Shown one piece after another: positions 1 through 64,000 of a stretch of 64,000 nt of DNA. Each line of letters begins with the position of its first letter. Position 1 is the stretch's first letter. The DNA comes from Enterococcus malodoratus ATCC 43197 (GTDB lineage: Bacteria; Bacillota; Bacilli; Lactobacillales; Enterococcaceae). The notes under the pieces are model-generated. The model had not been told where the DNA came from. It searched no databases and saw only the letters and a program-made list of their open reading frames with translations. The stretch is taken from positions 1,116,001 to 1,180,000 of the forward strand of contig NZ_KE136482.1 in NCBI RefSeq assembly GCF_000407185.1, given 5' to 3'. Both the position numbers and the translations under genes were made by a program.

Positions 1-73
1 TCTTTCGGCCTTTCTTATACCGCCCTTCCCATCGACCATCTTTTCTTTGATAAATATTTTCTCCTCTGCGCAT
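1..73 (-). CDS. tyrosine recombinase/integrase, N-terminal fragment cut by the window edge
   Basis: Reading leftward from an ATG at 73, the 24 visible residues start MRRGENIYQRKDGRWEGR. This is nearly the same as the start of the full integrase at 20978-22081 (MRKGENIYLRKDGRWEGR), so this is a paralogous site-specific recombinase whose body lies left of the window. An AGAAGGAG ribosome binding site precedes the ATG. Its upstream DNA (TGACGGC motif at 92-98, rightward promoter at 213-241, terminator at 361-395) has the same layout as the upstream DNA of the second integrase. Catalytic residues cannot be seen. Confidence 0.8.
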   Translation of the reverse strand, partial: MRRGENIYQRKDGRWEGRYKKGRK

Positions 74-212
74 AGAAATTCTCCTTCTGATTGACGGCGA
101 AAATGACGTTCTAAACAGATTGTCATTTGCCAGATTTTTCATCTCGTACTTTTGTGTCATTAATTTCGAACTTTCAAAAATAGAAACCCGCGTCATTTTG
201 GTCAAAAAAACA

Positions 213-241
213 TTGAATTATCATTTAAAATAAATTATAAT
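213..241 (+). promoter_or_regulatory. rightward sigma-A-type promoter upstream of the left integrase
   Basis: TTGAAT, 17-bp spacer, TATAAT (213-218 and 236-241). It points away from the integrase and from any target left of it, towards the terminator at 361-395. The promoter at 22231-22259 sits the same way beside the second integrase. No gene follows it in the present orientation. Confidence 0.55.
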
Positions 242-360
242 GATGTTAGTGGTTAATTTTAAGGTTATTAATTTTTATTTAGCGATTAAAATTAACTTGG
301 TTTTCACAATACTAAGTAAATTTAAGGTTATATTTAATATTCCATTTTCGTGATCTCATT

Positions 361-395
361 AAAAAACATCTCTTCAAATTGAAGAGATGTTTTTT
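361..395. terminator. bidirectional intrinsic terminator
   Basis: A perfect 16-bp stem (361-376 with 380-395) with a 3-nt loop, A-rich on one side and T-rich on the other. It would stop transcription from the promoter at 213-241. Confidence 0.8.
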
Positions 396-874
396 ATGTG
401 TATTGACGTTTTCCCTTCTAACGATTTGTATTTCAGACAGCTCCATAACTACTTTTCGAAACTGACCTTTCACTTTTTTTTACAGTACAAATAAAACTTA
501 TGTTGAGAAGGATTCTCATCCAACGAGATGAACATTAACATAAGAAATCTGATGCCAATTATCAAAACCCAAGCTATCTAAGTACTGTTTTTGAAGGAAG
601 CCACACATCAGTATTCTCAAAAAAACAAAAAAAGGGATCGGAAAATTCTCCGATCCTCACTCTAAATTCTTTTTTTCTCTATACTAAATACATTTTCCCG
701 CTCTGTGTGGGATTGATCATCGCCCTTGTCAACCATTGGTTGCGTGGACGTGATCCATGACGACTGGACGCTGAATACCCCTGCGATTTTGCGGTCGCAG
801 GGGTTGATTTGGGGGCCTATATCACGGGTTAAAAGATTTAATCACCAAATCTCAATTCATAGTTTTCGCAAAAC
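396..874. other. gene-free stretch with hairpins
   Basis: I see no credible gene here. It holds an 8-bp inverted repeat CTTATGTT/AACATAAG around 497-544, a leftward terminator at 618-656 (stem GGATCGGA/TCCGATCC), and a GC-rich hairpin CCCCTGCGA/TCGCAGGGG near 778-803 with no T-run. The 618-656 terminator closely resembles the one ending the lipoprotein gene (875-904), so the stretch may be the remnant of a lost or duplicated gene. Confidence 0.5.
618..656 (-). terminator. leftward intrinsic terminator without an obvious gene
   Basis: Stem 635-642/649-656 followed, on the minus strand, by a long T-rich tract. No minus-strand gene ends directly to its right except the lipoprotein, which already has its own terminator. 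Confidence 0.6.
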
Positions 875-904
875 AAAAAAAAGGATTGGAATACGCACCA
901 ATCC
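875..904 (-). terminator. terminator of the lipoprotein gene
   Basis: Stem GGATTGG/CCAATCC (883-889/898-904) followed by a T-run on the minus strand, starting 11 bp after the stop codon of the gene at 915. Confidence 0.8.
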
Positions 905-914
905 TCGTTCGTTG

Positions 915-1454
915 CTATATCGTTTCTTCTGGAATCATATCTATATCTTCTTGGGTAATGATCATATTGCCCAATTCAGATTGATCGGGTCTTAAATAAA
1001 TGATTTGAACTTTCGCATCCGGTATCGTTCCTTTTACAGAATCCAGTACGGGTTTCATTCCTTTGACCATAACTGGTTTTAGAGCCTCTACATCCATATC
1101 TAATCCGGGATCATTTGTAAAAGTATACGTATAAACGATTGTGTGACCTTCGCCGCCAGTAATTGTAATATCGGAGTACATGTCCCCCATCTGCTCTTTT
1201 ACGCTTGGAAGCTGCGATTGTGCGGCCTCAATCATCAGATCAAAATAGAAGGAATCGCCTTCCCCTGTTTTTGGAAGCTCTTCTGATTCTTTTGTTTCAG
1301 AAGATGAAGACTCTTCTTTTACCTTTTTGACCTCAGACGAGGATTCCTTAGATGATACTTCAGGTGCAGCGGCAGATCCTCCTCCACCTTTACATCCTGC
1401 TAAACTCGTGCATACTAATACCCCAAATACAAACAACCCTATTTTCTTTTTCAT
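915..1454 (-). CDS. secreted lipoprotein, DUF4854-like
   Basis: Predicted 179-residue lipoprotein anchored outside the cell. The start chosen is the internal ATG at 1454 (MKKKIGLFVFG...), which has AGGAGG six bases upstream; the longer reading lacks a good binding site. A signal peptide ends in the lipobox LAGC, followed by a Ser/Glu/Lys-rich linker of about 45 residues and a compact C-terminal domain with the segment HTIVYTYTF. I recall that pattern from DUF4854 lipoproteins of Firmicutes, which have no known function. The linker contains LPKTG, but no hydrophobic stretch or basic tail follows, so it is not a sortase signal. The gene stands alone. Confidence 0.8.
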   Translation of the reverse strand: MKKKIGLFVFGVLVCTSLAGCKGGGGSAAAPEVSSKESSSEVKKVKEESSSSETKESEELPKTGEGDSFYFDLMIEAAQSQLPSVKEQMGDMYSDITITGGEGHTIVYTYTFTNDPGLDMDVEALKPVMVKGMKPVLDSVKGTIPDAKVQIIYLRPDQSELGNMIITQEDIDMIPEETI

Positions 1455-1478
1455 TAAAATCCTCCTACTTACAAACAA

Positions 1479-1821
1479 GTAATTTTTTTCAACCCTACGT
1501 TACAGTTTACACTAATTATAGATAAAATAATCATAATAAAAGATATTTTTTAAATAAATCGACTATCCGACGCAAAATTTTTTTACCTTGCCGAGAATGT
1601 GTTCATTATACTTATCGCAAAAATCACACTTTTATCACTGAATTGTTTAGCATCCAAATTGATCCAACTTATCCTTTTGAGCGGACATTCTTATTAATGA
1701 TCTTGATTTTATTCAATCCCGTTTTGTTTCAATTTTATCGTTCTTAGGTGTATATTCTTAAGAAAAGGGACTCCTACAACAACCTTTTAATAATCATCGA
1801 TCATATAGAAGGAGTGGTAAA
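1479..1821. other. intergenic region between divergent genes
   Basis: AT-rich spacer between the leftward lipoprotein gene and the rightward hydrolase gene, which must hold both promoters. A weak rightward candidate is TTTCAA near 1729 with TATATT near 1752. I see no hairpin or small gene. Confidence 0.4.
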
Positions 1822-2808
1822 ATGTGTACGAGCTTAACATTAACCAGTAATGCGCAACATCATTTTTTAGCTAGAACAATGGACTTTGGGTTCCAACTTG
1901 AAGGGAAGCCAGTTGTTATTCCACGGAATTATACGTGGAAACATCAGAAGGTGGAACAAAAAACAAAGTATGGATTTATAGGTACCGGTAGAAATCTAGG
2001 AGAATATTTTTTAGCGGATGGTGTAAATGAAAATGGGTTCGCTGTTGCAGAATTGTACTTTTTAAATGAGGCTAAATATGGCGATACTGAGCAAGAGAAT
2101 AAAGTAAATCTGGCTCCCCATGAGTTTATTATGTGGTTGTTGGGCCAGATGAAGGATATTTCTGAATTAAGAGAAAGAATTACTGAGGTTCATTTGATCG
2201 AAGAAGCGATTCCAATGCTAGGTTTTGTTCCTCCCTTACATTTCATTGTCACAGATAAAACAGGGGAAACTGTCGTATTAGAATCCGACAGTGGAGAAAT
2301 GCTCGTGAAAGATAATCCTGTGGGAGTAATGACCAATAGCCCTGACTTTGATTGGCACTTAAAGAATCTAAATAATTATTTGAGTCTTCAACCTAATAAT
2401 TTCACGAATAAAAAAATTGGTAACTATGAGATCAAACCCTTTGGACAAGGAGCAGGAACATTTGGGTTACCTGGAGGGTATACTTCGCCGGAACGTTTTG
2501 TTCGAGCAGCCTATTTACGTGCATTAGTTGATACTGGTGAGACGGTTGGAGAAGGAATAAACTCCGTATTTAAAATTCTGGATAACGTGACAATTCCTAA
2601 GGGTGTTAATATCAAAAACGATGGTTCAATAGATTTTACTCAGTACCGTGCAGTTCTGGATGTGACTGATTTGACCTATTGTTTTAATCCTTATGAATCT
2701 CAAGAAATATTCAAAATCACGTTGAACGATACATTATTGAATGAAAAGCAGCCACTTGAATTTGATTATGATTCAAGTTTTAAAATGACTGATTTGAGTA
2801 GAAGATAA
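1822..2808 (+). CDS. choloylglycine hydrolase family protein (bile salt hydrolase / penicillin V acylase)
   Basis: N-terminal nucleophile amidohydrolase of 328 residues, the usual length for this family. After removal of the initiator Met, Cys2 becomes the catalytic N-terminal residue. Arg18 and Asp21 sit in ARTMDF exactly where the family places them, and the later landmarks MTNSPDF (active-site Asn) and SPERFVRAAY (active-site Arg) are present. The family cleaves linear amide bonds: bile-salt hydrolases free taurine or glycine from conjugated bile acids, and penicillin V acylases remove the phenoxyacetyl group. From sequence alone I cannot choose between them. No signal peptide is seen, so it is cytoplasmic. 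A clear binding site (AAGGAG) precedes the ATG. It has its own transcription unit. Confidence 0.9.
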   Translation: MCTSLTLTSNAQHHFLARTMDFGFQLEGKPVVIPRNYTWKHQKVEQKTKYGFIGTGRNLGEYFLADGVNENGFAVAELYFLNEAKYGDTEQENKVNLAPHEFIMWLLGQMKDISELRERITEVHLIEEAIPMLGFVPPLHFIVTDKTGETVVLESDSGEMLVKDNPVGVMTNSPDFDWHLKNLNNYLSLQPNNFTNKKIGNYEIKPFGQGAGTFGLPGGYTSPERFVRAAYLRALVDTGETVGEGINSVFKILDNVTIPKGVNIKNDGSIDFTQYRAVLDVTDLTYCFNPYESQEIFKITLNDTLLNEKQPLEFDYDSSFKMTDLSRR

Positions 2809-2892
2809 GAGATTAGATGCTGGCGATTTCCAAACTATTATTCAAAGTGGATGTAAAAGGAATCGCTTGAATCAAGAACAAAAATAGCATTA

Positions 2893-2958
2893 TCATATAC
2901 GCAATGTGAGACTTACATCTCCATTTTTATGTGCTAAACTTTTAGTATGCTTTTTCAT
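2893..2958 (-). CDS. possible 21-residue small protein
   Basis: A short reading frame, MKKHTKSLAHKNGDVSLTLRI, starts at an ATG at 2958 with a strong AGGAGG site 7 bases upstream. It is basic and has no recognisable domain. It could be a real small peptide or the surviving 5' end of a lost gene. No supporting context exists beyond the binding site. Confidence 0.3.
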   Translation of the reverse strand: MKKHTKSLAHKNGDVSLTLRI

Positions 2959-3080
2959 AAAGGGTCCTCCTAAATTTGATTGTGATGCGGTCGAGAAACC
3001 AACATCCGTTTATCAATTTGGGAGGTCTTTTAATACCCCGCTGAAGGCTCTCCGGAACCACTCACGTAGCAAACATACAA

Positions 3081-3119
3081 AAATACCCTTGCGGCATAGA
3101 GTCGCAAAGGTATTTTTCA
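3081..3119. terminator. bidirectional terminator between convergent genes
   Basis: A 15-bp stem with one G-T pair (3081-3095/3105-3119), A-rich on the left and T-rich on the right. It serves both the hydrolase side and the leftward regulator gene that ends at 3154. Confidence 0.8.
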
Positions 3120-3153
3120 AGAATATAGTCAAGCATAGATGAATCTAATCAAC

Positions 3154-3948
3154 TCACCCATTTGAAACGACATTATTCAATGCCTCACTCTTTTGAATCC
3201 GATCCAACAACTCTGGATTAATCCGATATCCTTTGCCCCACAAGGTTTGGATGGCTTTGTGTGATAAACTTGTCTGTTCAAACTTGCCCTTGATTCGTGT
3301 AACTGTGCTTGAAAGCGACGCTAAATGGGATTTGTTAACTTCTTCATTCCAAATCTCATGACAGATCGCTTCTCTCGTCACCACTTGGCTGCCGGCTTGG
3401 ATCAATAGATATAAAATCCGAGTTTCGGTCTGTGACAAATGATGCATGACATCTAATAACTTGTAATTATCTTCTGTTGATAGAGACATTTTTTGCAGTG
3501 AATTCGTGCGCATTAGGGAAACTTTCTCCGACAATTGTACGACCTTTGCACCCTTATCAAGTTGTTCCTTCCCACCCAATTCTCTTTTCAAGGTATAAAG
3601 GCATTCTCTTAATTCATCCACCGAATCCTCCCTTGAGATAATCGCATTTAGAAGGCCTTCTTCCAAAAGTTTATGATCCATCTCGGTTGCCTGTGTTTCC
3701 ACTTTGCGAATAATGCGGGTAGATGGATTCTCTATCAGCGGAACCAACTCCATTACCTCAGATTCACAAATCGTTTCACTTAACATGACGTATTGAAAAT
3801 ATTGAAAGAAATCCACAGTGTTTACTCGTTGGCTGCACCGCTCAAAAAATTTGGTTGAACAATACACCTCATAATTCAATGCCTGTAATTTTTGCTGCAT
3901 TTCTTGCTCGGCTAAAATATTTCTTGTCAGAATCAAGACTTGATTCAT
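3154..3948 (-). CDS. winged-helix DNA-binding regulator with degenerate receiver-like N-terminus
   Basis: 264 residues. The C-terminal third (about 165-255) looks like an OmpR-type winged helix: LSQTETRILYLLIQAGSQVVTREAICHEIW, then the recognition-helix region and the wing ending LWGKGYRI. The N-terminal half (MNQVLILTRN...) resembles the start of a response-regulator receiver, but I see no acidic pocket or phospho-acceptor Asp in place, so it is probably not phosphorylated. It lies directly downstream of the pilus operon on the same strand, after a gap of about 115 bp, which suggests a locus-specific regulator. An AAGGAG site precedes the ATG. The DNA target is unknown. Confidence 0.75.
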   Translation of the reverse strand: MNQVLILTRNILAEQEMQQKLQALNYEVYCSTKFFERCSQRVNTVDFFQYFQYVMLSETICESEVMELVPLIENPSTRIIRKVETQATEMDHKLLEEGLLNAIISREDSVDELRECLYTLKRELGGKEQLDKGAKVVQLSEKVSLMRTNSLQKMSLSTEDNYKLLDVMHHLSQTETRILYLLIQAGSQVVTREAICHEIWNEEVNKSHLASLSSTVTRIKGKFEQTSLSHKAIQTLWGKGYRINPELLDRIQKSEALNNVVSNG

Positions 3949-4063
3949 TGTAATCTCTCCTTTTTAGTTAAAACCCTCACACTATAATGATTCATCGAAA
4001 TTCCTGAAGCACTATGTAGGGAGAACAATGTAAACAGACGGCGACAATGTTCTCTACATCTTT

Positions 4064-5161
4064 CTATTCCTTACGGGATAACACCGAAACCTTCGGGTAC
4101 TCATATCGTTCTTTGATTTCTTCTAGATTTGGCACATTGCTTTGAGCCAATTGATCGACCCGGCTTTTCAGTTCTTCATAAATGCTCATGATTGTTTGAC
4201 GCGATTCATCAACTTCACAAGAAATTTCTTTGGCCCGATCATGGATCGTTTGAAGTTCTGCTTCTGAATCTTTGACGATTCGTTGGGCATCCAACTTGGC
4301 TTTTTCCACCATCCGATTTGCTTGTCGACGAGCAGAGATCAACACTTCGCCGATTTCATGTTGAGAATGGATCGCTTCTTGTTTTAGCTGTTCATTTTCG
4401 GTTTGCAGGGTGGTAATTTGATGTTGTAATTCCGACACCAACTCGGTCTCTACGATAGATTCTTGTTGCTTCTGATCCTGAATCACTTGTTGAACAAGCT
4501 CGTCTTTTTCTAAAATCAGTTGATCCTTCTCTACGATCAATTGATCCAATTGAGCGACCAGTTCTTCTTTTTCCTGCAGTTCATTGACGACGCTGTCCAT
4601 TTGCCGCTCAACTTTTTGAAGCTCCTCATGATGTTGATACGCGTCATCTTTTTGATTGACGGTGAATTCACGAATCTGTTGCCGTGCTTCTTGCAGCTCG
4701 GTTTCTAAGGTTTGAGTATTTTCCAATGCGGCTTTCAATGTGTTAATTTCTTCTTCCGCTTGATCCAATTGTTCCTTCAAATAGCCCGTCTCTTTATTCT
4801 CTTGCAGGCGTTGAATCTCTTGCCGATTTCGGCGCGTTTCAGCCTCCAAATCTTGGATTTGACGCCGGTTTTCGGCCTTTTCTTCGCCGGTTCGTAATAG
4901 CGCTTGTTTGTACTTGTCATTTTCCTTCATTAAGCGCTGCTTTTCTAATGCAGTGTCCCGTTTGACTTGTTCAATCAATTCGTCTTTTTCCGTCACTTGG
5001 CGTTTCAGTTCGGTGAGCTCATCGATTTTTTTCGGAGCTGGTCGTTCTAACGACGGGCTTGGTCGTTCTTCGATCATGATCTCTTCTTCAGGCACTGAAT
5101 TGATCTCATCAATGATATTTTTATTGAAAAACCAGCCGTTCTTTTTTTGTTGTGCAGTCAT
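4064..5161 (-). CDS. DivIVA-like coiled-coil protein, copy B
   Basis: 365 residues, almost entirely heptad-rich Glu/Lys/Gln coiled coil from about 45 to 340. No signal peptide or membrane segment. The C-terminal block EIGEVLISARRQANRMVEKAKLDAQRIV followed by IYEELKSRV recalls DivIVA/GpsB tail sequences and is shared with the protein at 5966-7507, so the two genes are paralogues. DivIVA-type proteins form scaffolds at curved or septal membrane; a scaffolding role for this surface operon is inference. The gene follows the membrane-protein gene at 5183 by 21 bp and has an AGAGGAG site. No known name fits. Confidence 0.7.
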   Translation of the reverse strand: MTAQQKKNGWFFNKNIIDEINSVPEEEIMIEERPSPSLERPAPKKIDELTELKRQVTEKDELIEQVKRDTALEKQRLMKENDKYKQALLRTGEEKAENRRQIQDLEAETRRNRQEIQRLQENKETGYLKEQLDQAEEEINTLKAALENTQTLETELQEARQQIREFTVNQKDDAYQHHEELQKVERQMDSVVNELQEKEELVAQLDQLIVEKDQLILEKDELVQQVIQDQKQQESIVETELVSELQHQITTLQTENEQLKQEAIHSQHEIGEVLISARRQANRMVEKAKLDAQRIVKDSEAELQTIHDRAKEISCEVDESRQTIMSIYEELKSRVDQLAQSNVPNLEEIKERYEYPKVSVLSRKE

Positions 5162-5182
5162 AATTCGCTCTCTCCTCTTTCT

Positions 5183-5923
5183 TTACTCTTCTTCTTGGAT
5201 CAATGAAAATTCTTCGTCGGTTTTCTCACGAGAAAATGTACAGCTATAGGTCTTTTTCTTCTCTTTGTCATTCATCAAGTTCATTTGGAACGTGATCTGA
5301 GTCAGCTTCGTCACGTCTTTCGCTTCTTTGGCGAAGGCTTTCACGTTATCTTTGATCTGTTGGCGGTTTTCTTCACTGCCAGAATCCCCAGCTAAAGCAA
5401 TGTTTAAGGTCTGTGTTGGCACATCCAAGACGATCAACGTCGTTGATAAGCCAAAATACGGACTGACTTTCGTAGATAGATCACTCTCAATTTCGTATTG
5501 CTTCTCTCTATTTTCTTCGGCAAACAAGTCATCCCATTGATAGTCTTTCAAGCCAATACCCTTTTTGGGATAGGCTTTAATCGGTAGTTTGGTGATGATT
5601 TGTTTCTGTTCTTTTTTCAGCGTATAGAGCTCGTCTTTTAATTGATTGGTTCGTTCCGTGACCACGTGCAACTGATCCTCCATTTGAAACAAGCCGTAAG
5701 TGGTTAAAAGCAATCCCAAAGCCAAGAGGATCGTCAAGTAAAGCAAGGCAGAAACATGTTTCCCCTGTTCCGCTTGTTTGACCACTTCCAGCTTTTTTCG
5801 GAAGGGCAACGGTGTATTGGGTGGGACATTTAGCCGCTGCAGCTGCACCTTGATGATCATCCGTCGAAACCAAATAATGAGTATCAAAATGACCAGCCCT
5901 ACGCTAATCCAATTCATGATCAA
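5183..5923 (-). CDS. membrane protein of the duplicated scaffold pair, copy B
   Basis: 246 residues with two membrane segments (about 6-22 and 58-80), a short heptad region (about 85-115), then an extracytoplasmic-looking domain with the landmarks KAYPKKGIGLKDY, SPYFGLSTT and YSCTFSRE. The same landmarks occur in order in the protein at 7507-8280 (KNYPENGIGLNEY, SYFGSSDTT, YSVSYSRE), so these are paralogues. The start is uncertain: TTG at 5923 or ATG at 5917. Function unknown; it is probably the membrane partner of the adjacent coiled-coil protein, because both genes occur as a pair twice. Confidence 0.7.
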   Translation of the reverse strand: MIMNWISVGLVILILIIWFRRMIIKVQLQRLNVPPNTPLPFRKKLEVVKQAEQGKHVSALLYLTILLALGLLLTTYGLFQMEDQLHVVTERTNQLKDELYTLKKEQKQIITKLPIKAYPKKGIGLKDYQWDDLFAEENREKQYEIESDLSTKVSPYFGLSTTLIVLDVPTQTLNIALAGDSGSEENRQQIKDNVKAFAKEAKDVTKLTQITFQMNLMNDKEKKKTYSCTFSREKTDEEFSLIQEEE

Positions 5924-5965
5924 AATGTGTGTATCCCCTTTTCTCTCTCTAGTTTCGTTTCGTGG

Positions 5966-7507
5966 TTAATCAAAATAATTCGATAAACTTTGGTCCTGTT
6001 TCTTTTTCTTGATCTCTTTTAGCAGCGTCCCGTTCGAAAGGGCCTCGACCTTATACTCCAAATCATCATAGATGGAAAGCACGCTTTTCCGTGATTCCGA
6101 CACTTCGATCAAGATTTTTTTCGCCCGGTTACTGATGTTTTCTAATTCCAATTCCGCAGAACTAATCATATGTTTCGCCTCTACTTGTGCGTCTTCAACG
6201 GTGCGATTCGCTTGTTTTTTCGCAGAGATCAGCACTTCACCGATTTCCTGTTGGGATTGAACAACCTCTTTTTTGAGCTGTTCATTCTTTTCCATCAAGT
6301 CGTCGACTTGTTTCTTGGCTTGGATCAATTCAAGGCTTTCCTCAGACGCTTTTTGTTCCTTCAACTTGCTTAACTCGATTTGTGCATCGGCTAACCGACT
6401 GGCTAGACGTTCTTTTTCGGCTTCCAACTGTTCAAGATTAGTGGTTTTCTCTTCTAATTTCGCAATCTCTTCATGGGCATCGAACAAGGCGCTGTTAAGG
6501 GCTTCTTTTTCCGCCGCAAGCTGTTCCATTTCTTCCACTATTTCTTCTTGTTCTTCCGGCACGTGTCCTTGTTCATCAATCGCCATTTGTGATTCCTCCA
6601 ATGCATGTTTCAGCTTTTGAGCGACCCGCTCCTCTAGCTGTTGAATCGTTCGTTTGTACTTCGCGTTGTCTTCTTTTAGTTGTTGCAGTTCTGTAGTAAT
6701 TTCTTGTTCTTTTTCTTCAAGCATTTCATCCAACACATCGTTTTCCGCTTGAAGCTCGATTAGTTTTGTTTCATTTTTTTGATTGATCGTATGTAACTGT
6801 TGGGTTTCTAGTTCCAATTCGTGATGTTGTCTTTTCAGTTGATCAAATTGTTCGCGTTCTTTTTCACGTGCCGTCTTGATCTGAGCCAACTTTTTTTTAT
6901 TGGCGCTATTTTCCTCTTGCATCTCTTGATAATTCTTTTTGTATTCCGCAAGCTGTTGAGTCAGTTCTTTTAGATTGACTGTTTTAGTCTCTTTTTCTGA
7001 CGCTTCATTCCTGATTCGCTCGTTTGTTTCCGTTAGTTCTTTTTGTTTTTCCTCTAACTGTTGTTGGAGATGTGTGATTGTAGCTTCTGTTTCGTTCTTC
7101 TTTTCTTCTATTTCGACAAGTTTTTCCTGCCAATCTTCGTCGCGTTCTGTTAACTCGTCTTCCAAACGGGTACGTTCGAAGTCCAATTTTTCTTTTAGCT
7201 CATCGTTTTCTCGCTCTAACTCGCGGACACGATTTTCTGCTTCTTCTTTTAGACTCTTTAATTCCGTTTGAAGCTGTTGGATTTCGACAATTTCTTCGGA
7301 AGGTTCTTTCCTCGTTTGGTTAGTTATTATTTTTTCGTTATCCGGTTCGATTACTTCAGAAAGCTCCTGATCATCCAATAGTTCATCAACACTTCTTGTT
7401 TCGTTATAAAGCTCTTCTGCTTGGAGTTCTTCTTCAGTAATATCGTTGATGAACTCTTTCAACGCATTCGTTGAGAGCCATTTTCGCTTTTTCTTGTTCT
7501 CTGCCAT
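5966..7507 (-). CDS. DivIVA-like coiled-coil protein, copy A
   Basis: 513 residues, extremely rich in Glu, Lys and Gln, with predicted coiled coil from about 60 to 480. The conserved tail EIGEVLISAKKQANRTVEDAQ and IYDDLEYKV is shared with the copy at 4064-5161. It is cytoplasmic by composition. Its ATG overlaps the TAA stop of the upstream membrane-protein gene in TAATG, a sign of translational coupling and of a 1:1 partnership. It is about 150 residues longer than copy B because of extra heptads. No enzyme motif is present. Confidence 0.7.
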   Translation of the reverse strand: MAENKKKRKWLSTNALKEFINDITEEELQAEELYNETRSVDELLDDQELSEVIEPDNEKIITNQTRKEPSEEIVEIQQLQTELKSLKEEAENRVRELERENDELKEKLDFERTRLEDELTERDEDWQEKLVEIEEKKNETEATITHLQQQLEEKQKELTETNERIRNEASEKETKTVNLKELTQQLAEYKKNYQEMQEENSANKKKLAQIKTAREKEREQFDQLKRQHHELELETQQLHTINQKNETKLIELQAENDVLDEMLEEKEQEITTELQQLKEDNAKYKRTIQQLEERVAQKLKHALEESQMAIDEQGHVPEEQEEIVEEMEQLAAEKEALNSALFDAHEEIAKLEEKTTNLEQLEAEKERLASRLADAQIELSKLKEQKASEESLELIQAKKQVDDLMEKNEQLKKEVVQSQQEIGEVLISAKKQANRTVEDAQVEAKHMISSAELELENISNRAKKILIEVSESRKSVLSIYDDLEYKVEALSNGTLLKEIKKKKQDQSLSNYFD

Positions 7508-8280
7508 TAGCCTTTCCCACCATCATTCTTTAGATTCTGCTCAGAAATATTTTTCTTATGAAACTCCTCTTCCCCGTTTTCACGAGAGTAACTCACGCTA
7601 TAAACCACTTTCTTTTCTTTATCCATGGAAGTGACCATTCGAACATGAAGTTCCGTCAAATTGAGTATCCCTTCGGCTTCTTTCGCAAACGCATCGAGAT
7701 TCTTTCGAATCGTTTCCATGCTTTTATCGTCTTCCGTTTGTCCTTTTAACTGAAGAGTCATTGTTTTCGGAACGGCTAATGAAATTGTCGTATCGGAAGA
7801 ACCAAAATAGGAAACGGTCTTTTGAGCAAGCCCTGTTTCGATCTCTTTTTGTACGTCGGAATCTCTCGCTTCCCCGGACAACTTTCCCCAATCGTACTCA
7901 TTGAGTCCGATCCCGTTTTCGGGATAGTTCTTTAAGGGAATACTCGCGAGTAGTTGCTTCTGTTGTTGTTCCAAACGTTCGACTCGATCTTCTAAATGAG
8001 TATTTTTTGCTTTCATTTTTTGATGATCATCCACTAGGAATAGAAAAGAACCGATAAAAACGAGTAACGCACAGCCAACCATCAGACCACTAAACAGTAA
8101 GTAACGAATATGCCTGGCTTGTTCAATTTTTCTAAGATGATTCATTTTTCTTCGAAACAAGGGCGTTTGATCCGGTTCTTTTTGAATGGCTGAAAACCGC
8201 AAGTCAAACACCACTCTTAGAAGAATAAAAATAATGGCTAAGACGGTTAAGCCGGCGCTGAACATTCCTATTATCATCAT
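7507..8280 (-). CDS. membrane protein of the duplicated scaffold pair, copy A
   Basis: 257 residues with membrane segments near the N-terminus (FSAGLTVLAIIFILLRVVF) and at about 62-82 (LFSGLMVGCALLVFIGSFL). A short coiled coil and a C-terminal domain follow, shared with the paralogue at 5183. Its ATG overlaps the stop of the signal peptidase gene (ATGA), and its stop overlaps the next start, so three genes are tightly coupled. No family known to me; the context points to assembly or localisation of the surface appendage. Confidence 0.7.
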   Translation of the reverse strand: MMIIGMFSAGLTVLAIIFILLRVVFDLRFSAIQKEPDQTPLFRRKMNHLRKIEQARHIRYLLFSGLMVGCALLVFIGSFLFLVDDHQKMKAKNTHLEDRVERLEQQQKQLLASIPLKNYPENGIGLNEYDWGKLSGEARDSDVQKEIETGLAQKTVSYFGSSDTTISLAVPKTMTLQLKGQTEDDKSMETIRKNLDAFAKEAEGILNLTELHVRMVTSMDKEKKVVYSVSYSRENGEEEFHKKNISEQNLKNDGGKG

Positions 8281-8855
8281 TCGCTAACCGCCTGCTTTCT
8301 GATCAACGATGGAAGATGCATCTGAACCGTGCCCTCGACTTCCTTTTTATAAACAAAGCCAAACGTTCGGCTGTCCTTCGATACATCAATATGATCACCC
8401 GTGGTGAAGTACAATCCCTTTGGGATTTTCGTTAATTCTTGAAATTCTTCAGCCACCGCCGGCGATAACTGAAATGTATAGGTCGTCTCGAAATCTCCAT
8501 GTTCCCCGATGTTTAAGACCATGCGATCATTTCGGATAAACATCGTATCTCCCGGCATCCCAATCACGCGCTTCACAAATTTTCCTTCTTCGCCTTTGAC
8601 CGAAAAAGCAATCACGTCATAGCGTTGAATCGGATCTCTTTTTTTTACCAAGACCATGTCTTTTTCCGTCAACGTCGGATTCATGGACGTCCCAGAAATC
8701 GGATGAAAACTATATTCTTTGCGCACCAGTTGTCCCGATATGAACATCACAACCAACAATAAGAGCGTTAAGATCGTGAGTACGAGACTTTTTCCTATGG
8801 AACGCGTTGGCGGATTTTCTTCTTTTTTCGTTTGACGTGATTGAACAGTTGCCAT
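8277..8855 (-). CDS. type I signal peptidase of the pilus locus
   Basis: 192-residue membrane-anchored serine protease that removes signal peptides from exported precursors. It has one N-terminal membrane segment (about 22-41), the catalytic Ser57 in SGTSMNPT and the catalytic Lys95 in KFVKRVIGMPGD, which is the Ser/Lys dyad of family S26. The C-terminal strands are present, so it looks active. Dedicated signal peptidases are known from several Gram-positive pilus islands, where they serve pilin maturation. It sits 17 bp downstream of the cell-wall hydrolase gene and overlaps the next gene by ATGA. Confidence 0.92.
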   Translation of the reverse strand: MATVQSRQTKKEENPPTRSIGKSLVLTILTLLLLVVMFISGQLVRKEYSFHPISGTSMNPTLTEKDMVLVKKRDPIQRYDVIAFSVKGEEGKFVKRVIGMPGDTMFIRNDRMVLNIGEHGDFETTYTFQLSPAVAEEFQELTKIPKGLYFTTGDHIDVSKDSRTFGFVYKKEVEGTVQMHLPSLIRKQAVSE

Positions 8856-8872
8856 AAGTTACGGTGCTCCTT

Positions 8873-11080
8873 TTACTTTGCTTTGATATACGAAACTTGA
8901 TCTGAAGTCGCTAACGCTGTATCGATTACACGATACGAGATGACTGTTCCGCCGTAGACATTTCCTTCAGAAATCAAGATACCTTCTGGCCGTACCACTT
9001 CCACGAATGCCACATGCCCGTATCTCGGATCTGATCCAGCCGTGCCTGGCTTGAAGGAAATCAACCAACCGGCTTTCGGTTTTTGACTAACTTCATACCC
9101 CAGTGCTTTACCTTTGGTTGCCCATTCTCCACCATTGCCCATGTAGTCATCGACTGTTTTGCCCAATTGATTTACCCGATTGAAGGCATACCACGTACAT
9201 TGACCCACCGGATAAGAACCGGAACGGTTGTAATCTACGCCATTGTAGTCTGGGTATTTCATCCTGCTTTTATATTCTTCTGGAATTTCTTCCTTACCCT
9301 TAATAAAGACACCAGAATTTCCATCGTTTTTTACTTGATCGTATTGGGTCAAATGATACAGAGCGATAATCGAGTTCAGCTTCTGCCCATAAGTGGTATC
9401 GGTCGCGTAAGTCCCTGTTAAAGCATTCGTCGACCGAAGATAATTCTTGGCAGTCGAACGCCATGTTTGTTGGTAATAGCTGTTATTTCCCGAAATCCCA
9501 CCACGTAATAGTTCGACGTAATCGCCTAAGGAAGCCGCGAAATTCGGATATTTTCTGAAGGCGGAGTTGATGGAATACAATTCCCCATTCCCGCGATCTT
9601 CTTGGGTCGCCATCGAAACCGATTGGCCTTGGTAGGTGCCTTTGATCCCAAACAAATTATGATTCGGCGCTAAAGACAAACTGCTTGTTCCAGAACCGCT
9701 TTCCAACAACGCTTGAGCAATCATCACGGACGCAAAGACATCGTATTCTTGTCCCAACTTCTGCGCATCTTCTCCGACTGTCTCGATGAATTTTTTCGCT
9801 CCTTCATTTTTGGTGAAGTTCATTGAAGCTGGATACTCCGCTAAGACTTGTTCGCCGTGTTCGGTCAAGGTGGTTTTCTCAGGTAACTCTTGGACGAAGA
9901 GATCGTCTTCTAAATCGATCGATTCAACGACTACTTGACGTTGAGTTTCTTTTTTTGTTTCTTCTGTTGATTCTGAGTTAGAGGTTTTAGTTGATTCTTC
10001 AGTTGTGGCTGCCTCAGTTGAAGAGTTCTTTGTCGTTTCTTCCTCATCAATCTCTACATCATCAACGGCTAAGTAATAGTCCTCACCAATGTAGACACCT
10101 AGTAGAACATTCTTGTCCTTCTTCTTTTGATACAACAGACTCCCGACAGTGATTTCTTCCGGCATTTTTTCGGGTGTTCCTGTGATTTCCAAATCGAATA
10201 AGTTCTGATACATATCTGTCGCTAATTGTTTTGCGTCATAGTTTTCTTCTTGTTCTGTGCCTAGCTGTTTGATCCCTTCATAGATCACTGCCGCATGAGC
10301 TTTATTTTTGAAACTGCTTAGTAACGGCAGCTCGAACCCTTTCAAATCTGATTGCGCAACTTCCGTTGTCTTCAACTCACTTGGCAGCTTCAAATTACTC
10401 GTTTCCGAGAATGCCTCCGGTGCACTCGGTGCAACAAAGGAATATTCCTGAACACTTGAATACGCCGGTGTGGCAGGAGCTGTTGCCGCAGGTGAGCTTG
10501 GAAACACGGGTACCAGCGTACTCGGCGGTTTTGGTTCTTCCTTACTAGGACTGGTAAACGGTTGTGTCGGCACAGAGCTGCTTGGCGTTGTTGCACTCGG
10601 TTTAGTATTGCTTGGCTTCGTACTAGTTGATGGCGTACTGCTCGGTTTTGTGCTACTCGACGTTGACGAACTACTTGAAGGCTTCGTCGAACTTGATGTA
10701 CTTGTGTTAGACGAAGAAACCGATGAACTTGTACTGCTTGATGATTCTTCTGTACTGCTTTCAGAAGAATCAGGTTCTGACGAAGTCGAGGGTGTTGATT
10801 CTGAACTTACCGATGGTTCCACTGGTACTGGCGGTTCTTCTTCTGCTACTTCTGATTTCTCCTCAACTGGTGCTACAACTTCAGAATCCGGTACCACGCC
10901 TTCATTCGCAGGCATTTCACTGCTTTCTGGAACGGAAACTGCACTCTCTGCCGTTCCTGTTTCTACTATTAAAGAGGATTCTTGGGTGAGTTCTCCCGCT
11001 TTCAATACACCACTGCGCAGACCAGCAAGTCCGCCAATAAAAACGAGAATCCCACAAACACCTATCACTATCTTTTTCAT
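8873..11080 (-). CDS. two-domain peptidoglycan hydrolase: GH73 glucosaminidase plus CHAP amidase/endopeptidase
   Basis: 735 residues. An N-terminal signal or anchor is followed by a Ser/Thr/Pro-rich, low-complexity stalk (about 65-200). A GH73-like lytic domain starts near 430, with the catalytic Glu in AQALLESGSG and the motif NLFGIKG. A C-terminal CHAP domain (about 625-735) has the catalytic Cys in GQCTWYAFNRV and His in YGHVAFVEVV. Such enzymes cut glycan strands and peptide cross-links. Placement between sortase and signal peptidase suggests local wall opening for appendage assembly, as in conjugation or secretion systems, and is unusual for a pilus operon. An AAAGGAA site precedes the ATG. 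Confidence 0.88.
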   Translation of the reverse strand: MKKIVIGVCGILVFIGGLAGLRSGVLKAGELTQESSLIVETGTAESAVSVPESSEMPANEGVVPDSEVVAPVEEKSEVAEEEPPVPVEPSVSSESTPSTSSEPDSSESSTEESSSSTSSSVSSSNTSTSSSTKPSSSSSTSSSTKPSSTPSTSTKPSNTKPSATTPSSSVPTQPFTSPSKEEPKPPSTLVPVFPSSPAATAPATPAYSSVQEYSFVAPSAPEAFSETSNLKLPSELKTTEVAQSDLKGFELPLLSSFKNKAHAAVIYEGIKQLGTEQEENYDAKQLATDMYQNLFDLEITGTPEKMPEEITVGSLLYQKKKDKNVLLGVYIGEDYYLAVDDVEIDEEETTKNSSTEAATTEESTKTSNSESTEETKKETQRQVVVESIDLEDDLFVQELPEKTTLTEHGEQVLAEYPASMNFTKNEGAKKFIETVGEDAQKLGQEYDVFASVMIAQALLESGSGTSSLSLAPNHNLFGIKGTYQGQSVSMATQEDRGNGELYSINSAFRKYPNFAASLGDYVELLRGGISGNNSYYQQTWRSTAKNYLRSTNALTGTYATDTTYGQKLNSIIALYHLTQYDQVKNDGNSGVFIKGKEEIPEEYKSRMKYPDYNGVDYNRSGSYPVGQCTWYAFNRVNQLGKTVDDYMGNGGEWATKGKALGYEVSQKPKAGWLISFKPGTAGSDPRYGHVAFVEVVRPEGILISEGNVYGGTVISYRVIDTALATSDQVSYIKAK

Positions 11081-11094
11081 GCACTGGTTCCTTT

Positions 11095-12840
11095 CTAAAT
11101 CAAACTAAAGAATAAAATCGGTAATAAAAATAATAAGAACAAGGGAACGACGGTCTGCATCGGATCAGAAATGATCTTGGCTGCCAAGGTCATACTTACC
11201 CGTTCGGGTTCAGAGACGGGGTCGTCTTTCAAGATCGTGCCATCGATTTTTCCATCGTCTCGTTTGAGTTTCATTTCCTTGAACAGATCTTCTTTGGCAT
11301 CATGCAAGGGCTGCACACTCTTGAGATTTCCTTGAACAAGACGCCGATAGATTGTCCCAATATCGCCTTCACAGCGTAAGAGGGTCAGTTTGGCAATGCC
11401 GTTTTTCGGCTCCTTTTCAACATACGAAATCTCTGTTTCTTCAATAATCTTGTTCAAAGAAACCTCGTAAACATACACGTTTTTGAAATCCGTCGCATAG
11501 ATCAACTGACCCTTTTTCAAGTCTTCGATACGAAGCAGTAAAACATCTTTATCAAAGATGTTATGGGCTAAGACAACATAGTTTCCCCGTCCCAATTGTT
11601 GGTCGGAGCGATAAGTTGCCGCTCCGGTTAACAGATTTTCATTCGCCATTCCTGCAAGGATTGGCAGATCAATCGACACATCAGGAATCACAATCTTCCC
11701 GATACCCCAATTGTTGGTGGTATTTTGGACGACTGATTTGGCTTTGGCATAGTCAGCGATTTTGACACTGGCGATTTGTTTCTCGCCATAGTTTGCCTCA
11801 TCAATCTTGTCGATATTGTAAGCGTTCAATTCTTCTTTTTGCCCGATATTGACGGCCGCGGAAGCAGGCTCTTGTTCCATATGCAGATAGCCATAGATTG
11901 ACGTCATCATCACTGCCATCATAGTGACAAAGAGAAGGATGAAGAGAGTTTTTGTAACAAAGAACAGTCGTTTCAGATTTTTCCTAGCTTTACGAACGAC
12001 TTCCGGATCATCGGAGCGGAAGCGTTTGATGAATCGTCGATATAGTCCCATCAATAATGCAAAGATCGCAACATTTAATCCCAGTGTCGCTAAAACAATA
12101 TTTTGATAACTCCACGTATTGCGTTTCTTGACTTTCTTCTGAACCGCCGCGTTATAGCTCACTCGATGCCCGGTCACTAACAACCGAAAGGTATTAATTC
12201 CCGGCGGAGTACAGGTCAGTAACGTGACTTTATCTTTGCCTTTATGGATCTTGACCTTATCGACATCACTCGGCAGGATTTCTTCAAAGGAATCGATCTC
12301 ATAGGCCAAGCGTTTGCCTAAAATATTGATAAAAAACAAATCGCCTTCTTTTAAATTACGGATATCAGTAAAGAGCACTTGGTTCTTAACTCCACTGTGT
12401 CCAGTAATCACCGAATGCGTATTCTTTCCTCCCACTGGGATCGAGGTTGGTTCAAAATGCCCCAAACCTTTTTCCAATGTTTTGAAGGAGGTGCCGTGAA
12501 AAAAAGGCATTTGTTTGATATCAATCGCAGGAATATCGACGGTTCCCATCACATCGCCCTGCTTCATGATTTTGTTGTAAACAACGGGTTCCCCTTTAGG
12601 CGAGCCCTCTTGCTTGTTGTAGATAAATTCGTTATAGGCCTTGGCCAAATTCCATTGTTTATCTTTTTCTTTTTGCGACATTTTTTTCATGGTGTCGTCG
12701 TATTCAGATACCGCTTCACTACGTTCGCGATTGGCTAAATAGTTCCCTACGATAGGATAAAGCAAGGTTAAGACGCCGCCTACGATCATGAGGATCGCGA
12801 AAATCTTCAAAAAGGAATGCTTTCTTTTCGTTTTCTTCAT
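11095..12840 (-). CDS. fused double sortase (class C-like plus second sortase domain)
   Basis: 581 residues holding two sortase domains. The first (about 95-230) has the triad His148 (VITGHSG), Cys210 (TLLTCTPPG) and Arg219; TPPG after the Cys and the membrane segments on both sides are typical of pilus-polymerising class C enzymes. Two hydrophobic segments (about 247-266 and 297-314) separate it from the second domain (about 378-510), with His426 (VLAHNIF), Cys490 (LTLLRCEGD) and Arg499/500. Its usual TLxTC motif reads TLLRC. A final hydrophobic segment ends the protein. I do not see the DP-aromatic lid motif of most class C sortases. One chain could both polymerise pilins and anchor them. 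It lies after the minor pilin gene. Confidence 0.88.
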   Translation of the reverse strand: MKKTKRKHSFLKIFAILMIVGGVLTLLYPIVGNYLANRERSEAVSEYDDTMKKMSQKEKDKQWNLAKAYNEFIYNKQEGSPKGEPVVYNKIMKQGDVMGTVDIPAIDIKQMPFFHGTSFKTLEKGLGHFEPTSIPVGGKNTHSVITGHSGVKNQVLFTDIRNLKEGDLFFINILGKRLAYEIDSFEEILPSDVDKVKIHKGKDKVTLLTCTPPGINTFRLLVTGHRVSYNAAVQKKVKKRNTWSYQNIVLATLGLNVAIFALLMGLYRRFIKRFRSDDPEVVRKARKNLKRLFFVTKTLFILLFVTMMAVMMTSIYGYLHMEQEPASAAVNIGQKEELNAYNIDKIDEANYGEKQIASVKIADYAKAKSVVQNTTNNWGIGKIVIPDVSIDLPILAGMANENLLTGAATYRSDQQLGRGNYVVLAHNIFDKDVLLLRIEDLKKGQLIYATDFKNVYVYEVSLNKIIEETEISYVEKEPKNGIAKLTLLRCEGDIGTIYRRLVQGNLKSVQPLHDAKEDLFKEMKLKRDDGKIDGTILKDDPVSEPERVSMTLAAKIISDPMQTVVPLFLLFLLPILFFSLI

Positions 12841-12875
12841 GACAGGGCCTTCTTTCCAATAGAGATTTACAATTT

Positions 12876-12927
12876 GAAAGAAAGAATCAAGGACACCACT
12901 ACTTACGCATCCAAGATTCTTTCTTCA
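12876..12927 (-). promoter_or_regulatory. intercistronic stem-loop between minor pilin and sortase genes
   Basis: Stem GAAAGAATC/GATTCTTTC (12880-12888/12915-12923), followed on the minus strand by a pyrimidine-rich tract. It may attenuate transcription, so that the sortase and downstream genes are made at lower levels than the pilins. Confidence 0.4.
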
Positions 12928-12949
12928 CTGATGATGCATGATCTAATTC

Positions 12950-13687
12950 TTAAAAAACATCTTTCTTGCGGTGAATACTCACCATTCCAACTCCGCCCAT
13001 AGTCACAATCATCGCCAAGATCCATAATAAAACTTGAGCCGTGCCAATGTTTCCACTGGTTTGCGGCAATTTCTTGATCTCGCCTTTTTCGTCGACCACT
13101 ACAGGTATCGGCTTGCCATCCGGTCCTTTCGTCACAGGTAATTTAGGGGTCGTACCTAAGACACTGGATTTCGGATAGATATAAACTTCATTCAACGGTT
13201 CACCAGTCTGTTGGGGAAAGGGCAGCTCGACGATCACGGGTTCCATCACATCTTTGAGCTGTTCGTGCTCTTTCTCAACAATCTGGTACATCCCTTGAGC
13301 CAGCTCCCCCGCATGGGCGAGCCCTTTTTCATCGGTCGTGATGGTCGTGTGAAACGCGCCATCCCCTTGAACAGGTTCAAAGCCGGAAGCGCCTTGGATC
13401 GGTGTCACCCGAGTAATCTCATAAGACATTCCGGGCAGCGGATCAAGGTTCTTGCCATCGGCATCTTTCACTTGGTCAACTTTGGTTCCATCAAGCGGCA
13501 TTGTTTCTGCGATCTTCGCAAAATCCACGATCTTGTATTTTTGGATAAAGATCGAATACCCGGAGCCGGTATTTTCAGTCGTTCCGACACTTTCCGCAGT
13601 CTCTGCTTCGGTATGAGCAGACACCACCCCACCAAAGCTCAGGGAGAAAACAAACAAACAGAACAACAAACGACGTAGTTTTTTCAT
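12950..13687 (-). CDS. minor (basal) pilin with LPQTSG sorting signal
   Basis: 245-residue surface protein. Signal peptide (1 to about 24, cut near VSAHT), an N-terminal pilin domain carrying the pilin-type motif VYIYPKS, and an E-box-like MYQIVEKEH. A proline-rich stretch leads to the cell-wall sorting signal LPQTSG, a hydrophobic segment and the basic tail HRKKDVF. Small size and one domain suggest the base subunit that couples the fibre to the wall. The sorting motif differs from the LPFTGG of the other two pilins, so the second sortase domain might be its partner (inference). The ATG is 1 bp past the upstream stop, with GGAGG inside the upstream gene. Confidence 0.85.
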   Translation of the reverse strand: MKKLRRLLFCLFVFSLSFGGVVSAHTEAETAESVGTTENTGSGYSIFIQKYKIVDFAKIAETMPLDGTKVDQVKDADGKNLDPLPGMSYEITRVTPIQGASGFEPVQGDGAFHTTITTDEKGLAHAGELAQGMYQIVEKEHEQLKDVMEPVIVELPFPQQTGEPLNEVYIYPKSSVLGTTPKLPVTKGPDGKPIPVVVDEKGEIKKLPQTSGNIGTAQVLLWILAMIVTMGGVGMVSIHRKKDVF

Positions 13688-13688
13688 T

Positions 13689-16600
13689 TTATCTTCCTCC
13701 TCTTACTTTGATCGGTCGAAAATGCAAGAATACTCCGGTCATCCCAATCACTAGTAGACTCGCCGATACGATCAAGATGATGCGCATCGCTTTGGTTCCA
13801 CCAGTGAATGGTAATTTTGTCTGTCCGTTATCGGAAACATGAACTTTTGCGATATAGTTATAAGTTGGTATGGTTACCTTGATTGGATCCTTCAATAACT
13901 CGAAACCGTCTGGTGCTTTCGTTTCGACAAGCGTATAGTCTCCCGGTGGAAGTCCGATATACTCTAACCAACCATTTTTATCTGTCTTAGCAGAACCAAT
14001 CTTATTCGTAGCATTTGTACTGTTTCCTTCGTAAAGGTCAAATTCTGCATCCTTTAATGGCTTACCAGTCGCTTCAATTTCCGCCTCACTCAATTTTCCA
14101 TCCCCATCGCTGTCAACAGCCGTGCCTTCTTCATACTTAAATACACGGATTTTGGATAGCGGTGTTAACCCAGCATTCACATCGGTGACGTGGCGCACTT
14201 TGTCCGTTCCGGTCAGAAGCGTTGGCAAATCTTTCAACTCAGGGTGATTGTATTCTGGCGTTTTGTACGTCGTTTGATCCGCTTTAGAATTCAATTTCGG
14301 GTCACTTCCGATATGATCTTTGGTGACAATCACGATTTTTTGAACCACTAAATCGCCTATCATGAATTCTGCGAGGTATTCCCCTTCAGGCAGATTTTCA
14401 AACTTGTATTTCCCATTTGAATCGGTTTTTATTAATGAGTCTCCAGAACTATCAACAAATTTCTCACCCGTTAAGCTTTCCTTAACCAACTGCTTTTTGT
14501 ATGACTTATCAAACTGACTCGTTCGATACAATTTCACCGGGATATTTCCCGTTGGTGATTCTGGAGTACCATCTTTCTTTGTGCCAATCAACCCGTCATA
14601 ATCATCGTCATACCAAACATAACCTGTGAGATCACGACCATATACTCGTGTGACAGCCGTTTGAGAATTGACAGGTAGATTTAGATCAGAATTCATTGAA
14701 GCATTATTAATGTATACGTCTCCTGCCTTTTGATTTTCAGGTCGAATTCTAACCGTTAATTCTATATTGTCTCCTACACCAAGCATTGAATAAGTAACTA
14801 AAAATGCTTTTGCATTCTTTATAGAAGAAACGGAACTAGTACCTGGTGTATAGCTGCTCCAACCTGATATGCTGTTTGGATCAGTTGATTCATTAATTGA
14901 ATTGTTTGTATACGTAATTTTAGCTTTTGAATCGTTTACCTTTACTTCTTCTACTACATATTTCCCATGAAAATTAGTCCCTCGAGAATCCCCATCATAA
15001 GGTAATACATCCAATAGCTTTGCATTGGGAATTGGAGTGACACTCTCATTAACTAAATTTATTTTATAGGTAATTGACACCCCATCTACTCCGACCGGAT
15101 CATTTTCGCCAACTTCAATAGATGGCCTATTCGCTGTTTTACTAAGCACAACTTGCTGAATCAGATGTTCTATAAACACATCAGTCGATGAACGAACACT
15201 TTCCGCCGCCTTGTCCTTATTACTTGGTGAACCAGTAACCCACATCTCACCAACAGTTTTTACCGTAAGATTTTCAGTATAACCAGTGTCTTTAAACGTT
15301 AGTTGTGTAAAATCAGAGGTCGCCGAGAAATTGACCTCTACGCCTGTACTCAGGGGCATCTCTTTAAATGACCACCGTAAAGTTGTGGTACCATCGCCAT
15401 TTGTTGTAGCTGCAGGATCTGGTAACGGGGCCCCATATGCATCTTTTGCAGAACCAAGTTTATAGTTTATTCCTTTAGGTAAAGTAGTATTTAGTGCGCC
15501 ATCATATTTAACAGAATCGCTCCCAGACAAAACTCCATTCACCTTTATTTTTATTTCATCTGGCGTTTGATAAACTGATTGCTCCACATCTGTTTTAGTT
15601 GTGATATTAAATTTTTCGATGTAGGCAGTATTTCCTGTCCAACTCCAATAACCTTCTGGAATAGATGTTGCATTACCATTGGAATCGTAGATAGTTGGTT
15701 GGTAAGTAGCTCCTGAAGCCCCTACTGGATCATGATGTATACTCCCATTTCTATCATTAAACTGGCTTGCTTGTAACACTGTTATTGGATTCCCTTTTGG
15801 AGTTTTATTTCCCGGAGTTCCGATTACAGTAACGGGGATTCTTGGATAAGCTAGCAATGAGTTTGAATCCTTGTACGTTTTAACAGATATCTCCACAGCC
15901 GATATTCCACCAGCCGCATTTGCTGCAGTAACAGGTGAACTATACCAGAGGTATTTACCTCTCGTTGTATTATAGGGGAGTACTTTCATGGTGTATGGAG
16001 GAGTATCCGTTGCCGCACGAGCGACACCATAACGATAGGTTATATCCAGATTACTTTGTTCTTCTCCTGTATCGATAAAGGGCTTCCTGGTTTGATCATA
16101 TTCAAATGCGCTTGCATCCCACATCAGTATTGCTTTCAATTCTTGGACACTTGGGTTAGTTGTCATATTAAAATTAGATAGATAGATTGAATCACCTTGA
16201 TTCAATCTGGAGTTTCCTGTATTGACACCTGTCCATGTATGATTCAAATCAAGACTGATCATTCCCGTAGTTTTATCAGGATTGGTGGCTTTAGTAAATA
16301 TAGGCCCTCCAACATAACCTCCTCCACCTGTAATAATTGTAGGATAGGTTACACTCGTGTCTGTAGCTGTTGTGAGCCCATCGTAACTTACAGAATCGAT
16401 ATACAGTGACATATCATATCGATTCCAACCATTAGCACTTCCTAAATTGTAAGTGGTTGTTTTATCCCATGCATAAACTACTTCCAAACTCGAAAAACTC
16501 TTATCTGTGGCACTCTGTGTTCGATTTCCCGTCATGTTATACGTATAGGGATTTAATACTCCTGCATACCCCGTATTAGAGAACGGGGTTCCACTTGTTG

Positions 16601-18641
16601 TAGTATTGCCTCCACTGAATTTTCCTGAATCATAGACCCCTATTTTAGAAAGATCTCCCGTTGGTTGTGAAGTATAGAGTCCTTTTGTTATTCCATGGGG
16701 TATAGCAAGAGGTTTCTTAAAGTCCCCTTCTTGAACAGTCGAAATTTTGGTCCAGTCTGCCGTTGATCTCGTCTTTAACGCTGCTGCATAACCATGACAA
16801 TACATTGGCGTGTACTGGCTAGTATTCATCGTGTAGGTTGTACCGCTTCTTTGATAAGTACCTTTTAACTTAATCGTATAAGTAATTGCACCTTTAGGAT
16901 ACGTTGATCCTCTGTAATCTCCAGAAGCCCGTCCAGGTAAAGGCTTCAATGCTGTAGTAACACCTACATCATATCCACTAACACTACTTGCACTTACACC
17001 TACAGTAGTCCCAGAAACAACTTCTCCAGCGACCATCTGAACACCCACAGATGGTTTTGCAGAAACGATTGTATCGGCTACTTTCAATTTTGAAAGAGCG
17101 GATGAATCATATTGATTATTGAACGTTTCAAGATCACCTGATTCTACGTTTGTAGCATCAACGATCTCTAATTTAAATTCAGGACGTAGCTTTTGACCAT
17201 TTTCAGCACCATAGACATTCATAATGACTGGGACAAAGACCTGTCCAGTGTCACTAATAACTGATTCCATAACTCCTTCTGAATATTCAGCACCGGTCCC
17301 CCCAGGTTTATCTATATAAGTTCCGTTAGCAATCTCTCCATTGTTTTTTGGTGTGCCATCTTTGATTTCTATCGCATTATCCAATGTACTGATTACTCGA
17401 TACCGAATATTTTTATATTTCGTTAATAATTCTGTATTTTGGATTGAAAAAGAGATTAGATAGCTGACCTGGTCAAATGAACGAACGATATCGTTCGTCT
17501 CCGATGAATCATGACCCGCTACATTATCTGAATCAAAAGATGCTGTTCCTGTCCTCACAGAAATGTTTACATCACGAACGATAATTGGCTTACTTGCTTT
17601 AGAAGACTTTGATTTTGTTCTACTATCATTATTAGAATCAGTTAGATACTTTGGCTTTTTAAGTGAATCATCTGATTCATAATTAGCCTTTAATAACTTA
17701 TCCAATGAAGATTTTGTTTCAACCGTTTCAACGGCCAAGATTTTTTCATAACTCTTGGCTGTTCCTATCTTTGGAAGCTCTACTTCTTCTGGAGAGTCTG
17801 TTTTTTTTGTTTCTTCTTTATCTTTTCCAGGCTCTTTCTGCTTACTTTCTTCGGATTGTTCTTTCTTCTCTTCCTGTACTTTCGAGTCAGAAGTTTCAGA
17901 ACTTTCGAGTGTGGCTACTTCTTTCTTTTCTTTAGAGGAATCCGTCTCTTTCTTTGGTTCTTTTTTCTTGCTGGATTCTTTTACTTCTTCAGTTTTCTGG
18001 GTAGAATTAGTTTCTACTACTTCTAGACTAGTATCTGGTTCAACCAATGCTTGATCTAACGCTTCAAATTGAAAAAGTTGTTGTACCTGATTCGGATTAC
18101 TAACATTTATCACTTTTATATCTATCGCTGAAGAAATTTTTCTTTGAAACTTTACCCACTGTTTCTGATCCTTTGTAAACTCAAAGTATATGGATCCTTT
18201 TGTTTCACTCTCCATCACTTGAATACAAGTAACCTTTTTTTCAGCTTCATTTTCCTCTCCATCGTAAAATTCTGCAGCATCATCGGCTATTTTTTTGAAT
18301 ATATCTTTTACTGTCTGCGATTCTAGATCTGCTTTCTGATAGATTGGTAACGAAATATCTTCCTTCTTGTCATTGAGTGGAACAGCAAAAAAATTTTCAT
18401 CATATTTCAACTCAAAAATTCCATCCTCTTTAGCTATCAGCTTAAGATTTTCGGATTCTTCTTTCGTTTTGAACTTTTCTACTCGGTTCCCTTCTTCATT
18501 TTCCAATAGTACCAACGGTGTTTCTAACGCGGCATTCAATAATGGACCAATGGAAGTAGCAATCAGTATCACTACTCCCAAAAGAAGAGTCATGGGAAGA
18601 AGAACTGCGACTATTGGCTTTTGTTTGAATTTCTCGCGCAT
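13689..18641 (-). CDS. large LPXTG adhesin / pilus tip protein
   Basis: 1650 residues. A hydrophobic N-terminal export segment (about 12-36) and a first domain are followed by a Lys/Glu/Ser-rich stalk (about 205-300). A long beta-rich adhesive region (about 350-1150) leads to a DUF11-like domain (YKINLVNESVTPIPNAKLLDVLPY), an SdrD-B-like domain starting GYVWYDDDYDG, and a Cna-B-like domain. The end is LPFTGG, a membrane segment and a basic tail. The last domain carries a canonical EF-hand loop, DSDGDGKLSEAE, so calcium may stiffen it. Its segment DGFELLKDPIKVT is almost identical to that of the major pilin. Size and position between major and minor pilins suggest the tip adhesin. Ligand unknown. 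Confidence 0.85.
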   Translation of the reverse strand: MREKFKQKPIVAVLLPMTLLLGVVILIATSIGPLLNAALETPLVLLENEEGNRVEKFKTKEESENLKLIAKEDGIFELKYDENFFAVPLNDKKEDISLPIYQKADLESQTVKDIFKKIADDAAEFYDGEENEAEKKVTCIQVMESETKGSIYFEFTKDQKQWVKFQRKISSAIDIKVINVSNPNQVQQLFQFEALDQALVEPDTSLEVVETNSTQKTEEVKESSKKKEPKKETDSSKEKKEVATLESSETSDSKVQEEKKEQSEESKQKEPGKDKEETKKTDSPEEVELPKIGTAKSYEKILAVETVETKSSLDKLLKANYESDDSLKKPKYLTDSNNDSRTKSKSSKASKPIIVRDVNISVRTGTASFDSDNVAGHDSSETNDIVRSFDQVSYLISFSIQNTELLTKYKNIRYRVISTLDNAIEIKDGTPKNNGEIANGTYIDKPGGTGAEYSEGVMESVISDTGQVFVPVIMNVYGAENGQKLRPEFKLEIVDATNVESGDLETFNNQYDSSALSKLKVADTIVSAKPSVGVQMVAGEVVSGTTVGVSASSVSGYDVGVTTALKPLPGRASGDYRGSTYPKGAITYTIKLKGTYQRSGTTYTMNTSQYTPMYCHGYAAALKTRSTADWTKISTVQEGDFKKPLAIPHGITKGLYTSQPTGDLSKIGVYDSGKFSGGNTTTSGTPFSNTGYAGVLNPYTYNMTGNRTQSATDKSFSSLEVVYAWDKTTTYNLGSANGWNRYDMSLYIDSVSYDGLTTATDTSVTYPTIITGGGGYVGGPIFTKATNPDKTTGMISLDLNHTWTGVNTGNSRLNQGDSIYLSNFNMTTNPSVQELKAILMWDASAFEYDQTRKPFIDTGEEQSNLDITYRYGVARAATDTPPYTMKVLPYNTTRGKYLWYSSPVTAANAAGGISAVEISVKTYKDSNSLLAYPRIPVTVIGTPGNKTPKGNPITVLQASQFNDRNGSIHHDPVGASGATYQPTIYDSNGNATSIPEGYWSWTGNTAYIEKFNITTKTDVEQSVYQTPDEIKIKVNGVLSGSDSVKYDGALNTTLPKGINYKLGSAKDAYGAPLPDPAATTNGDGTTTLRWSFKEMPLSTGVEVNFSATSDFTQLTFKDTGYTENLTVKTVGEMWVTGSPSNKDKAAESVRSSTDVFIEHLIQQVVLSKTANRPSIEVGENDPVGVDGVSITYKINLVNESVTPIPNAKLLDVLPYDGDSRGTNFHGKYVVEEVKVNDSKAKITYTNNSINESTDPNSISGWSSYTPGTSSVSSIKNAKAFLVTYSMLGVGDNIELTVRIRPENQKAGDVYINNASMNSDLNLPVNSQTAVTRVYGRDLTGYVWYDDDYDGLIGTKKDGTPESPTGNIPVKLYRTSQFDKSYKKQLVKESLTGEKFVDSSGDSLIKTDSNGKYKFENLPEGEYLAEFMIGDLVVQKIVIVTKDHIGSDPKLNSKADQTTYKTPEYNHPELKDLPTLLTGTDKVRHVTDVNAGLTPLSKIRVFKYEEGTAVDSDGDGKLSEAEIEATGKPLKDAEFDLYEGNSTNATNKIGSAKTDKNGWLEYIGLPPGDYTLVETKAPDGFELLKDPIKVTIPTYNYIAKVHVSDNGQTKLPFTGGTKAMRIILIVSASLLVIGMTGVFLHFRPIKVRGGR

Positions 18642-18668
18642 GGTCTGTCCTTCCTTTCTGCCCCATTT

Positions 18669-20474
18669 TTAAGCGTGACGACGTTTTTTATCAATGGCAA
18701 TTGCTGCTGTACCAATTGTGATAGCGCCAATTGCGATGATGATCATTAACATTGTGCCAGTGCCACCAGTGAATGGTAGTTTGGTTTGTGATTTATTTTC
18801 TACGTGCACAGTCACATCTGCTGGGTCAATTTTCACCGTCACTTTGATTGGATCTTTTAATAATTCAAAGCCATCTGGTGATTTTGTTTCCACTAACCAG
18901 TAATCTCTTTCAATATCTGCGTGTGACCAAGTTGGTTCATCTTTGTCTTGCTTTCCATTGGTGTTCGTATCTGTATACCAGTTCAGTGCTAACCCATCAA
19001 ATTGTGCATGACCACTAGCATCAGTCGTATCCGTTAAGAATGTCACCCCTGTTGGTAATGCCGGAGTGGCTGAACCATCGTCATTCAGGGTATACGATTC
19101 GCCATTCGATGCTAAGAACTTTTTATCTTTTGCATTTTGTTCACTAGTAGCAATATAGAATTCTGCACCGGCTAATTTCTGAGTCTTATCTTCTTCTGTC
19201 TTATCAATCGTGAATCCTCCATCAAAATATTCAGGATTATTTTCACTTGGAGTATCCACTGGCTTTTGACCAGGAATCAAATAACCAGTATTGAATTCAT
19301 TTTCGATTACTCCATTAAAATCTACATCTGTATGTGTATGATAGATGGCACGAATATCCGTATAGTTTCCTTCAACTTTCTTCATCCCGGCTTCTGTTAA
19401 CTCAATCTGAATGTCTGTTACCGCACCATTCGTATTAGTGATAGGATGAGCCGCCTCAGCAGTAGCACTACTATTTTTAAACACTTCATAATCTGTATTT
19501 AATGTTAGTTTCACCCAATTAGTACCATCAAAAACTTCAACCTCAACATCATCTAAATGAAGGGCTTTGTTAAGAGCATCATGAATATAGAAGTGATTAG
19601 CATAAACTTCATCACCCGCACTTACTGTTTTATCCGGTAATGCATTGCCGTCTTTGTCATATACGTTTGTGATTGTCATATCTTCTTTAGCTTCGAAATA
19701 CAACCCAGTTGGTAACTTAACAGAGGCTTCCCATTGGAAGGGTTGTCCAGCTTTAATGGAATAACCTTTTTGTCCTTCAACTGTTTTATCAGCAGAAGTA
19801 TCGTTGACAATATTCTTTGGATAAACATGTACGTCATAAATTAATTTGTCTTCATTGTCACGTTTGGTTTGTGGTAAATAAGCAAAGAATGGTGCCATCG
19901 GAGTTGCAACCTTTTTAGAATCACCATTTTCATCAGTATAGGTATAATCCCCGCTGCCATTCGGAACTTCACGGATCAGATAGATGCCATCCGTTGCTTT
20001 TCCATTACCAACATTAAAAGTAGTTTTACCAAAATTAGCTCCTGTTGTATGATCTCCAGTTTTTTGCTTAACTGCTGCGAAACTAGAGTCTACATCATAA
20101 TGTGTTCCTTCTACTTGCTTTGTAGGATCATCTAATTTGTAATAGTTACCCGAACCATCTTTCTTAGGAATAACGCGGACTATTTCAAATTCAACATCTC
20201 CCATTAGTTTTTTTCCAACTAGATCAGGAGCAGTTGCCGGATCTAATTTTTCACCGTCTCCACGTTCTCCCAATTCAGCTGAACTTTTAATTTCATATTT
20301 CCAAAGAGTAATCGTACGATCAGAAGTATTATCTGATAACGCATTAGTACTTACATATGGAATATCTGGTGTTGCATATGCAACTGATCCTAATCCAGCA
20401 CCCGCTGACCCCAATACTGTTAGTACCCCCAAAGTCATTGCTGCTTTACTTATCCACTTTTTCTTATTTTTCAT
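18669..20474 (-). CDS. major pilin (backbone subunit), LPFTGG
   Basis: 601 residues, the first gene of the operon. Signal peptide ending near VAYATP, N-terminal domain ending in the pilin motif VHVYPKN, whose Lys is the usual acceptor for sortase-made isopeptide bonds. A central domain and a C-terminal Cna-B-like domain follow, with the E-box YWLVETKSPDGFELL. LPFTGG, a hydrophobic segment and a KKRRHA tail end the protein. This is the SpaA/EbpC type of layout for a shaft pilin polymerised by class C sortase. AAGGAG precedes the ATG. A 250-bp leader separates it from the recombinase cassette at 20725. Confidence 0.9.
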   Translation of the reverse strand: MKNKKKWISKAAMTLGVLTVLGSAGAGLGSVAYATPDIPYVSTNALSDNTSDRTITLWKYEIKSSAELGERGDGEKLDPATAPDLVGKKLMGDVEFEIVRVIPKKDGSGNYYKLDDPTKQVEGTHYDVDSSFAAVKQKTGDHTTGANFGKTTFNVGNGKATDGIYLIREVPNGSGDYTYTDENGDSKKVATPMAPFFAYLPQTKRDNEDKLIYDVHVYPKNIVNDTSADKTVEGQKGYSIKAGQPFQWEASVKLPTGLYFEAKEDMTITNVYDKDGNALPDKTVSAGDEVYANHFYIHDALNKALHLDDVEVEVFDGTNWVKLTLNTDYEVFKNSSATAEAAHPITNTNGAVTDIQIELTEAGMKKVEGNYTDIRAIYHTHTDVDFNGVIENEFNTGYLIPGQKPVDTPSENNPEYFDGGFTIDKTEEDKTQKLAGAEFYIATSEQNAKDKKFLASNGESYTLNDDGSATPALPTGVTFLTDTTDASGHAQFDGLALNWYTDTNTNGKQDKDEPTWSHADIERDYWLVETKSPDGFELLKDPIKVTVKIDPADVTVHVENKSQTKLPFTGGTGTMLMIIIAIGAITIGTAAIAIDKKRRHA

Positions 20475-20724
20475 AATAAGCTCCTTTGCTCTTCTTTGTT
20501 TTTTATTCCTAAATTAGTTAAAATAGATGAAAAAGGTTGCCGCCATTTTTCAATCATTTATTTTCCATTACTTATAATGAAGATTTTTCTTCTTGGTAAT
20601 GGAAACCAATAAAAATTAGTATGTCTGTCCTTCGATAAACATACCTCCTTTCAAAATTTCCAATAAGTTCATCATTCTAGTTAAAACCCTTTATTTCCAG
20701 CATATGACTAACGTATTTTATTCT
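20475..20724 (-). promoter_or_regulatory. leader of the pilus operon
   Basis: Holds a weak leftward promoter candidate, TTACCA (20594-20599), 17 bp, TATAAG (20571-20576), and a hairpin GTATGT/ACATAC near 20620-20646. The leader continues into the left inverted repeat at 20725, so transcription could also enter from the recombinase cassette. Confidence 0.4.
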
Positions 20725-20746
20725 TAGTCTTACAAAAAACTAGAAA
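20725..20746 (+). repeat. left 22-bp inverted repeat of the recombinase cassette
   Basis: Begins TAGTCTTACAAAAAACTAG and is repeated without mismatch, in inverse orientation, at 22325-22346. It lies between the pilus leader and the integrase. Likely recombination site. Confidence 0.8.
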
Positions 20747-20789
20747 AGCCCTCAAATCCTTTTTGTATCAAAGGATTTGAGGACTTTTT
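20744..20789. terminator. terminator between integrase and pilus operon
   Basis: Stem CCTCAAATCCTT/AAGGATTTGAGG with T-rich ends on both strands. It ends leftward integrase transcription just before the left inverted repeat and insulates the pilus genes in the drawn orientation. Confidence 0.8.
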
Positions 20790-20977
20790 GACGACGAATG
20801 ACGGCTAAAATTTTTTACGATTATTATTTGTACTTTATATTTATTGAGAACCCTCCTTTTTAAAGTATTTCTTTCTTTTGATAAAAAAAGCACCCAAAGT
20901 AAGCGCTTACTCTGAAAAAGAAAAAGAAATACACCAAAAGTTCATTATTTCTTTTTTGAAACCAGTTACATCCTTCG

Positions 20978-22081
20978 TCAACTGATCAAACGATCTAATT
21001 CCTTGATCACCCGGTGTCTTTGCTCCAGCATTGCATCCACATACGTATCTAGCGTCATTTGTGTCGATGCGTGCCCTAAAAGAGCGCTCACAGAAGAAAT
21101 ATCTTTATTAGCTTCCAGACAGCGTGTCGCAAAGGTGTGTCTTAGTTGATGAAAATGAATGTTAACAAGTTCAGCTTTTTTGCGAATCCGATGAAAATGA
21201 TGAGTCAATAAGCGCGGTTCACAGGGTTGCCCGTTTACTGAGAAGACAAAAGGCCCTTTTGTTTGCTTACGATGAGTTACTAGTAATTTTTTTAGCGTCT
21301 TACTGATTGGAATCACCCGGATAGACGCTTCTGTTTTGGAATCTGCTAAAAGCAGTTGTGTTTTTTTCGACGGACCTATCATGGAGATTCGTTGATACGT
21401 GTGATTGACATAGATTAGATTGGCCTCAAAATCAATGTTCTCCCATTTTAAAGCGGCAATTTCACCAATGCGCATCCCAGAATACAAGGCTAATAGGGCA
21501 GGAATTCCATGGCCTTTCTTTTCTTTGGTGGCGGTTTCCATCATTCTTTTTTGTTCTGATCGTGTTAATGCTCGGATTTTATTCTGTTTAGCCTTTGGTA
21601 TCTTTAATTCAGAAAATGGATTCATTGTAAGCTTTCCGCATTTTTTTGCATGATTCAAACATTTATTAAGGATTCGAAAGACGACTTGGACAGTTGATTT
21701 AGCCAATTTTTTCTGAAGTTCACTAAGCACATTTTTTCCAATTTCAATTGATAACTCATTCAAGGGGATATCTTTTAGTGTAGGAAAAATATATTTCGTC
21801 AGCTTATAATAGTAACTAGACAATGTGGATGGTTTTACCTCATCCTGCACCTCTATTAGCCATTCCGATGTCCATTCCTCGAAGGTTTCGGCTGAATGAC
21901 CTTGAATTTGCTGCAAAGATTGATAATGGATGCGTAACGGATAAAGCTTTCTTTTTACTTCGGAATAATTCTTTCCATATATATAGCCGTACTTTATTCT
22001 CCCGTCGCTTTTTCTTCCTTTTGGAAAACGACCTTCCCAGCGACCATCTTTTCGCAGATAAATATTCTCACCTTTTCGCAC
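20978..22081 (-). CDS. tyrosine recombinase, likely DNA invertase of the pilus switch
   Basis: 367 residues when started at GTG 22081, which has TTGGAGG upstream and gives the same N-terminus as the paralogue at 1-73; a TTG at 22096 is the longer alternative. Order: short arm-binding-type N-terminus (KGENIYLRKDGRWEGR), SAM-like core-binding domain (about 60-160), catalytic domain with Arg in SGMRIGEIAALKW, His-x-x-Arg in HQLRHTF, His in LLGHAS and the nucleophile Tyr in TLDTYVD. All catalytic residues are present. Similar proteins integrate phages and conjugative elements, but no other mobile-element gene is nearby and the flanking repeats are inverted, which favours inversion over integration. 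TGACGGC-like motifs at both ends (20789-20806, 22101-22122) may be arm sites. Confidence 0.88.
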   Translation of the reverse strand: MRKGENIYLRKDGRWEGRFPKGRKSDGRIKYGYIYGKNYSEVKRKLYPLRIHYQSLQQIQGHSAETFEEWTSEWLIEVQDEVKPSTLSSYYYKLTKYIFPTLKDIPLNELSIEIGKNVLSELQKKLAKSTVQVVFRILNKCLNHAKKCGKLTMNPFSELKIPKAKQNKIRALTRSEQKRMMETATKEKKGHGIPALLALYSGMRIGEIAALKWENIDFEANLIYVNHTYQRISMIGPSKKTQLLLADSKTEASIRVIPISKTLKKLLVTHRKQTKGPFVFSVNGQPCEPRLLTHHFHRIRKKAELVNIHFHQLRHTFATRCLEANKDISSVSALLGHASTQMTLDTYVDAMLEQRHRVIKELDRLIS

Positions 22082-22230
22082 TACTATTTCCTCCAATTTT
22101 TGACGGCGTAACAGACGGCGTATACTAGGTTTCTTTTCATTTTTATCTTTACAATAATACAGTAATGAATAGATACGTCTTAGTTTGTTATCATCGCTTT
22201 ATTTAAAAATAATTATTTTTATGAATCATA

Positions 22231-22259
22231 TTGCCTATTATTAACCAATAATATATAAT
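22231..22259 (+). promoter_or_regulatory. outward promoter of the invertible cassette
   Basis: TTGCCT (22231-22236), 17-bp spacer, TATAAT (22254-22259). It fires rightward out of the cassette, 66 bp before the right inverted repeat, and in this orientation runs into the terminator at 22405-22442. After inversion it would fire into the pilus operon. Confidence 0.6.
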
Positions 22260-22324
22260 TGCCTTATGAAATGATTTTTATATATCAAACAAATAAGTTA
22301 ATATATTTCAATTAGTTCCAAACA

Positions 22325-22346
22325 TTTCTAGTTTTTTGTAAGACTA
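22325..22346 (-). repeat. right 22-bp inverted repeat of the recombinase cassette
   Basis: Exact reverse complement of 20725-20746, ending in TTTTTTGTAAGACTA. The 1.58 kb between the repeats holds only the integrase, one terminator and the outward promoter. Confidence 0.8.
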
Positions 22347-22404
22347 GGTAAGTATTTGAATACTTTTCAAAGAAGATAAGCCACTATCTTCAAAGAAGGC
22401 AGAC

Positions 22405-22442
22405 AAAAGGCATCCTTTCAACGGCAGAAAAGATGCTTTTTT
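22405..22442 (+). terminator. rightward terminator downstream of the cassette
   Basis: Stem AAGGCATC/GATGCTTTT followed by a T-run. It would stop transcripts from the promoter at 22231-22259. 22443-22570 holds nothing else I can name. Confidence 0.55.
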
Positions 22443-22570
22443 ATTATATGTTCATAACATGACAGTAACATTTTTACCACAAAATAAATCAATTAATTTA
22501 TTTCCACTTTTGCAATCAAATAATCACTATATTTTTATGTTTTAATGATAACGATCGTTTTTTTTGAATA

Positions 22571-22601
22571 AAAAAAGACGCCCCTCTTGGACGTCTCTTT
22601 T
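22571..22601 (-). terminator. terminator of the PTS/ADP-ribosylglycohydrolase operon
   Basis: Imperfect stem 22577-22582/22589-22595 (GACGCC with GGACGTC) with a T-run on the minus strand, just past the stop codon at 22613. Confidence 0.7.
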
Positions 22602-22612
22602 ACTATTCATTT

Positions 22613-23596
22613 CTACTTCACATACGGCAATAATTCTTCCGTCAATTGATCAAAATCTAACTGATTGACCTCTTCAATTTGCTGGATCATTTCTTTTGGC
22701 AGAGTTGGATTCATTCCTCCGCAAATCGCTGCGCTGATGGCTCCGATGGTATCGGTATCCCAACCGACTGACGCACTTAATTGTGCGGCTTTTAATGGAT
22801 CACCTTTGGCTAATTCCACGATGACAAATGCGCTTGGAATTGTTTCGATCGTCTCCATTCCGGTACCGATCTCTTCATATAAGCGTTGGAGAATCAGTTG
22901 TTCGTCTTCTTCTTGACGCAGGATCTTTCGTGCTTGATTCATGCGGAAGCTTAAAGACGCTGCTGGAAAATCATACCCGTATTCTTTGGCGGTATTAATC
23001 GCTTCAAAGGCCAACGACCATATCTCTGCGATTGATTGGCCGCCTCGAACGGTGTAGCTAACGGCTGCTGCTACCGCACCGGCACCGGCGATCGCGATCT
23101 TTGTATTATGCGTTGGTAAACAGATTTCCGCGACATTTTTTACTAGTGCAGGCAAATCGTGATAGTCGCTGATTAAGCCGATGGGCGCAATTTTCATCGA
23201 AGCACCATTCGTTGTTCCCGTGACACCTGTTTCCTCGATCGGCACACCTTGGGCGATTTTTTCTAACGCTTTTAGTGTCGACGGTCCTGAGACAAAGGCT
23301 GAAACGGGAGAATGGTCGTTCCATTCCCGCAGCTCTGCGATGTAATCTGCCACTCGGATCTGTCCCTGGTTTTTCTTGATCATAGATAGGATCATCAAGA
23401 CGTTCAATGTGTCATCGGTGATTGCTCCTGCTGCCATTTTACGACCAAAGACGTCATTTTCGTTTGAGGCGATTAATTCCGTTACTCCGTTGGGAAAATG
23501 CTGGCGGATTTTTTCTTGCGACCAGCATTCTGTCGGCATTCCTAGCGCGTCCCCTAATGCTCCGCCTGCTAAAACGCCCCAAATTCTCTCTCTCAT
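22613..23596 (-). CDS. ADP-ribosylglycohydrolase family protein
   Basis: 327 residues of the DraG/ARH fold, which hydrolyses ADP-ribose links or related N-/O-glycosidic bonds using two Mg ions. The metal motifs are visible: GALGDALGMPTE at the N-terminus, AGAITDDT at about 57-64 and VGWDTDTIGAISAAICGG near the C-terminus. No signal peptide. It starts 1 bp after the stop of the PTS gene, so the two are translated from one message. Its substrate may be a sugar or nucleoside derivative taken up by that PTS rather than a modified protein; that is inference from the operon. Confidence 0.88.
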   Translation of the reverse strand: MRERIWGVLAGGALGDALGMPTECWSQEKIRQHFPNGVTELIASNENDVFGRKMAAGAITDDTLNVLMILSMIKKNQGQIRVADYIAELREWNDHSPVSAFVSGPSTLKALEKIAQGVPIEETGVTGTTNGASMKIAPIGLISDYHDLPALVKNVAEICLPTHNTKIAIAGAGAVAAAVSYTVRGGQSIAEIWSLAFEAINTAKEYGYDFPAASLSFRMNQARKILRQEEDEQLILQRLYEEIGTGMETIETIPSAFVIVELAKGDPLKAAQLSASVGWDTDTIGAISAAICGGMNPTLPKEMIQQIEEVNQLDFDQLTEELLPYVK

Positions 23597-23597
23597 T

Positions 23598-25523
23598 TTA
23601 TTGAACCTCCGCTAAATTATTAAGCTCTGTTTGATTGTTAAATGGAATCACTGTTAATATTTTATCATTGAATTTTATACTGCCGTCTTGCTGGCAAAGA
23701 ACGTCTAAAAATTGGTCTGAGTTAGTCACTGTTACAAAGGATTCAATAGAATAACCGGCCTTGGTAATTTTTTCCAAATCCACCTCTAGGATTTTTTCCC
23801 CTTGAACCACGCTCTGACCTTTTTCTACTAATGGGGTAAAGCCTGCCCCATCCAACTCAACAGTATCGATCCCAATGTGGATCAGCACTTCTATTCCTGT
23901 ATCGCTAATGATTCCGATCGCATGTCCGCTCGGAAAAACCGTTTCAATAGTCCCGTTGACTGGTGAAACTACGTCGCCTTTTTCTGGAATAACTACGAAG
24001 CCGCTGCCTAATGCTTTTGATGCAAAGCTTGGATCGGCTGCTGTTTCGATTGGTTTGATTTGTCCTTCTAAAGGTGAAACTAGGATTTCTGCTTTGACTA
24101 ATTCTTTTTCTTCTGGCTGCACGACATCGTCGCTCTTTTTAAAGGTCATGTAGGTCAAAATGAAGGTCACCGCAAAGGTAGCGATCGTGGCGATAATCGC
24201 AAGAATCAGACCATTCATGCTCCCTGTTTTAGGATTGATGAAGGCCGCAAAACCTAGAATCCCAAAGGACATCGCGTACATTTTTGTCGCTGAAAATGCT
24301 AAAATCAATGAGCCGACTGCCCCGCCGATCATAGAGAAAGCGAAGCGTTTTTTAACTGGTAAACTAAAGCCATAGATCGCTGGCTCGATAATGCAGAACA
24401 GCCCTGAAACCATCGCTGGAACCGCCAGCGCTTTTTGATCCTTTGAACGTGTCCGTAAAAAGACAGCTAATACCACGGCTGTTTGTGCAAAGTTGGCTGT
24501 AAAGGACATCGGGAAAATGTAATCCATCCCTGATTGAGCCAAATTGGTAATCCCGATCGCCGAAATCGGCCAATGCAAGCCAAAAATTACTAATGGTTGA
24601 TACAGTAGAGCCACGACTAACGAGGTAATTACTGGCGAAATCGTGTATAGACCTGTCACACCTGCGCTGATCAATGAGCTAAGTACATTCGTGATTGGAC
24701 CAACGATCAAAATAGCTAAAGGAACCGTAATTAGGATCGTCAAAAAGGAATTCACATTGTGCGCCAGTACTGCTGGAACAACCTTTTTCAGCCATTTTTC
24801 AATTTTCGAACCCACATAAACGATAAAAATAATCGGGATCACGGTGTATTGATAACCCGTTGCCGGAAACAGGATCGGAATCCCAAAAAATGTATTATAA
24901 ACAGGCGTTTGGAACAATGTTCCACTGAACAACGTGTATAATGCGTCGCCACTCACCAGCCCCGTCATCAACTCTGGAATCAACAACGTTGCCCCCAGCA
25001 TCATGCCGACAAAAGGATTCATTTTGAATGCTTTAGCACTGGTATAGCCTAACGTAACAGGCAGGAAGTAAAAGACCGCTTGTCCCATCGCGTGCAAAAT
25101 AATATAGGCACCATCATCTATCGATAAAACATGGGTTGCGGTTAATAATGCTAGAATACCCTGTAATAGACCTGAGGCGGTCAAAATTCCTAAAACAGGT
25201 GTAATGACCTTTGTAATCGTGTCTATCAGTGTACTGACTAAACCTTTCTTTTCTTCTTCTGCCTCGACCGATTTGCCGTTCAGTTGTTCCTGCACCACTT
25301 GAAAAATGTCCGCTACATGTGTGCCTACGACAACTTGAAACCGGCCGCTGGCAAACTGCGCGCTCATGACTTCAGGTGACTTCACGACTTCTTCTTTTTG
25401 TACCAAGGAATCATCCTTCAATGTAAAACGCAGCCTGGTCATGCAATGCGTCACACTTAACACATTCTCCTTCCCTCCCACATTTTTCAAAATGAATGAA
25501 ACGAGTGCTTGATATTTTTCCAT
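23598..25523 (-). CDS. PTS beta-glucoside-type transporter, EIIBCA fusion
   Basis: 641 residues from the ATG at 25523 (MEKYQALVSFIL, GGGGAG upstream); the longer open frame runs back into the regulatory terminator. Order is EIIB (1-85, phosphoryl Cys in VTHCMTRLRF), EIIC with about ten membrane segments (100-465), and EIIA (about 485-620, His in LIHIGIDTVEL). This is the BglP/BglF family, which imports and phosphorylates beta-glucosides or similar sugars. Expression should depend on the LicT-type protein encoded upstream through the antiterminator at 25549-25622. The exact sugar cannot be read from the sequence; no phospho-beta-glucosidase gene lies in the operon, which instead ends in an ADP-ribosylglycohydrolase. 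Confidence 0.92.
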   Translation of the reverse strand: MEKYQALVSFILKNVGGKENVLSVTHCMTRLRFTLKDDSLVQKEEVVKSPEVMSAQFASGRFQVVVGTHVADIFQVVQEQLNGKSVEAEEEKKGLVSTLIDTITKVITPVLGILTASGLLQGILALLTATHVLSIDDGAYIILHAMGQAVFYFLPVTLGYTSAKAFKMNPFVGMMLGATLLIPELMTGLVSGDALYTLFSGTLFQTPVYNTFFGIPILFPATGYQYTVIPIIFIVYVGSKIEKWLKKVVPAVLAHNVNSFLTILITVPLAILIVGPITNVLSSLISAGVTGLYTISPVITSLVVALLYQPLVIFGLHWPISAIGITNLAQSGMDYIFPMSFTANFAQTAVVLAVFLRTRSKDQKALAVPAMVSGLFCIIEPAIYGFSLPVKKRFAFSMIGGAVGSLILAFSATKMYAMSFGILGFAAFINPKTGSMNGLILAIIATIATFAVTFILTYMTFKKSDDVVQPEEKELVKAEILVSPLEGQIKPIETAADPSFASKALGSGFVVIPEKGDVVSPVNGTIETVFPSGHAIGIISDTGIEVLIHIGIDTVELDGAGFTPLVEKGQSVVQGEKILEVDLEKITKAGYSIESFVTVTNSDQFLDVLCQQDGSIKFNDKILTVIPFNNQTELNNLAEVQ

Positions 25524-25548
25524 CTTGCTTCTCCCCTTTTTTGGAATA

Positions 25549-25622
25549 TAAAAAAGGCAACACTCAAACAAGAGACTCTTCATCCCTTGTTTGGGTGTTG
25601 CCTGCATAATCAGTTACAATCC
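25549..25622 (-). promoter_or_regulatory. ribonucleic antiterminator (RAT) overlapping an intrinsic terminator
   Basis: On the minus strand the RAT occupies 25622-25593, beginning GGATTGTAACTGATTATGC, a close match to the LicT/BglG target. Its 3' part overlaps the 5' arm of a long terminator stem (25586-25602 with 25556-25572) followed by a T-run. Binding of the antiterminator would keep the PTS gene on. Confidence 0.88.
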
Positions 25623-25625
25623 CGT

Positions 25626-26456
25626 TTATTTAATTAACCGTTGGACATGTAAAATTAAGTACATTTCCTCTTCCGGATAAATCTGACAAGCCAATTTGTC
25701 CTGCAAATAGTGCTTGATGATACCGACACTTTCCGTCGCTCGCGGATAAAATTGAACCACCTGGTCAAACATCTCCGGCACCGCTTCTCGTCTCGGTTCG
25801 TTAATTATGACACGTTGAATGAATAATTTCAAGTGGGTCACGAAACGCACATAGTTCAACGATTCCGTATCCAACTGGATCCCCAAACAGTCTTCAACGA
25901 TCAATACGACCTTTTGCAGCATCTCAGTCGTCAGCAAAGTCTGGGCAGTATCATTGTTCATTCCACCGTTGATGAAGTGCAGCGCGATAAAGCCGGCTTC
26001 GTCCTCATTCAGCTCGATGCCCTCATAATACGTAATCTTTTCTAGCGCATTCATGCCTGCGGTGTATTCCCTTGGATAAAACTTCTTGATCTCCAACAGT
26101 AAAGCATTGCGAATATGCTCGCCATTTCGAAACCGATTGACCGCATAATTGATATGATCTGCCAAGCCGATATAGGTGTTGCCATCAAAAGTTTTCTGTA
26201 ATTCAACTTCCGCATTCTTGATGATCAATGTCACCATCTCAAGTCGGTTGATAGGAACTTCTTCGATCAATTGGACAAAACGATCTGCGACATTCGGTGA
26301 ATCCACAACAAACGTTTTTTCGATTTTATCTTTTTCAACTGTTTCGCCAACCTTTTTACGAAACGCGATGCCTCGGCCAATCAAGATCCGTTCCAGACCT
26401 TTTGTATCGATCACCAAAACGACATTGTTGTTAAAAATCTTCTTTATTCTAAGCAA
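25626..26456 (-). CDS. licT: BglG/LicT-family transcription antiterminator
   Basis: 276 residues from a TTG at 26456 (MLRIKKIFNNNVVLV), the usual LicT length; a GGAGG/AAGGGGG tract lies just upstream, and the longer frame has no binding site. N-terminal CAT RNA-binding domain (1-55) is followed by two PRD domains with the phosphorylatable His residues visible in LADHINYAVNR (PRD1), in EAGFIALHFINGG, and in GIIKHYLQDKL and LILHVQRL (PRD2). Such proteins are inhibited by the EII of their own sugar and activated by HPr. It is followed directly by its RNA target and the PTS gene. Confidence 0.92.
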   Translation of the reverse strand: MLRIKKIFNNNVVLVIDTKGLERILIGRGIAFRKKVGETVEKDKIEKTFVVDSPNVADRFVQLIEEVPINRLEMVTLIIKNAEVELQKTFDGNTYIGLADHINYAVNRFRNGEHIRNALLLEIKKFYPREYTAGMNALEKITYYEGIELNEDEAGFIALHFINGGMNNDTAQTLLTTEMLQKVVLIVEDCLGIQLDTESLNYVRFVTHLKLFIQRVIINEPRREAVPEMFDQVVQFYPRATESVGIIKHYLQDKLACQIYPEEEMYLILHVQRLIK

Positions 26457-26493
26457 GTCCCATCCCCCTTCCTCCAGTGAACATTCATAAGCT

Positions 26494-26522
26494 ATAGTAC
26501 AGGTTCTTTTCCTTTTGTCAAG
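26494..26522 (-). promoter_or_regulatory. promoter of licT
   Basis: Minus-strand TTGACA (26517-26522), 17-bp spacer, TACTAT (26494-26499) with an upstream TG. No RAT precedes licT itself, so this promoter is probably constitutive. Confidence 0.65.
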
Positions 26523-26669
26523 AAGCCAAAGCGTAACGTAAAACATTCGATTCGTTATTTTTTGCTTTTCTCATAGAAGCAGACCATTTGACGCAAATCC
26601 CATTAAGCGATTATTCTTTGGGTATTATAAAAAATCGTCTCTGCCTTACCTAGAAAGAGGAGAAGCAAA

Positions 26670-26816
26670 ATGAAATACGTTATTTTCGGATTAGAAATCA
26701 TCGCAATCATCCTTTGGCTGCTGTTCGGTCAGCACTCGTTATTAACAGCGATCATCGGAGTCGTAGTTATCATCATTATTTCTCAACTACTGCACCATGT
26801 GCTGCATGCCAGATAG
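26670..26816 (+). CDS. 48-residue membrane protein
   Basis: Starts MKYVIFGLEIIAIILWLLFG with an AGAGGAG site 7 bases upstream of the ATG. Two hydrophobic helices separated by QHS, ending HHVLHAR. It is divergent from licT and followed by a strong terminator, which supports it as a real single-gene unit. Function unknown. Confidence 0.7.
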   Translation: MKYVIFGLEIIAIILWLLFGQHSLLTAIIGVVVIIIISQLLHHVLHAR

Positions 26817-26826
26817 TGTTCAAAAG

Positions 26827-26862
26827 TAAAAATAAGTTGTCTAGTATGACAACTTATTTTTA
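26827..26862. terminator. bidirectional terminator
   Basis: Stem AAAAATAAGTTGTC/GACAACTTATTTTT with a short loop, between the convergent small membrane protein gene and the Fic gene. Confidence 0.85.
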
Positions 26863-26889
26863 CGAATGTGTTGGCGCTGAACCCACTAG

Positions 26890-28035
26890 TTACACTAAAG
26901 TATCATCCTCCAGAATCTCTAAATACTTCGCATAACTAAACACTCGGTTCCGTTTTCCACGTGTGGTTTGAATGACTATACCCAGTTCTTCTAATTGTCT
27001 GATAGCATTATTAATGCTGACGAAGCCTAGATCAAAGTACTCCGCTAGCCCATTAACAGTAACCAGAGGATGCTTTAATAAAAATTCATAGATATTTTTA
27101 ACGGTATTTGATCGATACCTTTTTTCACCAATTTTTGCCCGATCCACGTCAATTAATTTTGAAAGCTGTTCAATTTTTTTAGTCGCATTCTTTGCTGTAT
27201 GCGTGACGACTTCCAAAAAGAATTTTACCCACTGTTCATAATTGCCAGTAGTTCTCACGGCCATCATACGATCATAGTATTCAAATTGATTTCTTTTCAA
27301 CTCGAGGCTGATATAGAGAACGGGCGTCTTAATCACCTCTTTTTCTAAAAGAAATAAAATAATTAACAATCTACCCACGCGACCATTTCCATCCAAAAAT
27401 GGATGAATCGTCTCAAATTGATAATGAATCAATGCTGCCTGAACAAGCGGATGCAATGTATCCGTTCCATGAATATAGGATTCTAACTCACTTAAAGCCT
27501 TCTCCATCTCTTGAACAGTCGGAGGAACGTATTTGGCAGTCGCGACTGTGCTTCCTTGAGGTCCGATCCAATTTTGAGAATGTCTAAATTCGCCTGGATT
27601 TTTTTCTTGCCCCCTGACCCCTGCCATTAACTCTTTATGGACCTCCTTTAGAAATCTACTGGAAAGAGGAAGTTGTTCTGCTAGCTCCAAAGCGAAATTG
27701 GTCGCAGTAATATAATTGACTACCTCTTCTACATCCTTTAGTTTTTCCTTATTTTCAGCAATTTCAGGGTCTAGAATATCTTCTAAAGTCGCCTGTGTCC
27801 CTTCAATTTGTGAAGACAGCACAGCTTCCTTTCTAATATACTGATAAAGGAATATCGACATATCAGGGATATATTCACTTAACATATTTAATCTTCCTAA
27901 TGCTTCACTGGCCTCCGCCAACGTATTACTTAATTCATTCATATTTAATTCTGGATTTGGTGGTAACGGTGATGGTGCAAAATACCTATAAGAGTGTCTT
28001 TCTCTCGTTTCCTCATAACGTCCTGATCTTCCCAT
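26890..28035 (-). CDS. Fic-domain protein (predicted AMP transferase) with winged-helix tail
   Basis: 381 residues. The Fic motif HPFLDGNGRVGR begins at His211 and is complete, so transfer of AMP or a related nucleotide to a protein is expected. An N-terminal inhibitory helix motif, S74-S-Q-I-E78-G79, fits class II Fic proteins, which are autoinhibited. A Fic_N region precedes it and a winged-helix DNA-binding segment (about 310-370, VNGLAEYFDLGFVSINNAIRQLEELG) follows. That tail and the row of TATAATAT-type sites just upstream suggest autoregulation. The start has only a weak AAAGGT site. Target protein unknown; no antitoxin gene is adjacent. Confidence 0.9.
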   Translation of the reverse strand: MGRSGRYEETRERHSYRYFAPSPLPPNPELNMNELSNTLAEASEALGRLNMLSEYIPDMSIFLYQYIRKEAVLSSQIEGTQATLEDILDPEIAENKEKLKDVEEVVNYITATNFALELAEQLPLSSRFLKEVHKELMAGVRGQEKNPGEFRHSQNWIGPQGSTVATAKYVPPTVQEMEKALSELESYIHGTDTLHPLVQAALIHYQFETIHPFLDGNGRVGRLLIILFLLEKEVIKTPVLYISLELKRNQFEYYDRMMAVRTTGNYEQWVKFFLEVVTHTAKNATKKIEQLSKLIDVDRAKIGEKRYRSNTVKNIYEFLLKHPLVTVNGLAEYFDLGFVSINNAIRQLEELGIVIQTTRGKRNRVFSYAKYLEILEDDTLV

Positions 28036-28053
28036 TTTTTCAGCGACCTTTCT

Positions 28054-28190
28054 CTATAATATAGAATACGCTTATTCGATTTATTATATAAAATTCTTAT
28101 TTAAGTATAATATAAAAAGAAAAAAACATCCATATTATACCTAAAATCATTAAAGCTATAATATGGAGGAGGATACTCTTCTATATTATC
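28054..28190. repeat. five TATAATAT-type sites upstream of the Fic gene
   Basis: Copies at 28054-28064 (CTATAATATAG, a perfect palindrome), 28105-28114, 28131-28140 (inverse), 28155-28165 and 28181-28190 (inverse), within 140 bp. They could be operator sites for the Fic protein's winged helix, overlapping its promoter. Confidence 0.5.
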
Positions 28191-28245
28191 GATAGAAAAT
28201 GAATTCCGTTACTTAAAAATAGCCAACCATAAATGAACTGGGTAT

Positions 28246-28293
28246 ACAAAAAATCGTCCACCGTCTCCTTTAATATTTAGGAGATGGCGGACG
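28246..28293 (-). terminator. terminator of the two-gene unit 28304-28952
   Basis: 14-bp stem (28255-28268/28280-28293, two mismatches) followed by six T on the minus strand. Confidence 0.85.
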
Positions 28294-28303
28294 TTCCTGT
28301 TTG

Positions 28304-28468
28304 TTAATTAAGATCGTAAAGATCGTGGTATTTTTGATAACTCAGCATCCCTAGCGACGTGGTAAATAACCGCGACTTCGCTTCGAGTTCGATGCGTAAT
28401 TTTTCAAATTCTTTTGCTGTATGTTTTTTAGGTTCTTCTTTTCTTTTTGGATCAAATAGCTCCTTCAT
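28304..28468 (-). CDS. 54-residue hypothetical protein
   Basis: The ATG at 28468 (MKELFDPKRKEEPKK) is preceded by AAAGGAGGAATTG. The protein is charged and probably alpha-helical, with no membrane segment and no family I recognise. It follows the acetyltransferase gene by 43 bp and ends at a terminator, so the two form an operon. Confidence 0.65.
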   Translation of the reverse strand: MKELFDPKRKEEPKKHTAKEFEKLRIELEAKSRLFTTSLGMLSYQKYHDLYDLN

Positions 28469-28511
28469 AATCAATTCCTCCTTTAACACTGAGAGGCGGA
28501 CAAATTTTACA

Positions 28512-28952
28512 TTAATTTTCTGAAAATACTGGGACTTCTACAGCTGGCAACACTTTTGTCATCCATATAAATTCAATATCATGTTTGGTAAAGTATCCCA
28601 ATACACGATGATAGTCACGTTTCATATAAAACAGCTGCGCCGTTTTACGTCCGGTTAAGATGATTCGAAAATGTCCTTGTTCTTGGGCAAATTCTTCTAG
28701 GCTGCTCATCAATTGATCTCCGATATGTTGTCCTTGATAGTCTGGTGAAACCGCCACTTGGCGAACACGCGCGATACCAAAGGGGTACAACTGAATCGCT
28801 GCAGTTCCTACGACTTCATCGTTTTCCACTGCAACAAAAACGGATAAGTTTTTCTCGTTATCCCAATCAATTTTTCCACCTAATACTTGTTTGCGCAATT
28901 TCACTGCGCCTGTATGTTCTTTACTAAATAATTCAGCCATTTCAATTTTCAT
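28512..28952 (-). CDS. GNAT-family N-acetyltransferase
   Basis: 146 residues from the ATG at 28952 (MKIEMAELFS) with AGGAGGT upstream; the longer frame has no good site. The acetyl-CoA-binding motif A is clear: VRQVAVSPDYQGQHIGDQLM, with the Q-x-x-G-x-G/A-type pyrophosphate loop. The last strand, YHRVLGYFTKHDIEFIWMTK, fits the GNAT fold. The substrate cannot be inferred; the overall layout resembles ElaA/YjcF-like acetyltransferases. Confidence 0.85.
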   Translation of the reverse strand: MKIEMAELFSKEHTGAVKLRKQVLGGKIDWDNEKNLSVFVAVENDEVVGTAAIQLYPFGIARVRQVAVSPDYQGQHIGDQLMSSLEEFAQEQGHFRIILTGRKTAQLFYMKRDYHRVLGYFTKHDIEFIWMTKVLPAVEVPVFSEN

Positions 28953-29039
28953 TGTCAACGACCTCCTTTTTCCTATTTCTGTATTGATTTTCAAGCCGTA
29001 TACTCATGGTAGTCCGGCATCTATTTTAATTCTTATCTC

Positions 29040-29738
29040 TTACCAATTTTCCCAATCACTGTCATGGGGTTGATCTTGCGGGCCTTTTTTCCGCGGATCG
29101 TCTTTCGGATCAATCGGTCCAGGACCAAAAGGACCAGGGCCAAAGCCGCCTCTGCCAAATTGGTTGCGCATCTGTTCTTTCCATGCTCGCTTCATTTGAC
29201 GGCGTTCGGTTGGCGACATACGGCCGAAATCTTTCATATGAGGATCGAACTGCATCTTCATCGCCTTTAGTGCCTCGATTGCTTCAAATGGGTCACTAGG
29301 AAATTCAGGGCGACCGCCAAAATCTTCACTCCAGCCATCAATCACTTTATTCAGCAATTGATCCAATGTTTGACGCTCTTCATCCGTTAGACCAGCAAAA
29401 AATTCTTCTGAACGTTCTTGCGGTTTATTCAGATTCGCTTTTTCACGACCGATTTCTGTGATATAGATTCGTTTGATCCGTTTATCCTGTTCGTCTTCTC
29501 GACGTTCGATCTCATCGCGGCTCTCCAATTTATTCAAAATCTCGGTGACTGAACTTGGACGCATATCCAAAATCTCTGCTAAAACCCCAGAGGTCACACC
29601 ATCTTCTTCTGCTAAAATATCCAAAACCAACTGTTGAGTCGGTGCACTTTTCTGACAATTGCCCATATCCATCAAACGACGACTGGCGCTGCCCACATAA
29701 GACAGGCGTTTTAATAATTCTTTTGTGTATTCGCTCAT
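29040..29738 (-). CDS. MarR-family regulator with Gly/Pro-rich tail
   Basis: 232 residues, longer than the usual 140-150. The winged helix is at about 30-100 (QQLVLDILAEEDGVTSGVLAEILDMRPSSVTEILNKLESRDEIERREDEQDKR), with the wing DEQDKR typical of MarR. After the dimer helix, a region of about 80 residues ends in a repeat-like FGRGGFGPGPFGPGP tail. The gene's own promoter carries an operator copy in its spacer, so it is probably a repressor that controls itself. GGGGAG precedes the ATG. No adjacent pump is co-transcribed; the ligand is unknown. Confidence 0.85.
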   Translation of the reverse strand: MSEYTKELLKRLSYVGSASRRLMDMGNCQKSAPTQQLVLDILAEEDGVTSGVLAEILDMRPSSVTEILNKLESRDEIERREDEQDKRIKRIYITEIGREKANLNKPQERSEEFFAGLTDEERQTLDQLLNKVIDGWSEDFGGRPEFPSDPFEAIEALKAMKMQFDPHMKDFGRMSPTERRQMKRAWKEQMRNQFGRGGFGPGPFGPGPIDPKDDPRKKGPQDQPHDSDWENW

Positions 29739-29837
29739 TGTATTTCTCCCCTTTTTCGTTTTAAAGTAGTCTATTTCAATCTATTTACCGGTCTCTGCTC
29801 ATATAAGAAGTAACTCTTGCAATCAATCACTGTTTAT

Positions 29838-29908
29838 TTAGGCACCTATATTTTAGGTACCTAACCTTTATCTGAATTCAGTATACTTCGGTACCTAATC
29901 ATTGTCAA
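29838..29908 (-). promoter_or_regulatory. promoter and operators of the MarR-family gene
   Basis: Minus-strand promoter TTGACA (29903-29908), 17 bp, TATACT (29880-29885). The palindrome TTAGGTACCTAA occurs at 29853-29864, with near copies at 29838-29849 and 29888-29899, the last inside the spacer. This is the expected layout for autorepression. Confidence 0.75.
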
Positions 29909-29948
29909 TAAATAAAATAAAAAATGTTTTATTAATTTTACAGAACAC

Positions 29949-30205
29949 AAAAAAAACCTTTAACAACAGCCTGTTAAAGAGTCCTTTTAGCAAAAATTTT
30001 TTTTCATTACTGTATTGCGTACTCCTGAATCTCCTGCAAGGGAGTCCTTAGGAATAAAAATTAGTTTTCCAAACATGTTTTTTCAGGGGAAATCTGACTA
30101 ATTATTTTAGCCGACCCAAAATAATTACAGTTTAGAAAAACGCTTGTTTTCCTTCTGAAATACAGTGTATAGTGATAAAACATTTTATTTTTTGGGGTGT
30201 AAAAA
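29949..30205. other. intergenic region upstream of the CDF exporter
   Basis: Holds a stem-loop CTTTAACA/TGTTAAAG (29958-29979) with a minus-strand T-run, and a small CTCC/GGGAG hairpin near 30030. A rightward promoter candidate is TTGTTT, 18 bp, TATAGT ending near 30173. I looked for a manganese riboswitch and could not support one. Confidence 0.4.
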
Positions 30206-31078
30206 ATGGTAAATAACCGTTATGAACAATTGAAGAAAGCAGAGTTAGGGGCAGTAATCAGTATTGTTGCTTATATTGCCGTCTCTGCCATGAAACTAAC
30301 CGTAGGAAACCTGGCAAATTCCGAAGCGTTACGAGCAGATGGACTGAATAATTTCACCGATATCTTAGCCTCAGTTGCAGTCTTGATTGGCCTGCGAATT
30401 GCGCAAAAACCTGCCGATGAAGAACACCGCTACGGACATTGGAAGGCGGAAAACGTCGCTAGTCTAGTGACTTCCTTTATCATGCTGCTGGTGGGATTGC
30501 AGGTTCTATATAGTTCGATTCTGTCCGTTATCAATAAAAAGACCGAATCGCCCGATATGACTGCAGCCATCGTAGGAATCGTCTCTGCTGTTATTATGTA
30601 TGGTGTCTATTTCTTCAATAAACGACTCTCCGAAGAAGTCAAAAGTCCCGGTCTGCTGGCCGCCGCTAAGGATAACCGCAGCGACGCTTGGACCAGTATC
30701 GGAACGGCCATCGCGGTTTTTGCGGCCTCCTTCAATTTGGGTTGGCTCGATAGCCTCGCTGCCATCGTCGTCGCTTTATTGATTTTGAAAACCGCCATCG
30801 ATATTTTTAAAGACAGTGTTTTCACCCTTTCTGATGGTTTCGATCAAGAGCAATTGGATCAATACAATCAGGCCATCCGCCGCATCAAACAGATCCAATC
30901 GGTCAAGAGTATCAAAGGCCGCAACTATGGCGCTAATATTTATCTCGATGTCACCGTAACCATGCGCCCGGATTTAACGGTCAAGGAAAGCCATGACATC
31001 GCTGATCAAATCGAGCATCTGCTGCAGGAAAAATTTCAAATTTTCGAAACGGATGTGCACGTTGAACCAGGTGAATAG
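30206..31078 (+). CDS. cation diffusion facilitator (metal efflux)
   Basis: 290 residues with about six membrane helices and a C-terminal cytoplasmic domain (about 205-290, ferredoxin-like). The helix-2 metal site reads DGLNNFTD, with Asn where zinc exporters have His; Asn-x-x-x-Asp is the pattern I know from manganese-exporting CDFs such as MntE. The helix-5 site reads DNRSD. Proton-coupled export of Mn(II) or Fe(II) is therefore more likely than zinc, but this is inference. It ends at a strong shared terminator. Confidence 0.88.
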   Translation: MVNNRYEQLKKAELGAVISIVAYIAVSAMKLTVGNLANSEALRADGLNNFTDILASVAVLIGLRIAQKPADEEHRYGHWKAENVASLVTSFIMLLVGLQVLYSSILSVINKKTESPDMTAAIVGIVSAVIMYGVYFFNKRLSEEVKSPGLLAAAKDNRSDAWTSIGTAIAVFAASFNLGWLDSLAAIVVALLILKTAIDIFKDSVFTLSDGFDQEQLDQYNQAIRRIKQIQSVKSIKGRNYGANIYLDVTVTMRPDLTVKESHDIADQIEHLLQEKFQIFETDVHVEPGE

Positions 31079-31096
31079 CAAATGAATCAACCCGCA

Positions 31097-31132
31097 AAGA
31101 GCCCTCTGAGTAGTCACTCAGAGGGCTCTTTT
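31097..31132. terminator. bidirectional terminator between CDF and MATE genes
   Basis: Perfect 15-bp stem AAGAGCCCTCTGAGT/ACTCAGAGGGCTCTT with a 4-nt loop, flanked by T-runs. It overlaps the end of the MATE gene. Confidence 0.9.
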
Positions 31133-32451
31133 ATCGTCATCGTTTGTTCACTAAGATTATGGTTAAATTTATAGACCAAGAACAGTGACCGAAGATACAG
31201 ATCAATCGCGATGGATAGCCAGATACCGGCAATTCCTAGTCCCAGATATTTAGACAGGACCATCACACCGACCACTCGAATCCCCCACATTCCGAATGCC
31301 GTACTATACAGCGGTGACTTGGTATCACCCATCCCCTGCAAAGCACCTGTCGTGATTAAGCTGATTGCCAGACCCGGTTGGGCAAAGGCATCAATGCGCA
31401 GAGCAACTACGATCTGACGCAGTGCTTCTTGATCCGAAGTAAACATTGAAGCAAAAAATGGGGCTCCGAAGAACAAAATGACTCCCAGCAGCGACATGAA
31501 GATCACCCCATATTTTGCGGCGGAATAACCATAGCTCTTGGCTAGTTGACTGTCACGAGCACCGATCGCATTTCCCACCAATGTCGTAGCGGCTGTTGCC
31601 AAACCATAGGCTGGCATATAGGTAAAGCTTTCGATGTTTCCCGCGATTGAATGCGCCGCAAAGGTTTTGGCGCTAATACTGACGATTAATCCGAAATAAA
31701 GCACTTGACCTAACCGCATCACCAATCGTTCTAAAGTCGCTGGAATCGATAAATTAACCAATGGACGATAACTTCCCGACGCGAATAGAGTCGCCCGATC
31801 CACAGGACTTTTTGATTGCTGAACCTTGCGATAAAGCAGCCAGCAGCCCAACAAGCGTGACAACACAGTCCCGATGGCTGTCCCTAAAACTCCTAAAGCA
31901 GGAATGGGACCCAATCCAAAAATCAGAATGTAATCAATCACGATATTCCCAATATTGACCACTACGCTGATTTTCATCGGTGATTTCGTATCCCCTGTTG
32001 CTCGCAGGATACTGCCAAAGATTGTCATCAGCCCCATAAAGACAGCCCCACCGCCTACAACGGTAAAGAACTGCAGCGACTCCTGTAAAACCGCTTCTGA
32101 AGCGCCCATTACATGCAATAATGATTCGCCAAAAAAGATAGAAACAACACCCAGCAGCAAGCTGACCGCCAGTGTCAGGATAACCGCTTGATTTGTCACT
32201 CTTTGTGCTTCATCCGTCTGTTTTGCCCCGATTTTTTGCGCGATCAGTGCAGAAGCTCCGACACCTAATGCGATAAAAAGAGCCAAGTAAACATTCAAAA
32301 TCGTGTTGGCGATCCCAACCGCTGTCACAGCCACCAATCCGATTTTTGAGATCATCAGCGCATCGATGAAGCCCACCGCTGTCTGTAAGATATTTTCGAT
32401 CGTCGCAGGGATTGCTAAAGCTAGAATTTTATTTTCTTTAAGTGAAATCAT
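31114..32451 (-). CDS. MATE-family multidrug/toxin efflux protein
   Basis: 445 residues, twelve predicted membrane helices in two halves. The first half begins KILALAIPATIENILQTAVGFIDALMIS, typical of the DinF/NorM-like MATE fold, and the second half repeats the pattern from about 235 (RPLVNLSIPATLERLVMRLGQVLYFGLI). These pumps exchange Na+ or H+ for cationic compounds. It is the second gene of an operon, 13 bp after a CsoR-like repressor, suggesting its expression responds to whatever that repressor senses. Confidence 0.9.
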   Translation of the reverse strand: MISLKENKILALAIPATIENILQTAVGFIDALMISKIGLVAVTAVGIANTILNVYLALFIALGVGASALIAQKIGAKQTDEAQRVTNQAVILTLAVSLLLGVVSIFFGESLLHVMGASEAVLQESLQFFTVVGGGAVFMGLMTIFGSILRATGDTKSPMKISVVVNIGNIVIDYILIFGLGPIPALGVLGTAIGTVLSRLLGCWLLYRKVQQSKSPVDRATLFASGSYRPLVNLSIPATLERLVMRLGQVLYFGLIVSISAKTFAAHSIAGNIESFTYMPAYGLATAATTLVGNAIGARDSQLAKSYGYSAAKYGVIFMSLLGVILFFGAPFFASMFTSDQEALRQIVVALRIDAFAQPGLAISLITTGALQGMGDTKSPLYSTAFGMWGIRVVGVMVLSKYLGLGIAGIWLSIAIDLYLRSLFLVYKFNHNLSEQTMTIKEPSE

Positions 32452-32464
32452 CTGCTCACCCCAC

Positions 32465-32746
32465 TTAAAGCATCTTGCTGTATTGATGAATCGCCCGCCG
32501 CAAACTTTCTAATTCCTTATCCGTCTGACCACTTTCTGCTGCATCCATAAACATGTGGTCAGCGTGCGCCTCTAACAATATTTGAGAAATCTTTTGAATC
32601 GCTGATTTCGCTGAATTTAATTGAATGATTACCTCATCAAACGGCTTTTCATCCGCGATCATTTTCTTGATTCCGCCGACTTGTCCTTCAATGCGATTGA
32701 TCCGTTTTACAAGATTATCTACCTGATGATCCGGTCTATGTGACAT
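32465..32746 (-). CDS. CsoR/RcnR-family repressor lacking all cysteines
   Basis: 93-residue four-helix repressor of the DUF156 family: INRIEGQVGGIKKMI, LNSAKSAIQKISQILLEAHADHM. Copper- and persulfide-sensing members use conserved Cys residues; here the first is Phe (KPFDEV) and the second is Met, and the protein has no Cys at all. One His of the usual set (EAHADH) remains, so a metal site of RcnR type or no metal site at all is possible. It heads the operon with the MATE pump. AAGGAGG-type bases precede the ATG. The operator is at 32811-32831. Confidence 0.88.
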   Translation of the reverse strand: MSHRPDHQVDNLVKRINRIEGQVGGIKKMIADEKPFDEVIIQLNSAKSAIQKISQILLEAHADHMFMDAAESGQTDKELESLRRAIHQYSKML

Positions 32747-32810
32747 AATTTTTCCTCCTTCTCCGTACTAAAAAACCCTTTTTAAGAGTCGAATTTATTT
32801 CTCTTATGGA

Positions 32811-32831
32811 GTATACCCCTATACCCCATAC
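32811..32831 (-). promoter_or_regulatory. probable CsoR-type operator
   Basis: GTATACCCCTATACCCC followed by ATAC, a C-tract/G-tract site of the kind bound by CsoR-family repressors. It lies 65 bp upstream of the repressor gene and overlaps minus-strand -10-like TATACT. Confidence 0.6.
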
Positions 32832-32873
32832 AAAAAGACTAATCCTTTTCAATAAAGAAGTCAATCCGACAGA

Positions 32874-32908
32874 CAAAAAGACCCACAGCAATCGAACTGC
32901 CATGGGCC
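32874..32908 (-). terminator. terminator of the thioesterase gene
   Basis: Stem CCCACAGCA/TGCCATGGG followed by five T on the minus strand. Confidence 0.75.
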
Positions 32909-32921
32909 CTATCTTCATTTA

Positions 32922-33464
32922 TTAATCTCCTGTACCTTCATCTGACCAAGGCAGATCCGTCGATAGCAAAGCAGCAAAGTTCTTGTATTCATCGCGTTCC
33001 TTCAGCCGATGATTACGTCGCTTTTCATACCCGCCACAGACCATTTTCTCCTCTGCCGTTTCTGGAACGACTGCCGGCACAGTAAATTCAGTTTCTTCGT
33101 TCATATGCGAAGGCACCGCTACAAAAGATGTAAAGCAAGTCGCCGCCAAATATCGTTCGCCGGTGGTTAGATCCTCTCCAATTACCTTCACAAAGACCTC
33201 CATCGATTTATTATGACTGCCGGAAACGTAGCACTTCACACATACGGAATGATTGGCGTGGAGTGGTTTCAAAAAGTTCAAATTATCTAGCGAAGCAGTC
33301 ACCGCACCTCTGCGGCAATGGCGTGAGATCGAGATTGAAGCGGCATCATCGATCAACGTCATCAGCTTTCCGCCAAATAAGTAGCCAAAAGGATTTAAAT
33401 CAAAAGGAAAAATTCGGTGCGTTTGAATCACACGAGATTCGCGGCAAGTTTTTGTTTCAGTCAA
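32922..33464 (-). CDS. acyl-CoA thioesterase, hotdog fold
   Basis: 180 residues from TTG 33464; a GTG at 33473 is the longer option but its AAAGAG site would be too close. The hotdog signature is clear: FPFDLNPFGYLFGGKLMTLIDDAASISISRHC, with the conserved helix start and catalytic Asp region, followed by TASLDNLNFLKPLH and the strand SMEVFVKVIGEDLTTGE. It resembles YkhA/YciA-type enzymes that hydrolyse short to medium acyl-CoA in the cytoplasm. The C-terminal 50 residues are charged and not conserved as far as I recall. Confidence 0.85.
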   Translation of the reverse strand: MTETKTCRESRVIQTHRIFPFDLNPFGYLFGGKLMTLIDDAASISISRHCRRGAVTASLDNLNFLKPLHANHSVCVKCYVSGSHNKSMEVFVKVIGEDLTTGERYLAATCFTSFVAVPSHMNEETEFTVPAVVPETAEEKMVCGGYEKRRNHRLKERDEYKNFAALLSTDLPWSDEGTGD

Positions 33465-33603
33465 ACAGTTCACTCTTTCTAAACATTATTTTTCTGTGTT
33501 TCGTACAGATTATGCCATCTTCCTGGCTTTTTTTCAAAAATTCGGAAAAGTATACAGGTTTACGGACATTCGGTATACTTGATTCATAAAGGAGGTCTAC
33601 CCT

Positions 33604-34779
33604 ATGGAAAAAGAAAAACCCTCAAAAATTATTCAATTTTTTGGCGGTAAAACATCGTATTACATTATCGGGCTGATTATTCTAAGTGCTTTAGCTATCT
33701 ATTTATTGAATACTGTCTCATTTATATTCAGACCGATCGTGGTTATCATCACAACCGTTTTGCCGCCAATGATTTTTGCACTGCTGCTATACTATTTATT
33801 GAATCCAGTAGTCAATTTTCTAAGTAAAAAAGGCATTCCGCGAACAATCAGCATCGTGCTCACCTATGTCGTGATTTTCGGTCTGCTTTTCTTTGGCGGA
33901 GCTAGGCTCGTACCGGTGATTCAGGATCAGGCGCAGGATTTGATCAAACAATTCCCTGAGTATGTCGATGATTTTCAAAATGCGATCAAAAATATTCTTG
34001 ACGCGACTCCTTTCGCCGCATCTTCTGATCAAGCGTTGAGTTCATTGGACAAGCTGACGAAAGAAGCCCTGAACTATTTAGGAAATAACTGGCAAGATGG
34101 TGCAAAAGGATTAGGTACGATCTTTTCAGCGGTTTCTAGTACTGCAATTACGTTGTTTACCGGACCGATCATCGCCTTCTTTTTGATCCAAAGTCCCCAT
34201 AAACTCTACAATGCAATCATTGATTTGATTCCGCCGCGCTTTAGAAAGGATTCAAGTTCTTTGATCAAGATCGCCAACCAGCAATTAGGCGCCTTTTTAA
34301 AAGGACAAGTCATTGCGTCTTTACTACTCGGTTTGATCTATTGGGTCGTGTTCTTGCTGCTAGGGTTGCAATTTGCGACGGTGATCGCACTGGCCGCCGG
34401 AATATTGAGTATTATTCCTTATATTGGATCGTTCTTGGCCTTCTTACCAGGCCTGTTCATCGCCTTCCAAGATTCTACCTTTATGGTGGTCAAATTCGTA
34501 ATCGCTTGGTTTGTGGTTCAATTACTTCACGGTGATTTGGTCGTTCCCCGCGTCATGGGCGACAAATTGAAGATTCATCCTATCACGATCCTGATCGTCT
34601 TATTGGTTATGGGGGATCTTTTAGGTCTGGTCGGCGTGATTTTCGGTATTCCGATCTATTCTATGATCAAATTATTGGTGGTTTTCACCTTCCGAAAATT
34701 CAAACAACGCTACAACAAATATTTTTCCGACGAGGGGGCCTATCGCAATACCGGGTTCTCAGAGGATGATTACTTGTAA
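33604..34779 (+). CDS. AI-2E family permease (PerM/YdiK-like)
   Basis: 391 residues with about eight membrane helices: two at the N-terminus (20-36 and 42-68), a cytosolic or periplasmic region (about 105-175), then a hydrophobic C-terminal half ending with GIPIYSMIKLLVVFTF. The motif GPIIAFFLI and the HGDLVVPRVMGDKLKIHPITILIVLLVMGDLLGLVG block are hallmarks of the family. Members export small molecules or ions, including proposed AI-2 export; the substrate here is unknown. It has an AAGGAGGT site and its own terminator. Confidence 0.88.
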   Translation: MEKEKPSKIIQFFGGKTSYYIIGLIILSALAIYLLNTVSFIFRPIVVIITTVLPPMIFALLLYYLLNPVVNFLSKKGIPRTISIVLTYVVIFGLLFFGGARLVPVIQDQAQDLIKQFPEYVDDFQNAIKNILDATPFAASSDQALSSLDKLTKEALNYLGNNWQDGAKGLGTIFSAVSSTAITLFTGPIIAFFLIQSPHKLYNAIIDLIPPRFRKDSSSLIKIANQQLGAFLKGQVIASLLLGLIYWVVFLLLGLQFATVIALAAGILSIIPYIGSFLAFLPGLFIAFQDSTFMVVKFVIAWFVVQLLHGDLVVPRVMGDKLKIHPITILIVLLVMGDLLGLVGVIFGIPIYSMIKLLVVFTFRKFKQRYNKYFSDEGAYRNTGFSEDDYL

Positions 34780-34782
34780 CCT

Positions 34783-34821
34783 AAAAATGGAGCTGTATCC
34801 AATCGGATACAGCTCCATTTT
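34783..34821. terminator. bidirectional terminator after the AI-2E permease gene
   Basis: Perfect 17-bp stem AAAATGGAGCTGTATCC/GGATACAGCTCCATTTT with a 4-nt loop. Confidence 0.9.
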
Positions 34822-34845
34822 GGCATTTTATAAACTGAACGTTTC

Positions 34846-35481
34846 TTATAAATAGATCGAAAAGAACATCAGCATAGCACCCAGCATGACAAACAAATGC
34901 CACACGACATGCATGTATCGTCTGTTTTTCATACTGTAAAAAACAGAACCCACAGTATAAGCGACCCCACCGCCGACTAGCAGCAGCAAGCCCTTTAATC
35001 CCACACTTTGATATAGACTTGGCAAAGCAATAACGACCGCCCAGCCCATCACATTATAAATGATCGTGGACAATTTAGAGACCGATTTTACTTTGCTTAA
35101 CGTCAAGCTTTTATAAACGATGCCAATGATCGCTGCCAGCCAAATGATACTTAACAATACGATCCCAATCGTTCCGCGAATATACAATAAGCAATAAGGC
35201 GTGTAGGTCCCTGCGATCAATAAGTAGATCGAGCAGTGATCGAAGACTTGAAAAACCTTTTTCGCCTTGGTAAAAATCAAGCTGTGATACAAGGTCGACG
35301 CTAAAAACAAGAGCAGGAGCGAAACACCATAAATAATAAATGAAACATAATGCAACCCGCTATCGGCCTTCTTCAACAGAAAAATGAATCCCACAATACT
35401 CAACAACACACCCACACCATGCGTCACCGCATTCAACACTTCATTTGTGATTAAGTACTTCCGGCTAAACTGTCTTTCCAT
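34846..35481 (-). CDS. hemolysin III family (PAQR-type) membrane protein
   Basis: 211 residues, seven membrane helices. Key motifs: NAVTHGVGVLLS in helix 1, STLYHSLIF with the conserved Ser/His in helix 2-3, FDHCSIYLLIAGTYTP, and HVVWHLFVMLGAMLMF with two His near the end. These Ser, Asp and His residues form the zinc-dependent hydrolase-like site of the progestin-receptor/hemolysin III superfamily. The biological role in bacteria is unclear and it need not be haemolytic. Single gene. Confidence 0.9.
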   Translation of the reverse strand: MERQFSRKYLITNEVLNAVTHGVGVLLSIVGFIFLLKKADSGLHYVSFIIYGVSLLLLFLASTLYHSLIFTKAKKVFQVFDHCSIYLLIAGTYTPYCLLYIRGTIGIVLLSIIWLAAIIGIVYKSLTLSKVKSVSKLSTIIYNVMGWAVVIALPSLYQSVGLKGLLLLVGGGVAYTVGSVFYSMKNRRYMHVVWHLFVMLGAMLMFFSIYL

Positions 35482-35569
35482 TCACATATCACCTCGAATT
35501 ATTTATTAAAGATAATATATCACGGTTAACGAAATAATTCAATCTAGTTTTTAAAACCAGATGATAAAT

Positions 35570-35866
35570 TTAGTCTAAGACAATCCCTTGCTTAACAAGT
35601 TTATAGCCAAAAACCAACTCATCTTCCACGAAAAGCTCCGCTTCTTTAGCCTCATTCAGCACCTTTATTAGCTCGTTCAGTGTTAAAAGCTGGTCGTACT
35701 GTTTCCTTAAAATGATTTTTTCTGCCTCTGCCTGGACCGCTAAATGATTGGTCTGCTTTTCGCCATCATTCACAAAAACGTAGGTATAAGAGGACAATGT
35801 CTTCATTTCCCCTGCTGCATCCACTTGGATTGCCGTCAATAAATCCTTGGCCCTCACCCTTCTCAC
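35570..35866 (-). CDS. 98-residue hypothetical protein
   Basis: Starts at GTG 35866 (or GTG 35857, which has GAGAAGG upstream). A compact soluble protein with alternating strands and helices (SYTYVFVNDGEKQTNHLAVQAEAEKIILRKQYDQL). I do not recognise the family. A minus-strand TATAAT lies just upstream, after the terminator of the methionine operon, so it is a separate unit. Confidence 0.6.
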   Translation of the reverse strand: MRRVRAKDLLTAIQVDAAGEMKTLSSYTYVFVNDGEKQTNHLAVQAEAEKIILRKQYDQLLTLNELIKVLNEAKEAELFVEDELVFGYKLVKQGIVLD

Positions 35867-35900
35867 CTCACTTAATTCCCATTTGTACTTTCATTATAGC

Positions 35901-35947
35901 AAAAAGAAAACGATGAATCGGGCTCGGATGCTTCCCGGTTCATCGTT
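35901..35947 (-). terminator. terminator of the metQNI operon
   Basis: Stem AACGATGAATCGGG/CCCGGTTCATCGTT with one G-T pair, followed by a T-rich tract on the minus strand. Confidence 0.85.
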
Positions 35948-35953
35948 AATCAC

Positions 35954-36616
35954 TCAACTTCGGTCTAAACTTTTTGCGATCGTATTTCCTAATGACTGGA
36001 CGATCTGGACCAATACGATCAATAAAATAATGGTTGTATACATCACTGCCGGCTCATTTCGCAAAAAGCCGTATTGATAGGCAATACTGCCTAGACCACC
36101 TGCTCCAACTAAACCAGCCATCGCTGTTGCACCGATCAGTCCGATCATCGCAATCGTCAACCCGCGAATAATTCCTCCTCGGGCTTCTCTCAATAAAACG
36201 CTGCGGATTATATGAAAATGACTGATCCCCATTGCCTGATAGGCTTCAATCACGCCGCCATCAACTTCTAAGAGCGACGTTTCCACCAACCGGGCCAAGT
36301 AAGGCGCAGTATAAATGATCAACGGCAATAATACGCCCTGCACACCAATCGTGGTTCCCATGATCAGTTTTGTCAAAGGCAAAATCAAAAATAATAAAAT
36401 GATAAATGGCAAAGAACGCAGCACGTTGATCACACTATTCAAGATAGAGTATAAGGTAAAGTTACTGTTCAAACCGCCCGGGCGAGCGATGACTAAAAGC
36501 ACTCCTAAGGGGATTCCAATAATGATGGATAGCGCTAATGCTACGCAGACCATCACGAGCGTCTGACCTAAGCCTTCAATCACGACGTTTCCCCATTGAT
36601 TCCAAAATTCGCTCAT
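35954..36616 (-). CDS. metI: methionine ABC transporter permease
   Basis: 220 residues from the ATG at 36616 (MSEFWNQWGNVVIEGLGQTL), which has TAGGAGGT upstream; the frame opens ten codons earlier without a site. Five membrane helices and the EAA loop EAYQAMGISHFHIIRSVLLREARGGI that docks on the ATPase. Together with metN and metQ it imports methionine (and often D-methionine or its sulfoxide). Last gene of the T-box-controlled operon. Confidence 0.93.
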   Translation of the reverse strand: MSEFWNQWGNVVIEGLGQTLVMVCVALALSIIIGIPLGVLLVIARPGGLNSNFTLYSILNSVINVLRSLPFIILLFLILPLTKLIMGTTIGVQGVLLPLIIYTAPYLARLVETSLLEVDGGVIEAYQAMGISHFHIIRSVLLREARGGIIRGLTIAMIGLIGATAMAGLVGAGGLGSIAYQYGFLRNEPAVMYTTIILLIVLVQIVQSLGNTIAKSLDRS

Positions 36617-36696
36617 TAAACGACCTCCTAATTCGTATTGAATCAATCCTTCTTCAAACTAAATAAATGATTCTAACTCTCATCATACCGAACGTT

Positions 36697-37740
36697 CTAT
36701 CTGACTGAAGAGCCGGTACCTAAATCTCCGCTGATATCCTCGATAATAACGCCTTGGCTTTTGATGTATTCTTTGGCCGCTTGGAAATCCTGTTCTGTTC
36801 CTCCGGCAAATTGCACTAATAATTGACCATGGCGTTTTTCCTTCAAGTATCCGATATTGCCGCTGAGAATATTTGGACATAGTGGAAAATCCTTTGCAAC
36901 TTTTGCTAAAACTGGCTCTGTAGCATCGTCCCCAATAAATTGCAGTTGAACCAGACGTCCTGTCCCTTTATACGCCGCTAAAACGTCTTCTGGGACGTTG
37001 TATCCATCATTTGCTCCAATGAACCGTTTAGTCGTTTCCTCTTCAGGACGGGTGAACAGATCGATCACAGGCCCTGCCTCCACAATCTTCCCATCCTCCA
37101 TAACCGCCACTCGATCACAGATCCGCTGCACCACATCAATTTCATGAGTAATTAGAAAAATCGTGATTCCTAACTCTTGATTGATCTTTGTTAATAAAGC
37201 CAAGATTGACTCTGTCGTCTCCGGGTCCAGCGCACTTGTCGCCTCATCCGACAACAAAATCTCTGGTTCGTGGGCTAATGCTCGCGCAATCGCTACCCGC
37301 TGCCGTTGACCGCCGGATAATTGCGCCGGATAATTATCCTTGCGGTCTGTTAAACCAACCAAATCCAAATATTTATCAACACGTTTTGCGATGACCTCTT
37401 TCGAAACACCTTCCAGCTTCAACGGTTTGGCAATATTTTCATAAACCGTCGCTGTTGATAATAAATTATAGCCTTGAAAGATCATCCCAATCTTCCGTCT
37501 AGTTAACAATAATTCTTTTTTGTTTAGTTCCTTTAAATTCTGACCGTTGATCGAAATTTCCCCCGTCGTAGGCGGCTCTAAAAAATTGATCATACGGATT
37601 AAGGTAGACTTCCCAGCACCAGAGTACCCCACGACGCCAAAGATTTCCCCTTTTTCGATCGTTAAACTGACCTCTTTGACTGCTTCGATTCGCCGTTTCT
37701 TTTGTTGGTAAACTTTTGAAACATTTTTAAGTTCAATCAT
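36697..37740 (-). CDS. metN: methionine ABC transporter ATP-binding protein
   Basis: 347 residues. Walker A GYSGAGKST, signature LSGGQRQRVAIARAL, Walker B region EILLSDEATSALD, H-loop LITHEIDV. A C-terminal NIL domain (about 265-340) is the regulatory methionine-binding domain typical of MetN, through which high cellular methionine slows transport. It lies between metQ and metI on the same strand. The stop is followed 80 bp later by metI. Confidence 0.95.
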   Translation of the reverse strand: MIELKNVSKVYQQKKRRIEAVKEVSLTIEKGEIFGVVGYSGAGKSTLIRMINFLEPPTTGEISINGQNLKELNKKELLLTRRKIGMIFQGYNLLSTATVYENIAKPLKLEGVSKEVIAKRVDKYLDLVGLTDRKDNYPAQLSGGQRQRVAIARALAHEPEILLSDEATSALDPETTESILALLTKINQELGITIFLITHEIDVVQRICDRVAVMEDGKIVEAGPVIDLFTRPEEETTKRFIGANDGYNVPEDVLAAYKGTGRLVQLQFIGDDATEPVLAKVAKDFPLCPNILSGNIGYLKEKRHGQLLVQFAGGTEQDFQAAKEYIKSQGVIIEDISGDLGTGSSVR

Positions 37741-37852
37741 GTGAATTATCCCTTCTCATTCGTATGGATGCTTTCCAGAAGAATACCTCCGACTTTCAGG
37801 CCACGTACCATTCAACGAAACATTCCCATCATTTTCTTTTGATATTTTTTGC

Positions 37853-38677
37853 TTAAAACGCCGGAACAACGGAGCCTTTGAACTTTTCTTCGATAAATTT
37901 CTTTGTTTCATCCGATTGATAATACTTTTTGATCTCTTTTACGATCTTGTCGTCCTTGTTTTCTGTCCGAACCGCAAATACATTGTAATTTGGATTGTCT
38001 TTCAGTGGTTCATGGTAGATCGCGTTGTCATTGATCGTCAGTCCTGCACCGAAGGCAAAATTGGTATTGATCGCAGCAGCAGCTAGTTCATTTAATTGTG
38101 AAGGAATCTGTGAAGCCTCTAACTCAACAATTTCAATATTTTTTGGATTTTCATCAATATCATTTTTTGTAGCCTTAACTTCAACACCGTCTTTTAATTT
38201 GATCACGCCTGCTTTTTCCAGTAATTTCAATGCTCGGTACTCATTCGTTGGATCGTTGGGCACACCAATTTTATCTCCGGATTGAAGTTTACTTAAATTC
38301 GAAAGTTTTTTAGAGTAAACCCCTAATGGAAATGCGACCGTTTTAAAGGCTGTTTCGATCTTGTAGTCCTTATCTTTTACTTGCTGCTCCAAGAAAGACA
38401 GTGTTTGATAGCTGTTTCCGTCTAAATCCCCATCATTTAAAGCAGTATTGGGCGTGTTGTAATCATCGAAGCTTTTCACCTTAATCTCAATACCATCCTT
38501 TTTTGCTTGTTTAGCGACCTCTTCTAAAATTTCTTGATGCGGTCCTGATGTTACTCCGATAGTTACCTTCTTCTCATCCAACGGTTTAGCCTCGCTTTTG
38601 CTTCCGCAACCTGCTAATAATCCACTCACTGCTAACGCCGCTACACTTAATAAAATCCCTTTACCTATTTTTTTCAT
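37853..38677 (-). CDS. metQ: methionine-binding lipoprotein
   Basis: 274 residues from the ATG at 38677, eight bases after AGGAGG; the ATG two codons earlier is too close to that site. Signal peptide with lipobox LLAGC, then the NlpA/MetQ fold: VTIGVTSGPHQEILEEVAKQ, FDDYNTPNTALNDGDLDGNSYQTLSFLEQQ, and FPLGVYSKK. It captures methionine outside the membrane for MetNI. First gene after the T-box. Confidence 0.93.
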   Translation of the reverse strand: MKKIGKGILLSVAALAVSGLLAGCGSKSEAKPLDEKKVTIGVTSGPHQEILEEVAKQAKKDGIEIKVKSFDDYNTPNTALNDGDLDGNSYQTLSFLEQQVKDKDYKIETAFKTVAFPLGVYSKKLSNLSKLQSGDKIGVPNDPTNEYRALKLLEKAGVIKLKDGVEVKATKNDIDENPKNIEIVELEASQIPSQLNELAAAAINTNFAFGAGLTINDNAIYHEPLKDNPNYNVFAVRTENKDDKIVKEIKKYYQSDETKKFIEEKFKGSVVPAF

Positions 38678-38779
38678 TGTCATTTCCTCCTGCTTTTTAT
38701 TCGTTTTCGTGCACTAACGTGATCGTAAAACGAGTCGCTCACGCAAATACAATTGATTCTTCAAAGTGCTAGTTGAACA

Positions 38780-39050
38780 AGAAAAAAAGCCCGCCCTTTT
38801 CCACACTATTCGTGTTGGAAAAGGACGAGCTCACTCGCGATACCACCTTCATTTGCAATAATCTCACAACTATTGCCTTAACAAGTACGCATTCATACTT
38901 GAGCATTGTTAACGAGCGCTGCCCCGTCACTGCCTACTTATCGGCAATGCCATTCAGAGACCATTTTCTAGATCCATCCACATATCCGCTCTCACCTGCC
39001 CGGACTCTCTTTGATGCTTCGCAATCTATACTTTTCTCTTCATCACGTTT
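38780..39050 (-). promoter_or_regulatory. methionine T-box riboswitch upstream of metQNI
   Basis: The T-box core AAGGTGGTATCGCG is at 38850-38837 on the minus strand, followed by the antiterminator and a long terminator stem (about 38788-38832) with a T-run. In Stem I the specifier position reads ATG at 38953-38951, within GAATGGC, so uncharged tRNA-Met should turn the operon on. Stem I runs from about 39045. Confidence 0.92.
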
Positions 39051-39076
39051 CTTCGTTTAGCAAATTGATAAATCGT

Positions 39077-39105
39077 ATCTTACACTTCAAAACAAAAGCT
39101 GTCAA
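39077..39105 (-). promoter_or_regulatory. promoter of the T-box/metQNI operon
   Basis: Minus-strand TTGACA (39100-39105), 17-bp spacer, TAAGAT (39077-39082). Back-to-back with the promoter of the dehydrogenase gene. Confidence 0.75.
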
Positions 39106-39130
39106 CATTTTTTTATCACTAAAAACACAG

Positions 39131-39159
39131 TTGACTTTAATTTTAACTAAGAATAAACT
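39131..39159 (+). promoter_or_regulatory. promoter of the dehydrogenase gene
   Basis: TTGACT (39131-39136), 17-bp spacer, TAAACT (39154-39159), 31 bp before the ATG at 39191. Confidence 0.65.
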
Positions 39160-39190
39160 AGTTGAAATCTCACTTAAGGAGCTGAGTTCA

Positions 39191-40258
39191 ATGGACATCA
39201 CAACAGAAGTACGTCCTGGCGCAAATCGCTACGTCAGCGGAGAAAATATCCTCCAAGATTTACCTAGCTATTTAGTTGGTTTTAAAAAGATCTCTGTTAT
39301 CACAGGAGAAAAATCATCTGAAGCATTTAAAAAATATTATCGTAAAGAGCTTCACTACCCTACCTATCGATATGATGGCAGCTCTAGTCATGAAAATGCG
39401 GTTGAAATAGCTGCTAAAATTGAACAAGCCGAGCTAATTCTTGCTATTGGTGCAGGACGAGTGATCGATACTGCAAAAATGGTTGCAGAAGAATTAAACG
39501 CTGAATTAATGGTGATTCCAACTTTGATTTCTAATTGTGCACCATTCACACCAATCGTCGCAGTTTATCATCCTAACCGTACTTTCAAGGAAATGGGTTT
39601 TATGAAACGCGCCCCTTTGCTAACCTTAGTCGATTCGAAGTTTTTGTTAGCAACTCCAAAAGATTACTTTGTTGCCGGCATTGGTGATACATTAGCAAAA
39701 TGGTACGAAATCGAGGGCATCACACGCAACCTCCAAGACGATGAAAAGTCTGCTTATGTTCGTCTCGGAATCGCTAGTGCCAAGGCCATTCAGGAAATCC
39801 TGCTAAAAGACGCAATTCCTGCCATCGAAGATCTTAAGAATGATAAAGCGACTCCCGCCTTTAGCAGGGTCACAGACACGATTATTGGTTTGGCTGGCGA
39901 AACTGGTGGATTTGCGGCCTCCTTTGGTCGATCAGCTGGTGCTCATGCCGTTCATGATGGACTATCCTATCTGGAATCCACCCACAATCAACTACATGGT
40001 AAAAAAGTTGCCTATGGTATCTTGGTTCAATTAGCACATACAAAAGACATACCTGAAATACAAAAGATACGACCTTTTTATCAAGCAACAGGCCTACCGC
40101 TGAAGTTAGAAGAGTTGAATGTTTTAGACATTTCTAAAGAAACACTGGCTCCTGTAATCAACCATGCTGCTTCCTCAAATGAAACATTTATTATGGTTGA
40201 CCCTAAAATAACTCCAGATCAAGTCTATCAAGCAATTCAAAAGGTCGAGTCATTATAA
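39191..40258 (+). CDS. iron-containing alcohol/glycerol-dehydrogenase family oxidoreductase
   Basis: 355 residues from the ATG at 39191 with AAGGAG upstream; the frame is open farther back across the T-box region, which I reject. N-terminal dinucleotide-binding half: ILAIGAGRVIDTAKMVA and IPTLISNCAPFTPI. C-terminal metal-binding half with Asp in GIGDTLAKWYE, His in AGAHAVHDGLSYL and His in LHGKKVAYGI, the ligand set of GldA-type enzymes. It resembles GldA and YbdH-like hydroxy-acid dehydrogenases; the substrate is uncertain. It is divergent from the methionine operon and ends in the palindromic terminator at the edge of the repeat array. Confidence 0.88.
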   Translation: MDITTEVRPGANRYVSGENILQDLPSYLVGFKKISVITGEKSSEAFKKYYRKELHYPTYRYDGSSSHENAVEIAAKIEQAELILAIGAGRVIDTAKMVAEELNAELMVIPTLISNCAPFTPIVAVYHPNRTFKEMGFMKRAPLLTLVDSKFLLATPKDYFVAGIGDTLAKWYEIEGITRNLQDDEKSAYVRLGIASAKAIQEILLKDAIPAIEDLKNDKATPAFSRVTDTIIGLAGETGGFAASFGRSAGAHAVHDGLSYLESTHNQLHGKKVAYGILVQLAHTKDIPEIQKIRPFYQATGLPLKLEELNVLDISKETLAPVINHAASSNETFIMVDPKITPDQVYQAIQKVESL

Positions 40259-40269
40259 AGTTTACTTTT

Positions 40270-40300
40270 AACCATTGAGGTATACCTCAATGGTTTTTTT
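40270..40300. terminator. palindromic terminator containing a repeat unit
   Basis: Perfect 26-bp palindrome starting AACCATTGAGGTA, centred on GTATAC, then a T-run. It ends the dehydrogenase gene and is also the second repeat unit. Confidence 0.8.
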
Positions 40301-40450
40301 ATTTGCTTTAAAGTTTACTTCTTACCAAGCACTAAAGGTTTACCTTTATATGAACGATATTCCGAATAACTATTAACAGTTTACTTCAATTAACCTGTAT
40401 TTTACAGTATTTATTTAAAGTATACCTTTATACATGAATTCAACTTCTCC

Positions 40451-40498
40451 AGCAAAAAAGTATACCTTAAATGTGTATTTAAGGTATACTTTTTTGCT
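40451..40498. repeat. 22-bp perfect hairpin inside the array
   Basis: Arms 40451-40472 and 40477-40498, loop GTGT. Each arm carries one GTATAC unit and the arms end AGCAAAAAAG/CTTTTTTGCT. It may form a cruciform or act as a paired binding site. Confidence 0.8.
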
Positions 40499-41346
40499 GT
40501 CAAAACATTCAAATCAAATTTTAAATAGTTTACCTTAATTCTATTTTATCCTAAAGTTTACTTCATTCTACTTTCTACAAAATGCTTATCTAGCAACGTT
40601 TTCATTATGGTATACCTCAAAAAGCAAATGCTCGCAAAAAAAGTTTACCTTAATAAATTAAAATGAAGTAGACTTCTATGTAGATCATATTATTCAGATA
40701 AATGAAGTTTACCTCAATATGATATGATACGGTATACTTCATTAAAGTATACCGTATTTTTAGAGGTTTACCTCAATAAATGTATATTCAGTTTACTTTT
40801 TGTAGGCATAAAAGGTTTACTTATATGATACTAATCAATTTAGTTTACCTTAATTAAACCTTATTAAATGGGTAAACTTTATTAGTATACAGTTTACTTT
40901 TTTATTTTTGTATAAAAGTTTACCTCAAATTAAAAGTTTACTTAAAATAGATATTGGAATAATTGAAGTATACTTTTAATAAGTAATAGGTAAACTTATA
41001 TTTATTTAAAGTATACCTTTATAAGAGTTAATTGCTGATATAAAGCAATTTAAATCTAATTAAAGTAAACCTTTCTTAAATTGAGGTAGACTTTTATAAA
41101 AATATCCGTTTACCTCCAAAAGAATAAGAGTTCACCTTTAAGCTTTTAGAGTAAACTTTTTATATCTCATTTAAGTAAACCTTATTGCAATAATTGAAGT
41201 AGACTTTATTTTTGTTAATTCAGGTATACTCTAAATTAGTATTTTTTTATAGTTTACCCTATTTTAAATATTTGTAGTAAACCTTATTGATATTTCGAAA
41301 GCTTTATAGTAAACTTTAATTGAGAAATTATGATTGGAGAATCTTT

Positions 41347-42195
41347 ATGCCAAAAAAAGCTGAAACCTATGTAGTAGGAAATTTTAAAGGTGGCGTTGGT
41401 AAATCGACCACGGTTCAAATGCTTTCATTTGAGAGTGCCTTCCGAAAAAATCGCAAAACCTTAGTGATCGATTTGGACCCCCAAGGGAACACTAGTGATG
41501 TCTTGTCACTAACTGCAGAAAATTTTGGAAACGAGAATTTGCCAGAAGAATTTGATTCAACAATTTGGGAAGCTGTTCGATCAGGAAACATTCAATCTTC
41601 CATCTATCAGATCATGCCAAACCTTGACTTAATTCCAGCAAATATTTCTTTTTCAGATTTTCCAGATTATATGATTGAAAAATATCCTAGCGATAAACTA
41701 TCCCAGTTTAAATATATGGAAAAACTTATCGAACCACTAAAGGATATTTATGATGTAATTTACATTGATGTTCCTCCTACAATCAGTACTTATTCAAATG
41801 CAGCCATGTATGTAGCAGAATACGTTATTGTCATTTTGCAAACGCAAGTAAAAGCTTTAAAAGGGGCACAAAATTACATTGATTACATGAGTTTCTTCAT
41901 TGAACAATATGATACTGACTTAGAAGTAGTTGGGATTGTTCCTTTTATGATGCAAAAGCGGGATTCCGTTGACCAAGAGATTTATACTGCTGCGAAAGAG
42001 ATCTATGGGGCACATCTATTAGATACAGTTGTTTTAAATCAAAGCCGTTTAAAACGTTACGATGGCTCTGGAATTACCTATGATATCAACAAAAACGGCA
42101 AAGTTGAGCAATGGGATAAGCGTGCACACGAGGTTTTCGTTAATATTTTGGACGAAATTGATGAACATCGCCTCATATTAAGCGGTGAAGAGTAG
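41347..42195 (+). CDS. parA: ParA-family partition ATPase (RepB-like of RepA_N plasmids)
   Basis: 282 residues from the ATG at 41347 (MPKKAETYVVGNFKGGVGKST), with GGAGA upstream; the nine-codon longer reading has no site. The deviant Walker A FKGGVGKSTT, the A' motif VIDLDPQGNTSDVL and Walker B VIYIDVPPT are intact. ParA proteins bind DNA non-specifically with ATP and move plasmid copies apart, guided by a ParB-type partner on centromere repeats. It is preceded by the long repeat array and followed 12 bp later by the ParB-like gene. The same order occurs as repB/repC in pAD1-type plasmids. Confidence 0.93.
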   Translation: MPKKAETYVVGNFKGGVGKSTTVQMLSFESAFRKNRKTLVIDLDPQGNTSDVLSLTAENFGNENLPEEFDSTIWEAVRSGNIQSSIYQIMPNLDLIPANISFSDFPDYMIEKYPSDKLSQFKYMEKLIEPLKDIYDVIYIDVPPTISTYSNAAMYVAEYVIVILQTQVKALKGAQNYIDYMSFFIEQYDTDLEVVGIVPFMMQKRDSVDQEIYTAAKEIYGAHLLDTVVLNQSRLKRYDGSGITYDINKNGKVEQWDKRAHEVFVNILDEIDEHRLILSGEE

Positions 42196-42207
42196 GGGAG
42201 ACGTTAA

Positions 42208-42747
42208 ATGGCGAAAAAAATGAAGCTAGATTCGCTTTTAACGGCGAATAAGAAGAATAAAGGCATTGAAAAAATGTCTGAGTACTCTAATCAAGATAAA
42301 GAAGAGAAGAAGCCCAGTTCTCAAGACCTTTTAGCAAACAGAACATTGAGTCCTGAAACAGATTTTCGGCGTTCTTCCATTCATGAAGAACCCAGGCATT
42401 TAAATGAACGGACTCCTATCCAAGAAAACACTTTTCAATCGCAAGAGAATGAGGCAGGGAAGAGGGGAAGAAAGCGTCAGTATTATGATCCTCGCTTGAA
42501 AGCTCTTGAAATGCAAAAAATCTCGGCACGCACTAAAATTCGGATACAAAATTTAATCAATGCTAAGTTTGATGGCTATACACCGGATAAGATGATTGAC
42601 TTCTTATACGACTATTATATTGAAAAAGGACTATCTAGAGACGATCGAAACTTCTTAAATCAGTTAGAAGAAGCCTCTATGGAAGAGTACAAAGAGAAGC
42701 CAAAGTATCAAAAATTATTCAAAGAATTAGAAAACGATGAGAAATAA
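42208..42747 (+). CDS. ParB-like centromere-binding protein (RepC-like)
   Basis: 179 residues, highly charged. The first 90 are predicted disordered and Ser/Glu/Lys-rich; the C-terminal part (about 100-150, KISARTKIRIQNLINAKFDGYTPDKMIDFLYDYY) is basic and helical, as expected for a small DNA-binding domain. It has no ParB/Srx nuclease domain. Position directly after parA with an AGGGGAG site identifies it as the partner that binds the GTWWAC repeats. That binding is inference from context. It ends at a hairpin built from two repeat units. Confidence 0.75.
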   Translation: MAKKMKLDSLLTANKKNKGIEKMSEYSNQDKEEKKPSSQDLLANRTLSPETDFRRSSIHEEPRHLNERTPIQENTFQSQENEAGKRGRKRQYYDPRLKALEMQKISARTKIRIQNLINAKFDGYTPDKMIDFLYDYYIEKGLSRDDRNFLNQLEEASMEEYKEKPKYQKLFKELENDEK

Positions 42748-42751
42748 AGAT

Positions 42752-42805
42752 AAAAAAAGTAAACCGTAATGGAAGATATACTCGTCATTACGGTTTACTT
42801 TTTTT
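42752..42805. terminator. terminator built from two repeat units
   Basis: 20-bp stem AAAAAAAGTAAACCGTAATG (42752-42771) with its reverse complement at 42786-42805. Both arms contain the array hexamer (GTAAAC, GTTTAC). Confidence 0.8.
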
Positions 42806-43113
42806 TTGTTTATCCTATAATTCAGTTTACCTTTATTATTGTTAATTATCTTTAAAAGTATACTTTTGAAAAGTTTGATGCGTCCTTTTATAAGCTGTGG
42901 ATAACTGAAAGACCCCTTATCCACCTTACTTTTTATCCACATCCTTGATTAGAAACAAAAGAGAGATTACTTTAATTAGAGTTTACCAAAAATACTTTTA
43001 TATCCTTTAATAAAGTATACCCTATTTGATTTTATTTCGTTATTGTGGTAAACCTAAAATCGTTTTATAAACAAATTAAAAGTTTACTCTAAAAAAAGTT
43101 GGTCGGAAATCGC

Positions 43114-43142
43114 TTTACAACAGGCTTTCAATCAATTATTCT
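43114..43142 (+). promoter_or_regulatory. probable repA promoter
   Basis: TTTACA (43114-43119), 17-bp spacer, TATTCT (43137-43142). It would give a leader of about 250 nt that includes both TTGGCG-loop hairpins. Confidence 0.55.
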
Positions 43143-43162
43143 ATACATGTAGAAAAAAAGCG

Positions 43163-43284
43163 AAAAAAAGAGTTTAAAGATTTGGCGATCTTTAAACTCA
43201 AAGGTTTGAGCTAATTTTGGCGAATTAGCCTGTCACATATAGATAAACTTATTGGGGTTAGAAAAATTGGTGTTTGCCTAACCT
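43163..43284 (-). ncRNA. predicted antisense RNA controlling repA (copy-number control)
   Basis: A minus-strand promoter TTGAGA (43314-43319), 17 bp, TATACT (43291-43296) points into the repA leader. The transcript would start near 43284 and end near 43163, where a perfect 12-bp hairpin (43199-43188 with 43181-43170) is followed by seven T. It would hold a second hairpin, GCTAATT/AATTAGC (43210-43216/43223-43229). Both loops read TTGGCG on the repA strand, a YUNR-type loop known from antisense-controlled rep mRNAs. Length about 120 nt. Prediction from sequence only. Confidence 0.75.
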
Positions 43285-43337
43285 TTATTAAGTATACCAT
43301 ATTTTGGTTACTTTCTCAATCAGATATCCTGTGACAG
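43230..43337 (+). promoter_or_regulatory. long-range pairing in the repA leader
   Basis: CTGTCACA (43230-43237) is complementary to TGTGACAG (43330-43337), which lies about 55 bases before the repA binding site. Together with the two hairpins it could form a switchable leader structure. Confidence 0.4.
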
Positions 43338-43400
43338 TAAGCATTCCTTTAAAACTTTCGTGAACTATTTTGAAAGTATAAATAAGGAGGTTTTTTTGTT

Positions 43401-44486
43401 ATGTCCACAAACTTAGATAATATTATGACTGCAACTAACTTACCCAACGGAAATTATATTCCGATCGATTTGAATTTAATTAACAATCCACAGTATGAAA
43501 CTCTTTCTATTGAAGCGATGATGCTTCATGCCTTGTATACCATGCGTATGACTTGTAGTATTTACAATGCTCAAAAAGATGGCAGCTGGCTAGATGAAAC
43601 TGGCCTTCCATTTATCTATTTTTCTAACGAAGAAGCGGCAGCTTTATTGCGGGTATCTGAACGAAAAGTTACAAATTTGAAAAATAATTTGATTGAAGCT
43701 GACTTGATTCAAGTTGCTCGTCATGGATTAAAAAATTATCGTATCTATGTCGCGAATCCCAAAGCTCCAGAAAAAAATAGCGTCGTGCGATTGGCTTTCA
43801 AAAATTATACTAGTACTAAATCCCTAAAAACTGTGGAAAAAGAAAGCAAAGAACAATTGCCGGAGTTATCCACTGTGGATAGAGAAGCAGAATCTGCGTC
43901 TTCGAACGCGCAAAATTTGCTTACAAGTACACACAAAAATTTAGCTAAACAAAACACAAGAGCAACAAGAGTAACAACAACGCTGCCTGAACCAACCGCA
44001 TCAACTCAAGATATGAGCCTCATTGATGGCCTAAGTGCTCGTTATGCACATTTATTACCTGAACAAGCCTTTCAGCGTTTTTTACCATTTTGTAACGGAA
44101 ATTATCAAAAGGCTCGTTGGTTTGTTGATACGATTTTTAAAGCAAAATATGCCAGTACTCAGCAATATATTCAAGCTGGATTACCAGCAGAGGCAGAAGT
44201 TTTAACATTTGAGCATAATGAGTATTTCAAAGCAGATATCGGAGATGCGATTGCTAAAGCGATCGAACAAATGTATCGTTTTAAAACAGTAAAAAATCCT
44301 GAGGGGTTCTTTTATGCCTTCATGAAGGGCTTCTTTACTGAAAAAACACGTCAATATCTAGTAGATCATTATCAATTGACAGCTGAATTACAACAAACGC
44401 TTTCATGTGTTCAATTGATTATTCAACAAAAAAATACGCAATCAAAGTCGCTAAAAACGCAAAAAGTCGCTAAAAAGGTCTCCTAA
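43401..44486 (+). CDS. repA: RepA_N-family replication initiator
   Basis: 361 residues. The N-terminal 120 residues match the RepA_N domain: YIPIDLNLINNPQYETLSIEAMMLHALYTMRM, FIYFSNEEAAALLRVSERKVTNLKNNLIEADLI, with a winged-helix layout. A variable middle leads to a conserved-looking C-terminal domain (about 210-345). RepA_N proteins initiate theta replication of large Firmicutes plasmids, and the origin usually lies inside the gene. The ATG follows AAGGAGG by nine bases. Its expression is probably limited by the antisense RNA at 43163-43284. Presence of this gene with parA and the repeats marks the window as part of a plasmid-type replicon. Confidence 0.92.
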   Translation: MSTNLDNIMTATNLPNGNYIPIDLNLINNPQYETLSIEAMMLHALYTMRMTCSIYNAQKDGSWLDETGLPFIYFSNEEAAALLRVSERKVTNLKNNLIEADLIQVARHGLKNYRIYVANPKAPEKNSVVRLAFKNYTSTKSLKTVEKESKEQLPELSTVDREAESASSNAQNLLTSTHKNLAKQNTRATRVTTTLPEPTASTQDMSLIDGLSARYAHLLPEQAFQRFLPFCNGNYQKARWFVDTIFKAKYASTQQYIQAGLPAEAEVLTFEHNEYFKADIGDAIAKAIEQMYRFKTVKNPEGFFYAFMKGFFTEKTRQYLVDHYQLTAELQQTLSCVQLIIQQKNTQSKSLKTQKVAKKVS

Positions 44487-44499
44487 GAACCCGAACCTT

Positions 44500-44508
44500 T
44501 GTTATAAT
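44500..44508 (+). promoter_or_regulatory. extended -10 promoter of the ClC gene
   Basis: TGTTATAAT without a good -35, 33 bp before the ATG at 44541. Confidence 0.5.
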
Positions 44509-44540
44509 GTAGCGGAGTCTAACAGAGAAAGGTTAATTTT

Positions 44541-46061
44541 ATGAATAAGTTTAAACTAGCATTTTTTGGCTACAGTGGACTTTTAGGTCTAGGCGTTGGG
44601 ATCATTGTAGCTTTATTTATGGGACTGGCGGAATTGGGGCATCAGCTTCTATGGCAGGTCTTGCCAAGGGCACTGGGGGATCCTCGTTTTTATCCCTTAA
44701 TCGTCTGTACAATTGGGGGCGTGGCCATCGGGTTCTTTGTAAAAAACTTTGGGCGTTATCCCCGAACATTGCAAGAATCGTTTACGGAATATCAAGAAAC
44801 TCAGCGGATTGATTACCATGACGGCAAGCTGATTCGAAATTTATTAGGCTCCTTGATTGTATTGCTTTTTGGTGCAAGTTTGGGACCTGAAGCGGCACTA
44901 GTCGCAATTCTTGGCGGTTTGGTGACCTATATTGCGGATCGAAGAAAAATCGCAGATGAGCAGCGCGCCGATTTGATTGAATTTGGAATTGGTACGTCGC
45001 TTGGAGTTATTTTTATGACCCCGCTGTTCGGTGTCGGAAGGTCGGTTGAACGAGACGATTGGCAAGTTGTAACGGAAAGCAAACTTAAGAAATATGTTTT
45101 GTATATTTTTACTACTTTTACTGGATTTATCGGATATCTTTTAACCTATAGTGTTTTTCCAAATCAAGAGCAAGTCTTCGCAATTCGGAGAATGGAAAGC
45201 AGCTTTACATGGCAGGGTCTTCTATTAGTTATTCCTATGATTCTGCTTGGTGCACTTTTTGGGAAGCTTTTCTTAGTGTTGCAAGACAGAGGCGAGAAAT
45301 TGAACCAACGAATTCGAAATCCTCTGCCATTAGCTATTTTTGCCGGAATCATTTTAGGTGTATTAGGAATTATCTCGCCGTATTTCTTATTCTCTGGTGA
45401 ACATAACTTACTATCATTTACTAGACAAGCAGAGACAATGAACTTTTTCATCCTACTGTTGATTGGTTTTGGCAAACTTGCGATTACGATGATTTGTTTG
45501 GCCTGTAACTGGCGTGGAGGAACAATCTTTCCAATGATTTTCTCCAGTATTGCAGTGGCCTTGGCTTTTGCTAATTTGTTGCCCTATTCGCCAGGACTAC
45601 TTGTAGCAGTTTTTACGGCTAGTGCTTGTGCAGTAATTTTGAAGCAGCCATTTGCGACAGCCTGTTTGTTCTTATTATTGTTTCCGGTGGAATTATTCCT
45701 ATGGATCTGGTTAGCCGGATATTTAGGAAATCTATTTTTACAACGAGTTCCTTTTTTCCAGGAAGAGCAAACAATCAAATCATTCAAATTTCCTGAATTA
45801 CCGAAACGTCCGAAAAAGCCAACAGTTAAAAATGAAGACTTGGCGGCAACTCGAGATGTTTCTGAGTTAAGAAAAGCAGCTGATCGTAAAAAAGCAGCAG
45901 AAATGGAATCACAACCACGAGTTGCTGAACCGAAGAGAGAAATATTGGCTCGTAAAGAAGTTAGAAAACAGCGTGATCAAGCTAGTCAAGTTGAAACAAA
46001 GACAGATCAAAAAACGTCCGATGCACCAATGACTCGAATGAGTCGGCATCGACGTAAATAA
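44541..46061 (+). CDS. ClC-family chloride channel or H+/Cl- antiporter
   Basis: 506 residues. About ten to twelve membrane helices to residue 400 and then a charged, Lys/Arg/Glu-rich cytoplasmic tail of about 100 residues with no CBS domain. ClC signature GASLGPEAALVA carries the gating Glu; the second conserved block is WRGGTIFPMIFSS. ClC proteins exchange chloride or fluoride for protons and help acid resistance. A short AAAGG site precedes the ATG. It lies 54 bp after repA and before the peptidase gene; the link to proline metabolism is only positional. Confidence 0.9.
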   Translation: MNKFKLAFFGYSGLLGLGVGIIVALFMGLAELGHQLLWQVLPRALGDPRFYPLIVCTIGGVAIGFFVKNFGRYPRTLQESFTEYQETQRIDYHDGKLIRNLLGSLIVLLFGASLGPEAALVAILGGLVTYIADRRKIADEQRADLIEFGIGTSLGVIFMTPLFGVGRSVERDDWQVVTESKLKKYVLYIFTTFTGFIGYLLTYSVFPNQEQVFAIRRMESSFTWQGLLLVIPMILLGALFGKLFLVLQDRGEKLNQRIRNPLPLAIFAGIILGVLGIISPYFLFSGEHNLLSFTRQAETMNFFILLLIGFGKLAITMICLACNWRGGTIFPMIFSSIAVALAFANLLPYSPGLLVAVFTASACAVILKQPFATACLFLLLFPVELFLWIWLAGYLGNLFLQRVPFFQEEQTIKSFKFPELPKRPKKPTVKNEDLAATRDVSELRKAADRKKAAEMESQPRVAEPKREILARKEVRKQRDQASQVETKTDQKTSDAPMTRMSRHRRK

Positions 46062-46123
46062 GATTGAGGGGACGAAGTTGAAAAACTTTTTCCCTTCTTT
46101 TTTTTTAGATTTTTTTGAAAGCG

Positions 46124-46152
46124 TTGACCAAAGTTCTGCTGACTGCTACTCT
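46124..46152 (+). promoter_or_regulatory. promoter of the first M24 peptidase gene
   Basis: TTGACC (46124-46129), 17-bp spacer, TACTCT (46147-46152). Confidence 0.6.
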
Positions 46153-46198
46153 ATTGATTAGAAGGCTAGATCTTCAAAACAGAAAGGAACGTGTGACA

Positions 46199-47269
46199 AT
46201 GTTAAACGAAGGAAAGATCCGTGCGTATTTGGAAAAAGAAAAACTGGATGCTTTTTTTATTGCCAAAAGAGTGAATGTTCGTTTTACTAGCGGTTGGACA
46301 GGAGACGATTCATTCATTTTGCTCACACAAGAGGGACAATACTTTTTGACCGATCCGCGCTATACCGAACAAGCGGATATTGAAGTATCAGATTATGAAA
46401 TTATCAATTGGCGCTTGCCTGGACGGACTGTTGGAGATACAGTGGCACGCTTAGCTAGTGAAAAGAACATAAAAACAATCGCTTTTGAAGCTGATTATTT
46501 AACTTACGATATGTATTCTGATTTTACCTCGAAAACAAACGCGGAATTCGTACAGGCAGGCGGCGTGATTGATCGCATGCGAGCAATTAAATCTCCACAG
46601 GAAATTCAATACATGCGCAATGCCTGCGAGATTTCTTGTCGTGCTTTTAACCGAATTTTAGAGGATATCCGTGTTGGAATGACCGAAAAAGATCTGGCTG
46701 CCAGACTTTCGATGTACATGGTACAAGAGGGTGCGGATACACAGCCGTATGGAAACATATTGATCTCTGGAGCAAATACTTCTTTGTTGCATGGGATTCC
46801 ATCGAAAAAATCAATTGAATATGGTGACTTCGTCTTAATGGATTTTGGTTGTCAATATGAAGGCTATATGTCGGATATGACTCGAACAGTCGTTGTCGGC
46901 AAGGCATCCGATAAACAGCGGGAAGTCTATGAACTAGAAAAACAAAGTTTAGAAGCGGCTGAAGCTGTAATGAAAAATGGTGCCGCGGTAAAAGATATTT
47001 ATCAAGCATCATTGAAACCGTTGGAAGGAACAGAATATCCGCAATACACCTACCGTAATATTGGGCATAGTATCGGTTTGTTCGTACATGAATTACCGTA
47101 CATCGATGAACAATATGACGATGTTTTAGAAACAGGTATGGTAATGACCATCGAACCAGGAATCTACATTCCGGATTGGGGCGGCGTGCGGATTGAAGAT
47201 CAAGTTTTGATCACAGATGACGGCTATGAAAATATGATCAGTATTTCTCATGATTTGATTGAATTATAA
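46199..47269 (+). CDS. M24B Xaa-Pro aminopeptidase/dipeptidase
   Basis: 356 residues from the ATG at 46199 (MLNEGKIRAYLEKEKLDAFF) with AAAGGA upstream; the longer frame begins in the promoter. Creatinase-like N-terminal domain (1-125), then the pita-bread catalytic domain. Metal ligands are visible: Asp in LMDFGCQYEGYMSD (two Asp), His in NIGHSIGLFVHE, Glu in TIEPGIYIP and Glu in GVRIEDQVLI. Cleaves X-Pro bonds, releasing residues next to proline. It heads the peptide-use part of the window, with another M24 enzyme at 49239. Confidence 0.9.
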   Translation: MLNEGKIRAYLEKEKLDAFFIAKRVNVRFTSGWTGDDSFILLTQEGQYFLTDPRYTEQADIEVSDYEIINWRLPGRTVGDTVARLASEKNIKTIAFEADYLTYDMYSDFTSKTNAEFVQAGGVIDRMRAIKSPQEIQYMRNACEISCRAFNRILEDIRVGMTEKDLAARLSMYMVQEGADTQPYGNILISGANTSLLHGIPSKKSIEYGDFVLMDFGCQYEGYMSDMTRTVVVGKASDKQREVYELEKQSLEAAEAVMKNGAAVKDIYQASLKPLEGTEYPQYTYRNIGHSIGLFVHELPYIDEQYDDVLETGMVMTIEPGIYIPDWGGVRIEDQVLITDDGYENMISISHDLIEL

Positions 47270-47291
47270 GCGTGAGATAGGCTATACTAAG

Positions 47292-47322
47292 ACGACGACG
47301 GCAGAAAGCTGTCGTCGTTTTT
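47292..47322 (+). terminator. terminator after the first M24 peptidase gene
   Basis: Stem ACGACGGCAG/CTGTCGTCGT with one mismatch, then six T. Confidence 0.8.
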
Positions 47323-47443
47323 TAGCAGTTGAGTAATACCGTTTCAAATAAAAAATTTTGTCCGTATCACGGATATTCAGTTTTATGATCTGGTCATATT
47401 TTTACTAAAAAAATTCTAAAGATTTAAAAAGAGGTGGAAACGG

Positions 47444-48202
47444 ATGAATGAACGGGAAGCTTTTGACTTCGTCTATGATATTGGTGAAACATTATTGAAA
47501 AATGGTGCAGAAATTAAGCGAATTGAGACGACTATTCGCCACATTGCAGAGGCTTTGGAGTTAAAAGAATTCGATAGCTTTGTATTGATTAATGGCATAT
47601 TTATGACGGCAAGGCTGAAGGATCAAACCGTTCAGGCTCGAGTAAGAGACATTCCAATCTCCCCAATCAATCTAGGACGGATTGAACAGATTAATACTTT
47701 ATCACGCAGGTTAACGGAAAAACGATTGAGTCCAGAAGATGCTAACGAGTGGCTGCAAGAAATAAAACACGAAACTTTTGCATCGAACCCGTTAAAGATT
47801 TTTGCCTATGCTTTTGGGAGCGCCAGCTTTTGTTTCATTTTTGGCGGAAGTCTGTGGGACACAATAGGGGCCCTCGTTTTAGGCGTTTTATTGGCTTGTT
47901 TCTCAATATACTTATTACCGAAATTTAACATGTCGGACATTATTTCTACGATTACTAGTAGTGGTTTTGTCAGTATTTTGGCTTGCATATTTGTTCATTT
48001 TGTTCCAGTCTTGCAGTTGACTAGTTTGATTACCGGAGGGATCATCTCGCTTTTACCGGGGGTGGCTATTGTCAATGGGATTCGCTACTTGTTTGATGGT
48101 GACTACAGTTCTGGCTGGGGACAGATGATCAACGCTCTGATAACGGCACTTTGTGTGTCGGTTGGAGTAGGTTTAGTTTTACGAGTGTTTAGCATGTTGT
48201 AA
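47444..48202 (+). CDS. threonine/serine exporter, N-terminal subunit (ThrE-like, DUF1212)
   Basis: 252 residues. Soluble N-terminal part (1-105) with ETLLKNGAEIKRIETTIRHIAEAL and VLINGIFMTA, then five membrane helices. This is the ThrE N-terminal half; the second half is the next gene. GAGGTGG precedes the ATG. The pair probably exports threonine, serine or related amino acids and could relieve amino-acid excess when peptides are consumed (inference). Confidence 0.88.
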   Translation: MNEREAFDFVYDIGETLLKNGAEIKRIETTIRHIAEALELKEFDSFVLINGIFMTARLKDQTVQARVRDIPISPINLGRIEQINTLSRRLTEKRLSPEDANEWLQEIKHETFASNPLKIFAYAFGSASFCFIFGGSLWDTIGALVLGVLLACFSIYLLPKFNMSDIISTITSSGFVSILACIFVHFVPVLQLTSLITGGIISLLPGVAIVNGIRYLFDGDYSSGWGQMINALITALCVSVGVGLVLRVFSML

Positions 48203-48260
48203 ATTACTAGGTGTATGAAAAGTATATAAATTCTATCAAGTTGTGAAAGGTGTGAAGTCA

Positions 48261-48725
48261 ATGATCAATATTTTGTTTCAGATTTTGGCCGGTTTTTTAG
48301 GAACGATCTCTTTTGCAGTGCTGTTTGAAGTTCCGCGTCGATATTATGTCCATTGCGGAATGATCGGTGCCTGCGGCTGGTTCATCTATTTATTAATCAT
48401 GCAATTTTGGGTAGCACCGGTAGCGGCAACTTTTATTGCTTCGTTGGTCCTGATTTATCTTTCACGAGAAGCATCGTTTGCTTTGAAGGCGCCGGTGACG
48501 ATTTTCTTAATTTGCGGTATTTTCTGTTTGGTTCCGGGAATGGGAATTTACAACTTTACCTATAATTTTTTTATTGGTGACTCTTTGAAAGCAGCTCACC
48601 TTGGTGTTCAAGTTTTGAAAATTGCGATTGCGATTGCAGTTGGGATTACGGTAGGGTACGAGCTATCACCCAAATTTTTCTATTCCTACCATAAAATGAA
48701 AAAGAATAAAAATTCACTCTCATGA
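48261..48725 (+). CDS. threonine/serine exporter, C-terminal subunit (ThrE-like, DUF3815)
   Basis: 154 residues from the ATG at 48261, eight bases after AAAGGTG; the GTG at 48243 is less likely. Five membrane helices: GFLGTISFAVLFEVPRRYYVHCGMIGACGW is the family hallmark, and VPGMGIYNFTYNFFIGD lies between helices. It works with the product of the gene at 47444; split ThrE pairs are common in Firmicutes. A terminator follows. Confidence 0.88.
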   Translation: MINILFQILAGFLGTISFAVLFEVPRRYYVHCGMIGACGWFIYLLIMQFWVAPVAATFIASLVLIYLSREASFALKAPVTIFLICGIFCLVPGMGIYNFTYNFFIGDSLKAAHLGVQVLKIAIAIAVGITVGYELSPKFFYSYHKMKKNKNSLS

Positions 48726-48735
48726 ATAAAACGAT

Positions 48736-48770
48736 AAACAGCCTTGTTGTATAACAGAGCTGTTTTTTAT
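48736..48770 (+). terminator. terminator after the ThrE-like pair
   Basis: Stem AAACAGC/GCTGTTT followed by a T-run. Confidence 0.7.
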
Positions 48771-48896
48771 TTTTATGGAAGCAATTAAAAAATCAATGGT
48801 CGCTTTCAAAGGTGTTATTGAAAATCTCATTATTTTAATAGAAAAATAAATTCATGAGAAAAAAATAAGGAAGCTAAATTACGCGAGATATAATAG

Positions 48897-48979
48897 AATA
48901 AGCGCCGTTTTTTTTGAGAATTATTCCAAATAAGCGCCGATTTGGAAAAAAAAATTAAAGAATTATTTAAATAAGCCGA
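48897..48979. repeat. direct repeats AATAAGCGCCG upstream of the peptidase operon
   Basis: Copies at 48897-48907 and 48929-48939 and a degenerate AATAAGCCGA at 48970-48979. A TATAAT lies at 48889-48894. The rest of the 48771-49238 gap holds no gene or strong promoter that I can see; the repeats are candidate activator or repressor sites. Confidence 0.5.
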
Positions 48980-49238
48980 AAGATATAGTAAACTAGTGGA
49001 AGCGGATACGAATAATTAAATTTGATTTTTTTCTGTGAAAGGCTTGAAATTCAAATGGTTTTATGGTTATTTTAAAACTAGTGATAGGTGAATAGTTGCA
49101 CAATTTTTATTGCTAATTTCAAACTGTTGCATAGCAGTTTGTCTCCGCGGAAAAAGATTACTAACAGCTACGTGAAAGCAGAGCTGTTTTTAATAATGCC
49201 AACAGGCAAATAATATCAATCAAAAGGAGTGAAACATT

Positions 49239-50315
49239 TTGAAAGAACGTCGCGTTGAAAGAGTAATTGAAAAAATGAAGGAACAAGGTTATGGCCAACT
49301 GTTAGTTTCAGATCCAACAACTATTTTCTATCTAACTGGTCGCTGGATTCATCCTGGTGAACGGTTGTTAGTATTAGTGATTACTCCGGATAACAAAAAC
49401 ACATTGATCGTTAACAAATTATTCCCAATAGAAGAAGATTTGGGCGTGGAAAAAGTATTTATTGATGATACCGACGACGCTGTGAAGAAGGTACTTGAGT
49501 ATGTTGATACTGACCAAAAAATTGGTATTGATAAGAATTGGCCAGCTCATTTCTTATTGCACCTGCTGGAACTTGCTCCAAATGCAAAACTAGGTAACGG
49601 TTCAGAAGTTACCGATGCTGTACGTGCTATTAAAGACGAAGAAGAAAAGCAATTGATGCGTGATGCACAAGCGGATAATGAGATTGCTATCGATCGTTTG
49701 AAGAAATTATTACCGCAAGAATTAACTGAAGCTGAAATGGCAGACAAATTAGGTGAGATCTATAAAGACCTAGGCAACACGGGGTTCTCATTTGATCCAA
49801 TCGTAGGTTATGGAGCAAATGCGGCAGATCCTCATCACGAAACAGATGATTCAAAAGTAAAACCGGGCGATTCTGTCATCTTGGATATCGGCGGGATTAA
49901 GAACTCATATGCATCAGACATGACTCGGACGTTCTTCTATAAAGAAGTGTCTGACAAGGGCCGTGAAGTTTATGAAATCGTAAAGGAAGCCAACCAACGC
50001 GCGATTGATACTGTGAAACCGGGCGTGAAATTGTCTGATATCGATGCAGCAGCTCGTGATTATATCACTGAGAAGGGCTATGGCGAATATTTCACTCATC
50101 GTCTTGGACACTTCATCGGAATTGATTGTCATGAAACCGGAGATGTTTCCGGCGCAAACGACAATGTTGCAGAAGTTGACAACGTATTTTCAATCGAACC
50201 AGGAATTTATATTCCAGGAGAAGTTGGTGTACGGATTGAAGACTTGGTGATCGTAACAGAAGACGGTTGCGAAAACTTGAATCATTACCCTAAAGACTTA
50301 GAAGTAATCGGTTAG
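49239..50315 (+). CDS. Xaa-Pro dipeptidase-like M24B peptidase
   Basis: 358 residues, starting at TTG with AAAGGAG eight to nine bases upstream. Creatinase N-domain (1-125) and pita-bread C-domain. Metal ligands: Asp in VILDIGGIKNSYASD (two Asp), His in HRLGHFIGIDCHE, Glu in SIEPGIYIPGE and Glu in GVRIEDLVIV. It releases proline from X-Pro dipeptides in the cytoplasm. Followed at 15 bp by a prolyl iminopeptidase gene and then a peptide transporter, a clear proline-salvage set. Confidence 0.92.
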   Translation: MKERRVERVIEKMKEQGYGQLLVSDPTTIFYLTGRWIHPGERLLVLVITPDNKNTLIVNKLFPIEEDLGVEKVFIDDTDDAVKKVLEYVDTDQKIGIDKNWPAHFLLHLLELAPNAKLGNGSEVTDAVRAIKDEEEKQLMRDAQADNEIAIDRLKKLLPQELTEAEMADKLGEIYKDLGNTGFSFDPIVGYGANAADPHHETDDSKVKPGDSVILDIGGIKNSYASDMTRTFFYKEVSDKGREVYEIVKEANQRAIDTVKPGVKLSDIDAAARDYITEKGYGEYFTHRLGHFIGIDCHETGDVSGANDNVAEVDNVFSIEPGIYIPGEVGVRIEDLVIVTEDGCENLNHYPKDLEVIG

Positions 50316-50330
50316 GAGGCCGCGCAACGT

Positions 50331-51212
50331 ATGAAAATCGAAGAAGGATATATGCCTTATCTAGGGCATCAAACTTATTATCGGATTGTTGGTGAACAAG
50401 CAGGTAATAAAAAGCCATTGATTGTCATGCACGGCGGACCTGGATCAACTCATAACTATTTTGAGGTACTAGATGAAATGGCGGTCGATGGCCGCCAGAT
50501 CATCATGTATGATCAACTGGGTTGTGGAAAATCCGCGGTACCTTCACAGCCGGATCTTTGGACGGCTGAAACATGGGTCAATGAACTGATTGCTTTAAGA
50601 GAGCATCTAGGTTTGGACGAAGTTCATCTATTAGGACAATCTTGGGGCGGCATGCTAGAGATTATTTATGTTTGTGACTATGCACCGAAAGGCGTTAAGA
50701 GTATGGTACTTTCAAGTACGTTACCTTCTGCAAAATTGTGGGCACAGGAGCAACACCGTATGATCAAATTCATGTCGGAAGAAGATCAAGCAGCCATCGC
50801 AAAAGCCGAAAAAACCGGCATTTATGATGATCCCGCTTATCTTGCAGCAAATGATCGCTTTATGGTACGCCATGCAGCACCTGTATTTACCGAAGATGAT
50901 CCTGAACCTTTGCGCCGTAAAAAAGTTGCAGGAACAGAAAGCTACGTAACGGCTTGGGGACCAAATGAGTATTCACCTGAAGGTACTTTACACGGGTATG
51001 ACTACACAGATAAATTGGCTGATGTCACTATCCCAACACTTGTTACAAGCGGCACAAATGATTTGTGTACGCCTTTAGTAGCGAAAACCATGTATGACGC
51101 GATTCCGGGAGCGAAATGGGAATTGTTTGCCTACAGCAGACATATGCCATTTGTTGAAGAACGTGAAAAATACATGAAACTATTGGAAGAATGGTTAGCA
51201 GCAAACGATTAA
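50331..51212 (+). CDS. proline iminopeptidase (alpha/beta hydrolase, S33)
   Basis: 293 residues. Oxyanion-hole motif MHGGPGSTHNYF, nucleophile elbow GQSWGG (Ser), Asp in GTNDLCTP and His in SRHMPFVEER, the full catalytic triad of family S33. It removes N-terminal proline from peptides, complementing the M24 enzymes. GGAGG lies before the ATG, overlapping the end of the upstream gene. Confidence 0.92.
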   Translation: MKIEEGYMPYLGHQTYYRIVGEQAGNKKPLIVMHGGPGSTHNYFEVLDEMAVDGRQIIMYDQLGCGKSAVPSQPDLWTAETWVNELIALREHLGLDEVHLLGQSWGGMLEIIYVCDYAPKGVKSMVLSSTLPSAKLWAQEQHRMIKFMSEEDQAAIAKAEKTGIYDDPAYLAANDRFMVRHAAPVFTEDDPEPLRRKKVAGTESYVTAWGPNEYSPEGTLHGYDYTDKLADVTIPTLVTSGTNDLCTPLVAKTMYDAIPGAKWELFAYSRHMPFVEEREKYMKLLEEWLAAND

Positions 51213-51239
51213 TATTTTTTAAAGAGAGAAGGAATGATA

Positions 51240-52601
51240 GTGGAAACAACTCCAGTAAAAACTAAAAAACCTTTTGGGTTTTATGTCTGCGCAATGGGCT
51301 TCACCTTCGAACGTATGGCCTTTTACACAGCGAAATACATGTTGGCGATCTGGATCGCTACACGGACAACGGCTTCAACTGGCGGACTGGGAATGACAAC
51401 AGCACAAGGGGCAATGATTTCTGCCTATTTCGTAGCAGCAACATACATCACGCCGACAATCGGTGGAATTATCGCCGATTATTGGATAAGTCCTCGGATT
51501 TGTGTACCGGTGGGAATGTTAATGATGGGTGCCGGCTATTCCTTAGCCTTTTGGGCAAATTCCATGAGCATGGTAATTTTGATGACTGTTTTAGTGGCTC
51601 TTGGAACAGGATTATTTAAAGGAAATCTATCAGGGGTCAATGGGCTACTTTTTGATGATGAGAAAGCTTTAAACGAAGCCTTTTCCATTCAGTATTCATT
51701 CGTAAATATCGGATCATTCATCGGAACAACGTTCTTGGTATTGTTAATTCCTAAATTTGGCTTTAACTTTGTATTTTTGATTTGTGGTCTATTATTAATT
51801 TTCGATGCTATTTGGTTTGTTGCGAATGGACGCTCTTTAGGAGATGCAGGGAAGAAACCATTTAAAGTTGACCAACGTAAATTCGAATCTGCTGGTAAAA
51901 AAGCAGAAGGCGCGGATACGAAATTAACTTCGGGCGATAAAAAACGGATGATTGCAATTTTCTTAGTAACGATGTTCTCTGTAATCTTCTGGATGGTGTG
52001 GTATATGGCATATATGCCAGCGTACTACTATTTTGGTTATGGCGATGGTGCTGGATTCTTAGAGCGCGCGAACTGGGTAGTGGGCAGTTTCAAAGTGCCA
52101 ACTTCTTATTTTGACTCAATGAATGCCTTAACTTGTATCATCTTAGGTCCAATTTTAGGACGCTTATGGACAAAATTAGCTGCTCGTCCTAAGGGTGACA
52201 TGAGTATGTTCAAGAAAACAGCATTAGGTATGATGTTAGTAGGTGTTTCTTACCTTGCAATGGTATTAGGTGATGTGGTTGGTAAAGGGCATGCAAGTAT
52301 CTTGTGGTTAGTCCTTGTCAGCTTATTGATGTCAGTCGGCGAAATGGTCTTTTCTCCATTAGGGAACTCCTTCATTTCAAAATTGGCACCAGCCAAATTC
52401 ATGGGAATGCTGTTAGGTTTCTGGACGATTGCAGTATTTTTCTCACAATTGCTCTATCCGATCATTTATGCGAGATTAGAAACAGATGTACCGGGCGACT
52501 TCCAAATGGGCTACGGTGTTCTTGGGGCAATCGTTATTGTCCTAGGATTAGTGTTATGGATTGGTAGTAAAACTTTGGACAAATTGGAAACAGCTGAGTA
52601 A
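51240..52601 (+). CDS. POT-family di-/tripeptide transporter
   Basis: 453 residues from GTG 51240, seven bases after AGAAGGA; the ATG at 51234 would be too close to that site. About twelve to fourteen membrane helices. Family marks include MGFTFERMAFYTAKYMLAIW (the ExxER-type helix 1 reads FERMAFY), YWISPRICVPVG, and SLLMSVGEMVFSPLGNSFISKLAP in the second half. POT proteins import di- and tripeptides with protons; with the three peptidases before it, proline-containing peptides are the probable cargo. Ends in a strong terminator. Confidence 0.9.
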   Translation: METTPVKTKKPFGFYVCAMGFTFERMAFYTAKYMLAIWIATRTTASTGGLGMTTAQGAMISAYFVAATYITPTIGGIIADYWISPRICVPVGMLMMGAGYSLAFWANSMSMVILMTVLVALGTGLFKGNLSGVNGLLFDDEKALNEAFSIQYSFVNIGSFIGTTFLVLLIPKFGFNFVFLICGLLLIFDAIWFVANGRSLGDAGKKPFKVDQRKFESAGKKAEGADTKLTSGDKKRMIAIFLVTMFSVIFWMVWYMAYMPAYYYFGYGDGAGFLERANWVVGSFKVPTSYFDSMNALTCIILGPILGRLWTKLAARPKGDMSMFKKTALGMMLVGVSYLAMVLGDVVGKGHASILWLVLVSLLMSVGEMVFSPLGNSFISKLAPAKFMGMLLGFWTIAVFFSQLLYPIIYARLETDVPGDFQMGYGVLGAIVIVLGLVLWIGSKTLDKLETAE

Positions 52602-52613
52602 CTTGTTTATCAA

Positions 52614-52647
52614 AGCTCTCACCTCAATGAGGTGAGAGCTTTTTTTG
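52614..52647 (+). terminator. terminator after the peptide-transport operon
   Basis: Perfect 12-bp stem AGCTCTCACCTC/GAGGTGAGAGCT followed by seven T. Confidence 0.9.
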
Positions 52648-53186
52648 TAGAAATAATTATAAGCCTGTTTGTGTATGAACGAATAGTTTAAATCAGAAAA
52701 TAGAGACAACGTTATCACTATCTGATTTCTATCTGCTCGTTTAACTATTTAATGTGAACTGGTATACATATAAATCTAAATTAATAGTGAGCTGCAAATT
52801 GATAAAATGCATTTATAGTCGTGGGGTTTAATTGATAACGCCTATCAATTAAATAACGGAAATTATCTCTAAGATAATTTGTGAAATAACGCAGTATGTT
52901 CTCAGTGATTTGTAGAAAAAGATCGCATTGTCGATTGTATACAAAGGGTATAAATATTGTAAAAAAGGCATTTGCAAACGTTTTTTGGATAATTGTAGCT
53001 TTTGATGAAAATTTAATTAGAGAATTCAAAAAAATATGGTTATTCTATATTTTTTTGTCAGAAAATATCAAAATTATCGAGAAACGACCTTTTACATGAG
53101 GTGTGATTATGCTATTATTTACTTGAACTACGGGTGGCTGATTTGCTCAAGTTCGAACAAACGAAGAAGCGAGGAGGTGAAATAAT
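52648..53186 (+). promoter_or_regulatory. control region of the prd operon
   Basis: No convincing gene. It holds a palindrome AAATTATCT-CTA-AGATAATTT at 52860-52880, and the inverted pair ACTTGA/TCAAGT near 53123-53156, 20-50 bp before prdC. A poor promoter candidate, TTGTCG with TATAAA (52928-52954), has only a 15-bp spacer. I found no good sigma-54 -24/-12 element, although clostridial prd genes are controlled by the sigma-54 activator PrdR. Confidence 0.45.
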
Positions 53187-54476
53187 TTGACACAAATTCT
53201 TATACCATTAAAACAACATGTCGGCGCTCCTTGTAAAGGAATCGTGAAGGCAGGTGATCAAGTCCAACGAGGACAACTGATTGCTGAACCAAATGGCTTA
53301 GGTGCAAATATCCATGCAAGTTTTTCTGGAAAAGTAGTAGATGTGGATGGTGACAATATTGTTCTGACGATTGATGATGAACAAGATTTCTCTAAGTATC
53401 TGCCTATCCCTGAGACAGAATCGAATGCAAAAGCTGTCGAAGCTGCCGGGATTGTCGGTGCTGGGGGAGCAGGTTTCCCAACATTCTTGAAACTTGCTTG
53501 TGATATTCCAGAAGGAACATTTATCGCAAACGGTGCAGAGTGTGAAGCGTTGCTAGCTCATAACGTGAAACAAATGAGTGAGCACATCGATCAATTGATC
53601 CGCGGGATGAAATATTGTATGGAGATGACTAATGCTCCAAAAGGTGTGATCGCTGTAAAAGGCAAACACCGTATGTTAGTTACACGTTTATTAAAAGCAG
53701 TGGACAACGAACCAACACTCGATGTTTATCAACTGCCGGATATCTATCCAGCTGGGGATGAGCGAATGATCGTTCGTGAAGTAATGGACATTGTTTTAGA
53801 ACCGGGTCAATTACCAACAGAGGTTGGTGCAGTGATTGATAATGTGGAAACGATCAAACGTATCGCGGAAGCAATTGAAGATCGCAAACCGTTCATTGAC
53901 AAAGATGTGACCGTATCGGGTCGCGTAAAACAAAAAGAAACTGTATTTGTTGATGTGCCAATCGGTACACCAGTTAAAACATTGATTAACAATGTTGGCG
54001 GATACGTTGAACCTCATGGTGAAATCGTAGTTGGTGGGCCAATGACAGGAAGAAGCGGCGATGAAATGACACCAATCACTAAAACTAGTGGCGGTGTGTT
54101 AGTCGCAATGCCATTCCCGCAAGAAAGTCGGAAAGTCGGTCTTTTAATTTGCGAATGTGGTGGTTCTGCTGAACGTATGACCGAGATTGCCAACAACATG
54201 GGCGCAGAAGTTGTCGCTGCTGAAAGATGCAAGCGAATGGTAGAAGTAAATGGAAGATATAGATGTGCCCTGCCAGGTATTTGTCCAGGTCAAGCTGCAA
54301 CTGTTATGTCCTTGAAGAAACAAGGAGCAGAAGTAGTGATGACTGGATCTTGTTCCGATTGAACGAACACCGTAATGGGTGTAGCTCCTAGGTTAGGAGT
54401 TCCGGTTTATCATCATACAGATCATGTACTGCGGGCAGATGGTCACAGACTATATCGTAAATTACCTACAAACTAA
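53187..54476 (+). CDS. prdC: PrdC, selenocysteine-containing RnfC-like electron-transfer protein
   Basis: 429 residues when the in-frame TGA at 54360-54362 (codon 392) is read as selenocysteine. Reading on gives CSD-U-TNTVMGVAPRLGVPVYHHTDHVLRADGHRLYRKLPTN and a TAA stop. Start is TTG with AGGAGGTGA upstream. The N-terminal half resembles RnfC (LKQHVGAPCKGIVKAGDQV, GIVGAGGAGFPTFLK, the NADH/FMN-type Rossmann region, and SLBB-like FVDVPIGTPVKTLI). Cys-rich LICECGG and CALPGICPGQ follow. PrdC passes electrons to proline reductase. A candidate hairpin follows the TGA (54367-54382). Confidence 0.9.
54360..54386 (+). promoter_or_regulatory. prdC selenocysteine codon with candidate SECIS hairpin
   Basis: TGA 54360-54362, then hairpin ACACC (54367-54371), loop GTAATG, GGTGT (54378-54382), at the distance expected for a bacterial SECIS. 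Confidence 0.6.
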
Positions 54477-54502
54477 TTTAAAATTTTAGGAGGATTTAAC
54501 GA

Positions 54503-56404
54503 ATGTCTATTACAGCAGAAACTGCTAAAGAACATGCCAAAGACCCTGCAGTACTATGTTGCCGTGCAGAAGCAGGCAAAGTAATTGCACCAGATGATTT
54601 AGAAGATCCAGCGATCTTCCCCGATTTAGAGGATTCAGGCCTATTAGAATTGCCTGAAAACACTCTAACAATCGAACAAGTACTTGGTACGACATTGAAA
54701 GAAACAACGGATGCGTTGGTTCCATTAACAAGAGTATTATTAGATGGTGTTTCTGAAGACACTGAAGAAGTAGCGGAAGAGGAAGCTCCTGTTGAAGAAG
54801 CAGCTCCGACTCCAGTTGCTCCTATTGCTCCGGTAGCACCAGTTGCGCCAGTCGGCGGACAAACAATTAAAATCCATATTGCTGAAGGACGCGGCATTGA
54901 TTTAGAAGTACCAATGTCTATCGCAGGCCAAATGGGCGTAGCTCCAGCAGCACCAATGGCTCCAGTTGAAGCGGCACAAGCCCCAGCAGCACCAGCGGGT
55001 GAAGTTGCGGCTCCAGAAGCTAAAGTCGAAGAAAAAGTAGTTCGTTCGGTTCGTCGTGACCACATGAAGATCGAAAAAGTCATCTTTGGTGATGAAACGA
55101 AAATCGATGGAACAACTTTAGTTCTACGCAAAATGGAAGATATGTGTGCAGAAGCAGCGGAACTAGAAGAACTAGTTGAAAGTGTTACTTTTGAAATCAT
55201 TACACCAGATAAATACAACGAATATAGTGAAACGATCATGGACGTACAACCAATCGCTGCTAAAGTTGATGGCGCGGATATCGGCCATGGTGTTACTCGT
55301 GTGCTAGATGGCGTTGTAATGGTTCTTACAGGTACAGACGCAAATGGTGTTCAAATCGGTGAATTCGGTTCGTCTGAAGGCGAATTAGACCGCAACATCA
55401 TGTGGGGACGTCCTGGTGCACCAGATAAAGGCGAAATCTTCATCAAAACACAAGTAACGATCAAAGAAGGCGCGAATATGGAACGTCCTGGACCATTAGC
55501 CGCTCATAAAGCATCTGACTACATTACTCAAGAAATTCGCGAAGCAGTGAAAAAAGCGGATGAATCTTTAGTTGTAGAACAAGATGAAATCGTACAAAAA
55601 CGTCGTATTGGTAACAAACGTGTGATCGTCGTTAAAGAGATCATGGGTCAAGGTGCAATGCACGATAACTTGATTATGCCAATCGAACCAGTTGGAACAT
55701 TGGGAGCAAAACCTAACGTTGACTTAGGAAACTTACCAATTATTTTAGCTCCGACTGAAGTATTAGATGGTGGGATTCATGCATTGACATGTATTGGACC
55801 AGCATCAAAAGAAACTTCTCGTCACTACTGGAGAGAACCATTAGTGCGCGAAGCAATGGAAGACGAAGAAATCGATTTAGTCGGTGTTATGTTTGTTGGT
55901 TCTCCACAAGCGAATACTGAAAAATACTATGTTTCTAAACGTTTAGGTATGACAATCGAAGCGATGGATGTTGATGGCGCGATTGTTACGACTGAAGGAT
56001 TTGGTAACAACCATATCGACTTTGCTTCACATATTGAAGAAATCGGCAAACGCGGCATTAAAGTTGTCGGGGATTCTTACTCAGCAGTACAAGGTGCGTT
56101 AGTTGTCGGTAACACAGAAATGGTTGCAATGGTAGACAACAACAAATCAATGCAAGGGATCGAAAACGAGATCTTGTCTAATAACACACTATGTAAAGAA
56201 GACGCAATTCGTGATTTAGCAATGCTGAAGACATTGATGGGCGGCGGTACAATCAAAGCGGCCGAACGTAAATGGAATCCAAATGTTAAAGCAAACAACA
56301 TTGAAATCATTGAAAAAACTACAGGCAAGAAGATTGACCTAGTAGATAACGAACAAGTCTTACCTAAGAGTAAAAAACGCCAAGAAATTTACGAAGTAGA
56401 ATAA
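54503..56404 (+). CDS. prdA: D-proline reductase proprotein PrdA
   Basis: 633 residues. The self-cleavage site is Thr429-Cys430 in GGIHALTCIGPASKE; cleavage would turn Cys430 into the pyruvoyl group and give chains of about 45 and 23 kDa, as in the clostridial enzyme. An Ala/Pro/Val-rich linker (about 95-175) separates an N-terminal segment from the conserved region VRRDHMKIEKVIFGDETKI. With PrdB it forms D-proline reductase, which opens the D-proline ring to 5-aminovalerate. AGGAGG precedes the ATG. It is read from the same strand as prdC, 26 bp downstream. Confidence 0.95.
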   Translation: MSITAETAKEHAKDPAVLCCRAEAGKVIAPDDLEDPAIFPDLEDSGLLELPENTLTIEQVLGTTLKETTDALVPLTRVLLDGVSEDTEEVAEEEAPVEEAAPTPVAPIAPVAPVAPVGGQTIKIHIAEGRGIDLEVPMSIAGQMGVAPAAPMAPVEAAQAPAAPAGEVAAPEAKVEEKVVRSVRRDHMKIEKVIFGDETKIDGTTLVLRKMEDMCAEAAELEELVESVTFEIITPDKYNEYSETIMDVQPIAAKVDGADIGHGVTRVLDGVVMVLTGTDANGVQIGEFGSSEGELDRNIMWGRPGAPDKGEIFIKTQVTIKEGANMERPGPLAAHKASDYITQEIREAVKKADESLVVEQDEIVQKRRIGNKRVIVVKEIMGQGAMHDNLIMPIEPVGTLGAKPNVDLGNLPIILAPTEVLDGGIHALTCIGPASKETSRHYWREPLVREAMEDEEIDLVGVMFVGSPQANTEKYYVSKRLGMTIEAMDVDGAIVTTEGFGNNHIDFASHIEEIGKRGIKVVGDSYSAVQGALVVGNTEMVAMVDNNKSMQGIENEILSNNTLCKEDAIRDLAMLKTLMGGGTIKAAERKWNPNVKANNIEIIEKTTGKKIDLVDNEQVLPKSKKRQEIYEVE

Positions 56405-56414
56405 AGGTGAAGTA

Positions 56415-56720
56415 ATGGATGGAATGAACAAACTCAAATATATTTCGACGGAACAGATGTTTGAAGGGATCATCGTTGAACTTCATGATGCCAGCGTGAC
56501 GATTGACTTAAAAGGTCGATTGGGTCAGCTTAAAATACCTCGTCGAATGATCATTTCTGAGTACAATCTAGAAATCGGTCAAGAAGTTGGGTTTTTAATG
56601 ACTTATCCAGAAGTTTTGGCAGAAGAGCCGGATGAACATTATAAAACTGCTATTTATGAGCATGAACGTCGTCGGGCCGAGGCCAGAAAAAAACGTGAAG
56701 AAGCAAGAGAGGAGAATTAA
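56415..56720 (+). CDS. small proline-reductase-cluster protein (CBO2463/CBO2479-like)
   Basis: 101 residues between prdA and prdB, spaced 10 and 3 bp, so certainly co-translated. The sequence FEGIIVELHDASVTIDLKGRLGQLKIPRRMII looks like a small beta-barrel (OB- or S1-like) and the C-terminus is a basic Glu/Arg helix. I recall a protein of this type between prdA and prdB in clostridia. Function unknown; an assembly or maturation factor is possible. Confidence 0.8.
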   Translation: MDGMNKLKYISTEQMFEGIIVELHDASVTIDLKGRLGQLKIPRRMIISEYNLEIGQEVGFLMTYPEVLAEEPDEHYKTAIYEHERRRAEARKKREEAREEN

Positions 56721-56723
56721 CAC

Positions 56724-57449
56724 ATGGGCTTAACAGTCTTTGAAGGGTTACAGTCAGAAATTTTTGTGCCGATTACGCCAAAATCTGTCTTTACCCCTGT
56801 TAAAAAAGAGCTTAAAGAAATGCGCGTGGCATTAGCAACTGCAGCCGGCGTACATTTGAAAACAGATAAACGGTTTAACCTAGCGGGTGATACTACTTAC
56901 CGTGAAGTACCAGATACTGCATCAGTAGATGAATTGATGGTTTCTCATGGAGGATACGATAATGCCGATGCGAACCGCGACATTAACGCGATGTTCCCAT
57001 TAGATCGCCTACACGAATTAGCAGCGGAAGGATTCATCAAAGAATCTGCCCCTGTACACTACGCATTTATGGGTGGTGGTGGAGACCAAGATGCATTCCA
57101 CGATGTGACTGGTCCTGAAATCGCACAAAAATTAGTAGAAGAAGAAGTCGACGCAGTTATCTTAACCGCTGGCTGAGGAACCTGTCATAGAACTGCCGTG
57201 ATCGTGCAGAGAGCTATTGAGGAAGCAGGGATTCCTACTATTTTAATCGCAGCATTACCACCAGTTGTACGCCAAAACGGTACTCCACGTGCTGTTGCAC
57301 CGCGCGTACCAATGGGTGCCAATGCTGGTGAACCAAACAACATTGAAATGCAGACAGGTATCATGAAAGATACTTTGGAAGCACTAGTATCAATCGAAAC
57401 GCCAGGGAAAATTGTTCCTTTACCTTATGAATACATTGCCCACGTCTAG
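56724..57449 (+). CDS. prdB: PrdB, selenocysteine-containing D-proline reductase subunit
   Basis: 241 residues with selenocysteine at codon 151 (TGA 57174-57176) in the context TAG-U-GTCHRTAVIVQRA, matching the active site of the selenoprotein subunit that attacks the C-N bond of D-proline. The N-terminal segment FVPITPKSVFTPVKKELKEMRVALATAAGVH and the C-terminal GIPTILIAALPPVVRQNGTPRAVAPRVPMGAN are family landmarks. Without recoding the gene splits into a 150-residue frame and a separate 83-residue frame. Sec insertion genes (selA, selB, selC, selD) are not in this window. Confidence 0.95.
57174..57209 (+). promoter_or_regulatory. prdB selenocysteine codon with candidate SECIS hairpin
   Basis: TGA 57174-57176. 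A hairpin CTGC (57193-57196)/GCAG (57206-57209) lies 17 bases downstream, with further weak pairing towards the TGA. Confidence 0.5.
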
Positions 57450-57467
57450 ATCAAGAGGCTGATTTAA

Positions 57468-57560
57468 TAAGTGCTTAGCGTCGAGAAATAAGACGGAGAT
57501 TCCTAAAATTATTTTCAAATTTTTTATGAATTTTCGGCTTATTTCTGAAGACGCTACTTA
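57468..57560 (+). promoter_or_regulatory. long stem-loop between prdB and prdD
   Basis: Three stacked stems: TAAGT/ACTTA, AGCGTC/GACGCT and GAAATAAG/CTTATTTC (57468-57492 with 57538-57560) around an AT-rich loop. It lies in the only sizeable gap of the prd operon and may be a processing or attenuation site. Confidence 0.55.
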
Positions 57561-57597
57561 TCTTAATCACCGTTTACATTGAAAGTAGGTGTGAATA

Positions 57598-58335
57598 ATG
57601 CGAGGCGAAACTTTAAAGATCAAAGTTTTTCATATGGAAGAAGTCACCATAGGTAGCGACTTCCATGTCGAACCAACTCGTTTAAAAATCAAGCAAGACT
57701 TTGATTGCAAGGACGCCGTTATTCAGAAGCTGACGATTCGATTACTCCCACCACAGCAACATAATGTTGAAACCAACACCATCATGGATATCATTCCGAT
57801 CTCTACGAAGGTGTTGGGTGTGTTGGGTACAGGGATCACGCATACACTTACAGGGGTTTCGATCGTTATGACCGGAGCCATCGAAGAAGGAGAACAAATG
57901 CATGAATTTGGTTCTTCTGAGGGTGTTTTGCGTGATCATTTAGTATTGAATCAAGCAGGGACGCCTAAAGCCGAGGATTACATTATTTTAGTGGATCTTT
58001 TAGCGAAAAAGGGGACCCCTTTTAATCGTGAGCTTTGTCTCAAAATGTTTGCAATCGTGGATGATTTTGTTCAAGAAATTCGCGAAAGAATGAAGATGCT
58101 GGAAGGAAAAGATGCTTGCGAGTCTCATGTCTATGAAGAGAGTAGCAATCCAGGAAAACCCAAAGTTGCTTTGGTTAAGCAAGTGGCTGGTCAGGGAGCA
58201 ATGTATGATATGCTGCTTTATCCAAATGAACCGAGTGGTTTTAAGGGCGGCTGTTCCATTATCGACATGAACAATATGCCTGTCTTTTTATCAGCAAATG
58301 AGTATCGCGATGGAGCGATTCGTTCCATGGTTTAA
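57598..58335 (+). CDS. prdD: proline reductase cluster protein PrdD
   Basis: 245 residues, homologous to the beta-chain part of PrdA (IMDIIPISTKVLGVLGTGITHTLTGVSIVMTG and VALVKQVAGQGAMYDMLLYPNEPSGFKGG align with PrdA). It ends EYRDGAIRSMV, which is just where PrdA would have its Thr-Cys cleavage site. It therefore looks like the first half of a split PrdA paralogue whose second half is PrdE. GTAGGTG before the ATG is the binding site. In clostridia prdD is needed or accessory to the system; the exact role is uncertain. Confidence 0.88.
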   Translation: MRGETLKIKVFHMEEVTIGSDFHVEPTRLKIKQDFDCKDAVIQKLTIRLLPPQQHNVETNTIMDIIPISTKVLGVLGTGITHTLTGVSIVMTGAIEEGEQMHEFGSSEGVLRDHLVLNQAGTPKAEDYIILVDLLAKKGTPFNRELCLKMFAIVDDFVQEIRERMKMLEGKDACESHVYEESSNPGKPKVALVKQVAGQGAMYDMLLYPNEPSGFKGGCSIIDMNNMPVFLSANEYRDGAIRSMV

Positions 58336-58361
58336 CTGAATAACGGATAGGTGGTGGCGTT

Positions 58362-58841
58362 ATGGGAATTGGCCCATCAACAAAAGAAACATCACTGCAT
58401 CATTTTCAAGATCCGCTCGTTGACCTTTTAGGCAAGGACCCTGATATCGACTTTCAAGGAGTCGTAGTAGTTGGGACCCCGCAGAGCAACGCAATGAAAT
58501 ATCTAGTCGGACAGCGTACTGCTGCATGGTTGGAAGGAATGCGCACGAACGGTGTGATTGCTGCAACCGATGGCTGGGGAAATTCAGATGTAGACTTTGC
58601 GAACACCTTAGAGGAAATAGGCCGTCGAAATATTAGCGTGATCGGTCTCAAGTTCATTGGTACACAAGCTAAATTTGTCGTGGAAAATGACTTTACGAAG
58701 CACGTTTTAGACTTTAATAAATCGGCCGCCGGTATCGAGACGGAAGTGGTTGGTGAAAATACGATCAATCAACGGGATGCAGTAAAAGCGCTTGCGTCAA
58801 TCAAATTAAAAATGCGAAAAGATAATCAACAACTACGTTAA
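58362..58841 (+). CDS. prdE: proline reductase cluster protein PrdE
   Basis: 159 residues starting MGIGPSTKETSLHHFQDPL, which aligns with PrdA from the pyruvoyl Cys onward (CIGPASKETSRHYWREPL), with Met in place of that Cys. The remaining alpha-chain motifs GVVVVGTPQSN and GVIAATDGWGNSDVDFANTLEEIG are conserved. Because the Cys is absent, no pyruvoyl group can form. It follows prdD by 26 bp. AGGTGG precedes the ATG. Confidence 0.88.
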   Translation: MGIGPSTKETSLHHFQDPLVDLLGKDPDIDFQGVVVVGTPQSNAMKYLVGQRTAAWLEGMRTNGVIAATDGWGNSDVDFANTLEEIGRRNISVIGLKFIGTQAKFVVENDFTKHVLDFNKSAAGIETEVVGENTINQRDAVKALASIKLKMRKDNQQLR

Positions 58842-58910
58842 AGTAATTTTTTATGAATATGAATCACCAAAGTACTATTTTTAATTAAGTAGGAAACAAG
58901 GAGGATAATC

Positions 58911-59927
58911 ATGAAAGTATCAAAAATGATCTCAGCAATCGACACTCACACAGCAGGTGAAGCTGCTCGTTTAATTATTGGTGGAATTCCTAAATTCCCT
59001 GGCGAAACAATGGCAGATAAAAGAGCTTATTTGGAAACAGAAGCAGACGACCTGCGGAGAATGTTGATGCTGGAACCACGTGGGCATCGTGATATGTTTG
59101 GTGCCTTTATTACTGAACCTGTCCATAAAGAAGCGGATTACGGAATTATCTTTATGGATTCAGGCGGCTACTTGAATATGTGTGGTCACAACACGATTGC
59201 AGCAATGACTTCAGCAGTGGAACAAGGCTGGGTTGATGTTAAAGAAGGCGGCCGTGAAGTAAAAGTTGTTCAGGATACACCAGCGGGAATCGTACACGGT
59301 ACAGTACATTTAGATGAAGACTACTCAGCAGAGTCAGTGTCATTTGAGAATGTGGAATCATTCCTTTATAAAGAGAACGTGAAAGTAAACGTTCCTGAAC
59401 TTGGTGAGATCGCAATGGACATCTCTTTTGGCGGCAGTTTCTTTGCTATCTTGCCGGCAAAATCAGTTGGTTTAGAAATTAAACCAGAAAATGCGTCAAA
59501 ATTTAACGACTTAGGTATGATTATTCGCGATGCAGTGAATGAACAAATCGAAATTCAACATCCGACATTGGATCACATCAAAACTGTCGATTTGGTCGAA
59601 TTTTATGGTCCAGCAACAAGTCCAGATGCGACATATCAAAATGTTGTGGTCTTTGGTGATGGACAAGTTGACCGTTCTCCTTGCGGCACAGGTACAAGTG
59701 CAAAACTTGCGACATTATACGGCAAAGGCGAAATGAAAGTTGGCGACACGTTCGTGTATGAAAGTATCTTATGCACGAAGTTTAAAGGTGAAATTGTTGA
59801 AGAAGCGGAAGTTGGGGGATATAAAGCAATTATTCCTCGCGTAACAGGTTCGGCGTATGTCACTGGATACAACTCATTCTTGGTTGATCCGAAAGACTCC
59901 TTGAAGGATGGTTTCCTTCTGGGATAA
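58911..59927 (+). CDS. prdF: proline racemase
   Basis: 338 residues of the diaminopimelate-epimerase fold. Two catalytic Cys are visible, in YLNMCGHNT and SPCGTGTSA, each in the family motif, plus the DTHTAGEAARL start. It converts L-proline, freed by the peptidases, to D-proline, the reductase substrate. AAGGAGGA lies before the ATG. Gene order prdD-prdE-prdF matches a clostridial arrangement. Confidence 0.95.
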   Translation: MKVSKMISAIDTHTAGEAARLIIGGIPKFPGETMADKRAYLETEADDLRRMLMLEPRGHRDMFGAFITEPVHKEADYGIIFMDSGGYLNMCGHNTIAAMTSAVEQGWVDVKEGGREVKVVQDTPAGIVHGTVHLDEDYSAESVSFENVESFLYKENVKVNVPELGEIAMDISFGGSFFAILPAKSVGLEIKPENASKFNDLGMIIRDAVNEQIEIQHPTLDHIKTVDLVEFYGPATSPDATYQNVVVFGDGQVDRSPCGTGTSAKLATLYGKGEMKVGDTFVYESILCTKFKGEIVEEAEVGGYKAIIPRVTGSAYVTGYNSFLVDPKDSLKDGFLLG

Positions 59928-59945
59928 AGATGAAGGAGGGGTAAT

Positions 59946-60827
59946 ATGGTAACAGTACTATTAGCGATTTATATTGGTTTGATCTTATTACACACGGCAA
60001 ATATGGGACGCGATTTGGTCAAAAATAAAGATGACTTGGGACATGGAAATTGGTTTGTTTCAGGAATCATTGGTTTCATTACAGATTTTTTAGATACGTT
60101 AGGGATCGGAAGTTTTGCACCAACAACGTTGCTTTTGGACTTTACAAAACAATTAAGTTCTGACCGTTTGTTACCTGGAACTTTAAATGTGGGTCATGGG
60201 ATTCCGGTATTGGTTGAAGCATTTATCTTCACTCAGGTAGTTGATGTATCGCCAGTAACCCTATTTGCTTTAGTTGGTTCTGCAACGATCGGCGCGTTTA
60301 TTGGTTCAAGATTTGTAACTGGTTTGCCGGAAAAGAAAGTTCAACTTTGGATGGGCTGGGCATTGATTGTTACGGCTATATTGATGTTCGCACGTCAACA
60401 AGGTTGGATCGATATCTTAGGTGCAGATAATACAGCGACTGCATTGACAGGAATTAAATTGATCATTGGTGTTGTGATTAACTTCTTCTTAGGAGCATTG
60501 ATGACGATCGGTGTTGGTTTGTATGCGCCATGTATGGCAATGGTTTATATGTTAGGTTTGAGCCCGCTAGTTGCTTTCCCAGTAATGATGGGTTCATGTG
60601 CAGGTTTGATGCCAATCGCAAGTTTGAACTTTGTTAAGACAGGTGATTACGCGCGTAAAGTTAGTTTAGCGATCACTGTCGGTGGGATTATCGGGGTAAT
60701 TATTGCTGCGAAATTCGTAACTGGCTTAGATTTAGAAATTCTAACTTATATCATCATTTTAGTAATTATTTACACTGGTATCACTTATATTCGTAAGAGT
60801 ATGAAGCCGTCAGCAGCAAAAGCGTAA
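59946..60827 (+). CDS. TauE/SafE-family membrane permease
   Basis: 293 residues, eight predicted membrane helices, with the conserved ATIGAFIGSRFV and GVGLYAPCMAMVYMLG segments. TauE/SafE proteins carry organic acids or sulfur compounds such as taurine breakdown products. It starts 18 bp after prdF and ends at a terminator, so it is the last gene of the prd operon. Possible cargo includes 5-aminovalerate or another product to be exported; this is inference. Confidence 0.85.
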   Translation: MVTVLLAIYIGLILLHTANMGRDLVKNKDDLGHGNWFVSGIIGFITDFLDTLGIGSFAPTTLLLDFTKQLSSDRLLPGTLNVGHGIPVLVEAFIFTQVVDVSPVTLFALVGSATIGAFIGSRFVTGLPEKKVQLWMGWALIVTAILMFARQQGWIDILGADNTATALTGIKLIIGVVINFFLGALMTIGVGLYAPCMAMVYMLGLSPLVAFPVMMGSCAGLMPIASLNFVKTGDYARKVSLAITVGGIIGVIIAAKFVTGLDLEILTYIIILVIIYTGITYIRKSMKPSAAKA

Positions 60828-60841
60828 AAAAAATAATTTGA

Positions 60842-60876
60842 AAACTATCAACTCAATTGAGTTGATAGTTTTTTTG
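60842..60876 (+). terminator. terminator of the prd operon
   Basis: Perfect 30-bp palindrome centred on CAATTG (60842-60871) followed by T-run. 60877-61129 then holds only the pucR-type promoter region, without clear elements. Confidence 0.9.
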
Positions 60877-61129
60877 TATGTTTTGATAAACATAGGCCGA
60901 GCCAGTGGTTCAGTAGAAATTTCAGCGAGAAAAACGATTCTCACAGTTGTCATGATTCATCCAAGATAATTTTTTCAAAGTAGTTATTTTCATCGCTCAA
61001 CAACTTGAAACGGTTTGAGTTATGTATTTTTCGAATGGATTTATTTTAACAAAACATTTAGATTTCAATGAAATTTTATTCATTTTTTGATAGAATAAGC
61101 CAAACGTTTTCAAGAATGGAGGAATACAT

Positions 61130-62623
61130 TTGAATGTTCAAGATATATTGAGATTGCCGTCAATGAAAGGGGCCCAAATAATTGCTGGCGAGCCGCAAAA
61201 ACATCGTTTAGTCACCACGATCTCTGTTCTAGAAGTATCTGAACCCAGCTTATATAGTCAAATGCCTATTAAGGGTGAGTATTCCGGGAATGAACTGGTA
61301 CTTACATCCTTTGCTCAGATTGCAGAAAATGTAGAGAAGCAACTTGAGATTGTTTCTATTTTGCACCAGCATAACCAATTAGGCATTATTCTATATTATG
61401 TCGGACTCATCATGCCGAAGGTTTCCGATGAATTATTGACTAAGATGAATGAGCTGAAAATGATTTTGATCTTGATGCCGGTTAATCGAATTGATTTAAG
61501 ATATAGCGAGGTTATTTCTGAGGCTTTATCCTATATCAATGGGGAAGAAAATGAGCTCGATCCTCAGCAGGATATTTTACTTGAGACGATTCGGCAATTG
61601 CCGGCTCCTAATCAAATTGAGACCGCCTTGAGCATTCTGTCAGACAAATTTAAATGTAGTCTATTCATTAAAAGCCGTGAGAATGAGGTCTTATTATCGA
61701 AGGCATGGCCTAGAAGCTTAGATCAAAGTTTAAGGGAGATTATTGCTGACAAGAGTGAGAGCGATGCGACGAAAAATTCACCGATAGAACTAAATCAGAT
61801 CTACTATTTTCAAACCAATACTAGGTTAGCACTTGCCGCATTAGAAACACACTATTATTTAGCCATTTTCAAAAAGGAGCCTTTAGCGGAAAAGCAGCAT
61901 GCAGGAATAAAGACGATTATTGAAAAAACGATTAAATACTTTGGAGAAGAGCAGCTGCTGAATACAGGGCAACAATTTTTTTCAGCATGCCAAACAGGTG
62001 ATTATCATACGGCCGCTTTATTGGCTCAGAAGGAAGGCATCGACATAAGTAAACCTTTGAAACTGTATTGCATGCAAAGGGAAAAGGTAAAAAGGAGTGG
62101 ACGGATTTCTCAGTTAAATGGAATTTATTATAAGGAGCAGGATTTAGAATGGATAGTTGGAAATGTTGAGGAGCAATCACTCCAGAACATTTTTTCTACA
62201 AATGAGTTGAATTCTGACTTTTTCTTTATCAGTGGAGAATTTACAGGTCTTATTTCTATTTCAACTCAGATGACGGTCATAAAAAAGCAAATTGATGACA
62301 GTAAAAGGGTCTTTCCCAAAAAGCACTGCTTTTATCCAGAAGATCTATATTTACTGCAAGATGTGACATTAGATACAGAGCTGATTTACTTAGAACGTTA
62401 TCTGGAAGAAGAATTGATTGAGACACTGGCAGTATATTTTTTAGACTGCGACGAGAATATAAACGAGACGTCCAATGTACTTTTTTTGCATAATAATACG
62501 ATCAAATATCGTTTAAAACGTGCACAAGAGCGATTAAAAGTGTCTTTCTCTCATACAGCTTCACGCTATCTGCTGATTAAAAACTTGATTTATTTTCGAA
62601 AATATCCCCAAAAACGGCTATAG
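61130..62623 (+). CDS. PucR-family transcriptional regulator
   Basis: 497 residues starting at TTG with GGAGGAA upstream. PucR N-terminal domain (about 1-130, LRLPSMKGAQIIAGEPQKHRLVTTISVLEV...), a middle region (about 160-410) and the C-terminal PucR HTH (about 437-490, LAVYFLDCDENINETSNVLFLHNNTIKYRLKRAQERLKVSF). Family members respond to amino acids or purine-like compounds and often activate adjacent catabolic genes. Its position after the prd operon, with no prdR in the window, suggests it may take PrdR's place; unproven. It could also regulate the downstream NCS1 permease. Confidence 0.85.
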   Translation: MNVQDILRLPSMKGAQIIAGEPQKHRLVTTISVLEVSEPSLYSQMPIKGEYSGNELVLTSFAQIAENVEKQLEIVSILHQHNQLGIILYYVGLIMPKVSDELLTKMNELKMILILMPVNRIDLRYSEVISEALSYINGEENELDPQQDILLETIRQLPAPNQIETALSILSDKFKCSLFIKSRENEVLLSKAWPRSLDQSLREIIADKSESDATKNSPIELNQIYYFQTNTRLALAALETHYYLAIFKKEPLAEKQHAGIKTIIEKTIKYFGEEQLLNTGQQFFSACQTGDYHTAALLAQKEGIDISKPLKLYCMQREKVKRSGRISQLNGIYYKEQDLEWIVGNVEEQSLQNIFSTNELNSDFFFISGEFTGLISISTQMTVIKKQIDDSKRVFPKKHCFYPEDLYLLQDVTLDTELIYLERYLEEELIETLAVYFLDCDENINETSNVLFLHNNTIKYRLKRAQERLKVSFSHTASRYLLIKNLIYFRKYPQKRL

Positions 62624-62630
62624 GAGGCTA

Positions 62631-62665
62631 GTTTTGTCAATAGTGACAAAACAGCTTCTTTTCTT
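62631..62665 (+). terminator. terminator after the PucR-type gene
   Basis: Stem GTTTTGTCA/TGACAAAAC followed by a T-rich tract. Confidence 0.7.
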
Positions 62666-62753
62666 TTGTCTTAATAACATAGCCATGGTTTTCTCATTTG
62701 GTTATAATGATAAAATATTTATTTATCAGAATATTCAGAAATGAGGGGGATAT

Positions 62754-64000
62754 ATGGAGGAAGTAGCAGAAACAAATTCGGGAAATTATGAAAGAGAGCG
62801 GGTACCTGAGAAAGATCGAAAACGCTGGTTGTCTATCAGCATGGTTTGGATCGCGATTGGGATTGATTTATCTGGGATGTTTATGGGGGTGGCGTTGTCA
62901 CAAGGAATGGCCTTTTGGACAGCGATATCCGCAGTGGCGATAGGATCGATTATTCTAGGAGTTTTGGCAGTCGGAACGACCTATATCGGTGCCAAAGCGG
63001 GCTTATCTACAGGAATGATATCCAGAATTTCTTTCGGGAAAAAAGGGGCTTCATTGATGGGCGCGATTATGGGGATTTCTTCATTGGGTTGGTTTGGTGT
63101 CCAGATCGGTTTCTTTGCGGAAAACATCGGCTCTGCGATTAGTCAATTGACGAATACGGCAGTCCCCTCTTGGCTATTATCTTTGATTGGCGGCAGTTTA
63201 ATGATGCTTTCGGCATTTTGGGGTTATCAAGCGATTGAAAAGCTTTGTACTTATTCAGTTCCGTTGTTAGCGGCGCTGATCATTATTGCGACAATCATGT
63301 CGATAAATAAAAACGGTGCAGCAGGCTTGGCTATTCCACCGCAGGGGTCTACTACTTCCTTTGGTCTGGCGGTCTCTCTTGTAATTGGGGTGTATATGGT
63401 AGGCGTGGTGATGGCTCCGGATGTTGCTCGTTGGGCACAAAATCCAAAACAAGCGATGATTGCGGGCTTTGTTGGTTTCACGATTGGGAATAGTTTCATG
63501 ATCATTATTTCATTGATCTTAGTGAAAGTAATGAATACTTCTGATCTTACAGCTGTATTCTTTACTTTAGGACTGGGAATTCCGTCTATTTTGGTTTTGA
63601 CCTTGGCACAATGGACAACTAACACAAACAATCTTTATTCTGCATCTTTGGATTTTTCGATCGTATTCAAACGAGTGAACCCTAAAATCATTACTGTTAC
63701 TTGTGGTTCCTTAGGCATTTTGATGGCGATGTTTGGGATTTATGGCATGTTTGAAAATTTCTTGTCGATTGTTACAGTTTTAGTTTCTCCGATTGCTGGA
63801 ATCTACATGATTGACTATTTCTTTTATAAGGAAAAGTATGAATTCTCTTATGAGGAAAAATTACAAGATTATTATCCAATATCAATTATCTCTTGGGTGA
63901 TTGGCAGTACCATTGCGTTTATGACAAGTCAGCCTCCTGCAGGTTTTGGTCTGTTTACTTTGACGAACGTCTCTGCACTGGATGGCATTTTAGTAGCTGG
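62754..64000 (+). CDS. NCS1-family cytosine/purine-type permease (3' end beyond the window)
   Basis: At least 415 residues, starting MEEVAETNSGNYERERVP with GAGGGGG upstream; cut by the window edge. Membrane helices begin at about 28. NCS1 marks: SMVWIAIGIDLSGMFMGVALSQGM in helix 1, GWFGVQIGFFAEN, MAPDVARWAQNPKQAMIAGF. This resembles CodB-type cytosine and allantoin permeases. The substrate is unclear; the PucR regulator next to it is compatible with purine or amino-acid-derived cargo. Confidence 0.85.
   Translation, partial: MEEVAETNSGNYERERVPEKDRKRWLSISMVWIAIGIDLSGMFMGVALSQGMAFWTAISAVAIGSIILGVLAVGTTYIGAKAGLSTGMISRISFGKKGASLMGAIMGISSLGWFGVQIGFFAENIGSAISQLTNTAVPSWLLSLIGGSLMMLSAFWGYQAIEKLCTYSVPLLAALIIIATIMSINKNGAAGLAIPPQGSTTSFGLAVSLVIGVYMVGVVMAPDVARWAQNPKQAMIAGFVGFTIGNSFMIIISLILVKVMNTSDLTAVFFTLGLGIPSILVLTLAQWTTNTNNLYSASLDFSIVFKRVNPKIITVTCGSLGILMAMFGIYGMFENFLSIVTVLVSPIAGIYMIDYFFYKEKYEFSYEEKLQDYYPISIISWVIGSTIAFMTSQPPAGFGLFTLTNVSALDGILVA

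Follow-up and report, generated by a model that had tools for sequence, protein, structure and literature searches.

The DNA analysed here, termed the window in what follows, is a stretch of 64,000 nucleotides (G000:C2:1116001-1180000), in which a pilus operon lies to the left of a cassette of about 1.6 kb and reads away from it (Table 1). The operon starts with the major pilin gene and continues, after the sortase, with genes for a 735-aa glucosaminidase/CHAP protein, a signal peptidase and further products. The cassette is bounded by two inverted repeats, complementary at 22/22 bases and separated by 1578 nt, which are the only matches in the 64-kb window when up to 3 mismatches are allowed; 100 shuffles gave 0. 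The perfect 22-bp repeats of the original prediction were thus borne out, as was the location of the recombinase inside its own switch, since its gene lies between them. In this interval, the list of ORFs of at least 80 aa has two entries only, the recombinase and, antisense to its gene, an ORF of 101 aa; no further mobility gene was seen. At this locus, a promoter between inverted recombination sites adjoins a surface operon.

Table 1. Features of the pilus operon and the adjoining cassette (window coordinates)
Feature	Position	Strand	Basis or remark
Double class C sortase, 581 aa	11095..12840	-	
Small pilin-like protein, 245 aa	12950..13687	-	
Large LPXTG surface protein, putative tip adhesin, 1650 aa	13689..18641	-	
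Major pilin, SpaH/EbpB family, LPFTG	18669..20474	-	First gene of operon
Leader element of pilus operon (SD, ATG, stem)	20619..20648	-	Outside the putative invertible segment
Left inverted repeat / crossover site	20725..20746	+	Spacer TTACAAA at 20730-20736
Intrinsic terminator after recombinase, abutting left repeat	20744..20788	-	19 pairs; folding z -6.8
Paired CGTC motifs, 10-bp period, inside left repeat	20790..20805	-	Candidate arm-type sites
cre-like palindrome AGTAAGCGCTTACT after recombinase stop	20898..20911		Inside the putative invertible segment
Tyrosine recombinase, 367 aa, GTG start	20978..22081	-	Pfam, alignment, predicted fold
Paired CGTC motifs, 12-bp period, just upstream of recombinase start	22102..22119	-	Candidate arm-type sites
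Outward promoter TTGCCT-17-TATAAT	22231..22259	+	Motif scan; conservation in relatives
Right inverted repeat / crossover site	22325..22346	-	Same spacer (TTTGTAA on +, 22335-22341)
Hairpin terminator beyond right repeat, where the promoter now points	22410..22436		Terminator scan

The recombinase matches the Pfam model Phage_integrase (E 3.8e-27), and no NCBIfam model reached its cut-off. The start given in the ORF list is a TTG at 22096; the GTG at 22081 has a good Shine-Dalgarno sequence and aligns with the ATG of the relatives, and for this reason the gene is read as 20978-22081. Residues R204, K249, H311, R314, H337 and Y347, which we take to be the catalytic residues of the enzyme, show no variation in either of two 23-sequence alignments that include the window sequence, in agreement with the complete catalytic set predicted earlier. 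The predicted fold shows an N-terminal sheet-helix domain (mean pLDDT 89.6), and its best matches are the integrases of Tn1549 and lambda. Pfam recognised the core and SAM-like domains without the arm domain, so that the arm-type N-terminal domain is taken from the predicted fold; this domain and the fold matches make the paired CGTC motifs candidate arm-binding sites for the recombinase. The closest named relatives of the protein belong to Enterococcus.

A homologue search in 60 genomes, the own genome included, at E <= 1e-60 showed that this recombinase forms a large family, present in 16/60 genomes, with highest copy numbers of 27, 26, 20, 14 and 10; the single locus seen by the original prediction is one of its members. 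In all, 150 recombinase hits were located, seven plasmid loci included, from which six duplicates on E. raffinosus plasmids were removed; 142 of the 143 genome places (a single match in genome G056 was left out) and two plasmid records made up the set of 144 cassettes, denoted by L numbers. A flanking repeat pair scoring at least 13 was found in 120/144 cassettes, as against 8/426 shuffled controls (five scoring 13, two 14 and one 19), and in the remaining 24 such a pair was absent, in some of them since the contig ends there. The distance from repeat to repeat is mostly 1.5-1.7 kb. The own genome has four cassettes. The 5' end of a second one occupies positions 1-320 of the window (recombinase G000:C2:1114973-1116073, minus strand; right repeat at approximately 296-320), and its operon, located to the left of the window, appears WxL-like by motif test, with no Pfam match for its first gene; a third cassette, at C2:1101058 (L047), precedes a Pfam WxL gene.

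The inner features of the cassette are conserved to different degrees. Taken alone, promoter-like sites occur in this region about as often as chance would give (19 found versus 15.8 in shuffles), and the weight of the outward promoter, found exactly as predicted, is accordingly drawn from its conservation: an outward TATAAT occurs within 130 nt of the 5' repeat in 86/120 cassettes, mostly at 50-67 nt from it, as compared with 22/120 on the opposite strand and a mean of 42 (maximum 54) in shuffles, the exact hexamer being missing in 34/120. CGTC pairs are present on the 5' side in 115/120 cassettes, on the 3' side in 102/120 and on both sides in 100/120, when shuffles lead to an expectation of 0.1 and 0.4 for the 5' and 3' sides, respectively. 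The terminator predicted beside the left repeat was also found; in the family, a terminator is detected by folding (z < -2) in only 30/120 cassettes; beside the 3' repeat it is clear for the majority of the closely related pilus and accessory-Sec cassettes, and it is lacking in L055. At the place of the second predicted terminator (22405-22442), the scan calls the hairpin of Table 1 on the minus strand, and on the plus strand a T-run also follows it. Furthermore, a site with at most 2 mismatches to the cre consensus follows the recombinase gene in 71/120 cassettes (2.6 expected from shuffles), though this is not always the same site, and the palindrome core AAGCGCTT is found in 41/120 and in 0 of the shuffles. 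Such a palindrome might link switching to carbon catabolite control via CcpA.

Each repeat can be described as a dyad of half-sites around a spacer, for which a length of 7 nt gave the best fit in 99/114 sites (29/143 loci were left out of this fit). In the 99 loci with a 7-nt fit, the two spacers differ at 2/693 positions and the half-sites at 222/1584. As the exact-repeat finder could favour matching spacers, a separate spacer-blind scan of the flanks was performed with a leave-one-out half-site matrix, ignoring the spacer and treating each flank separately; the matrix was trained on 88 loci, excluding the tested locus and keeping close duplicates in, and 124 loci were scanned, the other 20/144 having too little flank. 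In 116/116 loci with a good site on either side, the window locus (TTACAAA at both sites, with scores of 15.1 and 15.9) among them, the two spacers were identical. Over all scanned loci the figure is 118/124, and in the remaining 6 at least one of the sites was weak; in a mismatched-pair control, with sites taken from different loci, 0.8% were identical. In L173, L178, L174, L064 and others the repeat is too short for the exact finder, and the matrix scan still gave identical spacers. Strand exchange between the paired sites of a locus would be expected to maintain such identity.

Between loci, most spacers are private. In 105/116 loci the spacer is unshared with the other scored cassettes of the same genome, the two richest genomes have 23/25 and 15/17 distinct spacers, and the four cassettes of the own genome have four different ones. 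Two cassettes of one genome (L157 and L159, G011), 96.5% identical, have the spacers TTAACAA and TTACGAA, which differ at two of the seven bases, each being the same at both ends; the ends therefore change together. Other close pairs (L187 and L192; L188 and L193) keep the same spacer. Among the 116 matched loci, 7/668 pairs of cassettes from the same genome share a spacer, as compared with 2.5 expected from independent columns and base composition; sharing is thus no rarer than chance and may even exceed it, with close duplicates as part of the reason. Moreover, for recombinases that are at least 80% identical, the spacers agree in 3/17 pairs from the same genome and 5/22 from different genomes, with no clear difference. 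On these figures, selection for different spacers is unestablished.

The orientation of the cassettes has been assessed by flank homology. In 127/144 cassettes the 3' flank resembles the 3' flank of another cassette, so that their recombinases are directed towards operons of a common type, and in this common orientation the promoter is directed away from the operon; in one of them, L170, the 5' flank also matches the 3' flank of L226. By this test, one cassette, L194, is inverted, and 16/144 could not be scored. The operon side of L194 is collinear with that of L196, from another genome, with 94.8% identity over 6687 bp up to the repeat; between the repeats the two cassettes match at 87% in opposite orientation, and a further 88 bp, at the far repeat and past it, match again. 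Both orientations have thus been seen in the family, and the window copy is known in the assembled orientation alone. Among the unscorable cassettes is L059 (G007:C1:846742), a decayed copy with a broken recombinase and no recognised surface operon alongside, which is reversed relative to the partner-gene side described below.

Comparison of individual loci between records gave no orientation difference for the accessory-Sec locus in four E. raffinosus megaplasmids, nor for the WxL locus (L116, L153 and NZ_CP072889); of two further queries, L246 gave no plasmid match and L115 its own record only. The recombinase, the promoter and the inner sites are all carried along when the segment inverts, and the strong orientation bias should accordingly stem from selection, an influence of sequence outside the segment, or infrequent expression of the recombinase. 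In 24 of the 98 cassettes located on draft contigs, the contig ends no more than 650 bp from the gene; this end is inside the repeat in 6 (L050, L053, L182, L206, L220 and L224) and outside it in 18/24. The ends inside repeats are suggestive of assemblies broken by mixed orientations; paralogous repeats can also produce contig ends.

Downstream of the cassettes, SpaA-type pilins, WxL operons, accessory-Sec operons and signal-peptidase and DivIVA-like operons were found, as well as a collagen-binding LPXTG protein and BspA-type repeat proteins; the survey relied on simple tests for signals and motifs in the first three genes, with a family search on some genes only. In an Enterococcus faecalis plasmid predicted to be mobilizable (LR962555.1, L117), a 44% identical recombinase is flanked by near-perfect inverted repeats, and a 1554-aa LPXTG protein is encoded 1.6 kb downstream of it.

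On the promoter-facing side, a survey of the 125 cassettes with at least 1.9 kb upstream identified a gene family in 37 distinct cassettes (43 ORF hits), each member pointing away from the cassette. Its products have about 240 aa and a weak match to ComK (L047:5195-5920, L292:1279-2013 and others). Lying on that side and pointing away, such a gene would be driven by the promoter in the common orientation. Four PF06338 (ComK) matches in genome G012 coincide with these partner genes, just one of them above the cut-off; hmmscan of eight partner homologues placed one above it (L292, 23.9 versus 22.3 bits), and hhalign of seven members against three ComK-type proteins gave a weak match (probability 24%, E 8e-4). 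These scores faintly suggest that the partner family could be related to ComK. Beside the window cassette no such gene was found, the promoter there facing the hairpin and a convergent ADP-ribosylglycohydrolase gene.

As regards the leader of the pilus operon, the sequence GAAAGGAGGTATGTTTATCGAAGGACAGACATAC is common to nine aligned pilus leaders with few changes, and could represent either a short ORF with its own Shine-Dalgarno sequence (MFIEGQTY) or an RNA hairpin. In the 60 genomes it was found 11 times, in 4/60; nine occurrences are the aligned leaders, and the other two (G011:C63 and C71) also precede major-pilin homologues. A search of 20400-22700 against Rfam gave 14 matches, every one under the gathering score of its family. 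The weak promoter that had been proposed in the leader (20571-20599), as a source of basal pilus expression, did not survive the comparison: its TATAAG hexamer is not conserved across the nine leaders, and it was consequently dropped and is not counted here.

Taken with the inner recombinase and promoter, the conserved repeats, the 116/116 matched spacers and the inversion of L194 exactly at its repeats support the phase switch originally proposed, and the window locus is very probably a self-contained invertible promoter. Points against it are the nearly uniform orientation of the cassettes, the unchanged orientation at the accessory-Sec and WxL loci compared, and the part of the family in which a clear terminator, an exact outward TATAAT or a scoring repeat pair is missing. 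According to this model, the recombinase would join the two inverted crossover sites and flip the 1.6-kb segment with its own gene, promoter and terminator. In the assembled orientation the promoter would point away from the pilus operon, which the terminator would insulate (OFF); once flipped, the promoter would read through the left repeat into the leader and the major pilin gene (ON). The pilus is probably OFF in this assembly, since 127/144 cassettes share the one orientation in which the promoter points away from the operon. The conserved outward promoter suggests that the inverted state would be the ON state, and from the sequence evidence the window copy would be expected to flip today.

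Integrases are common, with 23 Phage_integrase matches in the own genome, and inverted repeats might come to lie beside one by chance; the shuffles (0 matches in 100) and the repeat pairs that flank homologous recombinases in 120/144 cassettes already refute this explanation, whose probability is practically nil. An integrase of the Tn1549/lambda class could also have arrived, together with the repeats, as part of a mobile element of which the repeats were the ends, and be idle at present. In favour of this, the island is accessory: five relatives have the right-hand neighbour genes of the window at 77-81%, and none of the cassette places from the homologue search is located within 40 kb of those genes. 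A broken recombinase in one relative, L059, also speaks for a relic. The window's own locus was not found in another strain by megablast, whose matches in five E. raffinosus megaplasmids (approximately 81%) extend over the right-hand neighbour genes only, and in E. gilvus over a MarR gene only. However, the spacers match in 116/116 loci, among which recombinase identity goes down to 36%; the 3' flank is like that of another cassette in 127/144; between the repeats, the recombinase and the 101-aa antisense ORF stand alone; and a flipped copy, L194, exists. A relic is thus highly unlikely.

A reversed or two-way polarity is unlikely as well, if somewhat less so: the outward promoter would drive the gene on the other side in the orientation assembled, and the surface operon would be on from its leader. 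The weak-ComK family on the promoter-facing side of 37 cassettes, pointing away, and the strong orientation bias both fit this arrangement; at the window, however, the promoter faces a hairpin and a convergent gene, and the proposed leader promoter is unconserved in the nine aligned pilus leaders. The phase switch that turns the pilus on by inversion remains the preferred reading.

Several known systems share part of this organization. In the E. coli fim switch, a tyrosine recombinase (FimB/FimE) flips a promoter before pilus genes; unlike the window, the segment has 314 bp, the recombinases lie outside it and have no arm-type domain, and the pili are of the chaperone-usher type. The Salmonella Hin switch has the invertase gene inside its own invertible segment, which carries a promoter. 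The window recombinase is likewise found inside the segment that it would invert, but belongs to the tyrosine family (Pfam Phage_integrase), whereas Hin is a serine recombinase. Mpi of Bacteroides fragilis and RecV of C. difficile, as far as the sources available describe them, resemble the family in that several invertible switches exist per genome, surface genes included. With Mpi and RecV, one recombinase acts on many sites; in the window family, by contrast, a separate recombinase comes with every cassette, in most cases together with a spacer of its own. The integrases of Tn916/Tn1549 and lambda, which integrate and excise elements, share with the window recombinase, according to its predicted fold, the N-terminal arm-type, SAM-like and catalytic domains; at the window, inversion is the expected product because the crossover sites are inverted.

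A Gram-positive precedent is the switch of SZO08560 in Streptococcus equi subsp. zooepidemicus H70, where, in the part of the report available (PMC2654543), a promoter lies between inverted repeats before the gene for an LPXTG protein, with a recombinase gene adjacent and five reads in reverse orientation. It differs from the window in its segment of ~115 bp, its 10-bp repeats and its recombinase outside the segment, and it concerns one locus and a single surface protein, without a sortase pilus operon. As regards surveys, the available portions of two of them give a median of 0 invertons per genome for the Bacillus-like Firmicutes of one defined community, the string 'Enterococc' being absent from that main text (PMC11892184), and 14 Clostridia and 1 Bacilli among the 15 positive Firmicutes samples (PMC5903667). 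Enterococcal hsdS phasevarions are mentioned in the accessible part of PMC9779914, and PsrA inversions in S. pneumoniae in that of PMC7096588. No description of the cassette family was recognised in a literature search that had most subscription journals outside its reach. What is new is a lambda-type tyrosine recombinase located inside its own segment and multiplied in one genus and its relatives, with mostly private spacers.

These results point to a wider, tentative picture, to which we give slightly less than even chances: enterococci and their relatives may have genome-wide sets of independent self-inverting switches, each with its own recombinase and mostly with a private 7-nt spacer changing in concert at both ends, such that around 25 paralogous switches would flip without cross-recombining, and about 30% of the loci would toggle a surface operon against a ComK-like regulator. 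The two surveys, as far as those sources go, found few invertons in Bacilli, as compared with up to 27 recombinase copies in the related genomes analysed here; most of these copies belong to cassettes that precede operons for pili, WxL proteins, accessory-Sec systems and other surface products. Should these switches be active, many combinations of surface structures could be displayed by one clone. Furthermore, the spacers constitute a natural set of sites with which to study to what extent a tyrosine recombinase depends on identical spacers and what keeps related switches from reacting with one another.
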